DNA of 44,082 nucleotides, taken from NCBI GenBank assembly GCA_902774125.1, contig CACYHD010000008.1, positions 1 to 44,082 of the forward strand, given 5' to 3'. The notes beneath the pieces are model-generated. The model searched no databases. It worked only from the letters and a program-made list of their open reading frames with translations, and had not been told where the DNA came from. The DNA is from an uncultured Lachnospiraceae bacterium (GTDB taxonomy: Bacteria > Bacillota > Clostridia > Lachnospirales > Lachnospiraceae). Below, in pieces: positions 1 to 44,082 of the stretch. The number at the start of each line of letters is the position of its first letter. Within the stretch, counting starts at the first letter, position 1. A program made the position numbers and the translations under genes.

Positions 1-1
1 T

Positions 2-802
2 GTTTTTGGCAACTTTCTGATGGGCGAAGATCTCAATCTAAAGCCGGGAGACAAGATCAAAGTTATTGCCAACGAAGGATATAACGCATCTAACCTAGCG
101 TACATCGGAAATATGTCGCTATATAAGGCTGGCAGCAAGGTGGCAGTTGGATACGATAACCAGATTCCTAAGGACGCGACTATAGACCCTGCAGACCCGT
201 TGTCAGGCAAAAACATTATTTGGATAGGCTCATCAGTTACATACGGATACGGTTCAGACGGTTATTCTATGGCAGACGAGATAGAGGCAAAGCACGCTGG
301 TACAAGATGTTTCAAGTATGCTATCAACGGCACAACTCTTGTGAACGAAGGCCCACAGTCATATGTGGCTAGAATGATGAAGGACATTAATCTAAGTACT
401 AAAGCAGACTTTTTCGTGGTGCAGTTGTCAACTAATGATGCTTCCCAAAACAAACCTATAGGAACATTGACTGATAGTTTTGATATTAATAGTTTTGACG
501 ACAAAACAGTAATAGGTGCCATTGAAACTATAATCGCATATGTCAAAAACAATTGGAATTGTCCTGTATATTTCTACACAGGAACACAGTATAGTAGCGT
601 GCAATATGAAACAATGGTTATTAAACTGCAACAAATTGCACAAAAATGGAACATCAAGATAGTTGATCTATGGAACAATGATAAGATGACAGCTATTAAA
701 GATACAGCTCTATATAAGTCATATATGAAAGACCCTATTCATCCTAACAAAAAAGGATATGTTGAGTGGTGGACTCCGGAGTTTGAAAAGGTATTAAAAT
801 AG
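2..802 (+). CDS. SGNH/GDSL-family hydrolase, 5' end outside window
   Basis: The reading frame is open from base 2, and the first ATG at 20 has no ribosome binding site, so the gene probably starts upstream of the window. The visible part has an N-terminal stretch of about 60 residues, then an SGNH hydrolase fold. I see GSSVTYG (block I, nucleophile Ser), a conserved Asn in LSTND, and DPIHPN near the C-terminus (catalytic Asp and His). Such enzymes hydrolyse ester bonds, often acetyl or acyl groups on carbohydrates; the substrate cannot be read from the sequence. A possible signal peptide would be off the window. It ends at TAG and converges on the next gene through a shared terminator. Confidence 0.85.
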   Translation, partial: VFGNFLMGEDLNLKPGDKIKVIANEGYNASNLAYIGNMSLYKAGSKVAVGYDNQIPKDATIDPADPLSGKNIIWIGSSVTYGYGSDGYSMADEIEAKHAGTRCFKYAINGTTLVNEGPQSYVARMMKDINLSTKADFFVVQLSTNDASQNKPIGTLTDSFDINSFDDKTVIGAIETIIAYVKNNWNCPVYFYTGTQYSSVQYETMVIKLQQIAQKWNIKIVDLWNNDKMTAIKDTALYKSYMKDPIHPNKKGYVEWWTPEFEKVLK

Positions 803-819
803 AGATATAAATTGATATG

Positions 820-858
820 AAAAGAGGCTTTTGCGAAAAAATCACAAGAGCCTCTTTT
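820..858. terminator. bidirectional intrinsic terminator
   Basis: Arms AAAAGAGGCT (820-829) and AGCCTCTTTT (849-858) are perfect reverse complements. There is a T-run on the plus side and an A-run on the other, so it can serve both converging genes. Confidence 0.85.
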
Positions 859-860
859 TA

Positions 861-1952
861 TTATCCTATAAAAATAATTGGATAAATTGATATTTTATTT
901 TTTGATAAAGAGTATTGAAAATTATAACTATATGGAGTTCTAAAATTATTCGTTTTAGAGTGTCCTCTATAATCTCCGTTAGCGACAAGATAAGTTTCGT
1001 CTTTGTACGCAGAAAGATTCTTTTTGAAAGTTAATTTGGCGTATACTGTTTTGCCGGCTTTAAACGTCAAAAACATATCTGTATGTTTTTCATCATCTAA
1101 CTCTTCATCATATCTGTTAGGGTTAAGTGACCAGCATAGTTTGTAATCGTCAGATTGTGGCCACCTGATATCAGTAGTGTAATTGAGCGGACTTGATGTT
1201 ATTTGTAGTATTACATAGTCATCATCTTTTTCTATTACTTTAGTGTCGTATACAGGCTTTATGTATTTGGCGTATATTTCCTTTACTGGTGAAAAATCAC
1301 TGTAGTAAGTTTTCTTGCCTATTTTTTTGCGAACTCTAGCTTTGTATAAAAAAGAATTTCCAGCCACAAATGACGGATCATTAAAAGTTGCTGCCGGAGT
1401 TAAAACCGGTGGAGTACCGGCATAGTTGTCTGTATCGCAGAAGTATGTGTGTTGTTTTGTTGAAACTTTTTCGTAAGTACCTTCATATTCTTTTGCTTTA
1501 AAAAGTTCTATGTCCACATTTCCGATTTGAGTTTCATAGGTAATCGACATACTTTTTCCATTGAAGTTATACTCGTAGAATTCAGGTTCTTTGAGCCCTG
1601 TATAAAAAGTGGTATGAGTTGTAGCTCCTTTTATATACTTTTTCTTCTTCTTTTTTAGTGGAGTTATTTTTAGAGTATAATCGTAGCCTTCCTTAAGACC
1701 TTTAAAAGTTACTTTGTTTTTCTTAACTAATTTGGTTTTCTTATTTTTGCCTTTAACTGAAACTTTGTATTTCTTGGCTCCTTTTGTTTTGGCCCAAGTT
1801 ATACTGTATTTGGTGAAGCTTTTCATATTAACCTTTACGCCGCAAGGTTGCTTCATGTTATTTTTAATACTGAAGCCGATTACTGCCTTTGTTGTGTAAG
1901 TGTGACTGAGTAGTAGCACAGTGGCCAAAAATATTGATAATAGTTTTTTCAT
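861..1952 (-). CDS. secreted protein with lysine-rich fibronectin-III-like module
   Basis: A 363-residue protein. I chose the ATG at 1952 (MKKLLSIFLATVLLL) because it begins a typical signal peptide and follows a GAAAGGGG ribosome binding site; the frame extends upstream to 2024 without such a signal. After the signal peptide, residues ~30-110 resemble the lysine-rich fibronectin-III-like module common in Lachnospiraceae secreted proteins (pattern S-I-T-W-x-K-x-x-G-A-K-K-Y-K-V), including a run of six lysines. The rest is probably further beta-sandwich sequence with no catalytic motif that I recognise. A related module occurs at the C-terminus of the proteins at 40240 and 41683. Function unknown; a surface or wall-associated role is inferred. 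Confidence 0.8.
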   Translation of the reverse strand: MKKLLSIFLATVLLLSHTYTTKAVIGFSIKNNMKQPCGVKVNMKSFTKYSITWAKTKGAKKYKVSVKGKNKKTKLVKKNKVTFKGLKEGYDYTLKITPLKKKKKKYIKGATTHTTFYTGLKEPEFYEYNFNGKSMSITYETQIGNVDIELFKAKEYEGTYEKVSTKQHTYFCDTDNYAGTPPVLTPAATFNDPSFVAGNSFLYKARVRKKIGKKTYYSDFSPVKEIYAKYIKPVYDTKVIEKDDDYVILQITSSPLNYTTDIRWPQSDDYKLCWSLNPNRYDEELDDEKHTDMFLTFKAGKTVYAKLTFKKNLSAYKDETYLVANGDYRGHSKTNNFRTPYSYNFQYSLSKNKISIYPIIFIG

Positions 1953-1982
1953 TGTTTTTATCCCCTTTCTCAAGCTTGTAAT

Positions 1983-1991
1983 ATTGTAACA
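1983..1991 (-). promoter_or_regulatory. extended -10 promoter for the secreted protein gene
   Basis: On the minus strand the sequence reads TGTTACAAT, an extended -10 (TGn plus TACAAT), about 30 bases before the chosen ATG. No good -35 is seen. Confidence 0.45.
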
Positions 1992-2060
1992 CACAAAAAT
2001 GATAGAATAAAGCAGGTGGCCCAAACATATCCGGCTGTTTGAAAACTAATTCAAATATAC

Positions 2061-2089
2061 TTGATTATATTGCATTGTTGGGCTAAAAT
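2061..2089 (+). promoter_or_regulatory. sigma-A promoter of pnp
   Basis: TTGATT (2061-2066), 17 bases, TAAAAT (2084-2089). This predicts a leader of about 55 bases before the pnp ATG. Confidence 0.65.
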
Positions 2090-2149
2090 AGATAAGGTTA
2101 CGTAAATTAGAATTATTATAAGGAGAGACCGCAGGAGGCGGCGAGAGAA

Positions 2150-4231
2150 ATGAAAAGTTTTAGTATGGAAATTGGTGGCAAGACATTAACAGTTGATGTT
2201 GATAGAGTTGCCAAACAAGCAAACGGTGCAGCTATGATGCACTACGGAGACACTACAGTATTATGTACAGCTACAGCTTCTGACAAGCCAAGAGATGGAA
2301 TTGACTTTTTCCCTCTTTCAGTAGAGTTTGAAGAGAAGATGTATGCAGTTGGAAAAATCCCTGGAGGATTTAATAAAAGAGAAGGTAAGGCATCAGAGAA
2401 CTCAGTATTAACAGCTAGAGTTATTGATAGACCTATGAGACCTTTATTCCCTAAGGATTACAGAAATGATGTTACTCTTAACAACTTAGTTTTATCAGTT
2501 GACCCAGAGTGCAGACCTGAGATTGTTGCAATGTTAGGTTCAGCTATTTCTACATGCATTTCTGACATTCCATTTGCTGGTCCTTGTGCAATGACACAGA
2601 TCGGTATGGTTGATGGTGAGTTCATCGTTAACCCATCACAGAAGCAGTGGGATGAGGGTGATCTACAGCTTACTGTAGCATCAACAAGAGAAAAAGTTAT
2701 TATGATTGAAGCTGGTGCTAATATCATTCCTGAAGACAAGATGATTGAAGCTATCTACATGGCTCACGATATCAACCAGGAGATTAACGACTTTATCACT
2801 AAGATTTGTGATGAGGTTGGTAAGGAAAAACATTCTTACGAAAGCCAGGCTATTCCAGAAGAATTATTCGATGCTATTAAGGAAATCGTTCCACCAGCAG
2901 AGATGGAAGAGGCTGTTTTTACAGATGATAAGCAGACAAGAGAAGCTAACATCGCAGAGATTACAGAAAGACTAGAAGAAGCATTCGCAGAGAACGAAGA
3001 TTATCTTGCAGTTCTAGGTGAGGCTGTATATCAGTATCAGAAGAAGACTGTTCGTAAGATGATTCTTAAGGATCACAAGCGTCCAGACGGTAGAGCTATC
3101 GACCAGATTAGACCACTTTCAGCAGAGGTTGATTTAATCCCTAGAGTTCACGGTTCTGCTATGTTTACTAGAGGACAAACACAGATTTGTAACATCACTA
3201 CACTAGCTCCATTATCTGAAGCTCAGAGAATTGACGGACTAGATGCTAACGTTACAACTAAGAGATATATGCATCACTACAATTTCCCTTCATACTCAGT
3301 AGGTGAGACTAGACCATCAAGAGGTCCAGGAAGAAGAGAAATCGGACACGGTGCTTTGGCTGAGAAGGCTCTTATGCCTGTTCTTCCAAGTGAGGAAGAA
3401 TTCCCATATGCTATCAGAACTGTATCAGAGACATTCGAGTCTAACGGTTCTACATCAATGGCTAGTACATGTTCATCATGTATGTCATTAATGGCTGCAG
3501 GTGTTCCTCTAAAGGCTATGGTAGCAGGTATTTCATGCGGTCTTGTTACTGGCGAGACAGATGATGATTATGTACTTCTCACAGATATCCAGGGTCTAGA
3601 AGACTTCTTCGGCGACATGGACTTTAAGGTAACAGGTACTACAGAAGGTATCACAGCTATTCAGATGGATATCAAGATTCACGGTCTTACACGTGACATC
3701 GTTGAGGGTGCCATCGCTAGAACAAGAGAAGCTAGACTATTCATCATGGATACATGTATGAAGAAAGCTATCGCTGAGCCAAGAAAAGAGCTTAACGAGT
3801 ACGCTCCAAAGATTGAGTCAATCCAGATTGACCCAGAAAAGATTGGTGACGTTGTTGGTAAGAGTGGTAAAACAATCAACGCTATTATCGATGAGACAGG
3901 CGTTAAGATTGACATCACAGACGAAGGTATGGTTTCTGTTTGTGGCGTAGATCAGGCTGGTATCGATAAGGCTAAAGAATACATCGAGATTATCACATCA
4001 GACTTTGAAGAAGGACAGATTCTTGAAGGTACAGTAGTATCAATCAAGGAATTCGGTGCTTTCATCGAGTTTGCTCCAGGCAAGGAAGGAATGGTTCACA
4101 TTTCTAAGATTGCTAAGGAAAGAGTTAACCACGTTGAAGATTACCTAACACTAGGTGATAGAGTTAAATGTAAATGTCTAGGAAAAGACAGAATGGGTAG
4201 AATTAGTTTCTCAATTAAGGATGCTCAGTAA
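2150..4231 (+). CDS. pnp: polyribonucleotide nucleotidyltransferase (PNPase)
   Basis: A 693-residue protein, the usual family length. It performs phosphate-dependent 3'-to-5' RNA degradation in the cytoplasm as a ring trimer. Two RNase PH-like domains are visible: the first begins at MKSFSMEIGGKTLTVDVDRV with the GKIPGGFNKREGK signature near residue 70, and the second contains FTRGQTQ and the GPGRREIGHG motif near residue 390. An all-alpha linker lies between them. A KH domain (DVVGKSGKTINAI) starts around 565, and an S1 domain (EGTVVSIKEFGAFIEF) occupies the last ~70 residues. The ribosome binding site lies in a purine-rich leader. The common neighbour rpsO is not adjacent. It has its own promoter and terminator, so it is probably monocistronic. 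Confidence 0.98.
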   Translation: MKSFSMEIGGKTLTVDVDRVAKQANGAAMMHYGDTTVLCTATASDKPRDGIDFFPLSVEFEEKMYAVGKIPGGFNKREGKASENSVLTARVIDRPMRPLFPKDYRNDVTLNNLVLSVDPECRPEIVAMLGSAISTCISDIPFAGPCAMTQIGMVDGEFIVNPSQKQWDEGDLQLTVASTREKVIMIEAGANIIPEDKMIEAIYMAHDINQEINDFITKICDEVGKEKHSYESQAIPEELFDAIKEIVPPAEMEEAVFTDDKQTREANIAEITERLEEAFAENEDYLAVLGEAVYQYQKKTVRKMILKDHKRPDGRAIDQIRPLSAEVDLIPRVHGSAMFTRGQTQICNITTLAPLSEAQRIDGLDANVTTKRYMHHYNFPSYSVGETRPSRGPGRREIGHGALAEKALMPVLPSEEEFPYAIRTVSETFESNGSTSMASTCSSCMSLMAAGVPLKAMVAGISCGLVTGETDDDYVLLTDIQGLEDFFGDMDFKVTGTTEGITAIQMDIKIHGLTRDIVEGAIARTREARLFIMDTCMKKAIAEPRKELNEYAPKIESIQIDPEKIGDVVGKSGKTINAIIDETGVKIDITDEGMVSVCGVDQAGIDKAKEYIEIITSDFEEGQILEGTVVSIKEFGAFIEFAPGKEGMVHISKIAKERVNHVEDYLTLGDRVKCKCLGKDRMGRISFSIKDAQ

Positions 4232-4257
4232 TACATAACGACTTAATAATCAAAAAC

Positions 4258-4288
4258 AAGGCATAGCAGTTATTGCTGTGCCTTTTTA
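4258..4288 (+). terminator. intrinsic terminator after pnp
   Basis: AAGGCATAGC (4258-4267) pairs with GCTGTGCCTT (4275-4284, one G-T pair), followed by a T-run. Confidence 0.85.
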
Positions 4289-4305
4289 TTGGAGGAAATA
4301 CAACC

Positions 4306-4335
4306 TTGATAATTTAACCCTCTTTCTAGTATACT
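4306..4335 (+). promoter_or_regulatory. sigma-A promoter of the cysteine synthase gene
   Basis: TTGATA (4306-4311), 18 bases, TATACT (4330-4335), 29 bases before the ATG at 4365. Confidence 0.7.
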
Positions 4336-4364
4336 TATTAGGACTATTAGAAAGAGGTTTTATT

Positions 4365-5294
4365 ATGATTAATAATAATGTTTTGGAGTTTGTCGGACAT
4401 ACACCAATAGTGAGACTTAACCATATGACAGATGAAGATTGTGCAGAAGTTTTGGTCAAGTATGAAGGGCTTAACGTAGGTGGCTCAATCAAGACTAGAA
4501 CTGCACTTCAGATGATAAAAGCGGCTGAGAAGGAAGGCAAAATCAACGAGAACACTGTTATAGTTGAGCCTACTAGTGGAAACCAGGGAATCGGACTGGC
4601 TTTGGTAGGCGCTGTAAAGGGCTATAAAGTTAAGATTATTATGCCAGACTCAGTTAGCGAGGAGAGAAGAAAGCTTGTTAAGCATTATGGCGCAGAGGTT
4701 ATTCTGATTCATGATGATGGCGATATAGGTAAGTGTATTGAGAAGTGCTTGGCTACAGCCCTTAAAATGGCAGAAGAGGACAGCAATGTTTTTGTCCCTC
4801 AGCAGTTTGCTAACGAAAACAATATCAAGGCTCACACATGCCATACAGGACTTGAGATTATGGAGCAGGTTGAAGGACCTATTCACGGTTTTTGTTCTGG
4901 TATCGGAACAGGTGGAACTATCTCAGGAATCGGCAAGGTTCTTAAGGCCCAAAACCCTGATATTGAAATCTGGGCAGTCGAGCCGGAGAACGCTGCAATT
5001 CTAGCTGGCGGCAACATTGGAACTCATCTTCAGATGGGAATTGGCGACGGTATTATTCCTGATATTCTAGATCAAGATATTTACGATAACATTTATATAG
5101 TTTCTGATGACGAGGCGATTAGAACAGCTCAGGAACTAGCTAGAAAAGAAGGTTTAATGTGCGGTATCTCAAGTGGAACTAACGTGGCTGCGGCAATACG
5201 TCTTGCCAAGAAGTTAGGACCGGGAAAAACAGTAGTAACAGTTCTTCCAGACACTGCCGAGAGATACTTCTCAACACCACTCTTTGAGGAATAA
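4365..5294 (+). CDS. cysK: cysteine synthase family PLP enzyme
   Basis: A 309-residue protein. The ATG at 4365 follows AAAGAGGT and gives the standard N-terminus (NVLEFVGHTPIVRL); a longer frame from 4278 would run through the promoter and is rejected. This family makes cysteine from O-acetylserine and sulfide with pyridoxal phosphate. The PLP lysine is K43 in NVGGSIKTR, the substrate loop TSGNQG is at 70-75, and the phosphate-binding glycine loop GIGTGGTISG is in the middle. The family also includes cystathionine beta-synthase-like and O-phosphoserine-using enzymes, so the exact acyl donor is not certain. No cysE is adjacent; the gene has its own promoter. Confidence 0.9.
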   Translation: MINNNVLEFVGHTPIVRLNHMTDEDCAEVLVKYEGLNVGGSIKTRTALQMIKAAEKEGKINENTVIVEPTSGNQGIGLALVGAVKGYKVKIIMPDSVSEERRKLVKHYGAEVILIHDDGDIGKCIEKCLATALKMAEEDSNVFVPQQFANENNIKAHTCHTGLEIMEQVEGPIHGFCSGIGTGGTISGIGKVLKAQNPDIEIWAVEPENAAILAGGNIGTHLQMGIGDGIIPDILDQDIYDNIYIVSDDEAIRTAQELARKEGLMCGISSGTNVAAAIRLAKKLGPGKTVVTVLPDTAERYFSTPLFEE

Positions 5295-5353
5295 AAAAAC
5301 ATAGAGTTTTTTATTCCGACCTGTGCTATGAATAAAAAAAACATGGAGTTTTT
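5288..5353 (+). repeat. direct repeat and A/T hairpin around the cysteine synthase stop
   Basis: A ~23-base unit, GAATAAAAAAACATAGAG plus a T-run (5289-5311), recurs at 5330-5353 with one extra A and one substitution. The first copy also sits in an inverted repeat, GGAATAAAAAA (5288-5298) and TTTTTTATTCC (5307-5317). The second copy supplies the GGAG ribosome binding site of the next gene. Confidence 0.6.
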
Positions 5354-5358
5354 GTGAT

Positions 5359-5595
5359 ATGTCAAAACTAACAGAAGAAAAAAAGATAAAAATTGGCCTA
5401 ATACTAAACAAGGTTTGCACAGTCTTATTTGCACTGTTTTTCCTTGTCACATGCGTAATAGTAACAGTAGGTTCATTTCAACTTTACTTGGCTTTGGTAT
5501 GTGGTATTTTTGTATTGTTTGTTATCTGTTCACTAGTGGCAAGAAATTTCCTCAAGGATTACAAGCCAGACAATTATACTAAGCCTAAGAAATAG
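5359..5595 (+). CDS. small two-helix membrane protein, unknown function
   Basis: A 78-residue protein. It has a charged N-terminus (MSKLTEEKKIKIG), two predicted membrane segments (about residues 17-37 and 41-61) and a charged tail ending in KPKK. GGAG lies 10 bases before the ATG. I do not recognise the family. It sits between the cysteine synthase and hisA genes with only 32 bases to the hisA ATG, so it may share their transcript. Confidence 0.65.
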   Translation: MSKLTEEKKIKIGLILNKVCTVLFALFFLVTCVIVTVGSFQLYLALVCGIFVLFVICSLVARNFLKDYKPDNYTKPKK

Positions 5596-5627
5596 TGCCA
5601 AGTGATTTTAGATTAAAAGGGGTTATT

Positions 5628-6395
5628 ATGGATTTTAGACCATGTATAGATATTCACAATGGAAAAGTTAAACAGCTAGTCGGCGGAACGTTGAAGGATG
5701 AAGGTGATGTTGCAAGCGAGAACTTTGTTGCGAGTCACGACGCCGATTATTATGCCAATATGTACAAGGAAGATGGGCTTGATGGCGGTCACATTATTAT
5801 TTTGAACAGCAAAGATTCAGAGTACTATAAGGATTCGCTCAACCAGGCTTACAAGGCTCTTAACGCATATCCTAACGGAATGCAGATTGGTGGCGGTATT
5901 AACGCAGACAATGCCCAGTCATTTATTGACGCTGGTGCGAGTCACGTAATTGTTACATCTTACGTTTTCCAGGATGGCAAGATTAACTACGACAATTTGA
6001 ATAAGCTTGTTGAAGCTGTGGGCAAGGACAGAATAGTTCTAGACCTAAGTTGCAGACGCAAAGGCGATAAGTTTTATATTGTGACTGACCGATGGCAAAA
6101 ATTCACAGAAGAGATTGTTTCAGTCGAACTTTTTGAAAAACTAGAGAAGTATTGCGATGAGTTTTTGGTTCACGGTGTTGACGTGGAAGGACACGGTTCG
6201 GGAATGGACGAGGATCTTGTGTGGATTCTAGCTAATTATCATGGCAACAAGATTACATATGCCGGTGGTATATCTACGTTAGAGGAAGTAAGCAAGTTCA
6301 AGCGTATGTCAGCAGGTGCATTGGATGTTACGATAGGCAGTGCGCTAGATATTTTTGGCGGCAATTTGCCGTACAAGTCACTTGTCAAAATGTAG
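5628..6395 (+). CDS. hisA: HisA, eukaryotic-type ProFAR isomerase
   Basis: A 255-residue TIM-barrel enzyme of histidine synthesis (isomerisation of ProFAR to PRFAR). The ATG at 5628 follows AAAAGGGG; the frame could start at 5595, but without a signal. The sequence matches the yeast HIS6 type rather than the usual bacterial HisA: CIDIHNGKVKQLVGGTL at the N-terminus, IVLDLSCRRK, FLVHGVDVEGHGSGMDEDLV, YAGGISTLEEV and TIGSALDIFGGNLPY at the C-terminus. The N-terminal Asp of CIDIHNG and the second-half Asp (VHGVDVEG) fit the catalytic pair of the family. It is alone, with no other his gene beside it, and is followed by a terminator. Confidence 0.93.
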   Translation: MDFRPCIDIHNGKVKQLVGGTLKDEGDVASENFVASHDADYYANMYKEDGLDGGHIIILNSKDSEYYKDSLNQAYKALNAYPNGMQIGGGINADNAQSFIDAGASHVIVTSYVFQDGKINYDNLNKLVEAVGKDRIVLDLSCRRKGDKFYIVTDRWQKFTEEIVSVELFEKLEKYCDEFLVHGVDVEGHGSGMDEDLVWILANYHGNKITYAGGISTLEEVSKFKRMSAGALDVTIGSALDIFGGNLPYKSLVKM

Positions 6396-6428
6396 ATATG
6401 AAAAAATAAACACGAATATTGACAAAAA

Positions 6429-6460
6429 GCCCTAGAATTAAGGTTCTAGGGCCTTCTTTT
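6429..6460 (+). terminator. intrinsic terminator after hisA
   Basis: GCCCTAGAA (6429-6437) and TTCTAGGGC (6444-6452) are a perfect 9-bp stem, followed by CTTCTTTT. Confidence 0.88.
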
Positions 6461-6463
6461 ATC

Positions 6464-6492
6464 TTGAAAAACAGGCCTAAAAATAGTAAAAT
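6464..6492 (+). promoter_or_regulatory. sigma-A promoter of uppP
   Basis: TTGAAA (6464-6469), 17 bases, TAAAAT (6487-6492), with the gene starting at 6531. Confidence 0.65.
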
Positions 6493-6530
6493 ATAGAAGA
6501 TTATGGATTGAAATCAAAAGGAGATTTTTC

Positions 6531-7403
6531 ATGAGTATTTTTGAAGCAATTTTTTTGGGAATATTACAAGGTTTAACTGAGTTTTTGCCGGTGAGCAGTT
6601 CGGGCCATCTTGCTATATTTCAGAAGTTCTTTCACGTTAAGGAAGCAACAGTTTCTTTTGATGTTATATTGCACCTTGGAACACTAGTGGCAGTAGCTGT
6701 TGTTTATTGGAAAGACATTGTAAAACTTGTTGTTGAAGGCTTTTTGATTTTGGTTGACTATTGCTTCAACCTTAAGGAATTCGTTCTAAGCGTAGCCAAA
6801 AAACAAGAACCAGAGTACAGAAGAATTGTTACATCAGCATACAGAAAATTCGCATTGCTAGTTATTGTTTCAACAATACCTACAGCAATATTAGGAGTTG
6901 TACTTGAGAGCATTGTAGAGTCAGCATCTGCAACACTTATTGTTCCTGGTATTTGCTTACTTGTAACAGCGGCATTGTTGTTCGTTTCTGACAGACTTCC
7001 TGATGGAGACAAAACACCTAAGAAGACATCATGGCTCAATGCTATAATCATCGGTATTGTCCAAGGTCTTGCAACTCTACCAGGTATTTCCAGATCAGGT
7101 TCAACAATCACAGCAGGATTGTTCTGTGGCCTTAGAAGAGACTTCGTTGTAAAGTACTCATTCCTAATGTCCATTCCTGCAATATTAGGTGCGGTTGTTC
7201 TCAAATTACCTAAGATGAAAGCAGATATCTCATCAACAGGTCCTGCAGCATACATACTAGGCGCGTTGTTCGCAGCGGTTGTAGGATACATTTGCATTAA
7301 GACAATGCTAGTTGTAGTTAAGAAAAAGAAATTCACTTATTTTGCATATTATTGTGTACTTTTGGGAATCGTTGCAATTATCGGTTCATTTATTGTTAAG
7401 TAG
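6531..7403 (+). CDS. uppP: undecaprenyl-diphosphatase UppP (BacA family)
   Basis: A 290-residue polytopic membrane protein. It dephosphorylates undecaprenyl diphosphate so that the lipid carrier can be reused for wall synthesis. The family signatures are present: GLTEFLPVSSSGHL at residues ~15-28 and LPGISRSGSTITAGL near residue 185, which together form the active site. About eight membrane segments are visible. AAAAGGAG precedes the ATG. It also accounts for basal bacitracin resistance in this family. The ftsK gene follows 45 bases later with no terminator, so the two are probably co-transcribed. Confidence 0.96.
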   Translation: MSIFEAIFLGILQGLTEFLPVSSSGHLAIFQKFFHVKEATVSFDVILHLGTLVAVAVVYWKDIVKLVVEGFLILVDYCFNLKEFVLSVAKKQEPEYRRIVTSAYRKFALLVIVSTIPTAILGVVLESIVESASATLIVPGICLLVTAALLFVSDRLPDGDKTPKKTSWLNAIIIGIVQGLATLPGISRSGSTITAGLFCGLRRDFVVKYSFLMSIPAILGAVVLKLPKMKADISSTGPAAYILGALFAAVVGYICIKTMLVVVKKKKFTYFAYYCVLLGIVAIIGSFIVK

Positions 7404-7448
7404 TACCAATTAATAAACAAGTAATTGCCAATAATTAGGAGGCATATA

Positions 7449-10043
7449 ATGGCTAACACTAAGAGTAGTGGTAAAAAAACGAATAAGACAGCTAACAAAA
7501 GCGGTTCTAAGTCAGCGAGTGCCAAGAAAGCAGCTGAGACTAGAAGACGCAATGCTGAAAAAAAGAAGCAGGCTGAGCTTGATGCAATGAAGCGTCAAAA
7601 AATGATTAGCGAAGTTCAGTTTTGGAGCATTCTTGCATTGGCAGCACTTTTGTTTTTTAGCAACTTCGGACTAATCGGTAAGGTTGGCTCAGTGGCCAGA
7701 AGCGTCATGCTCGGTTTGTTCGGAAGTATGGGATTCTTTTTCCCGGTTTTGCTTATAACTGTTGCAGGACTGTTCGTTCTCAACAAAAAGAAAAACAAAA
7801 CTGTTGTTTTTAGAATAGTTGGAAGCATAATTCTCTATTTGGACTTGTGTATCTTTTTCCATCTGTTTGCTAACGGCAGAAGCGCTAATACAATTTCACA
7901 ATATTACACACAAGGTTCACGCGGTGTATTTTGTGGAGGCGGAATCGGTGGAGCGATAGGCTCAGGTCTTCACACAGCATTCGGTCTGGTAGGCGCTTAT
8001 ATTATTGCATTTTTGCTTCTCATAACAGCTGTTGTTATGTTGACAGAAAGATCAATATCTCAGGCTATAGGCAATAGAGGAATGGCAGCTTATGAGAATG
8101 CCAGAGAGAATGCTGAGGCAAGAAGAGAGTTAGAGGGCAGAGCTGGTCGAAGAAGACCTGCTAGAGGAGTTAACTTAGACAGTACCCAGATTTCTGCCAA
8201 GAAACCTCGTCGAAGCAAAAAACAGCATGAGGAACCAGTCGAGGCAGTTGACCAGATGCCTGCAGTTGAATCTCAACCAGAAAAAGAAATAGTTATACGA
8301 GGTGTCAATCACATCGATGATTCAGACTTCGGTATGGATGGTACACTTCCAGTCGATAACAAGCCTGCTCAGGCAGAACCTGAAAAGGTCGCAGCAAAGA
8401 ATGACTTTAGAGTCGGCGGTATCAACAAGACTCAGATGGCAGAGGATGCTAGCAAGTCTCAGTCAGATGACGATATCGGCGGTGTAGATATAACAGACGC
8501 AGTCAAGGCTGAGGAGCAAAAACACGCAGAAAGCGAAGGCAAGATTGTTGCTCCAAAAGCTACTAACAAAAAGATTGCTTACAAGAAACCACCACTAAGC
8601 CTTCTTGAAAACAGAAAGGGCACTAACGGAAACGTAAGCGAAGCAGAGTTGAGACGCAATGCCAATAAGCTCAAAGATGTTTTGGCTAAATTTGGCGTTA
8701 ACGTAGAGGTGGACAGTGTAACAAACGGACCTTCCGTTACAAGATATGAGTACAAGCCTGAAATGGGACTTAAGGTTAGTCGTATTACTAACTTGGCTGA
8801 TGAGATTAAACTTAATATGGCAGCCAAGGACGTGCGTATTGAAGCACCTATTCCAGGAAAGGCTTTGGTAGGAATTGAGATTCCTAAAGAAAATAGAGAT
8901 CTAGTTAACCTTAAAGATTTGATTGCATCAAGCGAGCTCAAAAATCACAAATCCAAGCTTGCATTTCCAGCAGGTAAGGATGTTGAAGGCAATATAGTTA
9001 TTGGCGACTTGGCCAAGATGCCTCATATGCTTGTTGCGGGAACTACAGGTTCAGGTAAATCTGTTTTTACCAACTCAATATTAATGAGTGTGCTATACAG
9101 AACTACTCCGGAAGAGGTAAGAGTTATTGTTATTGACCCTAAGGTTGTAGAGTTCCAGGTTTACAACAAGATTCCACATCTTTTGTACAACGTGGTGACA
9201 GACCCTAAGAAGGCTGCCAGCGTTCTTAACTGGGCAGTTATGGAAATGACAAGCAGATATAAGACTTTTGCTTCACTAGGAGCTAAGGATATCGAAAGCT
9301 ACAACAAAAAAGTTGATGCTGGAATGACTAATGAGGATGGAGAGCCACTTGAGAAGATGCCTAAGATTTTGATTATCATCGACGAGCTTGCTGACCTTAT
9401 GATGGTAGCGGCCAAGGAAGTAGAAGAGTCAGTATGTAGATTGGCTCAGTTGGCAAGAGCTGCAGGTATGCATATGATAATTGCTACACAGCGACCTTCT
9501 GTCGATGTTATTACAGGCTTGATCAAGGCCAACATCCCATCAAGAGTTGCTTTGTCAGTTGCATCAGGAACTGACTCAAGAACAATTATCGATATGAATG
9601 GTGCTGAGAAGTTACTTGGTAACGGTGATATGCTTTTCTATCCATCAGGATATGTTAAGCCACTAAGACTTCAAGGTGCATTCGTCTCAGAAGAAGAAAT
9701 CAAAGCGACAGTTGATTACATCTTGTCTAAGAGCGGAGAGGCTGAGTATGATGAATCAATTGATGCTAAGCTAGTCACTGACGCAGAGGTATCAGCCGGC
9801 GGCGGTGGTAGTGATAGAGATCCTCTTTTTGCCGATGCAGGAAGAATGTGTATCGAGCGAGACAAAGGATCAACTAGTCTTATCCAAAGACAGTTTAGAG
9901 TTGGATTTAACAGAGCGGCCAGAATTATGGATTCGCTATATGACGCAGGAGTTGTTGGTCAGGAAGAAACTAACAAACCTCGCAAAATCCTAATGAGTAT
10001 GGAAGAGTTTGAGGCCATGTTAAATGGTTCAAGTGCGGAGTAA
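7449..10043 (+). CDS. ftsK: DNA translocase FtsK/SpoIIIE
   Basis: An 864-residue septal DNA pump that moves chromosome arms through the closing septum (or into the forespore). The ATG at 7449 follows TTAGGAGG; an in-frame start at 7425 is less likely. The N-terminus is Lys/Ala-rich, followed by about four membrane segments (~residues 50-205), a charged linker to ~370, and the RecA-like motor with Walker A GTTGSGKS at 531-538 and Walker B ILIIIDELADLM. A C-terminal winged-helix gamma domain (SLIQRQFRVGFNRAARIMD) reads oriented DNA repeats. It ends with a terminator. Confidence 0.96.
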   Translation: MANTKSSGKKTNKTANKSGSKSASAKKAAETRRRNAEKKKQAELDAMKRQKMISEVQFWSILALAALLFFSNFGLIGKVGSVARSVMLGLFGSMGFFFPVLLITVAGLFVLNKKKNKTVVFRIVGSIILYLDLCIFFHLFANGRSANTISQYYTQGSRGVFCGGGIGGAIGSGLHTAFGLVGAYIIAFLLLITAVVMLTERSISQAIGNRGMAAYENARENAEARRELEGRAGRRRPARGVNLDSTQISAKKPRRSKKQHEEPVEAVDQMPAVESQPEKEIVIRGVNHIDDSDFGMDGTLPVDNKPAQAEPEKVAAKNDFRVGGINKTQMAEDASKSQSDDDIGGVDITDAVKAEEQKHAESEGKIVAPKATNKKIAYKKPPLSLLENRKGTNGNVSEAELRRNANKLKDVLAKFGVNVEVDSVTNGPSVTRYEYKPEMGLKVSRITNLADEIKLNMAAKDVRIEAPIPGKALVGIEIPKENRDLVNLKDLIASSELKNHKSKLAFPAGKDVEGNIVIGDLAKMPHMLVAGTTGSGKSVFTNSILMSVLYRTTPEEVRVIVIDPKVVEFQVYNKIPHLLYNVVTDPKKAASVLNWAVMEMTSRYKTFASLGAKDIESYNKKVDAGMTNEDGEPLEKMPKILIIIDELADLMMVAAKEVEESVCRLAQLARAAGMHMIIATQRPSVDVITGLIKANIPSRVALSVASGTDSRTIIDMNGAEKLLGNGDMLFYPSGYVKPLRLQGAFVSEEEIKATVDYILSKSGEAEYDESIDAKLVTDAEVSAGGGGSDRDPLFADAGRMCIERDKGSTSLIQRQFRVGFNRAARIMDSLYDAGVVGQEETNKPRKILMSMEEFEAMLNGSSAE

Positions 10044-10045
10044 TA

Positions 10046-10075
10046 AAAAGGCTTAGGAATTCCTGAGCCTTTTGC
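10046..10075 (+). terminator. intrinsic terminator after ftsK
   Basis: AAAAGGCTTAGG and CCTGAGCCTTTT form a 12-bp stem with one T-G pair and an AATT loop. The terminal T-run is short. Confidence 0.75.
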
Positions 10076-10133
10076 CCATATATAAGGAAAATGCAAAAAC
10101 AACGAAAAAAGTATTAAAAGGAAGGTGTTTATG

Positions 10134-11804
10134 ATGAAAACAGATATCCAAATTGCACAGGAAGCAGAAATGATGCCAATCAAAGATGTGGCAGCACGAA
10201 TCGGTTTGAAGGAAGATGACTTAGAGCTATACGGCAAGTACAAAGCCAAAATATCTAACGAGTTTTATGACAGCATTAAAGGCAACGAAGATGGCAAACT
10301 TATCCTTGTTACAGCTATCAACCCAACTCCAGCAGGAGAAGGTAAGACAACTGTTACAGTAGGTTTGGGCCAGGCCTTTGGTCAGTTAGACAAAAAATCA
10401 ATTATCGCTCTTAGAGAGCCATCACTAGGACCATGCTTCGGTATCAAAGGTGGTGCAGCCGGTGGCGGTTACGCACAGGTTGTTCCAATGGAAGATCTTA
10501 ACTTGCATTTTACTGGAGACTTCCATGCAATTACATCAGCAAACAATCTTCTTGCAGCAATGCTAGACAACTCAATCAAGCAGGACAATGAGCTTAACAT
10601 TGACCCTACAAAGGTTGTATGGAAGCGTTGCGTAGATATTAATGATAGAGTACTAAGAAACATTATTGTAGGCCGTGGTAGAGACGTGGACGGTGTGGAG
10701 AGAGAAGATCACTTCGTAATTACTGTTGCTTCAGAAATTATGGCTATCCTATGTCTTGCTACTGACTACGTTGATTTGAAAGAAAGACTAGGCAAGATTA
10801 TCGTTGCTTACACATATGATGGTGAGCCTGTAACAGCCAAGGATATCAAGGCAGTTGGTTCAATGGCAGCACTTCTCAAGGATGCGATGAAGCCTAACTT
10901 GATTCAGACACTTGAGCACACACCTGCACTAGTACACGGTGGTCCTTTTGCTAATATCGCTCACGGATGTAACTCAGTTAGAGCGACAAAAACAGCGCTT
11001 AAGATGGCTGACTATGTAATCACTGAGGCTGGTTTTGGCGCTGACCTAGGTGCAGAAAAGTTTTTGGATATCAAGTGCCGCAAAGCAGGCCTACATCCAG
11101 ATGCAGTTGTTCTAGTAGCAACAGTAAGAGCTCTCAAGTACAACGGTGGAGTAGCCAAGGAAGACTTGTCAGAAGAAAACCTTGATGCTCTTAAGAAAGG
11201 TATTGTTAACCTAGAAAAACATATCGAGAACATTCAGCAGTTTGGTGTTCCTGTAGTAGTTACACTTAACCAGTTCGTAACTGATACAGAGGCAGAGCTT
11301 GATTATATTAAGAACTTCTGTGAAGAGAGAAATTGTGATTTTGCTCTATGCCAGGTTTGGGAAAAAGGTGGCGAAGGCGGAATCGAGCTAGCTAACAAAG
11401 TACTTAACACAATCGCAAACAAGCCTTCTAACTACGCACCATTATATACAGACGATATGTCAATTAAGGACAAGATTAAGACTGTAGCAACTAAGATCTA
11501 CGGTGCAGACGATGTTGAATATTCTGAGGAAGCAGAAGCTCAGATCAAAAAGATTGAGGAGATGGGCTTCAAGGAATGTCCTGTATGTATGGCCAAAACA
11601 CAGTATTCTCTATCAGACGATAAAGATAAGCTTGGAAGACCTACTAACTTCAACATTACAATCAGAGAAGTATACATCAGTGCCGGCGCAGGATTTGTTG
11701 TTGCATTAACAGGAAGCATTATGACAATGCCAGGTCTATCTAAGACACCAGCAGCATACGGTATTGATTTGACAGATGACGGCCAGATAACAGGCTTGTT
11801 CTAA
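10134..11804 (+). CDS. fhs: formate-tetrahydrofolate ligase
   Basis: A 556-residue protein, the family's full length. It makes 10-formyl-THF from formate, THF and ATP. Two ATGs occur in tandem (10131 and 10134); AGGAAGG is better spaced for 10134, which gives the usual [11 protein letters not shown] start. The P-loop [14 protein letters not shown] is near residue 65. Conserved [21 protein letters not shown]-type glycine-rich sequence follows, and the C-terminus ends in [12 protein letters not shown] as in other family members. folD follows 21 bases later, so formate can be carried to methylene-THF by the two products. I see no THF riboswitch upstream. Confidence 0.97.
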
Positions 11805-11825
11805 TAAAAAAATGGAGGTACAAAA

Positions 11826-12671
11826 ATGGCACAAATAATTGATGGTAAAGCAATATCCCTACAGATTAAGGATGAACTTAAGGAAAAAGTTGCTTCATAC
11901 AAGGAGCAGGGAATCGAGATAACACTTGCAGTTGTCAAGGTTGGTAACGACCCGGCATCAGCAGTATATGTAAGAAACAAAGAAAAGGCATGTGAATATA
12001 TTGGAATCAATTCCAAAAAAATCGAAATGCCTGAGGAGACAACAGAAGAAGAACTATTAAAGCTTATTGATGAACTTAACAACGATAAGGCAATCAACGG
12101 CATTCTTGTTCAGCTTCCATTGCCAAAGCATATTGATGAAAACAATATATTGCTAGCTATTGATCCAATTAAAGACGTGGATGGTTTCCATCCGGTTAAT
12201 GTTGGTAAGATGGTTATCGGCGAACCAAGCTTTTTGCCATGTACACCAGCGGGTATCATTGAGATGATCAAGAGAAGTGATATCGATATCGAAGGCAAGG
12301 AATGTGTAGTTATCGGTAGAAGTAACATTGTAGGCAAGCCTATGTCAATTTTAATGCTTAGAGAAAATGCCACAGTGACAATCACTCACTCTAGAACAAA
12401 AGACCTTAAGGCTGTATGCAAGAGAGCAGACATCGTTGTTGCAGCTATAGGTAAGGCCAAGTTTGTAACAGATGAGTACATCAAAGAAGGTGCAACTGTT
12501 ATAGATGTAGGTATGGATAGAGATGAAAACGGTAAGCTATGTGGAGACGTTGATTTCGACAATGTACAACTTGTAGCAGGTGCTATAACACCGGTTCCAG
12601 GTGGTGTAGGACCAATGACAGTTACAATGCTTTTGGTTAACTGCCTAAGAAGTGTAGAACTTAGCAAATAG
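11826..12671 (+). CDS. folD: bifunctional methylene-THF dehydrogenase/methenyl-THF cyclohydrolase
   Basis: A 281-residue protein of the FolD family, which interconverts 10-formyl-THF and 5,10-methylene-THF using NADP. Signatures seen are [12 protein letters not shown] (catalytic Lys in YxxxK), [18 protein letters not shown], and the dinucleotide-binding [21 protein letters not shown] closes the C-terminal region. GGAGG lies 7 bases before the ATG. It pairs with the upstream fhs in one-carbon metabolism. Its 10-formyl-THF branch also supplies the downstream fmt. Confidence 0.97.
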
Positions 12672-12706
12672 TTTTGCTTATACAAAAGTCTAGGAGCGTT
12701 TAGTTA

Positions 12707-14938
12707 ATGATTATTGCCAGAATAATAGTTGATATTTCAATTGAAAAACTGGATAGACCATTTGATTACATAGTGCCTGAAGAGTTGGAAGACTCCGTCA
12801 AGGTAGGAAGTCAGGTCGTTATTCCTTTTGGCAAGGGCAACAGAACTATAACAGGATATGTTATAGAACTGACTGATCACAGCGACTTCGCACTAGACAA
12901 GCTCAAAAAAATAACTAGCCTGCAGGAAAAAGCAGTCTCGGCCGAGGGACAATTAATCAACCTGGCATATTGGATTAAGGAAAACTACGGAGCCACAATG
13001 AACAAGGCTCTCAAGACAGTTTTGCCGGTAAAAAAGAAAGTTGCCAAAAACGAAATCAAAACAGTAGTTTTGAACATTCCTATTCAGGATGTGGACGAGA
13101 AGCTTGAGGCTTACGCCAAAAAGAATGCCAAGGCTAGAATAAGGCTGCTAGAGGAACTCAAAACTAATCCATCTATACTCAAATCAATAGTGGAGGATAA
13201 GCTTAATATTTCCTCATCAACACTCAAAACAATGGAAAAGCTAGGCGACATTAGAATTGAATCTGTTGTCAATTACAGAAATCCTATGGACGTATCAGAC
13301 GACAAGGAATACGACATTGTTTTGAACAAGCAGCAACAGGAAGTCAGCGATGCCATTAAACAAACAATGGGGTTACCACAAACTGACAAGCCTAATATAC
13401 ATTTGATTCACGGAATAACAGGAAGTGGTAAGACAGAGGTATATATCGACCTTATAGCCCACGCTATAGAGCAGGGCAAGCAAGCCATTGTGCTTATTCC
13501 CGAAATCGCACTTACGTATCAGACAGTAAAAAGATTTACTAGAAAGTTTAAAGACAGAATTGCAATTATTAATTCTAAGCTATCTAACGGCGAGCGATAT
13601 GACCAGTTCCTCCGTGCCAAAAACGGAGATGTGGACATAATGATTGGCCCTAGATCAGCCTTGTTTACACCGTTTAGTAATCTTGGACTGATAGTAATTG
13701 ACGAAGAGCACGAATCCTCTTACAAGAGTGAGACAGTGCCCAAATATGACGCAATAGAAGTTGCAACAAAGCGTGCTTACGACAACAATGCAACCGTTGT
13801 TCTAGGATCTGCAACACCATCTGTTGAATCATATTACAGAGCCCAGACAGGCTTTTATAAGCTCCATGAGTTGACATACAGAGAAAAGGGAGAACTTCCT
13901 AGCGTGTCGATTGTGGACTTGCGAGAAGAACTCAAGGAGGGCAACAAAACTATTTTTAGCGCCAAGCTAAAACAACTAATCGAAGATCGATTGACTCAAA
14001 AGCAACAAACAATGCTTTTTATCAATAGAAGAGGACTGGCAGGCTTCGTATCTTGTAGAGAATGCGGAGAAGTGCTCAAATGTCCTCACTGTGACGTATC
14101 GTTGAAGCTTCACAAAGGGCGCTTGCTCAAATGCCACTATTGTGGTTATGAGACACAGCTTCCAACAGCATGTCCCAAGTGTGGCTCTAAGTATCTAGGC
14201 CGATTTGGAATGGGAACTCAGCTTATTGAAAGAGAAATCAAGCAGCTATTCCCGGAGGCGAGAGTGCTTCGAATGGATGCTGACACAACAAGCAAAAAAG
14301 GAAGTCACAACGAGATATTATCTGCCTTTGCCAACAATGAAGCAGACATATTAGTTGGAACACAGATGATTGTCAAAGGGCACGACTTTCCTAATGTTAC
14401 ACTTGTTGGTGTTTTGGCGGCAGATATGTCACTCAACGAGCAGGATTACAAAGCTGCTGAGAGAACATTCCAGTTGATATGCCAGGCGGCAGGAAGAGCT
14501 GGTCGAGGTGGTGAAAAAGGTGATGTTGTAGTTCAGAGTTACAACCCTGACAATTACAGCATAGTAACATCGTGTGAACAGGACTACAAAGCTTTTTACG
14601 AACAGGAAATTGCTTTTAGAGAGCTTCTGGCTTACCCGCCACAAACTAATCTTGTATGCATAATGCTACAGGACAAAAACCAAAAATATGTTGACGAGGC
14701 TATGAATCTTGTTGTCACATTAGCCCGCAAGGTTAAGGAGAACAAGTACAAGGAATTAATGATTATCGGTCCTACAGACCCGCCTGTAGCCAGAGTCAAT
14801 GACATATATAGAAAGGTACTTTATCTAAAGAGTACAAGTAGAACTAACCTAGTTAATTTGAAGAATTACCTTGAGCAGGCTACAACTAATCATCCATCAA
14901 TGAGAGATGTGAGTATGCAGTTTGATTTCAAGGCGTAA
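12707..14938 (+). CDS. priA: primosomal replication restart helicase PriA
   Basis: A 743-residue protein. It recognises stalled forks and reloads the replicative helicase. The N-terminal 3'-end-binding domain (DRPFDYIVPEEL) precedes a winged-helix region. The superfamily 2 helicase has Walker A GITGSGKT at 236-243 and a DEEH box (VIDEEHESS). The zinc-binding insertion carries paired cysteines in CRECGEVLKCPHCD, CHYCG and CPKCGS. Helicase motifs V and VI (GTQMIVKGHDFPNV, CQAAGRAGRG) are intact. It opens the conserved run with def and fmt, starting 35 bases after folD; the def ATG follows 9 bases after its stop. Confidence 0.97.
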   Translation: MIIARIIVDISIEKLDRPFDYIVPEELEDSVKVGSQVVIPFGKGNRTITGYVIELTDHSDFALDKLKKITSLQEKAVSAEGQLINLAYWIKENYGATMNKALKTVLPVKKKVAKNEIKTVVLNIPIQDVDEKLEAYAKKNAKARIRLLEELKTNPSILKSIVEDKLNISSSTLKTMEKLGDIRIESVVNYRNPMDVSDDKEYDIVLNKQQQEVSDAIKQTMGLPQTDKPNIHLIHGITGSGKTEVYIDLIAHAIEQGKQAIVLIPEIALTYQTVKRFTRKFKDRIAIINSKLSNGERYDQFLRAKNGDVDIMIGPRSALFTPFSNLGLIVIDEEHESSYKSETVPKYDAIEVATKRAYDNNATVVLGSATPSVESYYRAQTGFYKLHELTYREKGELPSVSIVDLREELKEGNKTIFSAKLKQLIEDRLTQKQQTMLFINRRGLAGFVSCRECGEVLKCPHCDVSLKLHKGRLLKCHYCGYETQLPTACPKCGSKYLGRFGMGTQLIEREIKQLFPEARVLRMDADTTSKKGSHNEILSAFANNEADILVGTQMIVKGHDFPNVTLVGVLAADMSLNEQDYKAAERTFQLICQAAGRAGRGGEKGDVVVQSYNPDNYSIVTSCEQDYKAFYEQEIAFRELLAYPPQTNLVCIMLQDKNQKYVDEAMNLVVTLARKVKENKYKELMIIGPTDPPVARVNDIYRKVLYLKSTSRTNLVNLKNYLEQATTNHPSMRDVSMQFDFKA

Positions 14939-14947
14939 GGAGTAATT

Positions 14948-15442
14948 ATGGCACTAAGAACAATTAGAGAATTGGGCGATGATATTTTGAGAAAAGAATG
15001 CAGACCGCTCAAAGAAGTGACAGAAAGAACTAAGATTTTAATTGAAGATATGATTGAGACAATGTATGATGCCAACGGAGTTGGTTTGGCAGCACCACAA
15101 GTTGGCGTGCTTAAGAGATTGTTTGTAGTAGATATCGGAGATGAAGAAGGTAATCCGGATCCACATGTTTTTGTCAATCCAGAAGTGCTAGAGACAAGCG
15201 GCGAGCAGGAGGACTTCGAAGGATGCCTTTCAGTTCCCGGTAAGTCAGGAATGGTCAAGAGACCTAACTATGTTAAGATTAAGGCTTTCGATGAGGACAT
15301 GAATGAGTTCGAGATGGAAGCAGAAGGTTTTATGGCTAGAGCTATATTGCATGAGAACGATCATCTTAACGGCGTTGTTTACGTTGATAAGGTTGATGGC
15401 AAGCTATATACTAACGAAGAATTAAAGGAGATGATGGAATGA
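14948..15442 (+). CDS. def: peptide deformylase
   Basis: A 164-residue metalloenzyme that removes the N-formyl group from nascent proteins. All three family motifs are present: GVGLAAPQVG (motif 1), EGCLSVPG (motif 2, metal-ligand Cys) and HENDH at 135-139 (motif 3, metal-ligand His and catalytic Glu). GGAG precedes the ATG. The stop overlaps the fmt start by four bases (ATGA), which suggests coupled translation with the enzyme that adds the formyl group. Confidence 0.97.
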   Translation: MALRTIRELGDDILRKECRPLKEVTERTKILIEDMIETMYDANGVGLAAPQVGVLKRLFVVDIGDEEGNPDPHVFVNPEVLETSGEQEDFEGCLSVPGKSGMVKRPNYVKIKAFDEDMNEFEMEAEGFMARAILHENDHLNGVVYVDKVDGKLYTNEELKEMME

Positions 15443-16350
15443 GAATAGTTTTTATGGGAACGCCTGATTTTGCAGTTCCATCATTGGAAAAACTAATACA
15501 AAATCATCAGGTAGTAGGTGTTATAACACAGCAGGACAAGCCAAGAGGAAGAGGCAGAGAATTGCTACCTACACCTGTGAAAAAATGTGCTATGGAGCAC
15601 AATATCGATGTATATCAGCCAGACAAGGTTAGCGATGAACAGTTTGTGTCAGTGCTCAAAAATCTAGAGCCAGATGTAATAATTGTTATCGCCTTTGGAC
15701 AGATTTTGTCTAAGGAAGTTCTCGATATTCCTCCAAAGGGGTGTATCAATGTTCACGCATCATTGCTTCCTAAGTATAGAGGAGCAGCGCCAATACAGTG
15801 GGCTGTTATAAATGGCGATAAGAAAAGCGGCGTGTGCACAATGTACATGGAAGAGGGCTTAGATACTGGCGATATTATTGAATGTCTTGAGGTAGAATTA
15901 GATGCCAAAGAAACAGGAGGAAGCTTGTTCGACAAGTTGGCGCTCAAAGGAGCTGACCTAATACTACACACACTTGAAAGTATAGAGGCAGGTACAGCGA
16001 CAAGAACTCCTCAGGGAGATGATTATACATACGCATCTAAGATTACTAAGCAGTTGGGAGAACTAGACTTTACTAAAGATGCCAGTGAGTTGGAATGTCT
16101 TATAAGAGGCGTTAATCCATGGCCTGTAGCCTACACTAGCTTAGATGGTAAGAGAGTAAAAATATATGATGCAGATGTTGTTGATGGAGAAGGTGCTCCT
16201 GGAACAATTATCTCTAAGAAAAAAGAATTAATTATAGCAACAGGCAACAAGGCTTTGAGCATCAAAGAAATCCAGCCTGAAGGAAAGAGAAGAATGCCAA
16301 TCAAGGACTTTTTGAATGGCAAGCCAATTAATGCAGACATAATTGGATAG
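15439..16350 (+). CDS. fmt: methionyl-tRNA formyltransferase
   Basis: A 303-residue protein that formylates initiator Met-tRNA using 10-formyl-THF. The N-terminal formyltransferase fold starts MRIVFMGTPDFAVPSLE; the active-site segment INVHASLLPKYRGAAPIQWA and the conserved Asp in EGLDTGDI are present. The C-terminal tRNA-binding OB-like domain covers roughly residues 205-303. The ATG lies inside the end of def (ATGA overlap), with a ribosome binding site (AAGGAG) within def. The length is slightly shorter than E. coli Fmt but complete. Confidence 0.97.
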   Translation: MRIVFMGTPDFAVPSLEKLIQNHQVVGVITQQDKPRGRGRELLPTPVKKCAMEHNIDVYQPDKVSDEQFVSVLKNLEPDVIIVIAFGQILSKEVLDIPPKGCINVHASLLPKYRGAAPIQWAVINGDKKSGVCTMYMEEGLDTGDIIECLEVELDAKETGGSLFDKLALKGADLILHTLESIEAGTATRTPQGDDYTYASKITKQLGELDFTKDASELECLIRGVNPWPVAYTSLDGKRVKIYDADVVDGEGAPGTIISKKKELIIATGNKALSIKEIQPEGKRRMPIKDFLNGKPINADIIG

Positions 16351-16361
16351 GAGGAAAAACT

Positions 16362-17075
16362 ATGCCATACGGATATTATTATTGGTTTGATCCAACTTAT
16401 ATATTAGTAATAATCGGAGCGATTTTATGTGGTATCGCCTCATGGAAAGTAAGAAGTACATACGCCAAGTATTCTAGCGTTGGCAACAATAAGGGAATAA
16501 CTGGTGCAGAGGCAGCTAGAACCATACTAGAATCCCAAGGTATTTACGATGTAGAAGTTGTACATATAAGAGGAGAACTTACAGACAATTATAATCCTAG
16601 TACTAAAGTGCTTAGCTTGTCAGATTCTACATTTGCATCTTCATCAGTTGCGGCTGTAGGAGTGGCAGCCCATGAGTGCGGTCATGCAGTTCAGCACCAC
16701 AAAGGCTATGCACCAATTGCGATGCGCAATGCCATATTGCCATTTGCCAACTTAGGATCAACATTGTCTTGGGTATTGATTATTGTAGGAGCTATAATGT
16801 TCCGTTCCAATACAGGTCACTTGCTTATTAACATTGGAATAATTGCTTTTTCAGCAGTTGTTTTGTTCCAACTTGTAACATTGCCGGTAGAATTTAATGC
16901 ATCATCCAGAGCGCTCAAAATTCTTAGACAGATTGGCATGTTCGACGAGGCAGAGTTAAGCATGACTAGAAAAGTTTTAGGAGCAGCTGCTATGACATAT
17001 GTCGCTTCTGCAGCTTCATCCATTTTGCAATTACTAAGACTTGTTTTGCTTTTTGGAGGAAGAAGAGATGACTAA
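16362..17075 (+). CDS. membrane zinc metallopeptidase (YugP-like)
   Basis: A 237-residue membrane protein of the neutral zinc metallopeptidase family found in Firmicutes. The N-terminus has a Tyr/Gly-rich start (MPYGYYYWFDPT) and a membrane helix. The zinc-binding HECGH is at residues 104-108, with helices after it. Two further membrane segments cover ~125-170, and another hydrophobic stretch closes the protein. The substrate is unknown for the family. Its place between fmt and rsmB suggests shared transcription rather than a shared pathway. The end overlaps rsmB by 8 bases. Confidence 0.9.
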   Translation: MPYGYYYWFDPTYILVIIGAILCGIASWKVRSTYAKYSSVGNNKGITGAEAARTILESQGIYDVEVVHIRGELTDNYNPSTKVLSLSDSTFASSSVAAVGVAAHECGHAVQHHKGYAPIAMRNAILPFANLGSTLSWVLIIVGAIMFRSNTGHLLINIGIIAFSAVVLFQLVTLPVEFNASSRALKILRQIGMFDEAELSMTRKVLGAAAMTYVASAASSILQLLRLVLLFGGRRDD

Positions 17076-18417
17076 AACTCCCAATCAAATAAACGAAAGA
17101 AATATTGTTTTGGGAATGCTTCTCAAGGTTTACGATGGAGTGCTTAGTCATATTGTTTTGAACGAAACGCTAGCTCAGTATCAGCTAGACAATGTTCAAA
17201 AATCATTTATAACTTATTTGTTCAAGGGAACGCTTGAAAAACAAATCGAACTTGATTATATAATCGATTGTTTTTCTAAGACAAAAACCAAAAAGATGAA
17301 GCCAACTATTGTGGCAATATTGCGAATGTCAGTGTTCCAGCTCAAATATATGGATTCAGTGCCAGCCTCCGCTGCATGCAATGAAGCGGTTAAACTGGCT
17401 AGAAAGCACAAGTTCGCAGGACTGTCAGGTTTTGTTAATGGCGTGTTAAGAAACATCGCAAGAAACCTTGACGATGTTAATTATCCCACACAATATCCAA
17501 CCAACCTTTCGGTTAAGTACTCTATTCCGGAGTGGATTATACTAATGTGGGATGAGCAGTTTGGTAAGGGAACAAGCACTACAATTCTAGAAGGTCTTAG
17601 CCAAAAGGATATTTCCCTTCGAGTTAACACTTCTAAGGCTTCACTAGAAGATATTGTGACTAATCTCGAGTACAACAATGTCACTGTTAGTCATTCTGAT
17701 ATAGTCGATACTATGCTGCTAGTCAAAGATGCAGGTAGCTTAGATAACCTAGATGTTTTTAGAGCTGGATTTGTAACAGTCCAAAACATTAGCTCAGCTT
17801 TGGTAGGTCTTGCGGCCAATCCGTATGCTGACGATTATGTTATCGATGTATGCGCTGCGCCGGGCGGCAAATCTGTCCACATGGCAGATATTATGCTGAC
17901 CAAAAACAGCAATGGCAAGGGCGTAGTTGAGGCTAGAGATGTTTCGCAGACTAAGGTCGATTTGATTAAAGATACAGCTAGCAGATGTCGTATGGGCAAT
18001 GTTACATATAAGGTTTGGGATGGAACTGTTTTTGACAAGGACAGTGAAGCAAAGGCGGACATTGTTTTGGCAGATGTGCCTTGCTCAGGCCTAGGCGTTA
18101 TAGCGGGCAAAAGCGACATCAAATACAATACAACAAAGGAAGGTCTTGATGACCTAGTAAAACTGCAGAGAAAAATAGTTTCTAATGCAGTGAAATATAT
18201 CAAGCCGGGCGGAAAGTTGATATACAGTACATGTACTGTTAACAAAAAAGAAAATGAAGAAAACGCCAAGTGGATTGAAGAAGAATTAAAAATGAAAGGA
18301 ATACCTCTTGATTATTTACCTAAAGAGGTAGCTAGCGACCAAAACTATATAAGTATTATGCCTCATGATGGCATGGATGGTTTTTTTATCGCGGCATTTA
18401 TGAAAACAGATGAGTAA
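17068..18417 (+). CDS. rsmB: 16S rRNA (cytosine-5) methyltransferase RsmB
   Basis: A 449-residue protein. The ATG at 17068 follows TTGGAGGA; a TTG-initiated longer frame from 17041 is rejected. An N-terminal NusB-like RNA-binding domain (to ~140) precedes the SAM-dependent methyltransferase fold. SAM motif I is DVCAAPGGKS, and the two conserved cysteines lie in DVPCSGLG and STCTV (catalytic). The family methylates C967 of 16S rRNA (E. coli numbering). It overlaps both neighbours by 8 bases, which suggests tight translational coupling. Confidence 0.95.
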   Translation: MTKTPNQINERNIVLGMLLKVYDGVLSHIVLNETLAQYQLDNVQKSFITYLFKGTLEKQIELDYIIDCFSKTKTKKMKPTIVAILRMSVFQLKYMDSVPASAACNEAVKLARKHKFAGLSGFVNGVLRNIARNLDDVNYPTQYPTNLSVKYSIPEWIILMWDEQFGKGTSTTILEGLSQKDISLRVNTSKASLEDIVTNLEYNNVTVSHSDIVDTMLLVKDAGSLDNLDVFRAGFVTVQNISSALVGLAANPYADDYVIDVCAAPGGKSVHMADIMLTKNSNGKGVVEARDVSQTKVDLIKDTASRCRMGNVTYKVWDGTVFDKDSEAKADIVLADVPCSGLGVIAGKSDIKYNTTKEGLDDLVKLQRKIVSNAVKYIKPGGKLIYSTCTVNKKENEENAKWIEEELKMKGIPLDYLPKEVASDQNYISIMPHDGMDGFFIAAFMKTDE

Positions 18418-19459
18418 ATTAGACATTTTGTCCTACAATTTGGAACAGCTAGAAAAGTTAATATTAGATATGGGCCAGTCCAAGTTTAGAGCCAAACAAA
18501 TATTTAGATGGCTTCACATTGACAGGGCAACAAGCTTTGATGATATGACTAATCTTTCTAAGGATTTGAGAAAAGAGCTTGATGAGAAGTTCGAAATCAA
18601 AACACTAGAAATATATGATGTTCTCGTATCCAAGATTGATGGAACTAGAAAATATTTGTTCAAGCTTGAAGACGGTGATATTATTGAGAGCGTTATGATG
18701 CCTTATGATCATGGCAACACTGTATGTGTTTCAAGCCAGGCAGGATGCAGAATGGGATGTAAGTTCTGTGCCTCAACAATAAACGGGTTGGACAGAAATC
18801 TTACTGTTTCGGAGATTTTAGGACAATCATACGCGGTAGAGCGAGATATTGGTGATAGAGTCAATCACATTGTTTTGATGGGAAGTGGTGAGCCACTTGA
18901 TAATTTTGACAATGTTATGCAATATATTAGAGTTATCAGCGATGATAACGGCAACAATCTAAGCAAGCGCAATATTACATTATCGACATGCGGATTAGTG
19001 CCACAAATTAAAAAGTTAGCAGATATAGGATTTCCTGTTACATTGGCGCTGTCGCTACATGCTACAGATGATGAGACGAGAAAACAGATTATGCCTATAG
19101 CGCACAAGTATAGCATTAAGGAGGTGCTTGATGCATGCGATTATTTGTTCTCTAAGACAGGAAGAAGAGTTACATTCGAGTACAGTCTCATAGCGGGTGT
19201 CAACGATTCTTTTGAACACGCTAAGAAACTTGGACAATTATTTGGAATGAAAAACTGTCATGTAAACCTTATTCCGATTAATCCGGTTGAGGAGAGAGAT
19301 TTTACACAAAGTAATAAACAGCACATTGAAGAGTTTCGTGCTATACTAGACCAATGTCATGTCAAAGCAACCGTTAGAAGAGAAATGGGAAGAGACATTA
19401 ACGGTGCTTGCGGACAATTACGTAATGACACCAAATCAAAATTAGGAGGAGAAGCCTAA
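18410..19459 (+). CDS. rlmN: dual-specificity 23S rRNA/tRNA C2-methyladenosine methyltransferase RlmN
   Basis: A 349-residue radical SAM enzyme that methylates A2503 of 23S rRNA and A37 of some tRNAs. The iron-sulfur cluster cysteines are C113, C117 and C120 in CRMGCKFC. Other RlmN hallmarks are GSGEPLDNFDNV, LALSLHATDD and, near the C-terminus, GRDINGACGQLR, whose Cys fits the catalytic residue that carries the methyl adduct. The start lies 8 bases inside rsmB. The stop is directly followed by the phosphatase ATG. Confidence 0.96.
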   Translation: MSKLDILSYNLEQLEKLILDMGQSKFRAKQIFRWLHIDRATSFDDMTNLSKDLRKELDEKFEIKTLEIYDVLVSKIDGTRKYLFKLEDGDIIESVMMPYDHGNTVCVSSQAGCRMGCKFCASTINGLDRNLTVSEILGQSYAVERDIGDRVNHIVLMGSGEPLDNFDNVMQYIRVISDDNGNNLSKRNITLSTCGLVPQIKKLADIGFPVTLALSLHATDDETRKQIMPIAHKYSIKEVLDACDYLFSKTGRRVTFEYSLIAGVNDSFEHAKKLGQLFGMKNCHVNLIPINPVEERDFTQSNKQHIEEFRAILDQCHVKATVRREMGRDINGACGQLRNDTKSKLGGEA

Positions 19460-20194
19460 ATGAACGAAATACAAGCTTTTGGACAAACAGATGTAGGTTT
19501 GATGCGTACAATCAACCAAGATAGTATTTTTATCTCTACTGAGCCAGTAGGCAAGCTACCTAATCTGTTTATAGTAGCAGATGGAATGGGAGGTCATCAG
19601 GCAGGTGACGTGGCATCAAAGGCTGCTATTGAAAAGTTTATCAAATACGCTATTACAACTCATATGAGTGAGCCGAGCAATATACTTGATGCCGGAATTA
19701 TGAGCATGAATGAAGAAATATATGACATGGCTCAGTCCAACAAGGATTATCACGGTATGGGTACAACTTTTGTTGCTTGTACTATTAAAGATGGCATTGC
19801 TTATATTGCCAATGTGGGTGATAGCAGACTATACGTTATCAACCGCAATATTGAGCAGATTACCAAAGACCATTCACTTGTTGAGGATATGGTTAGAATG
19901 GGTGTTTTGGCTCCTGATGCAGCTAAGCATCACATAAAGAAAAACGTAATCACAAAGGCCATTGGTGTTGTTAAATCAGAATCAGCTAATCCTGATATAT
20001 TCAAAGTAAATATTATTAGTGGAGACACATTGCTATTGTGTTCTGATGGTTTGTCCAATATGGTGGAGGATGACCGCATCAAGGAACTTGTCAGAGACAA
20101 TTCAAGTCTTGAACTTGCAGTTTCAAAGCTTATTGCAGAGGCCAACGATAACGGCGGCAAGGATAACATTTCGGCAGTTTTGGTTAGACCATAA
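19460..20194 (+). CDS. prpC: PP2C-family serine/threonine phosphatase
   Basis: A 244-residue metal-dependent phosphatase, the partner of the kinase encoded next. PP2C motifs are seen in order: N-terminal TDVGLMRTINQDS, the metal site VADGMGGHQAGDVAS, GMGTTFVACTI, NVGDSRLYVI, LLLCSDGLSNMV and the C-terminal GGKDNISAVLV. TAGGAGGAG lies before the ATG. No membrane segment, so cytoplasmic. It normally counteracts the PASTA kinase on division and wall proteins; 45 bases separate the two genes. Confidence 0.95.
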   Translation: MNEIQAFGQTDVGLMRTINQDSIFISTEPVGKLPNLFIVADGMGGHQAGDVASKAAIEKFIKYAITTHMSEPSNILDAGIMSMNEEIYDMAQSNKDYHGMGTTFVACTIKDGIAYIANVGDSRLYVINRNIEQITKDHSLVEDMVRMGVLAPDAAKHHIKKNVITKAIGVVKSESANPDIFKVNIISGDTLLLCSDGLSNMVEDDRIKELVRDNSSLELAVSKLIAEANDNGGKDNISAVLVRP

Positions 20195-20239
20195 GTTAGT
20201 GAATAATACATAATAAGTTGAAAAACAGGAGTGTAATAA

Positions 20240-22237
20240 ATGTTAGCAAAAGGAACAATAATTCATGATCGTTATGAGATAGTGGGTAGAGTTGGTGCAG
20301 GCGGAATGTCTGATGTTTACAAAGCTATCGACCACAAGCTCAATCGAAACGTAGCTATGAAAGTATTAAAAAGGGAATACAGTAAGGACAAAAACTTTGT
20401 ATCTAAGTTTAGAGTAGAAGCTCAGTCAGCTGCCAGCTTGATACATCCTAATATTGTTAATGTCTATGACGTAGGCGAAGACAAAGGAATGTATTACATC
20501 GTTATGGAGCTTATTGAAGGCGTAACTCTCAAAACATACATTCGCAAAAAAGGTTCTCTATCTGTCAAGGAGGCGACAAGCATTGCGATTCAGATTGCCA
20601 ATGGTATTGAGTGCGCCCACAACAATCAGATTGTTCATAGAGATATCAAACCTCAAAACATTATGATTTCTCGTGAAGGCAAGGTTAAAGTAACAGACTT
20701 TGGTATTGCTAGAGCTGCATCTGCCAACACAGTTAACGCAGGTGCTATGGGTTCTGTTCATTATATTTCTCCAGAACAGGCCAACGGACAGTATGTTGAC
20801 GAAAAAAGTGATATTTATTCTCTAGGTATAACAATGTTTGAGATGCTGACAGGCAAGGTACCTTTTGACGGTGAGTCAACAGTGGCAATCGCCCTTATGC
20901 ACATCAAAAACAACGTTCCTAGTGTTAGAACATATTTGGATCAAGTGCCAATCAGTTTAGAAAAAATCATTCTCAAGTGTACACAGAATAAGGCAAGCAA
21001 CAGATATCCCAAAATCTCAGCTCTTATCGCAGACCTTAAGCGTTCATTAGTTGAGCCGGATGTGGATTTCGTCAACATGGACGAAGAGGTTGATTCAGGT
21101 TCTACAATAATGATTACAGATGAGGATGCAGAGCATTTGAGCGACGCACACAGCATTGTCCAAAAAGGTGATGATGAGGATGACATCGATGTAGAAAACG
21201 CTAGAACAGACAAGATTTTGACTGTTGGTGGTAAGATTGTTGGTGTTTTGGCACTCATTATTATCGCGATATTAGTTACGGCACTTATGATTGGTCAAGG
21301 TGACTCACTACCAAGCAGAAGCAACGTTGAAGAAGTTACTACAGATCCTGACAAAGTTGAAATGCCTAACGTTATCGGCCTTTCTAAGGAAGAGGCGGAA
21401 GAGACATTGCACGACAATGGAATTGGATATATTTACTCATCAGATGCAGAGTTCAGTGAGGATTATCCAAGAGATTATGTTATAAGACAAAATCAGGATC
21501 CAGGTGTTAGCATAAAGAAAAACAGCACAGTTGTTTTGACACTAAGCAAAGGTCCTGAAAAAATAAACGTTCCGGAAAACCTAGTTGGAAAGGAACTTAA
21601 CAAAGTGACTTCTGAGCTAGACGAGCTAGGTCTCAAGTGGGAGATTAACTATGAGTTTAGCGGCAGAGAGATTGGAACAGTTATTGACATTTCTCCGGGA
21701 GAAAAAGCTCCTGTTAACAAAAAAGATGTCATTAAGCTTACAGTTAGTAGAGGCCAGAATAGCACTGGCGAAAAAGTTGCCACTGTACCTGACGTGGTAG
21801 GCAAGAAGCAGGCTAAGGCTCAGGCGGCCATTTCTGCTGCAGGTTTTGGCGTTGGCAATGTGAAAGAAGTGGAAGATGACAAGGTCAAAAAAGGATATGT
21901 TATAAGACAGCTTCTCAAACCAGGAAGCATTGCTCCTCAGGGAACAAGCATTGGACTTATTGTGAGCAAGGGTTCCAAAAAGGACGAAAAATATTCGGCG
22001 ACATATACATTTACTAAGGAGGATCTTCTAGACGAAGAGGGCGAGCCAATTACAAAGGGAGCAGTATCAGTTCTTCTTAACGGTTCTGCTCAGTCAATTG
22101 ATAGCAAGTACTCTAATGTTGCCAAGTGGCCAGGAGATTACAAAATCAAAGTTTATGGCGAAGAAAAGGGTAAGGCCAATATTGAATTGTTAATAGATGG
22201 CAAGATTATTCTTGAAGATGTAGTTAAGCTTAAGTAG
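20240..22237 (+). CDS. pknB: PASTA-domain serine/threonine protein kinase
   Basis: A 665-residue one-pass membrane kinase (PrkC/PknB/StkP type). The N-terminal kinase domain (~1-270) has GAGGMSDVY, the ATP-binding lysine K41 in AMKVLK, HRDIKPQN (133-140, catalytic D135) and DFGIARA. A membrane helix lies near 331-352. Outside are three PASTA repeats (~372-437, ~438-505, ~512-580; e.g. MPNVIGLSKEEAEETL and VPDVVGKKQAKAQAAI), which sense muropeptides or lipid II in this family. The last ~80 residues form an extra extracellular domain I do not recognise. Pairs with the phosphatase upstream. Confidence 0.96.
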   Translation: MLAKGTIIHDRYEIVGRVGAGGMSDVYKAIDHKLNRNVAMKVLKREYSKDKNFVSKFRVEAQSAASLIHPNIVNVYDVGEDKGMYYIVMELIEGVTLKTYIRKKGSLSVKEATSIAIQIANGIECAHNNQIVHRDIKPQNIMISREGKVKVTDFGIARAASANTVNAGAMGSVHYISPEQANGQYVDEKSDIYSLGITMFEMLTGKVPFDGESTVAIALMHIKNNVPSVRTYLDQVPISLEKIILKCTQNKASNRYPKISALIADLKRSLVEPDVDFVNMDEEVDSGSTIMITDEDAEHLSDAHSIVQKGDDEDDIDVENARTDKILTVGGKIVGVLALIIIAILVTALMIGQGDSLPSRSNVEEVTTDPDKVEMPNVIGLSKEEAEETLHDNGIGYIYSSDAEFSEDYPRDYVIRQNQDPGVSIKKNSTVVLTLSKGPEKINVPENLVGKELNKVTSELDELGLKWEINYEFSGREIGTVIDISPGEKAPVNKKDVIKLTVSRGQNSTGEKVATVPDVVGKKQAKAQAAISAAGFGVGNVKEVEDDKVKKGYVIRQLLKPGSIAPQGTSIGLIVSKGSKKDEKYSATYTFTKEDLLDEEGEPITKGAVSVLLNGSAQSIDSKYSNVAKWPGDYKIKVYGEEKGKANIELLIDGKIILEDVVKLK

Positions 22238-22248
22238 TTGAGAGGTTT

Positions 22249-23130
22249 ATGGAAGGAAAAATAATAAAAGGCATCGCCGGTTTTTATTACATTGCTAGCT
22301 CTAACAGTATATATGAGTGCAAGGCCAAAGGTGCTTTTAGAAAAGACAAAATCAAACCATTAGTTGGCGACAATGTAGAGTTTACAGTTACTGATGAAAA
22401 GGAGAAGAAGGGTAATATAACTCAGGTTTTGACTAGAAAAAACCAGCTTATACGACCTTCGGTTTCCAATGTGGATCAGGCCATGATTGTTTTTGCAATC
22501 AAGGCACCTAATCCCAACTTGAATCTTCTTGATAGATTTCTTGTCATGATGGATTATCAGGGAATTGATTCTATCGTTGTTTTTAACAAGGCTGACATAG
22601 GCGACAGTGAACTTGCTAACAGTCTGGTTGAAACATACGAAAAAGCCGGCTACAAGGTTATTGTTACAAGTACATATGACAATGTAGGTATCGATGATGT
22701 GAAAAAATGCTTGAAGGGCCAAACAACTGTTTTTTCCTTTCCATCAGGCGTTGGTAAGTCCTCGCTGCTTAACGCTCTTACGGATCAGTCTTTAATGGAG
22801 ACCGGAAGTATTAGCGAGAAGATTGGCAGAGGTAAGCATACAACACGTCATTCTGAGATATTTCTCATTGATAGTGATACATTTGTTTTTGACACACCAG
22901 GGTTTAGTTCGTTGTTTGTTCAGGATATGACTAAGGAGACTCTCAAAGAGTGTTTTCCGGAGTTTGTGGAGTTGAACGGTACATGTAAGTTCAATACGTG
23001 TGCTCATATCAACGAGCCGGACTGCAAGGTCAAAAACGCGCTAGAAGAGGGTAGAATAGCTCAGAGTAGATATGATAATTACGTTTTGTTTTATAAAGAA
23101 TTAGAAGAGAGGGAAAAGAAATATGATTAA
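22249..23130 (+). CDS. rsgA: ribosome small-subunit GTPase RsgA
   Basis: A 293-residue circularly permuted GTPase that helps mature the 30S subunit. An N-terminal OB-fold comes first, then the permuted G-domain: G4 NKAD (in VVFNKADIGD), G1 GVGKSS at 167-172 and G3 DTPGFSS. A C-terminal zinc site is formed by CKFNTCAHINEPDC. G4 before G1 confirms the permutation. GAGAGG precedes the ATG. The end overlaps rpe by 8 bases. Confidence 0.96.
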   Translation: MEGKIIKGIAGFYYIASSNSIYECKAKGAFRKDKIKPLVGDNVEFTVTDEKEKKGNITQVLTRKNQLIRPSVSNVDQAMIVFAIKAPNPNLNLLDRFLVMMDYQGIDSIVVFNKADIGDSELANSLVETYEKAGYKVIVTSTYDNVGIDDVKKCLKGQTTVFSFPSGVGKSSLLNALTDQSLMETGSISEKIGRGKHTTRHSEIFLIDSDTFVFDTPGFSSLFVQDMTKETLKECFPEFVELNGTCKFNTCAHINEPDCKVKNALEEGRIAQSRYDNYVLFYKELEEREKKYD

Positions 23131-23785
23131 ATTATCTCCATCAATTTTGTCTGCGGACTTTGCTAATCTTGGAGCAGATATTAAAAAAATAGATGAGGCA
23201 GGCTGTGATTGGATTCACGTTGATGTTATGGATGGAATGTTCGTTCCTAATATTTCTATTGGCGTCCCTGTTGTTGAGAGCGTCAGAAAGTGCACAGAAA
23301 AGTTTTTGGATGTGCATCTTATGATTAATGAGCCTATTAGATATGTTGAGGCGTTCCAAAAAGCAGGAGCAGATATGCTTACAATTCACGTTGAGGCATG
23401 CGAGGATGTTCAGGCAACTATCGAGGCGGTGAAGGCCGCTGGAATGAAGGTTGGCTTGGCTATTAATCCGGAGACACCGCTAGAGGACATGGCTCCATAC
23501 ATAACTATGATTGATATGGTTTTGGTTATGACAGTTCATCCTGGATTTGGCGGTCAGTCATATATAGACGAGTGCACAGAAAAAATCGAGATTCTATCAG
23601 CGGTTATCGAACAATACGGATATGATTGCTTGCTACAAGTTGATGGTGGAGTGAAACTTGATAATGTGGACATTCCACTTGAGGCGGGTGCTAATGTCAT
23701 TGTTGCAGGCTCAGCTGTTTATTCAGGTGATGTTGCGGCCAATGTCAAAGCATTTAAGGAAGCGTTTGATAAATATAACAATTAA
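23123..23785 (+). CDS. rpe: ribulose-phosphate 3-epimerase
   Basis: A 220-residue TIM-barrel enzyme of the pentose phosphate pathway (ribulose-5-P to xylulose-5-P). Signatures are LSPSILSADFANLG, WIHVDVMDGMFVPN, LDVHLMI, VMTVHPGFGGQ and QVDGGVKLDN, which include the metal and catalytic Asp/His residues. The start lies inside rsgA with GAGAGGG upstream. In many Firmicutes thiN follows rpe; here a lipoprotein gene follows. Confidence 0.96.
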   Translation: MIKLSPSILSADFANLGADIKKIDEAGCDWIHVDVMDGMFVPNISIGVPVVESVRKCTEKFLDVHLMINEPIRYVEAFQKAGADMLTIHVEACEDVQATIEAVKAAGMKVGLAINPETPLEDMAPYITMIDMVLVMTVHPGFGGQSYIDECTEKIEILSAVIEQYGYDCLLQVDGGVKLDNVDIPLEAGANVIVAGSAVYSGDVAANVKAFKEAFDKYNN

Positions 23786-23795
23786 GGAGAATACT

Positions 23796-24581
23796 ATGAA
23801 AAAACTATTAAGTATGATTGTTGCATCATTGCTAGTTGTAGGACTTGTTGCATGTTCTAGCAACAGTGATGATACCAAAGAGGCAACTAGTTTAGGTTCT
23901 GGTGCTAAGCAGTCTGCTAGTACAGTTGTTGAGTCCAAAAACAACAAACAGCAAGCTAAAGAGTGGGCGGCTATGGTAGAAGCTAAAGGGAATAGTTTGT
24001 TTGCATCTGTTTTGAAGCAGTATAAGCAAGCTGCTAAGGATGGTGACGATGAAAAGTTAGTTGAAGAGAGACTTGATCTTTCTACAGGTTTTTCTGAGAT
24101 GAGCAGTGAGAAGAATATTGCCAAAAAAATTGGTTACGAGTTTATGGATCTTAACCAGGATGGAACAGAAGAACTTATAATAACAAGAATTGGAAACAAA
24201 GAAATAGAACAAAACTATATAATAGCAATATATATGTACGGTAACAACGGTCCTAAGCGTGTGTCAGAAGGCTGGTCTAGAAATGCATATTATGTAATTG
24301 ACAATGGTCAGTTGCTCAACGAAGGCTCAGGCGGGGCTATGGATAATAGCTTTACTAAAAAAAGAGTACGATACGAAGGGGAAGAAGTGCTATCAGAACT
24401 ATCAATGTCATCATATGTTGAAGGTCAAAAAGTAATGTATGCATATAACCCTAATGGCGAAACAAAAAATAGCAAAAAGTATAAGGTGTCTAAGAAGAAG
24501 TTTAATAGTATATTGAAGACATGGGAAGGCAATCGAATGAAGTTTGATGCTACACCGATAAGTGAGTTTGTTGTGAAATAG
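23796..24581 (+). CDS. lipoprotein of unknown function
   Basis: A 261-residue protein. The ATG at 23796 follows AAGGAG and begins a lipoprotein signal peptide with lipobox LVAC (Cys20); the longer frame from 23658 overlaps rpe and is rejected. After a Ser/Asp-rich spacer, a helical region (~50-100) leads to DLNQDGTEELIITR, a D-x-N-x-D-G calcium-loop-like motif typical of many clostridial lipoproteins, and then beta-rich sequence with a lysine-rich stretch (KNSKKYKVSKKKF). It lies 10 bases after rpe and probably shares its transcript. I do not recognise a catalytic motif. Confidence 0.85.
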   Translation: MKKLLSMIVASLLVVGLVACSSNSDDTKEATSLGSGAKQSASTVVESKNNKQQAKEWAAMVEAKGNSLFASVLKQYKQAAKDGDDEKLVEERLDLSTGFSEMSSEKNIAKKIGYEFMDLNQDGTEELIITRIGNKEIEQNYIIAIYMYGNNGPKRVSEGWSRNAYYVIDNGQLLNEGSGGAMDNSFTKKRVRYEGEEVLSELSMSSYVEGQKVMYAYNPNGETKNSKKYKVSKKKFNSILKTWEGNRMKFDATPISEFVVK

Positions 24582-24585
24582 CTAT

Positions 24586-24692
24586 GGTCTCTATGGCAAG
24601 TCCATTCAGAGAGCTTCGCTCTCTTTCATACGCTGGCCGGTTATATAATAAATGAACGAGTCCAGCCTACATAGAGACCTATGGTCTCTATG
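24586..24692. repeat. repeated GGTCTCTATG with mutually exclusive partners
   Basis: CTATGGTCTCTATG occurs at 24582-24595 and again at 24679-24692. CATAGAGACC (24670-24679) can pair with GGTCTCTATG of either copy (24586-24595 or 24683-24692). A separate short hairpin, AGAGAGC/GCTCTCT, lies at 24608-24624. Confidence 0.6.
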
Positions 24693-24785
24693 TAGTGGCT
24701 ATCGCCATGATAATAAAAAGAAAACAGCGCTTACAAGAGTAAACTCTTGATGCGCTGTTTTATTTTTATTATGACTGGACTCGTT
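24655..24785. repeat. cloverleaf-like inverted-repeat cluster
   Basis: Outer arms AACGAGTCCAG (24655-24665) and CTGGACTCGTT (24775-24785) are perfect reverse complements. They enclose three adjacent hairpins: a 13-bp perfect stem (24667-24679/24683-24695), a 4-bp stem TGGC/GCCA (24696-24707) and the terminator stem 24710-24772. Only one or two bases are unpaired at each junction. The right arm overlaps the ychF stop codon. Confidence 0.75.
24710..24772. terminator. bidirectional terminator between lipoprotein gene and ychF
   Basis: ATAATAAAAAGAAAACAGCGC (24710-24730) pairs with 24752-24772 at 20 of 21 positions; the inner stem is CAAGAGT/ACTCTTG. T-rich tails are present on both strands, as suits convergent genes. 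Confidence 0.85.
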
Positions 24786-25881
24786 ATACGTTGAATCGGA
24801 ATGTGATTACATCACCGTCTTTAACGATATATTCCTTACCTTCTAGGTTTACAAGTCCTTTTTCTTTTGCTTTTGATACTGAACCGTACTCGATTAAGTC
24901 TTCATATTTAACAACTTCGGCACAGATGAAGCCGCGCTCAAAGTCTGTGTGAATCTTGCCGGCTGCCTGAGGAGCTTTTGTTCCTTCAGTAATAGTCCAA
25001 GCTCTTGTTTCGTCCTCGCCAGATGTTAGATAACTGATTAGGCCAAGAAGAGAGTAGCTTGCTTTGATTAGCTTGTCTAATCCTGATTCTGTAATTCCAA
25101 GGTCCTCTAGGAACATTTGTTTTTCGTCATCATCCAACTCAGATATTTCCTGTTCAATCTCAGCACTAATAACGAATACTTCTGAACCGTTTTCCTTAGC
25201 GTATTCTCTAACGCTTGCAACCTGCTCGTTAGAAGCACCGTCGTCTGCTAGGTCTTCCTCAGCTACATTAGCAGCATAAATAACTGGCTTAGCTGTTAGA
25301 AGATTGTATTCGCTCATCCAAGCTTCTTCGTCATCGTTAGTTAGTTCCATATTGATTGCAAGATTGCCATCTTCAAGGAATGCCTTAATCTTTTTCTGGA
25401 ATTCCAATTCCTTAGCGGCTGTCTTGTCGTTGTTAGCCTGACGAGTAAGTTTGGCAATACGTCTTTCTAGAATCTCCACGTCAGAGAAGATAAGCTCATA
25501 GTTGATAGTCTCGATATCTCTTAGTGGATCAATGTTACCGTCAACGTGAACGATGTTGTCGTTGACAAAACATCTTACAACGTGAACGATAGCGTCAACT
25601 TCACGGATGTTTGCAAGGAACTGGTTTCCAAGACCTTCACCCTTAGAAGCGCCTTTTACTAGACCTGCAATATCAACGAACTCGATTACAGCAGGAATAG
25701 TCTTCTTAGAATTATATAATGCAGATAGCTTATCAACTCGCTCATCTGGTACTGTTACGACACCTACGTTTGGGTCGATAGTACAGAAAGGATAGTTGGC
25801 TGACTCAGCCCCTGCCTTTGTTAGTGAATTAAATAAAGTACTTTTGCCTACGTTTGGTAGACCTACGATACCTAGTTTCAT
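24784..25881 (-). CDS. ychF: redox-regulated ATPase YchF (OLA1 family)
   Basis: A 365-residue P-loop protein of the Obg-related YchF family. Walker A is GLPNVGKST at residues 7-15, with switch and Walker B in [20 protein letters not shown]. The G4 position reads NVAE instead of NKxD, which explains the ATP preference known for this family. A coiled-coil helical region lies in the middle and a TGS domain at the C-terminus ([20 protein letters not shown]). GGAGG lies 8 bases before the ATG. Role: ribosome-associated ATPase, physiology only partly understood. Confidence 0.97.
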
Positions 25882-25958
25882 GTTAATGCCTCCATTATTA
25901 TAATTTGAATTAACCTATCCGATTTTAACACAAACCATAAAGATAATAAAGGAGTCTT

Positions 25959-26600
25959 TTATTTAATGCTGTTTACAAAACTATCCCACTTGCTAACCTG
26001 GTTGGCAATTTGTCTCATGCCAAGCTTAGTAGGATGACCGTCTTCCTTATCTATATCAACAAGATCCAAGTTGTCTACATTATAATGCTCGCATATTTCC
26101 TTCGTGTATTCTCTGATAGGTCCCTGTATCTCGTCATTTAGAATATTGAGAATAGTAGCATTAGGATGCTGCTTAGTTAGATAGTCTAGCGTGTAACAGA
26201 ACGCCTGGCAAAAACAATTAAGCTCGTGGTCTTCCCAGTCGGAGTACTTAGGCTCGCCTACAGGACTAGCTGCCCAAAAATCGTTAGTTCCACCTAGAAT
26301 CAATATAACATCAACGTCAGTATCAGGAGACAGTTCTCGCTTCATGCGGTAATTGAATGATATTTTGGAAAAGTCATCTCCGTCAAAACCAATATTACAA
26401 ACAGTAGAACCACTGTAGCTGCAGTTAGTAATTAAGTCTAAGTCAAAAAACTTAACAACAGGGTACCACCACATTTCGCTAACTGAATGAACGTCGTTGC
26501 ATTCTTTAATGCCGGTGTCGTTGTACCATATAGCGTAGTCATCAGGTGAAGAACCTGGGAACGCCGAATATGAATCTCCGAGTATTGCTAATTTTTTCAT
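25959..26600 (-). CDS. SGNH/GDSL-family hydrolase
   Basis: A 213-residue protein. The ATG at 26600 follows AAGGAG and gives MKKLAILGDSYSAF; the longer frame to 26651 lacks a ribosome binding site. GDSYS holds the nucleophile (S10). The block III motif GGTND and the C-terminal DGHPTKLG (catalytic Asp and His) complete the SGNH set. There is no signal peptide, so it is probably cytoplasmic. The substrate is unknown. It is not closely similar to the SGNH protein at the left edge. ychF lies downstream on the same strand. Confidence 0.88.
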   Translation of the reverse strand: MKKLAILGDSYSAFPGSSPDDYAIWYNDTGIKECNDVHSVSEMWWYPVVKFFDLDLITNCSYSGSTVCNIGFDGDDFSKISFNYRMKRELSPDTDVDVILILGGTNDFWAASPVGEPKYSDWEDHELNCFCQAFCYTLDYLTKQHPNATILNILNDEIQGPIREYTKEICEHYNVDNLDLVDIDKEDGHPTKLGMRQIANQVSKWDSFVNSIK

Positions 26601-26642
26601 AATAAATCTCCTTATCACAATGTTTTTATATGCGTTATCAAT

Positions 26643-26671
26643 AGTATACAAAAAAACAAATATTTTTTTAA
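26643..26671 (-). promoter_or_regulatory. possible promoter of the SGNH hydrolase gene
   Basis: On the minus strand: TTAAAA, 17 bases, TATACT, about 42 bases before the ATG. The -35 is only a 4/6 match. Confidence 0.4.
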
Positions 26672-26732
26672 CGGTTTAAGTCAAAGTAGTGATAGAAAAA
26701 AATTAACACTAGTGAAAAAACAAAACACATTA

Positions 26733-26741
26733 TGGTATACT
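26733..26741 (+). promoter_or_regulatory. extended -10 promoter of lgt
   Basis: TGGTATACT (TGn plus TATACT) lies 33 bases before the lgt ATG. No clear -35. Confidence 0.55.
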
Positions 26742-26774
26742 ATTATAAGAACAATTCGAAGGAGAACGAGAATA

Positions 26775-27689
26775 ATGTTGTTAGCCAAAGCAATTAGCTT
26801 CCCTAATCTACATATTAATATAGACACATTGCCTAAAAGCTTTTCGCTGTTTGGGTTTGATGTGGCTTTTTATGGTGTTATTATAGCGCTGGGAATGATA
26901 CTAGGAATAGCCATGGCTGTATATGAGGCCAAAAAGACAGGACAGGATACAAGTGTATATACGGATTTTGCCATATTTGCGATTATTGTAAGTGTTGTTT
27001 TTGCCCGCATTTATTATGTCGTGTTTAGTTGGGATTATTATTCTGAGCACCTCGGCGAGATAATAAATATACGAGGTGGTGGATTGGCCATATATGGCGG
27101 CGTTATAGGAGCTGTTTTGACAGCTATAGTTTATTGCAAAATCAAAAAGTATTCTCTAGGTCTTTTGATGGATACAGGCGTGCTTGGACTATTAGTAGGA
27201 CAGATTATCGGGCGCTATGGCAACTTCTTTAATAGAGAAGCGTTCGGGGGCGCTGTTTCAAACTCGCATCCATTTGTTATGAGATTGTACTTTGGCAAAG
27301 AGTTTGCGATAGACCAGGTTCCAGAACAAGTGGCTTCTAAGATGGAGCATATTAGTGGCAAGTCGCTAGTAGAGCTAGGTTATGTTCAAGTTCAACCTAC
27401 ATTTTTATACGAATCATTGTGGAATTTGATTGTTCTTATAGTAATTCTAGTTTTCAGAAGAAAGAAGGCTTTCAACGGAGAAGTATTCTTGTGGTATTTG
27501 TTTGGATACGGCATTGGAAGATTTATAATAGAAGGAATGAGAACGGATCAGTTGCTTATTCCGGGAGTGGAGTGGCCGATATCTCAAGTTCTATCAGCGG
27601 TTCTTGTAGTGGCTGCAGTGGCAATTGATATAGCTATACGACTAAAAAAACGTCCTGAGAATATTCCGGAAGAGTCCCAAGAAGATTAA
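26775..27689 (+). CDS. lgt: prolipoprotein diacylglyceryl transferase
   Basis: A 304-residue polytopic membrane enzyme. It transfers diacylglycerol from phosphatidylglycerol to the lipobox cysteine of pre-lipoproteins, such as the one encoded at 23796. The ATG at 26775 follows GGAG; the frame opening at 26712 would cover the promoter. The Lgt signature GQIIGRYGNFFNREAFG is present, as are the conserved YGVIIALG and the FGYGIGRFIIEGMRTD region with its essential Arg and Glu. About seven membrane segments. Ends with a terminator. Confidence 0.96.
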   Translation: MLLAKAISFPNLHINIDTLPKSFSLFGFDVAFYGVIIALGMILGIAMAVYEAKKTGQDTSVYTDFAIFAIIVSVVFARIYYVVFSWDYYSEHLGEIINIRGGGLAIYGGVIGAVLTAIVYCKIKKYSLGLLMDTGVLGLLVGQIIGRYGNFFNREAFGGAVSNSHPFVMRLYFGKEFAIDQVPEQVASKMEHISGKSLVELGYVQVQPTFLYESLWNLIVLIVILVFRRKKAFNGEVFLWYLFGYGIGRFIIEGMRTDQLLIPGVEWPISQVLSAVLVVAAVAIDIAIRLKKRPENIPEESQED

Positions 27690-27723
27690 TAATAAGCAAA
27701 AAATATAAAAAAACATTCAGAAA

Positions 27724-27757
27724 AGAAGATAGCAAAGTCTATCTTCTTCTTTTTTTG
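27724..27757 (+). terminator. intrinsic terminator after lgt
   Basis: AGAAGATAG (27724-27732) and CTATCTTCT (27739-27747) form a perfect stem, followed by a T-rich tract. Confidence 0.87.
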
Positions 27758-27766
27758 TGAAAATTT

Positions 27767-27778
27767 TTACCACTTTTT
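27767..27778 (-). promoter_or_regulatory. inverted MraZ-box-like site
   Basis: TTACCACTTTTT is the reverse complement of AAAAAGTGGTAA, the same core as the downstream MraZ boxes. The flanks also match in inverted form (GTGAAAATTT here, AAATTTCAC at 27893-27901). Confidence 0.5.
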
Positions 27779-27828
27779 GACACCGGCCTACAAAGCCCAT
27801 AAATAAAGGAATTTTTTGAAAAAAGTAC

Positions 27829-27857
27829 TTGCAATTGGGTGGAAAAATGTGTATATT
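27829..27857 (+). promoter_or_regulatory. sigma-A promoter of the division cluster
   Basis: TTGCAA (27829-27834), 17 bases, TATATT (27852-27857). Confidence 0.65.
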
Positions 27858-27865
27858 TATATTGT

Positions 27866-27895
27866 AAGTGGTAATTAGTGGAAAAAAGTGGTAAA
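27866..27895 (+). promoter_or_regulatory. MraZ operator, three boxes with 10-bp phasing
   Basis: Three direct repeats of (A/T)AGTGGNAAN start at 27866, 27876 and 27886, exactly 10 bases apart, so they face the same side of the helix. This fits the AAAGTGKNNN triple repeat known for MraZ. They lie just downstream of the predicted start of transcription. Confidence 0.8.
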
Positions 27896-27930
27896 TTTCA
27901 CGATTAGAAAATTGCCCTCCGGAGAGAAAA

Positions 27931-28380
27931 ATGTTTATAGGAGAACACGCTCAAAAAGTCGATACTAAGGGACGTGTAGTAGTCCCAGTAAAGTTCCGTG
28001 ACGAGCTTGGTAATCACGTTGTGGTTACAAGAGGTCTTGACGGATGTCTTTTTGCGTATTCAAGAGAAACGTTTACAGCTCTCGCGGAAAAACTATCAAG
28101 CTTACCTCTTACAGATAAGAAAGTAAGTAAGTTCAATCGATTTTTCCTCGCGGGCGCTAGAGACCTCGAAGCTGATAAGTTAGGACGAGTTCTTTTACCA
28201 TCAGTTTTGAGGGACCACGCCTCAATAGAAAAAGATGCCGTTTGGGTAGGCGTAGGAAACAGAATCGAAATTTGGGATCTTGATAAATGGAATGCTCAGA
28301 TGGCTGATTATCTAGACAGCGATGAAGCTGAAGAAAACTTAGATGAGTTAGCTGAGTACATGGCAGAGTTAGGAATTTAA
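27931..28380 (+). CDS. mraZ: transcriptional regulator MraZ
   Basis: A 149-residue protein with two AbrB/SpoVT-like DNA-binding halves. The first contains [16 protein letters not shown] (~residues 12-27) and the second [16 protein letters not shown] (~86-101). MraZ forms rings that bind GTG-type repeats and represses its own division and wall operon. The operator is visible upstream. CCGGAGAG precedes the ATG. First gene of the cluster, 13 bases before rsmH. Confidence 0.96.
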
Positions 28381-28393
28381 AAGAGAGGTTGTT

Positions 28394-29329
28394 ATGGATT
28401 TCAAACATATTTCAGTTTTGTTAAATGAAACCATAGATGGCCTAAATGTAAATCCTCATGGAATATACGTAGATGGAACCTTGGGTGGAGGCGGACACTC
28501 GCTTGAAATTTGCAAGAGGTTGTCCAAAGAAGGAAGATTAGTCGGAATTGACCAGGACAAGGATGCAATAGAAGCGGCAAGTAAGAGATTGGCTGATTAT
28601 AACGACCAGGTTCAGACGGTAAGAAGTAACTACAGCGAAATCGACACAATTCTAAGTGATTTGCATATAGGCGCAGTCGATGGAATAGTATTAGATCTTG
28701 GTGTTTCTTCATATCAGATAGACAATGAGGACAGAGGATTCTCTTACATGCATGATTCGGCTCTAGATATGAGAATGGATCAGAGAGTTAATCTTACTGC
28801 AGCTGATATAGTAAACGGCTACACAGAAGAAAAACTCTTCTATATGATAAGAGATTACGGAGAAGACAGATACGCTAAGCTGATCGCTAAAAAGATTGTA
28901 GAGGCGAGAAAAGAAGCACCAATAGCTACAACAGTTCAGCTAAGCAACATTATTAAAGAAGCGGTTCCTAAGAGAGCACAGATTAAAGGTGGACATCCGG
29001 CGAAGAAGACATTCCAAGCCATAAGGATAGAAGTAAACAACGAACTTAATGTTTTGAGGGAATCATTAGATAAGATGATTGATTGTCTGAAACCAGGAGG
29101 AAGAATTTGTGTTATAACATTCCATTCTCTAGAAGACAGAATAGTAAAACTTAAGTTCAAGGAAAATGAAAACCCATGTACATGTCCTCCGGGATTGCCG
29201 GTATGTGTATGTGGCAAGAAACCAAAAGACAAAGTAATAACAAGGAAACCAATTGTACCAAGCGCTGAGGAGATAGAGAATAACTCAAGAGCCAAAAGCG
29301 CAAAACTAAGAATTTTTGAAAGAAGATAA
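28394..29329 (+). CDS. rsmH: 16S rRNA (cytosine(1402)-N4)-methyltransferase RsmH
   Basis: A 311-residue SAM-dependent enzyme (MraW). It methylates N4 of C1402 in the ribosomal P site. The N-terminal [13 protein letters not shown] leads into SAM motif [31 protein letters not shown] and MRMDQR are family hallmarks. An inserted helical domain (~110-215) contains [16 protein letters not shown], and [10 protein letters not shown] lies near 245. [15 protein letters not shown] near the C-terminus is Cys-rich, as in Firmicute homologues. GAGAGG precedes the ATG. Confidence 0.97.
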
Positions 29330-29338
29330 GGTGAAAAA

Positions 29339-29794
29339 ATGAGCGAGAGAAAAATTAGAAATTATGGAAGAACAGATTATATTATTGGAAACACAGTAAG
29401 AAAAACTAATCCAAAGCGACCTGAACCTTACCTACGTTCTAGACAAAGTCAGGCTCGTCCTAATAAATCTCTTGCTATGAATGGTGTTTCAGTTGCTTTT
29501 TTTGCAGCTGTTACGGTTTTCATTTTAGCTCTTTTTGTTGGTTACCTTAATGTACAGGCACAGATAACTGAGACTAAAGCAAACATCAAGGAACTTAAGA
29601 GTGATATTAGTACAGTTAAGTCACAAAATGACGCTATGAAATATTCAATCAACGCACTTGTTGGAAGCGAAAACATCTACAAGGTTGCTACAACAAAGCT
29701 TGGTATGCGTCAGGCCAAAGAAAACCAAATAGCTATTTACAAGTCAACTGATAGCGGATATACTGTACAGTACGGAGAGATACCAAGTAAATAA
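29339..29794 (+). CDS. ftsL: FtsL/DivIC-like septum protein
   Basis: A 151-residue bitopic protein. A basic cytoplasmic region (1-47) is followed by a membrane helix (~48-70), a coiled-coil stretch with regular Leu/Ile spacing (~72-105), and a short extracellular end with TTKLGMRQAKENQ, the usual FtsL-type KLGM motif. FtsL links FtsQ/DivIB and DivIC and activates the FtsW-FtsI synthase. The family call rests on size, topology and position between rsmH and the PBP gene. Confidence 0.85.
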   Translation: MSERKIRNYGRTDYIIGNTVRKTNPKRPEPYLRSRQSQARPNKSLAMNGVSVAFFAAVTVFILALFVGYLNVQAQITETKANIKELKSDISTVKSQNDAMKYSINALVGSENIYKVATTKLGMRQAKENQIAIYKSTDSGYTVQYGEIPSK

Positions 29795-29796
29795 TT

Positions 29797-31773
29797 ATGA
29801 GTGATAGAAGAAATATAAGAAATCCTAGGCGTAGACGTAGGAAACCAAAAATACAATTTGATGAAAAACAAGTCAGAAAACTAGCATTTGTTGCGTGGGC
29901 AATGGTGCTAGTTTTGATTGGTTTATGTGTTAGAATAGCGCAGATTAATATTGTGAACGGCAATGAATATTCTATTCAAGTTCTTTCACAACAAGGCTTT
30001 ACTAGTCGAACTATACCATATAAGCGAGGCGATATTCAGGATCGAAACGGTAATGTTTTGGCTACAAGTGTAATGGTGTACAACCTTGTTGTTGACTCCA
30101 AAGTTATTCTAAGCAACAAAAATTATTTAGAGCCAACAGTTAATGCTCTTTCAACATACTTCGACCTTTCCAAAGGTGAACTCGAAGATGGGATTAGAAA
30201 GCACAAGGACAACAGCTACTGGGTTCTTTTTAAAGATTTGACTTATGATCAGATTAGCGAATACGAGGATTATATCGAAGGTAAGTTTGCTAAGACTGAT
30301 GAGGAAAAAGAAGCGGTAGGTAATACAAAGGGTGTTTGGTTCGAGAAAAAATACAAGAGAATGTATCCTAACAATTCCCTAGCCTGCAATGTGCTAGGTT
30401 TTTCCAATGCGGACAATTCTGCGTACAATGGTATTGAGGCTAGCTATGCTGACTACCTTAAGGGAACAGATGGAAGAGAATATGGATATATGGACTCTGA
30501 TAGTACAGGTATGGAGGATACAATTATGGATGCCCAAAACGGCAAGACAGTTGTTTCTTCTATAGATATGAACATTCAGCGAATCGTTCAAAAAGCTATC
30601 AAAAAGTATATGAAAAAATATCAGCCAAAGCGTATAGCGGTCGTTGTTTCTGATCCTAATACTGGCGAAATTTATGCTATGGGCGATGATAAAATGTTTA
30701 ATCTTAATAAACCATACAGTCTCAAAGGTTACTATAGTAAGGCTGAGGTGGCTGCAATGTCCCAAAAGAAACAGTCTGAAAAACTCAATGAAATATGGAA
30801 CAATTACTGTATTACTGACTCTTTCGAGCCGGGCTCAACATTTAAACCGTTTACTGTAGCGGCAGCGTTAGAAGAGGGCAAGATTAATAAGAAGACTACA
30901 TTTTATTGCGATGGCTACCAAAACGTAGGTGGCTTCAAAATTAAATGTCACGATACAAGCGGACACGGAGTTATTAGTGTTAAAAAGGCTGTAGCGGAGT
31001 CTTGTAACGATGCATTGATGCATATCGGTTTTAGACTTGGTCGCAGTAAGACTGTAGAGTACCAGACTAGATTTGGTTTTGGTCGCAAGACCGGAATTGA
31101 CCTTCCTAACGAGACAAGAGGTCTTGTTTATGAAGAAAAGGATATGGGCTCATCAACACTAGCAACTAACTCATTTGGACAGAACTTAACAGTCAATATG
31201 ATCCAGATGGTGGCAGGATTCTCATCACTTATTAACGGTGGTTACTATTATGAACCACACGTTGTTAAACAAATCCTCAATGAGGATGGAGACCTTGTTA
31301 AAAACTTTTCCAAAACACTTGTGAAAGAGACATGTACTAAGGATACAACAACATACGTGAAACAATGTCTGAGAGAAGTAGTACTTACAGGTACCGGTTC
31401 TACAGCAGCTATTCCAGGTTATACAGTTGGTGGTAAGACAGGTACAGCCGAGAAGGTTAACACATCAGGCAAGGGCAAGGGAAGACTTAAGGATCAATAT
31501 ATATTGTCATTTATCGGAGCTGTCCCATGCGAAAATCCTAAGGTTTTGTGTTATACTTTGATGGATAGTCCTAAGGAAAACACTCAGGCAACAGCATTCA
31601 ACACAGAGCTATGGACATATATTATGAAGCAAGTTCTTCCATATCTCGGTGTGGAAAAAACAGAAAAGATTGAGAAGAAAGCCAAGAAAAAATCACTTGC
31701 TCAAGAGTTTTATTCAGATGGAATAATTGAAGGTGATGACGGCTCTCTAGTTCTAAAAAACAAAAAGAATTAA
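29797..31773 (+). CDS. ftsI: division penicillin-binding protein, FtsI/PBP2B class
   Basis: A 658-residue class B penicillin-binding protein, the septal transpeptidase. An Arg-rich start (NPRRRRRKPK) precedes a membrane anchor (~28-50), a dimerisation/pedestal domain beginning RGDIQDRNGNVLA, and the transpeptidase domain with STFK at 347-350 (nucleophile S347), SCN at 402-404 and KTGT at 547-550. No C-terminal PASTA repeat is present, which separates it from SpoVD and pneumococcal PBP2x. The start is two bases after ftsL. Confidence 0.95.
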   Translation: MSDRRNIRNPRRRRRKPKIQFDEKQVRKLAFVAWAMVLVLIGLCVRIAQINIVNGNEYSIQVLSQQGFTSRTIPYKRGDIQDRNGNVLATSVMVYNLVVDSKVILSNKNYLEPTVNALSTYFDLSKGELEDGIRKHKDNSYWVLFKDLTYDQISEYEDYIEGKFAKTDEEKEAVGNTKGVWFEKKYKRMYPNNSLACNVLGFSNADNSAYNGIEASYADYLKGTDGREYGYMDSDSTGMEDTIMDAQNGKTVVSSIDMNIQRIVQKAIKKYMKKYQPKRIAVVVSDPNTGEIYAMGDDKMFNLNKPYSLKGYYSKAEVAAMSQKKQSEKLNEIWNNYCITDSFEPGSTFKPFTVAAALEEGKINKKTTFYCDGYQNVGGFKIKCHDTSGHGVISVKKAVAESCNDALMHIGFRLGRSKTVEYQTRFGFGRKTGIDLPNETRGLVYEEKDMGSSTLATNSFGQNLTVNMIQMVAGFSSLINGGYYYEPHVVKQILNEDGDLVKNFSKTLVKETCTKDTTTYVKQCLREVVLTGTGSTAAIPGYTVGGKTGTAEKVNTSGKGKGRLKDQYILSFIGAVPCENPKVLCYTLMDSPKENTQATAFNTELWTYIMKQVLPYLGVEKTEKIEKKAKKKSLAQEFYSDGIIEGDDGSLVLKNKKN

Positions 31774-31819
31774 TCCAATTTAGGATAAAAATACAAGTAT
31801 TACTTATACGGAGGTTATG

Positions 31820-32809
31820 ATGGATACAACAATGCAAATAATAGTTTCAGTTTTGGCATCACTAGTGATTGCTTTTGGGCTAGATTTTATAATTCTTCCT
31901 TTGCTTAGAAGATTAAAGTTTGGCCAGATGATAAGAGCAGAGGGACCTAAATCCCACCAGAGCAAGTCAGGTACACCAACAATGGGTGGCGTTATTTTCT
32001 TGCTTGCATTTGTTATTACTGGATTGTTTTTTGCGTTGAGATATTCAAGCTACTGCCGAACAATATTGCCGGTAATGCTTCTTACAATCGGCTTTGCACT
32101 TATCGGTCTAATTGATGATATGATCAAGGTCGTTGCAAAGAGAAATCTTGGACTTACAGAAATCCAAAAGATGGCATTACAAATTCTTGTTACAGGCGGT
32201 TTTGCTGCATATATGGTTATGCAACAATCTGGTACAACAATAGCAGTACCTTTTACTGATATAAGTTTGGTTTTGCCGGCATGGGCATATGTTGTTTTTA
32301 TTTTTGTCGTTGTTATTGGAACAGTTAACGGTTCTAACTTCACAGACGGACTTGACGGCTTGGCTTCATCCGTAACTGTCGTTATCGCAGGCTTCTTTAT
32401 GTTTGCAGCATACGCTGTTAATGAGATGGGACTTGTAACATTATCTGGTGCAATGCTAGGCGGCTTGCTAGGATTTTTGATTATAAATGTTTATCCGGCC
32501 AAAGTATTTATGGGCGACACTGGCTCATTGGCACTAGGCGGATTTGTTGCCGGAATGGCATGCATGCTACACAATCCATTGATTATCATTCTTGTAGCAT
32601 TCATTTATTTGATAGAAGTAATCTCAGTTATGCTTCAAGTTACATACTTCAAAATCACAAAGAAAAAGTATGGCGAAGGCAAGAGAATATTCAGAATGGC
32701 TCCGCTTCATCATCACTTCCAAGAAGGTGGACAGAGCGAAACTCAAGTGGTTACACGATTCGCAATTGTCACAGTTGTTTTGTGCATGATTGCTTACATA
32801 GGATTATAA
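31820..32809 (+). CDS. mraY: phospho-N-acetylmuramoyl-pentapeptide transferase
   Basis: A 329-residue polytopic enzyme that makes lipid I from UDP-MurNAc-pentapeptide and undecaprenyl phosphate. Motifs: PKSHQSKSGTPTMGGVIFL, LIGLIDDMIKV (catalytic Asp pair), NFTDGLDGLAS, VFMGDTGSLALGG and the C-terminal FRMAPLHHHF. About ten membrane helices. Two ATGs are in tandem (31817 and 31820); CGGAGG is better spaced for 31820. It follows ftsI by 46 bases with no terminator. Confidence 0.97.
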   Translation: MDTTMQIIVSVLASLVIAFGLDFIILPLLRRLKFGQMIRAEGPKSHQSKSGTPTMGGVIFLLAFVITGLFFALRYSSYCRTILPVMLLTIGFALIGLIDDMIKVVAKRNLGLTEIQKMALQILVTGGFAAYMVMQQSGTTIAVPFTDISLVLPAWAYVVFIFVVVIGTVNGSNFTDGLDGLASSVTVVIAGFFMFAAYAVNEMGLVTLSGAMLGGLLGFLIINVYPAKVFMGDTGSLALGGFVAGMACMLHNPLIIILVAFIYLIEVISVMLQVTYFKITKKKYGEGKRIFRMAPLHHHFQEGGQSETQVVTRFAIVTVVLCMIAYIGL

Positions 32810-32820
32810 AAGGCTAGTTT

Positions 32821-34020
32821 ATGAAGAAGAGAAGAAGCAAAAAAACAGATAACAAAGGCATACAGTCAACTAACGTTGTAAATGGTGCTTTTGCAGACAA
32901 AAAAAGAGGCAATAGTTATTTTGACTATAGCCTGCTTTTTGCATGTATATTTGTTACACTGCTCGGTTTTGTTTTGCTATATTCTGCAAGTTCATACTCA
33001 GCTTCAAGAACATATAATGACTCTTTGTACTTTTTTAAGAGACAGATTTTTGCCACAGGTTTGGGTATAGTTGCCTTTATCGTCGTAATGATTGTTTCTT
33101 ATTCAAATATTAGAAGATTCTCATGGCTTATATACTTGTTGGCATTGATTTCTGTGGTCATGGTAAAAACACCTCTTGGTGTTTCTTTAAACGGTGCTTC
33201 AAGATGGCTCAAGATAGGACCTATACAATTCCAGCCGGCAGAGTTAGTTAAGATTGCTGTTATATTAGTTACAGCTCACGAAATTGCCAAGTGTGGCGTA
33301 ACAGCTTTGGGCAATTATAAAAACTGCTGGAAAATATTAATTAGAACAACAATAATTCCGGTATTTTTTATCATGATATGTACATCAAATCTAAGTTCGT
33401 CTATTATCATTTTCTTGATAGGGTACTTGATGATTATTATTGCAGGAGCAACCAAAAAGTTTTTGTTCCAGTCTATAGGTCTTGGAGCTATATTAGCTCT
33501 TTTAGCTTGGCCGATTCTTAATGTTATAGGCGGTGGATTCAGAGGCGAAAGAATACAAGTTTGGTTAGACCCTGCTAGTCACTACAACAAACTAGGTTAC
33601 CAGGTTATGCAAGGTCTGTATGCAATTGGATCAGGCGGTTTGTTTGGAAAAGGTTTGGGCAATAGTACTCAAAAAATATATTTGCCTGAGGCGACTAATG
33701 ATATGATTTTTTCTATTGTAGTAGAAGAATTCGGCGTGTTTGGCGCAGTATGCATCGTTGCTTTGTTTATTTTTATTCTATTTAGAATGAAAACTATAGC
33801 TACATACGTACCAGGCGATATGTTTGGCTCTATGATTGTTGTAGGAGTTATGTTGCAGATTGGATTACAGTTCATATTGAATATCGCAGTAGTTACTAAT
33901 ACAATACCTAACACTGGAGTATCGCTGCCGTTTATAAGTTACGGCGGAACGTCCCTGGCATTCCTTATTGCGGAGCTAGGTCTTGTGTTCTCGGTTTCAA
34001 AAAGTATAGGAAGGGCGTAG
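32821..34020 (+). CDS. ftsW: SEDS-family septal peptidoglycan polymerase FtsW
   Basis: A 399-residue SEDS glycosyltransferase that polymerises lipid II at the septum with the class B PBP. A basic cytoplasmic start is followed by about ten membrane helices. Hallmarks: LLYSASSYSA, GASRWLKIGPIQFQPAELVKI (the large SEDS signature), GLYAIGSGGLFGKGLGNS and the C-terminal PFISYGGTSLA. The ribosome binding site is weak (AAAGG), so it may depend on translation of mraY, whose stop is 11 bases upstream. FtsW is chosen over RodA or SpoVE by position. Confidence 0.93.
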   Translation: MKKRRSKKTDNKGIQSTNVVNGAFADKKRGNSYFDYSLLFACIFVTLLGFVLLYSASSYSASRTYNDSLYFFKRQIFATGLGIVAFIVVMIVSYSNIRRFSWLIYLLALISVVMVKTPLGVSLNGASRWLKIGPIQFQPAELVKIAVILVTAHEIAKCGVTALGNYKNCWKILIRTTIIPVFFIMICTSNLSSSIIIFLIGYLMIIIAGATKKFLFQSIGLGAILALLAWPILNVIGGGFRGERIQVWLDPASHYNKLGYQVMQGLYAIGSGGLFGKGLGNSTQKIYLPEATNDMIFSIVVEEFGVFGAVCIVALFIFILFRMKTIATYVPGDMFGSMIVVGVMLQIGLQFILNIAVVTNTIPNTGVSLPFISYGGTSLAFLIAELGLVFSVSKSIGRA

Positions 34021-34021
34021 T

Positions 34022-34777
34022 ATGGAAAAGATAAAAAACTTTTTTTCAAAAAAAATAGTCAAATCAATCATAATCGCTCTGCCGATAATTGCAATTATTG
34101 TTCTTATTATTGTTTTTGGCTTCTCTCTCAAGGAAGTGGATTATTCATCGGATCTTAACCGATTTACAAGAGAAGAAGTTAAGCAGTATTTGGATACTCA
34201 CAAAATAGACAACAGTTTTACTTTTTGGCTCAAAAGCAAAATATCATTTCTCAGAAACGATATAGATTTATTTGAGGATTACGAAGTCAAACTAAAGTCT
34301 CCAGGGAAAGTTGAGGTTGTAGCTCATGAAAGGGTTATTGAGGGATTTATCAAAGACAAAACAAATAATTACTACTTCGATAAAAGTGGTGAGGTTCTCA
34401 AAGTCTCCAGTGAAAAATGCCAAGGTGTACCTAAAGTCAAAGGTCTCGAATATGAGCGAATCGGACTCTACCAAAAAATCAAAGTCACAAAAAAAGAAAA
34501 GCTAAATGCACTTCTTGAACTTGCAACAGCTATCAAAGAGTACGGTTACGATATAAAAACATTGTACGTCAATGACTTTTTGGAAGTTGGCATAAAGATA
34601 CGCAAGCTTAAGGTTGAGTTTGGCAAAACAAAGAATTTGCAAAGAAAACTAGCTGTTTTTAGTGATATGTATCCTAAACTTAAAGAAAAGAATTACAAAG
34701 GTGTTTTGGACATGAAGTTCCTTAATACAGATGGTAAATACATTATTAAACAAACAAAGAAGAAAAAGCGTAAATAA
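34022..34777 (+). CDS. ftsQ: FtsQ/DivIB-type cell division protein
   Basis: A 251-residue bitopic protein. Short basic cytoplasmic part, one membrane helix (~14-36: IIIALPIIAIIVLIIVFGF), then a POTRA-type domain (~38-105: LKEVDYSSDLNRFTREEVKQYL) and a beta-rich part, ending in a very basic tail KQTKKKKRK. It scaffolds FtsL/DivIC at the septum. The ATG follows the ftsW stop by one base. Sequence similarity in this family is low, so the call rests mainly on topology and on position just before ftsZ. Confidence 0.85.
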   Translation: MEKIKNFFSKKIVKSIIIALPIIAIIVLIIVFGFSLKEVDYSSDLNRFTREEVKQYLDTHKIDNSFTFWLKSKISFLRNDIDLFEDYEVKLKSPGKVEVVAHERVIEGFIKDKTNNYYFDKSGEVLKVSSEKCQGVPKVKGLEYERIGLYQKIKVTKKEKLNALLELATAIKEYGYDIKTLYVNDFLEVGIKIRKLKVEFGKTKNLQRKLAVFSDMYPKLKEKNYKGVLDMKFLNTDGKYIIKQTKKKKRK

Positions 34778-34820
34778 GCCATATAATAACTAAATATTGT
34801 GGGCGATTGCAAAAAAATAC

Positions 34821-34838
34821 CATATTTTGTAAAATATG
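34821..34838. promoter_or_regulatory. palindrome upstream of the ftsZ promoter
   Basis: CATATTTT and AAAATATG, separated by GT, form a perfect inverted repeat ending two bases before the -35 box. Possible operator; no protein can be assigned. Confidence 0.5.
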
Positions 34839-34840
34839 TG

Positions 34841-34869
34841 TTGATATTTTTAAAATAGAATTGTAAAAT
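34841..34869 (+). promoter_or_regulatory. sigma-A promoter of ftsZ
   Basis: TTGATA (34841-34846), 17 bases, TAAAAT (34864-34869). It gives ftsZ its own transcript inside the 159-base gap after ftsQ. Confidence 0.7.
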
Positions 34870-34936
34870 GTATCTAGTATAGGTGTTTTTGTGCCTGTAT
34901 AAGTGAGGAAATATTTTATTCAAGGAGGATAAAATC

Positions 34937-36055
34937 TTGTTAGAAATTACAACAAACGAAAATGAAGCAGTAGCTAAGATAATTGTCACAGGTGTCGGCG
35001 GCGGCGGAAACAATGCTGTCAACAGAATGATAGATGAAAATATCGGTGGTGTTGAATTTATTTCTATTAATTCAGACACACAGCACCTAAAGAAAAGCAA
35101 GGCCCCTACAACACTTCAGATTGGTGAGAAGGTTACAAAGGGACTTGGAGCTGGAGCTAGACCAGAAGTTGGTGAAGCTGCGGCAGAAGAAAATGTAGAA
35201 GAGTTAGCTCAGTTGCTCAAAGGTGCCGACATGGTATTCGTAACATGCGGTATGGGCGGCGGTACAGGTACAGGTGCTGCACCTGTAGTTGCACGTGTTG
35301 CTAAGGAGCAGGGTGCCCTAACTGTAGGTATCGTTACTAAGCCTTTCACATTCGAGAACAAGGCTCGTATGAAGAATGCTACAGAAGGTATCGAGAGACT
35401 TAAAGAAAATGTAGATACTCTTATCATTATCCCTAATGATAAGTTATTAGAAATCGTTGATAAGCGCACAACATTCCCTGAAGCTTTGAAGAAGGCTGAT
35501 GAGGTTCTACAGCAGTCAGTTCAGGGTATTACAGATCTTATTAACATCCCATCTCTAATCAACTTAGACTTCGCGGACGTTCAGACTGTAATGAGAGATG
35601 CTGGTATTGCGCATATCGGTATCGGTGAAGCAAGCGGTGATGAGAAGGCAGCAGAGGCAGTACAGGCAGCTGTTACATCTCCACTTCTAGATACAACTAT
35701 TGAAGGAGCTAAGAATGTTATTCTTAACATTACTGGTGACGTTAGCTTGTTCGAAGCTAATGAAGCTGCAAGCTACGTTCAAGAGCTTGCTGGTGAAGAT
35801 GCTAATATCATCTTTGGTGTTCGTTATGAGGATACATACCCAGACGAGTGCTCAATCACAGTAATGGCAACAGGTATTGGTGAGCCAGACACAGTTTCTA
35901 GCAAGCCATTTGGTTTCAACTCAACTCCTAAGAAACCTTCATTCAGCTTTAATCAGCCGGCTCAGCCAGCTTCAAAGCCTGAAACAACAACAGAACCAAG
36001 TGCACCTGTTGAAGAGAGAACTATCAAGATTCCTGATTTCCTTCAGAATAAATAA
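34937..36055 (+). CDS. ftsZ: cell division protein FtsZ
   Basis: A 372-residue tubulin-like GTPase that forms the Z-ring. The start is TTG at 34937, eight bases after AAGGAGG; no suitable ATG lies before the conserved [19 protein letters not shown]. The tubulin signature GGGTGTG is at 107-113, and the T7 synergy loop is [12 protein letters not shown] Pro/Ser linker leads to the C-terminal peptide [10 protein letters not shown], the docking site for FtsA or SepF. Neither partner gene is in this cluster. It has its own promoter and terminator. Confidence 0.97.
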
Positions 36056-36068
36056 TAAACAATATTCG

Positions 36069-36098
36069 AGAGGCACACTTAAATGTGCCTCTTTTTTT
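36069..36098 (+). terminator. intrinsic terminator after ftsZ
   Basis: AGAGGCACA (36069-36077) and TGTGCCTCT (36084-36092) form a perfect stem, followed by a run of seven T. Confidence 0.9.
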
Positions 36099-36135
36099 AA
36101 AGATACTAATTACAAAAGTTAACGGAGGTAATATA

Positions 36136-36585
36136 ATGAAGTGTCCATATTGTAGCGCTGAAGATACTAAAGTTATCGACTCAAGACCTGCAGAAGAGAA
36201 CAACGCTATTAGAAGACGTCGTCAATGCCAAGCTTGTCACAAGCGTTTTACAACATATGAAAAGGTTGAATCCATTCCAATTATTGTAATCAAAAAAGGC
36301 AATATTAGAGAACAGTATGATAGAGGAAAGATTGAAGCTGGTATTCTTAGATCATGTCACAAGAGACCGGTATCATATGATCAAATAATTTCTACAGTAG
36401 ATTCTATTGAGAGTTCTATTTTTAACATGGAAGAGAAGGAAATTTCTTCTGATGCAATCGGTGAGCTAGTTATGGAAAAACTCAAAGACCTAGATCAGGT
36501 TGCATACGTAAGATTTGCTTCTGTATACAGAGAATTCAAAGATGTTAATACATTTATGGAAGAAATTGGAAAGTTGTTGAAGTAG
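36136..36585 (+). CDS. nrdR: transcriptional repressor NrdR
   Basis: A 149-residue regulator of ribonucleotide reductase genes. The N-terminal zinc ribbon has C3, C6, C31 and C34 (CPYCS ... CQACHKRFTTYE). An ATP-cone follows (~50-135), by which the protein senses dATP/ATP. The ATG at 36136 follows CGGAGG; an earlier in-frame ATG would overlap the ftsZ terminator. No nrd gene or NrdR-box pair is seen in this window. It is followed by yqeG with nine bases between stop and ATG. Confidence 0.96.
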   Translation: MKCPYCSAEDTKVIDSRPAEENNAIRRRRQCQACHKRFTTYEKVESIPIIVIKKGNIREQYDRGKIEAGILRSCHKRPVSYDQIISTVDSIESSIFNMEEKEISSDAIGELVMEKLKDLDQVAYVRFASVYREFKDVNTFMEEIGKLLK

Positions 36586-36594
36586 GTGCAATCT

Positions 36595-37107
36595 ATGAAA
36601 TTTTCCAATCTTTTACCAGATATTTATCTCAAAAGCATAGACGATATCGACTTTGAACAATATAAGAAAAACGGCATAAAAGGAATTATTACAGACGTTG
36701 ATAACACTATAGTTCCACACGATGCTCCAGCAGACGAACATGCCATTAAGTATTTCCAAATGCTTCATGACATGGGGATTGATACATGTATTCTTTCTAA
36801 CAATGACGAGCCAAGAGTTGAGCCATTTGCTACAAAGGTTAACTCTAAGTATATTTACAAGGGCGGAAAGCCGGGCTTCAAAGGATACAAAAAAGCTATG
36901 GATGCAATGGGAACAGATGTAGATTCAACATTGTTTATTGGAGATCAGATTTTTACTGATATATGGGGTGCTAACAGAGCAGGTCTAGCCAATGTTATGG
37001 TAGAAAAAATAGACCCACACGAAGAAATACAAATTGTTCTTAAACGTATCCCGGAAAAGTTTATTATGTGGAGATACAGAAGACGTCTCAAAAAACAAAG
37101 TAAATAA
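36595..37107 (+). CDS. yqeG: YqeG-family HAD phosphatase
   Basis: A 170-residue HAD-superfamily hydrolase of the YqeG (HAD IIIA) type. Motif I DVDNTIVPH carries the nucleophile Asp, motif II is LSNNDE, a Lys lies in GKPGFKGYKKAM, and motif IV is FIGDQIFTDIWGANRAG. I chose the ATG at 36595 over an in-frame GTG at 36586. In Firmicutes yqeG often lies near aroE, as here. The physiological substrate is not firmly known. Confidence 0.92.
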   Translation: MKFSNLLPDIYLKSIDDIDFEQYKKNGIKGIITDVDNTIVPHDAPADEHAIKYFQMLHDMGIDTCILSNNDEPRVEPFATKVNSKYIYKGGKPGFKGYKKAMDAMGTDVDSTLFIGDQIFTDIWGANRAGLANVMVEKIDPHEEIQIVLKRIPEKFIMWRYRRRLKKQSK

Positions 37108-37119
37108 TTAGTTGCAATA

Positions 37120-37148
37120 AAAAAAGAAGGTTAATAACCTTCTTTTTT
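37120..37148. terminator. bidirectional terminator between yqeG and aroE
   Basis: AAAAAAGAAGGTTA (37120-37133) and TAACCTTCTTTTTT (37135-37148) are perfect reverse complements; they serve the two convergent genes. Confidence 0.9.
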
Positions 37149-37166
37149 GTATGCCATAATATTTGA

Positions 37167-38051
37167 TTATTTGTTTGTGTTTTGAATGCTATTATAAAGC
37201 ACATCGTGAACGCTCTCTGGAAAACTGTGGCCTGTCCATAGCTTGAAGGCTGCATCAGCTTGATAGTAGAGCATATCAATGCCGTTGAGTACTGTTGCGC
37301 CTCGTTGCTCAGCCATTTTATAAAGCTTAGTTTCTAATGGATTATAAATAATATCCATAACGTACATATCAGGCTTAATATATGATGGATCAGGAACAAG
37401 ACATCCGTCTACGTTTGGCGCCATTCCGACGGGAGTGGCATTGGCAAGCAAGTCGCTTGTGTTAATAGACTGTTTGATTGATTCATCAGTCATTTCAATA
37501 AGTTTGATATCGCAGCCTGTTTGTGTTGCAACCTTATTAGTGAACTCCTTGGCATTGTCGAAGAATTTGTCTTTAATGCACAAAACATCAATTGCCTTGG
37601 CTTGGTCAAGAGCACACTGGACAATAATAGCAAGAGCAGCACCGCCACATCCTAGAATTGTCATCTTTTTGTTTTTAATATCAAAGCCTTTGTTAGAAAG
37701 GGCACTGACGAATCCGATGCCGTCTGTGTTGTGACCGACGAACTTGCCATTGTCGTTAACAACTGTATTGCAAGCGCCAATTAGCTTTGCTGCAGGTGAC
37801 AACTCGTCTGCGAGCTCGTACGCCTTAATCTTGTCAGGCATAGTGCAGTTGAAACCTTTGATGCCCACTTCCTTGAGTTGAGCGAAAGCCTCATCCATCT
37901 CGTCTTCCTTCACATCAAAAAGTTCGTATGTGTAGTCTAGGCCGAGAAGCTCAAATGCAGTGTTGTGCATAAGCGGTGATTTACTATGTGCTACGGGGTG
38001 GCCCAAAAGGCCTGTTAAATTTTTCTCATAAGTTTTTTTAATATTATTCAT
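37167..38051 (-). CDS. aroE: shikimate dehydrogenase
   Basis: A 294-residue NADP-dependent enzyme that reduces 3-dehydroshikimate to shikimate. The substrate site GHPVAHSKSPLMHN is at the N-terminus, NCTMPDKIKAYE holds the catalytic Lys, and GACNTVV and GHNTDGIGF follow. The Rossmann region starts at TILGCGGAALA, and VLNGIDMLYYQA is near the C-terminus. The ATG at 38051 has no ribosome binding site and lies only nine bases from a TATACT box on its strand, so the mRNA may be leaderless. The adjacent divergent gene encodes the preceding and following enzymes of the same pathway. Confidence 0.96.
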   Translation of the reverse strand: MNNIKKTYEKNLTGLLGHPVAHSKSPLMHNTAFELLGLDYTYELFDVKEDEMDEAFAQLKEVGIKGFNCTMPDKIKAYELADELSPAAKLIGACNTVVNDNGKFVGHNTDGIGFVSALSNKGFDIKNKKMTILGCGGAALAIIVQCALDQAKAIDVLCIKDKFFDNAKEFTNKVATQTGCDIKLIEMTDESIKQSINTSDLLANATPVGMAPNVDGCLVPDPSYIKPDMYVMDIIYNPLETKLYKMAEQRGATVLNGIDMLYYQADAAFKLWTGHSFPESVHDVLYNSIQNTNK

Positions 38052-38060
38052 AATACCAAT

Positions 38061-38066
38061 AGTATA
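38061..38066 (-). promoter_or_regulatory. -10 box of aroE
   Basis: TATACT on the minus strand, nine bases from the aroE ATG. No -35 match is seen; a palindrome occupies the spacer region. Confidence 0.45.
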
Positions 38067-38067
38067 T

Positions 38068-38087
38068 TACTTTTGCGCCCAAAAGTA
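38068..38087. promoter_or_regulatory. candidate shared operator between aroE and aroD-aroK
   Basis: TACTTTTG (38068-38075) and CAAAAGTA (38080-38087) are perfect inverted arms around CGCC. The site abuts the aroE -10 and lies 10 bases upstream of the aroD-aroK -35. Confidence 0.6.
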
Positions 38088-38097
38088 CATTGATTTG

Positions 38098-38126
38098 TTG
38101 ACTTAATTTGGAGAAAAACATATACT
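38098..38126 (+). promoter_or_regulatory. sigma-A promoter of aroD-aroK
   Basis: TTGACT (38098-38103), 17 bases, TATACT (38121-38126). Confidence 0.75.
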
Positions 38127-38156
38127 TAATATAATAGGTATGAAGGGAGCTTTGCT

Positions 38157-39485
38157 GTGAAAGAATTGAACTGTAGAAAAATAGTTTTGACTAACGAAAA
38201 ACCTTTGATTTGTGTGTCTGTTACAGGCGCTAATTTGAGAGAAATCAAGGAACAAGCCAAAAAAATCAAAAAGCTCAAGCCAGACATTGTTGAATGGCGT
38301 GCTGATTGTTATAAAATCGCTAATGAAGAAAAGGATATTTTTGAAATAGCTTACGCACTTGAATACGTGCACAAAAAGCTTCGAAAGTATCCTCTTATTT
38401 TTACATTCAGAAGTTTGGACGAGGGCGGTAAACGCAGAGTCAACTTCGAGAAGTATAGGGAATATTTGCACTACATTGCCCTAGAAGGCGTCAAAAACAA
38501 TGTAGAACTTATAGATGTGGAAGTATACGGCAAAAAGGATCTTCCGGGAATGAAGGAAACTATTGATGAGATACATGATTTGGGAATGAAAGTGCTAGGC
38601 TCATATCACAATTTCCATAGAACTCCATCTCAGGCAGAAGTGGTAGAAATATTGTCCACTATGGAACAAATGGGATGTGATGTTGTTAAGATAGCAGCTA
38701 TGCCAAGTTATAAAGGCGATGTTTATTCTATTATAAACGGAGCTGCAGAGGCGGACATGAAGCTCAAGGCTCCAATTATTGCTATATCAATGGGTGAGCT
38801 TGGTTCTATAACAAGAGTTGCCCTAAAGCAGACTCACTCTGTATTGAGTTTTGCATCGCTAATGGACAATGAAAGTTTTAAGGGAGAGTTGCGACACGAG
38901 GCTATAGCCAAGATGAACTCCCTAGGACAGTTGCCATTCCATATGGCTCGAACTTTAATAGAGGCCAACTACAACACTGTTTTTGACGGCAATATATCTG
39001 TTGTCGGCTATATGGGTACAGGCAAAACAACAGTATCTAAGTCACTTGCAATGATTCTTAACAGAGAAGTTATCGACACAGATCAGTACATAGAAGAACA
39101 GCAAGGAAAGTCCATAAAACAGATGTTTGATATCATGAGCGAGGAGGCTTTTAGAGACATCGAAACAGCCGCCGTCAAAAAGATATCAAAAATGAGTAAT
39201 ATGATTATATCATGTGGTGGAGGTGCAGTTCTAAGACGCGCCAACGCGGATGCTCTTAAAGCTACAGGAAAAGTTGTTAGACTTAACGCTAAGCCTGAAA
39301 CAATTTTTGAGAGAGTTAAGAGAAGAGATACAAGACCACTACTGAATGATAATATGACTCTTGAATATGTAAAGGACATGATGGATAAGCGTGAACTTGC
39401 TTACAGAGAGGCTGCAGACATTACTGTAGATGTAGATAGTAACAACCGAGTTTTGACTTGTTATTACATTATATCTAAGCTGTAA
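38157..39485 (+). CDS. aroD-aroK: fused type I 3-dehydroquinate dehydratase-shikimate kinase
   Basis: A 442-residue two-domain protein, starting at GTG 38157 after AAGGGAG. Residues 1 to ~265 are a type I dehydroquinase: catalytic His151 in SYHNF and Schiff-base Lys178 in VVKIA, with PDIVEWRAD near the N-terminus and ISMGELGSITR near 220. Residues ~279-442 are a shikimate kinase: Walker A GYMGTGKT at 284-291, DTDQYIE, the FRDIE segment, CGGGAV and the lid RRDTRPLL. One polypeptide thus carries steps 3 and 5 of the shikimate pathway, while step 4 (aroE) is divergent next to it. There is no frameshift; the linker is continuous. Confidence 0.95.
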   Translation: MKELNCRKIVLTNEKPLICVSVTGANLREIKEQAKKIKKLKPDIVEWRADCYKIANEEKDIFEIAYALEYVHKKLRKYPLIFTFRSLDEGGKRRVNFEKYREYLHYIALEGVKNNVELIDVEVYGKKDLPGMKETIDEIHDLGMKVLGSYHNFHRTPSQAEVVEILSTMEQMGCDVVKIAAMPSYKGDVYSIINGAAEADMKLKAPIIAISMGELGSITRVALKQTHSVLSFASLMDNESFKGELRHEAIAKMNSLGQLPFHMARTLIEANYNTVFDGNISVVGYMGTGKTTVSKSLAMILNREVIDTDQYIEEQQGKSIKQMFDIMSEEAFRDIETAAVKKISKMSNMIISCGGGAVLRRANADALKATGKVVRLNAKPETIFERVKRRDTRPLLNDNMTLEYVKDMMDKRELAYREAADITVDVDSNNRVLTCYYIISKL

Positions 39486-39507
39486 AAATAAGGCTTATTT
39501 ATTCATA

Positions 39508-39563
39508 AAAAAAGATGTGCAAATGACTGTTTTGTTTTTGGTCAAAAACTCACATTTTTATTT
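39508..39563 (+). terminator. possible terminator after aroD-aroK
   Basis: An imperfect stem AAGATGTG/CACATTTTT encloses GTTTTTG/CAAAAAC (39534-39549), followed by a T-rich tract. Weak. Confidence 0.35.
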
Positions 39564-39572
39564 AACTTTTAG

Positions 39573-39601
39573 TTGAAAACTTGCAATGTTTTTTATATAA
39601 T
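39573..39601 (+). promoter_or_regulatory. sigma-A promoter of efp
   Basis: TTGAAA (39573-39578), 17 bases, TATAAT (39596-39601). A near-consensus promoter. Confidence 0.75.
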
Positions 39602-39644
39602 ACATTGTGAAGTAAAACCAGATCGTTTAGGAGGAATATTATTT

Positions 39645-40202
39645 ATGGTTTCAGCAGGAGATTTTAAAAACGGATTAACTATCGAGTATGATGGTAACAT
39701 TTATCAGATTATTGAGTTCCAGCACGTTAAGCCTGGTAAAGGTGCAGCGTTCGTAAGAACTAAGTTAAAGAATATTAAGAGTGGTGGTGTAACAGAAACT
39801 ACTTTTAGACCAACAGAAAAATTTGAGAATGCTCATATCGACAGAAAGAATATGACATATTTGTATAACGATTCAGGTTTATACTATTTTATGGATGGAG
39901 AAACATTCGAGCAGATCGCTGTATCTGAAGACAATGTTGGCGATTCACTTAAGTTCGTTAAGGAGAACGAAGAAGTTAAGATTTGTTCTCACAACGGTGA
40001 AGTATTCGCAATCGAGCCACCTATTACAGTAGAACTTGAAATTACAGAAACTGAGCCTGGCATTAAGGGTAATACAGCTACTAATGCTACTAAGCCAGCA
40101 ACAGTAGAGACAGGCGCTACAGTATACGTTCCATTGTTCGTAGAACAGGGAGAAAAAATTGTTATTGATACGCGTACGGGAGAATATTCTAAGCGTGTTT
40201 AA
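39645..40202 (+). CDS. efp: translation elongation factor P
   Basis: A 185-residue factor that relieves ribosome stalling at polyproline. The ATG at 39645 follows TTAGGAGG; the frame opening at 39573 covers the promoter and is rejected. Three beta-barrel domains are expected: an N-terminal KOW-like domain with K32 at the tip of KPGKGA (the residue modified in other bacteria), then two OB domains; [19 protein letters not shown] is the C-terminal signature region. No modification enzyme is adjacent. The next gene is 37 bases downstream without a clear terminator. Confidence 0.97.
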
Positions 40203-40239
40203 TAAGGATATTAATATTTATTTTTAAGGAGGTAGAATC

Positions 40240-41115
40240 ATGAGATTCACAAAGAAAATTACAGCTGCAATCTTATCACTAGTTTTAGTTCTTGCAGTTG
40301 GTGTAACATGTATGGCTGCTGAATCATGGGGCTCATACTTCGGATTTGACGATCCTAACAACAATCACGGATATGAGGCTGCAAGTGGTAAGCTTACAGT
40401 TAATAACGACAAGGCGTTCACAGCTACTGTCAACACATTTGGATGGCAGGGTGTATGGGGCGGACAGGTTAAGAAGCCTGTAAACATCGCTAAAGGTTCA
40501 AAGAACATCATTGCATTCGATATTTCATCATCAAAGATTGATAAGTATGTATACATTAAGATTTCAACAGGTGAAGATGTAGCATGCGCATTCTGGCTAT
40601 ACCTACAGAAGGGTAAGACAATTAAGGTTAGCAAGACATTTACAGCAGCTGCTAAGGCTGACACAGTAAACTTTGCTATCGGTGGTGACGCTGGTGATAG
40701 AGGTGGTATCGACGCAGACGGCGAGTACAGATACAAAGTATTCGATCAGGACTTCAAGGGCAAAGGTGATTACGCGACACTTCTAGCTCAGAACTTCAAC
40801 GGTAACGATATTGCTACAGCTGCATCAGAAATCAAGGTTACTAACTTTGTGCTTGCAGGTAAGCCAGCAAAGGCTAAGATCTCAAAGGCTAAAGCTCTTG
40901 GTAAGGGTAAAGTAAAAGTTACTTGGAAGAAGGTTGCAGGTGCAAACGGATACCAGGTACAGGTTGGCACAAAGAAGAAGACAACAACAAAGACAAGCTA
41001 CACAATGAAGAAATTCAAGAAGGGCAAAAAGGTTTCATGTAAGGTAAGAGCTTACGCTGGAAACAAGGCTCTATATGGCTCTTGGTCAAAAGCTAAGAAA
41101 GTAAAGGTTAAATAA
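40240..41115 (+). CDS. secreted beta-sandwich protein with lysine-rich FnIII-like C-terminus
   Basis: A 291-residue protein with a signal peptide ending near MAAES (~28) and a strong AAGGAGG site. Residues ~30-205 are rich in aromatic and Gly residues (WGSYFGFDDPNNNHGY, FGWQGVWGGQV), consistent with a carbohydrate-binding-like beta-sandwich; this is inference, no family can be named with confidence. Residues ~208-291 form a fibronectin-III-like module (VKVTWKKVAGANGYQVQVG) that is extremely lysine-rich and ends GSWSKAKKVKVK. No catalytic motif seen. Codon use resembles highly expressed neighbours. It is followed directly by the hairpin array at 41133. Confidence 0.8.
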   Translation: MRFTKKITAAILSLVLVLAVGVTCMAAESWGSYFGFDDPNNNHGYEAASGKLTVNNDKAFTATVNTFGWQGVWGGQVKKPVNIAKGSKNIIAFDISSSKIDKYVYIKISTGEDVACAFWLYLQKGKTIKVSKTFTAAAKADTVNFAIGGDAGDRGGIDADGEYRYKVFDQDFKGKGDYATLLAQNFNGNDIATAASEIKVTNFVLAGKPAKAKISKAKALGKGKVKVTWKKVAGANGYQVQVGTKKKTTTKTSYTMKKFKKGKKVSCKVRAYAGNKALYGSWSKAKKVKVK

Positions 41116-41146
41116 ACGCGTTAACAATGAGTAAAGCGTTACGTTT

Positions 41147-41211
41147 AACACAATAAAAAATAACGACTCACGAAAGCTCGCTTTCGTTGAGTCGTTATTT
41201 TTTATTGTGTT
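41147..41211. terminator. very long bidirectional terminator-like hairpin A
   Basis: A 24-bp perfect outer stem (41147-41170/41188-41211) continues into CGAAAG/CTTTCG with one bulged T and loop CTCG. The A/T-rich inner tracts make it terminator-like on both strands. Confidence 0.75.
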
Positions 41212-41244
41212 ACATCGCGACATTTGACTGATGTCGCGATGCTT

Positions 41245-41434
41245 ATTGAAATGAAAAGCCATTGCTTTTCATTTCAATAAGAAACGTAACGCTTTTTTTT
41301 AAAACGCAACGCGTTTTAAAAAAAAGTAATATTTTACGCCTTACAACACTACGGATTGAAATGAAAAGCCATTGCTTTTCATTTCAATAAGAAACGCAAC
41401 GCTTTTTTTAAAACGCAACGCGTTTTTAAAAAAA
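41245..41434 (+). repeat. tandem ~80-base direct repeat (hairpins C and D)
   Basis: Copy 1 begins at 41245 and copy 2 at 41355, both starting ATTGAAATGAAAAGCCATTG. They are nearly identical for ~80 bases; differences are a T/C change at 41287/41397 and A/T run lengths. A ~28-base unrelated spacer separates them. Confidence 0.88.
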
Positions 41435-41578
41435 TATAATGTTTCATTTTTGACATTTTTTCATCAAAAAAGTGTGTTAAATATTATATATCACATAGAA
41501 GAAATACCCTTCGAATGAGTACTTTTTTACAAGGTGTTTATTTTTTTGAAAACGGATTATTTTTTAATAAAAATGATG

Positions 41579-41607
41579 TTGAAGTACAACTGAAATTGTG
41601 TTATATT
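41579..41607 (+). promoter_or_regulatory. sigma-A promoter of the GH128-type gene
   Basis: TTGAAG (41579-41584), 17 bases, TATATT (41602-41607). A perfect palindrome, ACTAGCTAGT (41624-41633), lies in the predicted leader. Confidence 0.6.
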
Positions 41608-41682
41608 ACTGAATAGTGTTAAGACTAGCTAGTGCTAGTTTCGGGACATTTAATACTGAATATTCAAGGAGGATTTTACAAG

Positions 41683-43710
41683 GTGAAATTTATGAAAAAA
41701 GCCGTTTCACTTTTACTCGCTTTGGCGCTTGTAATAGTAGGTAACGGATTTGTATCAAAGGTTAAAGCTGAATCTGGTATGGAAAACTGGAAAGCCAATG
41801 CAGTTATTACACCAGCTGAGGGCAGATTAGTAGGAGCAGGATATATCAAGGTAGAATTTGATAATTCTGTTTCAGGATATACTTATAAAGTATTATTAGA
41901 TAACAAGCCAGTATACTGGAATGGTGATGACATCGTTAGAACAGATATTGGTGAAACTGTAACAGAAGGATCAAAAGAAAAAACATTTACTTCAAGTGAT
42001 GAAGGTGTTACAGAAGTATACACTACAACTATTAGCAAACATACTATTACAGTTGTAGCTACTAACGGATCAGAAACAATCACTTCTCAACCTAGAGAAT
42101 TCTATGTGTCTAAAAAGGGTATGGCTTTAGGTGGAGATATGAGTAAGAAGATTGCTTTATCTGACCTAAACTGCTCATGGTATTATAACTGGGCAACAGA
42201 AGCTTTCAACAACAACCTAGACAAAAACGTTGAGCACATCCCAATGATGTGGGGTGCAGGCGACGACAGTAAGGAAGGCGTTGAAAACCTAGATACAACA
42301 GCAGATTACATTTTAGGCTTCAATGAGCCAGATATTGACTCACAGGCTAATATGTTTTTCTCAGAAGCTATAGAAGTATGGAACGAATATATTGCTCCAC
42401 TTAGTCTAAGAAAAGTTGCACCAGCACCAGCTGCTCCAGGTGGTGACTCAGGTTGGCTCAAAGACTTTATGAATGGTAATGAGATTTGTAAAAACCCATT
42501 CCATCCAGAACAGTGGGATTACTTCAGTAAGTTTTCTGATAATGAATTCGCTCAGCAAACTAGACAATCAGTTAAGGGCGTTATGAACGATGACAGTATC
42601 GATAATGACGTAGATGCAGTTGTGCTACATTTCTATATGCCATTTATGAACTTTGAAATGTTAGATAATGCTGTAAATACTTTGTGGAATCTATATCACA
42701 AACCTGTTTGGATTACAGAAATTGGAGTCTTTGGTGTAAAAGGAGCTCAAAATGATTATAGCTATGAATTACCAGAGCAGAGACAGGCTATGGCTGATTA
42801 TGTAACACGAATTGTTGAAAGACTAGATTCTTATCCATTTGTTGAAAGATATTGTATGTTCGCATATGACGTTGATAGTGCTAACGAAATTGATAACTTC
42901 AACGGTTCAGGTGCAACAGCAATGTTCGAATATGCATCAGGTCGTTACACAGATTTAGGTAAGTTATATTCTAGAATTGGTAACCCTGAAGGTTATGAAG
43001 GAACTAATATTCAAAACTATCCTGGATTCGAATGGGAAGATAGAGTTAGATCACAATTCGATTATGATCCGGCAACAGACTCTGTAAAGGTTACATGGCA
43101 TGAAGGACCACTTGATATTGCTAGTCATAAGGTTGTAATTGAGAAAAAGGTTATCGATCCTTCAACACAGGAAGAAACAACAGTAGAAGAAGAATATGAT
43201 GTAGAAAACGGCGGAAGTATTGACGTAAGCAATTTAGAAGCTGGTAAGTATATGTGCAAGGTTCTTCTATATGATTCAGAAGGCACAGAAGTATTTAACA
43301 AACAGAAGAGCTTTGTTAAGAGTAAAGAGATAACTACTACAGCGCAGGTGACAACAAAAGCACCGGAAACAACTGTAGGGCCAGTTGCTACAACAGTAGC
43401 ACCTACTAACCCGGCAGTTGAGACAAAGGCACCGGTAAAACTTGCTAAGGCCAAAATCAAGAGTGCTAAAAATGTTAAAAAGAAATCTGTAAAGCTTTCA
43501 TGGAAAGCAGTTACAGGTGCTAAGAGTTATCAACTACAATATGCACTTAATAAGAAATTTACTAAAAAAGCTAAAAGTAAGACAGTTAAAAAGACAAGCT
43601 TCAAAGTTACTAAGCTAAGCAAAAAGAAATATTTCTTCAGAGTTAGAGCTATTTGTGATAGCGTAAAAGGCGCTTGGTCAGGAGTTAAAACTGTCAAGGT
43701 GAAAAAATAA
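41683..43710 (+). CDS. secreted GH128-type beta-1,3-glucanase with FnIII-like module
   Basis: A 675-residue protein. I chose GTG at 41683, ten bases after AAGGAGG; an ATG at 41692 is also possible. After a signal peptide (to ~KVKA) there is an Ig-like domain (~35-150), then an Asl1-like/GH128 catalytic barrel (~155-420): SWYYNWATE, MMWG, ILGFNEPD with E215 as likely acid/base, and VWITEIGV with E346 as likely nucleophile. A second beta domain (~450-545), a Thr/Pro linker and a lysine-rich FnIII module ending in KTVKVKK follow. The family cleaves beta-1,3-glucans; activity here is inferred. Secretion suggests degradation of external glucan. Confidence 0.88.
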   Translation: MKFMKKAVSLLLALALVIVGNGFVSKVKAESGMENWKANAVITPAEGRLVGAGYIKVEFDNSVSGYTYKVLLDNKPVYWNGDDIVRTDIGETVTEGSKEKTFTSSDEGVTEVYTTTISKHTITVVATNGSETITSQPREFYVSKKGMALGGDMSKKIALSDLNCSWYYNWATEAFNNNLDKNVEHIPMMWGAGDDSKEGVENLDTTADYILGFNEPDIDSQANMFFSEAIEVWNEYIAPLSLRKVAPAPAAPGGDSGWLKDFMNGNEICKNPFHPEQWDYFSKFSDNEFAQQTRQSVKGVMNDDSIDNDVDAVVLHFYMPFMNFEMLDNAVNTLWNLYHKPVWITEIGVFGVKGAQNDYSYELPEQRQAMADYVTRIVERLDSYPFVERYCMFAYDVDSANEIDNFNGSGATAMFEYASGRYTDLGKLYSRIGNPEGYEGTNIQNYPGFEWEDRVRSQFDYDPATDSVKVTWHEGPLDIASHKVVIEKKVIDPSTQEETTVEEEYDVENGGSIDVSNLEAGKYMCKVLLYDSEGTEVFNKQKSFVKSKEITTTAQVTTKAPETTVGPVATTVAPTNPAVETKAPVKLAKAKIKSAKNVKKKSVKLSWKAVTGAKSYQLQYALNKKFTKKAKSKTVKKTSFKVTKLSKKKYFFRVRAICDSVKGAWSGVKTVKVKK

Positions 43711-43718
43711 GATACTAT

Positions 43719-43754
43719 AATCTCAAATTAGGAGAAAAAAGAAAATTTGAGATT
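43719..43754. repeat. inverted repeat between two secreted-protein genes
   Basis: AATCTCAAATT (43719-43729) and AATTTGAGATT (43744-43754) are perfect arms with a 14-base loop. There is no T-run after it; TATAAT follows at 43756-43761 and could be a -10. Confidence 0.6.
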
Positions 43755-43822
43755 GTATAATAAATGTGTTTATGTTAAAATAAACGCAGCAAAAAACGCA
43801 AAATATTAAGGAGGATTTGAAA

Positions 43823-44082
43823 ATGAAAGGAATTTTCAAGGCAATCGTAGCTAGCGCTACAACAGTAGCTTTAGTAGCTACATTAGTACTAGGTTTTAAC
43901 TTTGCTAAGGCTGTTAAAGCTGACGGTACAGAAGTAACTTTAGGAACATGGTCATTCTCAAGAGGTGGTAACGAATACAACAGTGAATACCTTAACGGAA
44001 ATGAAGGTAGAATCGGTTCTGTAACATTAAGTCCAAGTGGTGAAGTTATCACTGGTTTTAAGACTGCATCAGCTCAACTTGA
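43823..44082 (+). CDS. secreted protein, 3' end outside window
   Basis: The ATG at 43823 follows AAGGAGG by eight bases. The 86 visible residues begin with a signal peptide (MKGIFKAIVASATTVALVAT ... KAVKA), then TEVTLGTWSFSRGGNEYNSEYL and a Gly/Ser-rich beta-type sequence. Too little remains for a family call; by context it may be another carbohydrate-active or binding protein. The frame is open to the window edge. Confidence 0.8.
   Translation, partial: MKGIFKAIVASATTVALVATLVLGFNFAKAVKADGTEVTLGTWSFSRGGNEYNSEYLNGNEGRIGSVTLSPSGEVITGFKTASAQL

Follow-up and report, generated by a model that had tools for sequence, protein, structure and literature searches.

Just behind a stop codon in the genome of an uncultured Lachnospiraceae bacterium, an outer inverted repeat encloses three hairpins that abut almost without a gap, which raises the question of whether the arrangement is a structured RNA, a DNA site or a by-product of mutation. 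The explanation that we favour, and hold to be probable, is that it belongs to a family of elements at gene 3' ends in which the first hairpin is a terminator and the rest is a cloverleaf of the type known as Clostridiales-1 RNA (Rfam RF01699), formerly mobile and now fixed. The window, i.e. the whole stretch of 44,082 nucleotides analysed here, is contig 8 of an 86-contig assembly of 1.9 Mb (92.7% complete). The cloverleaf (41114-41326) sits between gene P0001 and a glycosyl hydrolase gene (start 41632 or 41692, end 43710; Pfam Glyco_hydro_cc). P0001 has no Pfam match; by eye, an N-terminal signal-like stretch suggests that its product is probably secreted, and relatives of it are present in the genus. 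A tRNA and tmRNA scan of the window returned no matches.

Table 1. Features of the cloverleaf locus and of a second element in the window
Feature	Position	Strand	Basis or remark
Upstream gene P0001	40240..41115	+	Open reading frame; stop codon 41113-41115
Lead-in AACAATGAGT	41123..41132	+	Common to the window copy and the tuf copy of species G016
P1, 5' arm, 14 bp	41133..41146	+	Inverted-repeat listing; covariation control
HP1, long terminator-type hairpin	41147..41211	+	Inverted repeats; RNA and DNA folds
HP2, 11 perfect pairs	41213..41241	+	Inverted repeats
HP3, 18 perfect pairs; starts CTTATTGA, ends TCAATAAG	41242..41281	+	Inverted repeats; pattern search
P1, 3' arm, 14 bp, continuing into a T-run	41282..41295	+	Inverted-repeat listing
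Further 16-bp hairpin right after P1	41292..41326		Terminator-like pattern on both strands
Tandem partial copy of HP3, P1 3' arm and following hairpin	41355..41434	+	Direct repeats
Second family element, behind ychF	24658..24794	-	Covariance model, 46.0 bits, E 3.7e-6; folds

A sequence-only reading of the locus had described a 14-bp outer repeat, and both its coordinates and its perfect pairing were right. Its hairpin sizes of 30, 11 and 18 bp also stand, with the qualification that HP1 reaches 30 pairs only when base 41146 is assigned to P1 and then contains a bulge; counted inward from 41146/41212, HP1 has 25 perfect pairs and, beyond a single bulged T in the 3' arm, six more. Base 41212 is indeed the sole leftover in the junction and can alternatively pair with 41146. 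An extra 9-bp pair had been placed outside the junction; it exists (41114-41122/41308-41316) but competes with the 16-bp hairpin that follows P1. HP1 carries an A-rich 5' arm, a T-rich 3' arm (TTATTTTTTAT at 41195-41205) and the loop G[CTCG]C, while the HP3 loop is C[CATT]G. The tandem partial copy is 97% identical across 59 nt, at a spacing of 110 bp. Neither this copy nor the second element figures in the sequence-only reading.

The fold is far stronger than composition would give. The RNA fold of 41114-41298 reaches -99.6 kcal/mol (z -16.0) and the DNA fold of 41130-41298 reaches -74.3 (z -19.2), neither being equalled by any of 200 shuffles; a longer stretch around the cloverleaf gives z -18 against its shuffles. 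Apart from this locus, a strict hairpin scanner applied to the window and a further 400,000 bases of its genome picked up a single series of abutting hairpins (L049), which has an outer match of 3 bp and is located within a 299-aa open frame. No such series appeared in one dinucleotide shuffle. Weaker true relatives escape this scanner, among them the second element in the window.

A DNA similarity search of 61 genomes revealed one strong relative, behind tuf in G016 (E 1.2e-10); two further matches, both weak, came from other genomes. In the G016 copy the layout is unchanged and the sequences are different, with P1 formed by GAGCGTAAG/CTTACGCTC around three abutting hairpins. By eye, a direct-repeat array adjoins this tuf cloverleaf (L006 1-480; G016:C41, minus strand), with units of about 60-65 bp containing CATCCGCCCA and GGGCAGATGTATTGG. 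At the orthologous place, behind relatives of P0001, the layout is carried by G001 and G014, but a simple terminator alone stands in G003 and G022 (L012 and L014), which counts against our explanation. A nested hairpin in G001:C89 (L007 1490-1610), in which two hairpins are enclosed by the stem AATGAGCCC/GGGCTCATT, follows a gene whose end resembles the P0001 protein.

Two short patterns were considered as marks of a family. The lead-in pattern AACAATGAGTARAGCGTWA occurs without mismatch in G000 (the window's genome) and G016 only, among 24 genomes; it was rejected as a mark, given that up to two mismatches bring in 7 of the 24, several of which fold without any junction. Of the 24 genus genomes, 11 contain the HP3 pattern CTTATTGA..TCAATAAG (reversed-pattern control, 0), with copies behind tuf, ilvC (checked by translation), rpsR and pgk. 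Taken alone the pattern was likewise discarded, as its matches extend to an ordinary terminator (L128) and to a tRNA repeat (L127). The latter locus (L127 1-705; G015:C13) contains, by eye, tandem copies resembling the 5' portion of a tRNA gene, with the palindrome CTTATTGAC..GTCAATAAG breaking up the series and an apparently complete tRNA after it.

A covariance model (R1) of the family was built from 15 aligned members of 11 genomes, with the structure taken from the members' own folds. At E<=1e-3, R1 matched 20 of the 24 genus genomes, including 9 of the 13 from which no training member came. The best E values of the four remaining genomes, 0.0013 to 0.054, count against our explanation. 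At E<=1 there are up to 22 matches per genome (G014). The second element of the window, behind a gene named ychF by NCBIfam, has P1 arms AACGAGTCCAGT/GCTGGACTCGTT. Under a stricter filter, matches at E<=1e-3 were found in 10 of 60 genomes of the taxonomic family, its own included, and in 3 of 87 genomes from other families of the order, with one match each at 38-39 bits. A survey of tuf 3' ends in 30 other genera located the stop codon in 18 and not in 12, with L202 having only 10 nt behind it; a junction was flagged automatically in 8 of the 18, and by eye the right layout is present in L200 and L212 only.

The 99 loci and the window yielded 108 matches, of which 99 remained after nine overlapping or opposite-strand rows were dropped; these are not independent, since several are orthologues and 15 trained the model. 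A four-way junction fold was obtained for 82 of the 99, and for 67 of 84 without training members, under a generous choice of flanks (best of 36 settings). The other 17 formed no junction on folding, which counts against the explanation that we favour. Ten of the 82 were excluded from the arm analyses for arm order or size, and in the 72 left the first arm is the long HP1. Because of this choice of flanks and these exclusions, tests in which 3' flanks were exchanged between matches and perfect P1 pairs counted give the fairer numbers. At least eight perfect pairs were formed by 47 of 99 matches with their own flanks against 4.1 expected from swapped flanks, and at least seven by 56 of 99 against 11.3. 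Without training members, the figures were 44 of 84 against 3.8 for at least eight pairs and 30 of 84 against 0.7 for at least ten. The P1 arms vary from locus to locus and are still complementary (GCGACTTA/TAAGTCGC, GAGCCATGC/GCATGGCTC and CTACGAGCCG/CGGCTCGTAG). Within the ychF group both sides have changed, from GAGCCATGC/GCATGGCTC in L179 to GAGTCATGC/GCATGACTC in L251 or the reverse. Against our explanation, P1 is weak or broken behind ilvC in G007 and G008.

The covariance search that had been proposed for this locus thus found homologues, most of whose arms are compensated, P1 being weak or broken in some. The suggestion that the stacking exceeds chance also held, by the fold scores, the recurrence under the model and the P1 swaps. 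It is true that hairpins are common behind genes and that 17 of the 99 matches lack a junction; with the swap controls, the shuffles and the order-wide genome control against it, however, chance or a simple run of terminators is hardly credible as an explanation.

The placement of the family is equally regular. For 68 of the 82 junction members, an open frame of 90 aa or more on the same strand ends within 250 nt upstream, and in 60 a same-strand stop codon lies -10 to 20 nt from the match start; by the same measure, 42 RF01699 copies of the mobile kind described below gave 23 and 8, respectively. NCBIfam named the upstream genes of 19 representatives as encoding ketol-acid reductoisomerase (ilvC), ribosomal proteins L17 (rplQ), S18 (rpsR), S15 (rpsO), S9 and L7/L12, electron transfer flavoprotein alpha (etfA), YchF, glutamine-fructose-6-phosphate transaminase (glmS), polynucleotide phosphorylase (pnp), EF-Ts (tsf), TypA, phosphoribosyl-pyrophosphate synthetase, phosphoglycerate kinase, GroEL, ArgC, adenylosuccinate synthase (purA), a hypothetical protein family and, from another genus, a metal-sensing repressor. 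The assignment of EF-Tu (tuf) was based on the C-terminal sequence, among other evidence. Most of these genes are presumably highly expressed. Two members lie directly behind same-strand tRNA genes (L176 574-708 and L183 579-715). In G020, by eye, a cloverleaf behind pgk (L133, about 1401-1536) lies some 30 nt before the start codon of a tpiA-like gene. The window's own upstream gene, encoding a secreted-type protein, is not a housekeeping gene, and this counts against our explanation.

By its sequence, HP1 is an intrinsic terminator. At least six T in 8 nt are found in the 3' arm of 70 of the 72 family members and in none of 29 RF01699 copies, and in the window the T-tract at 41195-41205 belongs to a stem behind a gene. 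A consensus terminator scan of the region listed only the hairpin at 41292-41326; HP1, whose T-tract lies inside the stem, is absent from it. As the arms are A-rich and T-rich, HP1 probably terminates in both directions. It shares with bidirectional intrinsic terminators the long stem, the arm composition and the position just behind a stop codon, but differs from them in that it is one arm of a recurring four-way junction and is followed by two more hairpins. The HP1 loops of the 72 members include G[CTTG]C (25), A[TTTA]T (14), G[CTCG]C (11) and G[TTTA]C (10), and the first internal loop is 3'-heavy in 48 and 5'-heavy in 5.

Mismatches indicate in which molecule a stem is maintained. A transcribed hairpin tolerates G.U and not A.C, whereas in DNA both are one event seen on opposite strands. 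Isolated mismatches flanked by at least three Watson-Crick pairs were counted in the 72 members, using unique contexts only. In HP1 there were 24 G.T, 5 A.C and 8 others (p 0.0005), and this large excess of G.T implies that HP1 evolves as a plus-strand RNA hairpin. The corresponding small counts were 3, 3 and 5 for P1, 4, 3 and 5 for HP3 and 4, 0 and 1 for HP2, so that P1 and HP3 show no clear G.U bias. Relaxing the flank rule to two pairs gave 10, 5 and 13 for P1 and 6, 4 and 10 for HP3, neither being significant. For HP1 of 29 RF01699 loci the counts (3, 2 and 4) are too low to judge. The HP3 loops are C[GAA]G in 23 members, C[GGA]G in 4, C[GCA]G in 2 and C[GTA]G in 2, i.e. C[GNA]G in 31 of 72, and the reverse-complement type (TTC) occurs once. 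As these loops are oriented by strand, some single strand, either RNA or DNA, is folded.

One possibility offered by the sequence-only reading was a structured RNA at the 3' end of the mRNA from the gene upstream, and the position together with the terminator type and G.U tolerance of HP1 supports it, but P1 and HP3 show no clear bias, at small counts. Carried to its full extent, the proposal is that of a purely RNA element, in which the cloverleaf of a read-through or processed transcript acts as an mRNA 3' stabiliser, a fail-safe terminator or a small RNA. The closeness to stop codons, the G.U bias of HP1, the 4:0 ratio in HP2, the T-run after P1 in the window and the filing of the related RF01699 by Rfam as an sRNA all point that way, as do the ratios under the looser rule (10:5 in P1 and 6:4 in HP3), which run in the same direction. 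However, the stricter ratios are 3:3 in P1 and 4:3 in HP3, these two stems have few G.U pairs at all, and HP1 should stop most transcripts ahead of HP2; we consider this explanation rather unlikely.

A cruciform or other DNA site had also been suggested, which would suit the absence of a clear G.U bias in P1 and HP3, at small counts. As an explanation of P1, HP2 and HP3 only, it would have them fold in single-stranded DNA (a cruciform, or a lagging or displaced strand) and be bound by a protein. The stems are near-perfect in Watson-Crick pairing, the P1 and HP3 mismatches are symmetric, the DNA fold is strong, and the C[GNA]G loop, prevalent on the plus strand of HP3, is a very stable type in DNA. 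On the other hand, the mismatch counts are low and, to our knowledge, no protein is known to bind a cloverleaf of this type. One candidate partner, the Y1 (HUH) transposase of the RAYT kind, was rejected: PF01797 had no match in G000 (92.7% complete) and exceeded its cut-off in 5 of the 24 genus genomes. We regard a DNA-level site as unlikely. REP/BIME elements are dispersed extragenic palindromes paired with a RAYT (Y1) transposase; the window family resembles them as dispersed extragenic palindromes with hairpin loops, but is distinguished by its four-way junction with a terminator arm.

It is also conceivable, if improbable, that HP1 alone is functional and that the rest is a by-product of palindrome-making mutation, such as template switching at a strong terminator hairpin. 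The long, perfect arms, the scarcity of G.U pairs and the tandem partial copy agree with such an origin, and perfect inverted repeats have been reported (PMC13155455) to be enriched behind bacterial stop codons. A fixed arm order, strand-oriented loops and model matches in 20 of the 24 genus genomes (E<=1e-3) would not be expected from random events.

The closest published relative appears to be RF01699, found in the same taxonomic family as the window organism. Its entry in Weinberg et al. (2010; PMC2864571), in the Clostridiales-1 row, reads RNA 'y', cis-regulatory 'n', switch 'n' and Clostridiales/human gut. In both families P1 encloses three hairpins whose order agrees, the long one coming first; this layout is that of the Rfam consensus structure and is present in 29 of 30 RF01699 loci and in the window copy. 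They also share loop types, HP1 G[CTTG]C (24 of 29 in RF01699) and HP3 C[GNA]G (21 of 29). The window copy has an HP1 loop of the former type and a 3'-side bulge, the bulge in RF01699 being read from individual folds; its HP3 loop is not C[GNA]G, which counts against our explanation. One 24-nt HP1 tip is identical in L165 and a G025 copy (shuffled controls, at most 12), although this largely palindromic stretch could be convergent. Of 29 distinct loci scanned, two relatives in the genus exceed the Rfam gathering threshold of 48 bits (L145, 50.9; L169, 50.5), and four more loci reach 41.7-42.9. At gathering thresholds the whole window has no Rfam match, G000 has no RF01699 match at E<=1e-3 and the window copy is unmatched even at E<=10, the last again counting against our explanation.

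RF01699 itself was found at E<=1e-3 in 82 of 150 genomes of the taxonomic family (63 over threshold) and in none of 14 control genomes, often with at least 17 copies per matching genome; in G025, a window-type tuf copy (L187) coexists with at least 17 RF01699 matches. The two forms differ in several respects. P1 of RF01699 is TGATRCC/GGYATCA, unlike that of the window, and its HP1 lacks the A-rich and T-rich terminator-type arm pair. Copies of the window family are diverged and near stop codons, whereas those of RF01699 are near-identical within a genome and dispersed, with abrupt ends. Copies at L305-L344 (G085, G158, G074, G094, G025 and G121) include some directly behind another terminator.

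Flanking direct repeats separate the two further. With a rule independent of the element end, applied to all 42 RF01699 copies of six genomes, repeats of at least 6 nt flank 30 against 3.8 expected from swapped flanks, and 10 of 25 in further genera against 0.75; they are A/T-rich and mostly 6 bp. An earlier end-finding rule, usable for 34 of the 42, gave repeats of at least 5 nt in 26. The window-genus family shows no clear excess (4 of 82 against 2.1 expected for at least 6 nt; 13 against 8.2 for at least 5 nt). In terms of MITE class features, RF01699 copies of other genera are dispersed, near-identical and bordered by 6-bp A/T-rich repeats resembling target-site duplications, while the window-genus copies lack the repeat excess and are found repeatedly at the same genes across several species. 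RF01699 thus looks, from its sequences, like a mobile, transposon-like element in other genera that moves as a whole unit. The third possibility of the sequence-only reading, a nest of inserted palindromes, is not supported for the window copy because several species carry the layout at the same genes, P1 covaries and target repeats are not in excess. No literature linking RF01699 to mobility or 3' ends was found in a search that mostly did not extend to subscription papers and the 2010 supplements. PMC8040213 reports 250 palindromic candidates, 230 of them predicted terminators, which may include relatives of the window family.

Taken in full, the explanation that we favour is that a member of this family sits just behind the stop codon of, mostly, a housekeeping gene, where HP1 would be a working intrinsic terminator of the upstream gene. 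P1, HP2 and HP3 would make up the remainder of a cloverleaf of Clostridiales-1 type, maintained in the folded form of one strand, be it a transcript that has read through HP1 or DNA that is single-stranded for a short time. Common ancestry of the family and the Clostridiales-1 element is most likely, and in related genera that element would be a small transposable element; the window-genus copies would have stopped moving and now serve as a gene 3' end, the presumed direction being from mobile to fixed. Against this explanation, termination at HP1 would leave the other arms rarely transcribed and their upkeep unexplained. A bolder version holds that RF01699 is a transposable element that makes use of its four-armed fold in moving, and that one lineage made it the standard 3' end of many housekeeping genes, as a terminator plus a DNA or RNA cloverleaf; we regard this as a real possibility, though not the expected outcome. 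If true, a selfish hairpin element now finishes the transcripts of housekeeping genes.

The window element is best described as a fixed, terminator-bearing variant related to the published and unexplained RF01699, any function that it may have beyond termination being putative. The comparison also provides a natural case for distinguishing RNA from DNA structure upkeep, by setting G.U against A.C mismatches arm by arm. Further, RF01699 gains a testable identity, that of a mobile element which duplicates 6 bp of its target. Its second form would be fixed, with a well-defined location after housekeeping genes such as tuf and those for ribosomal proteins, and a well-defined role as terminator.
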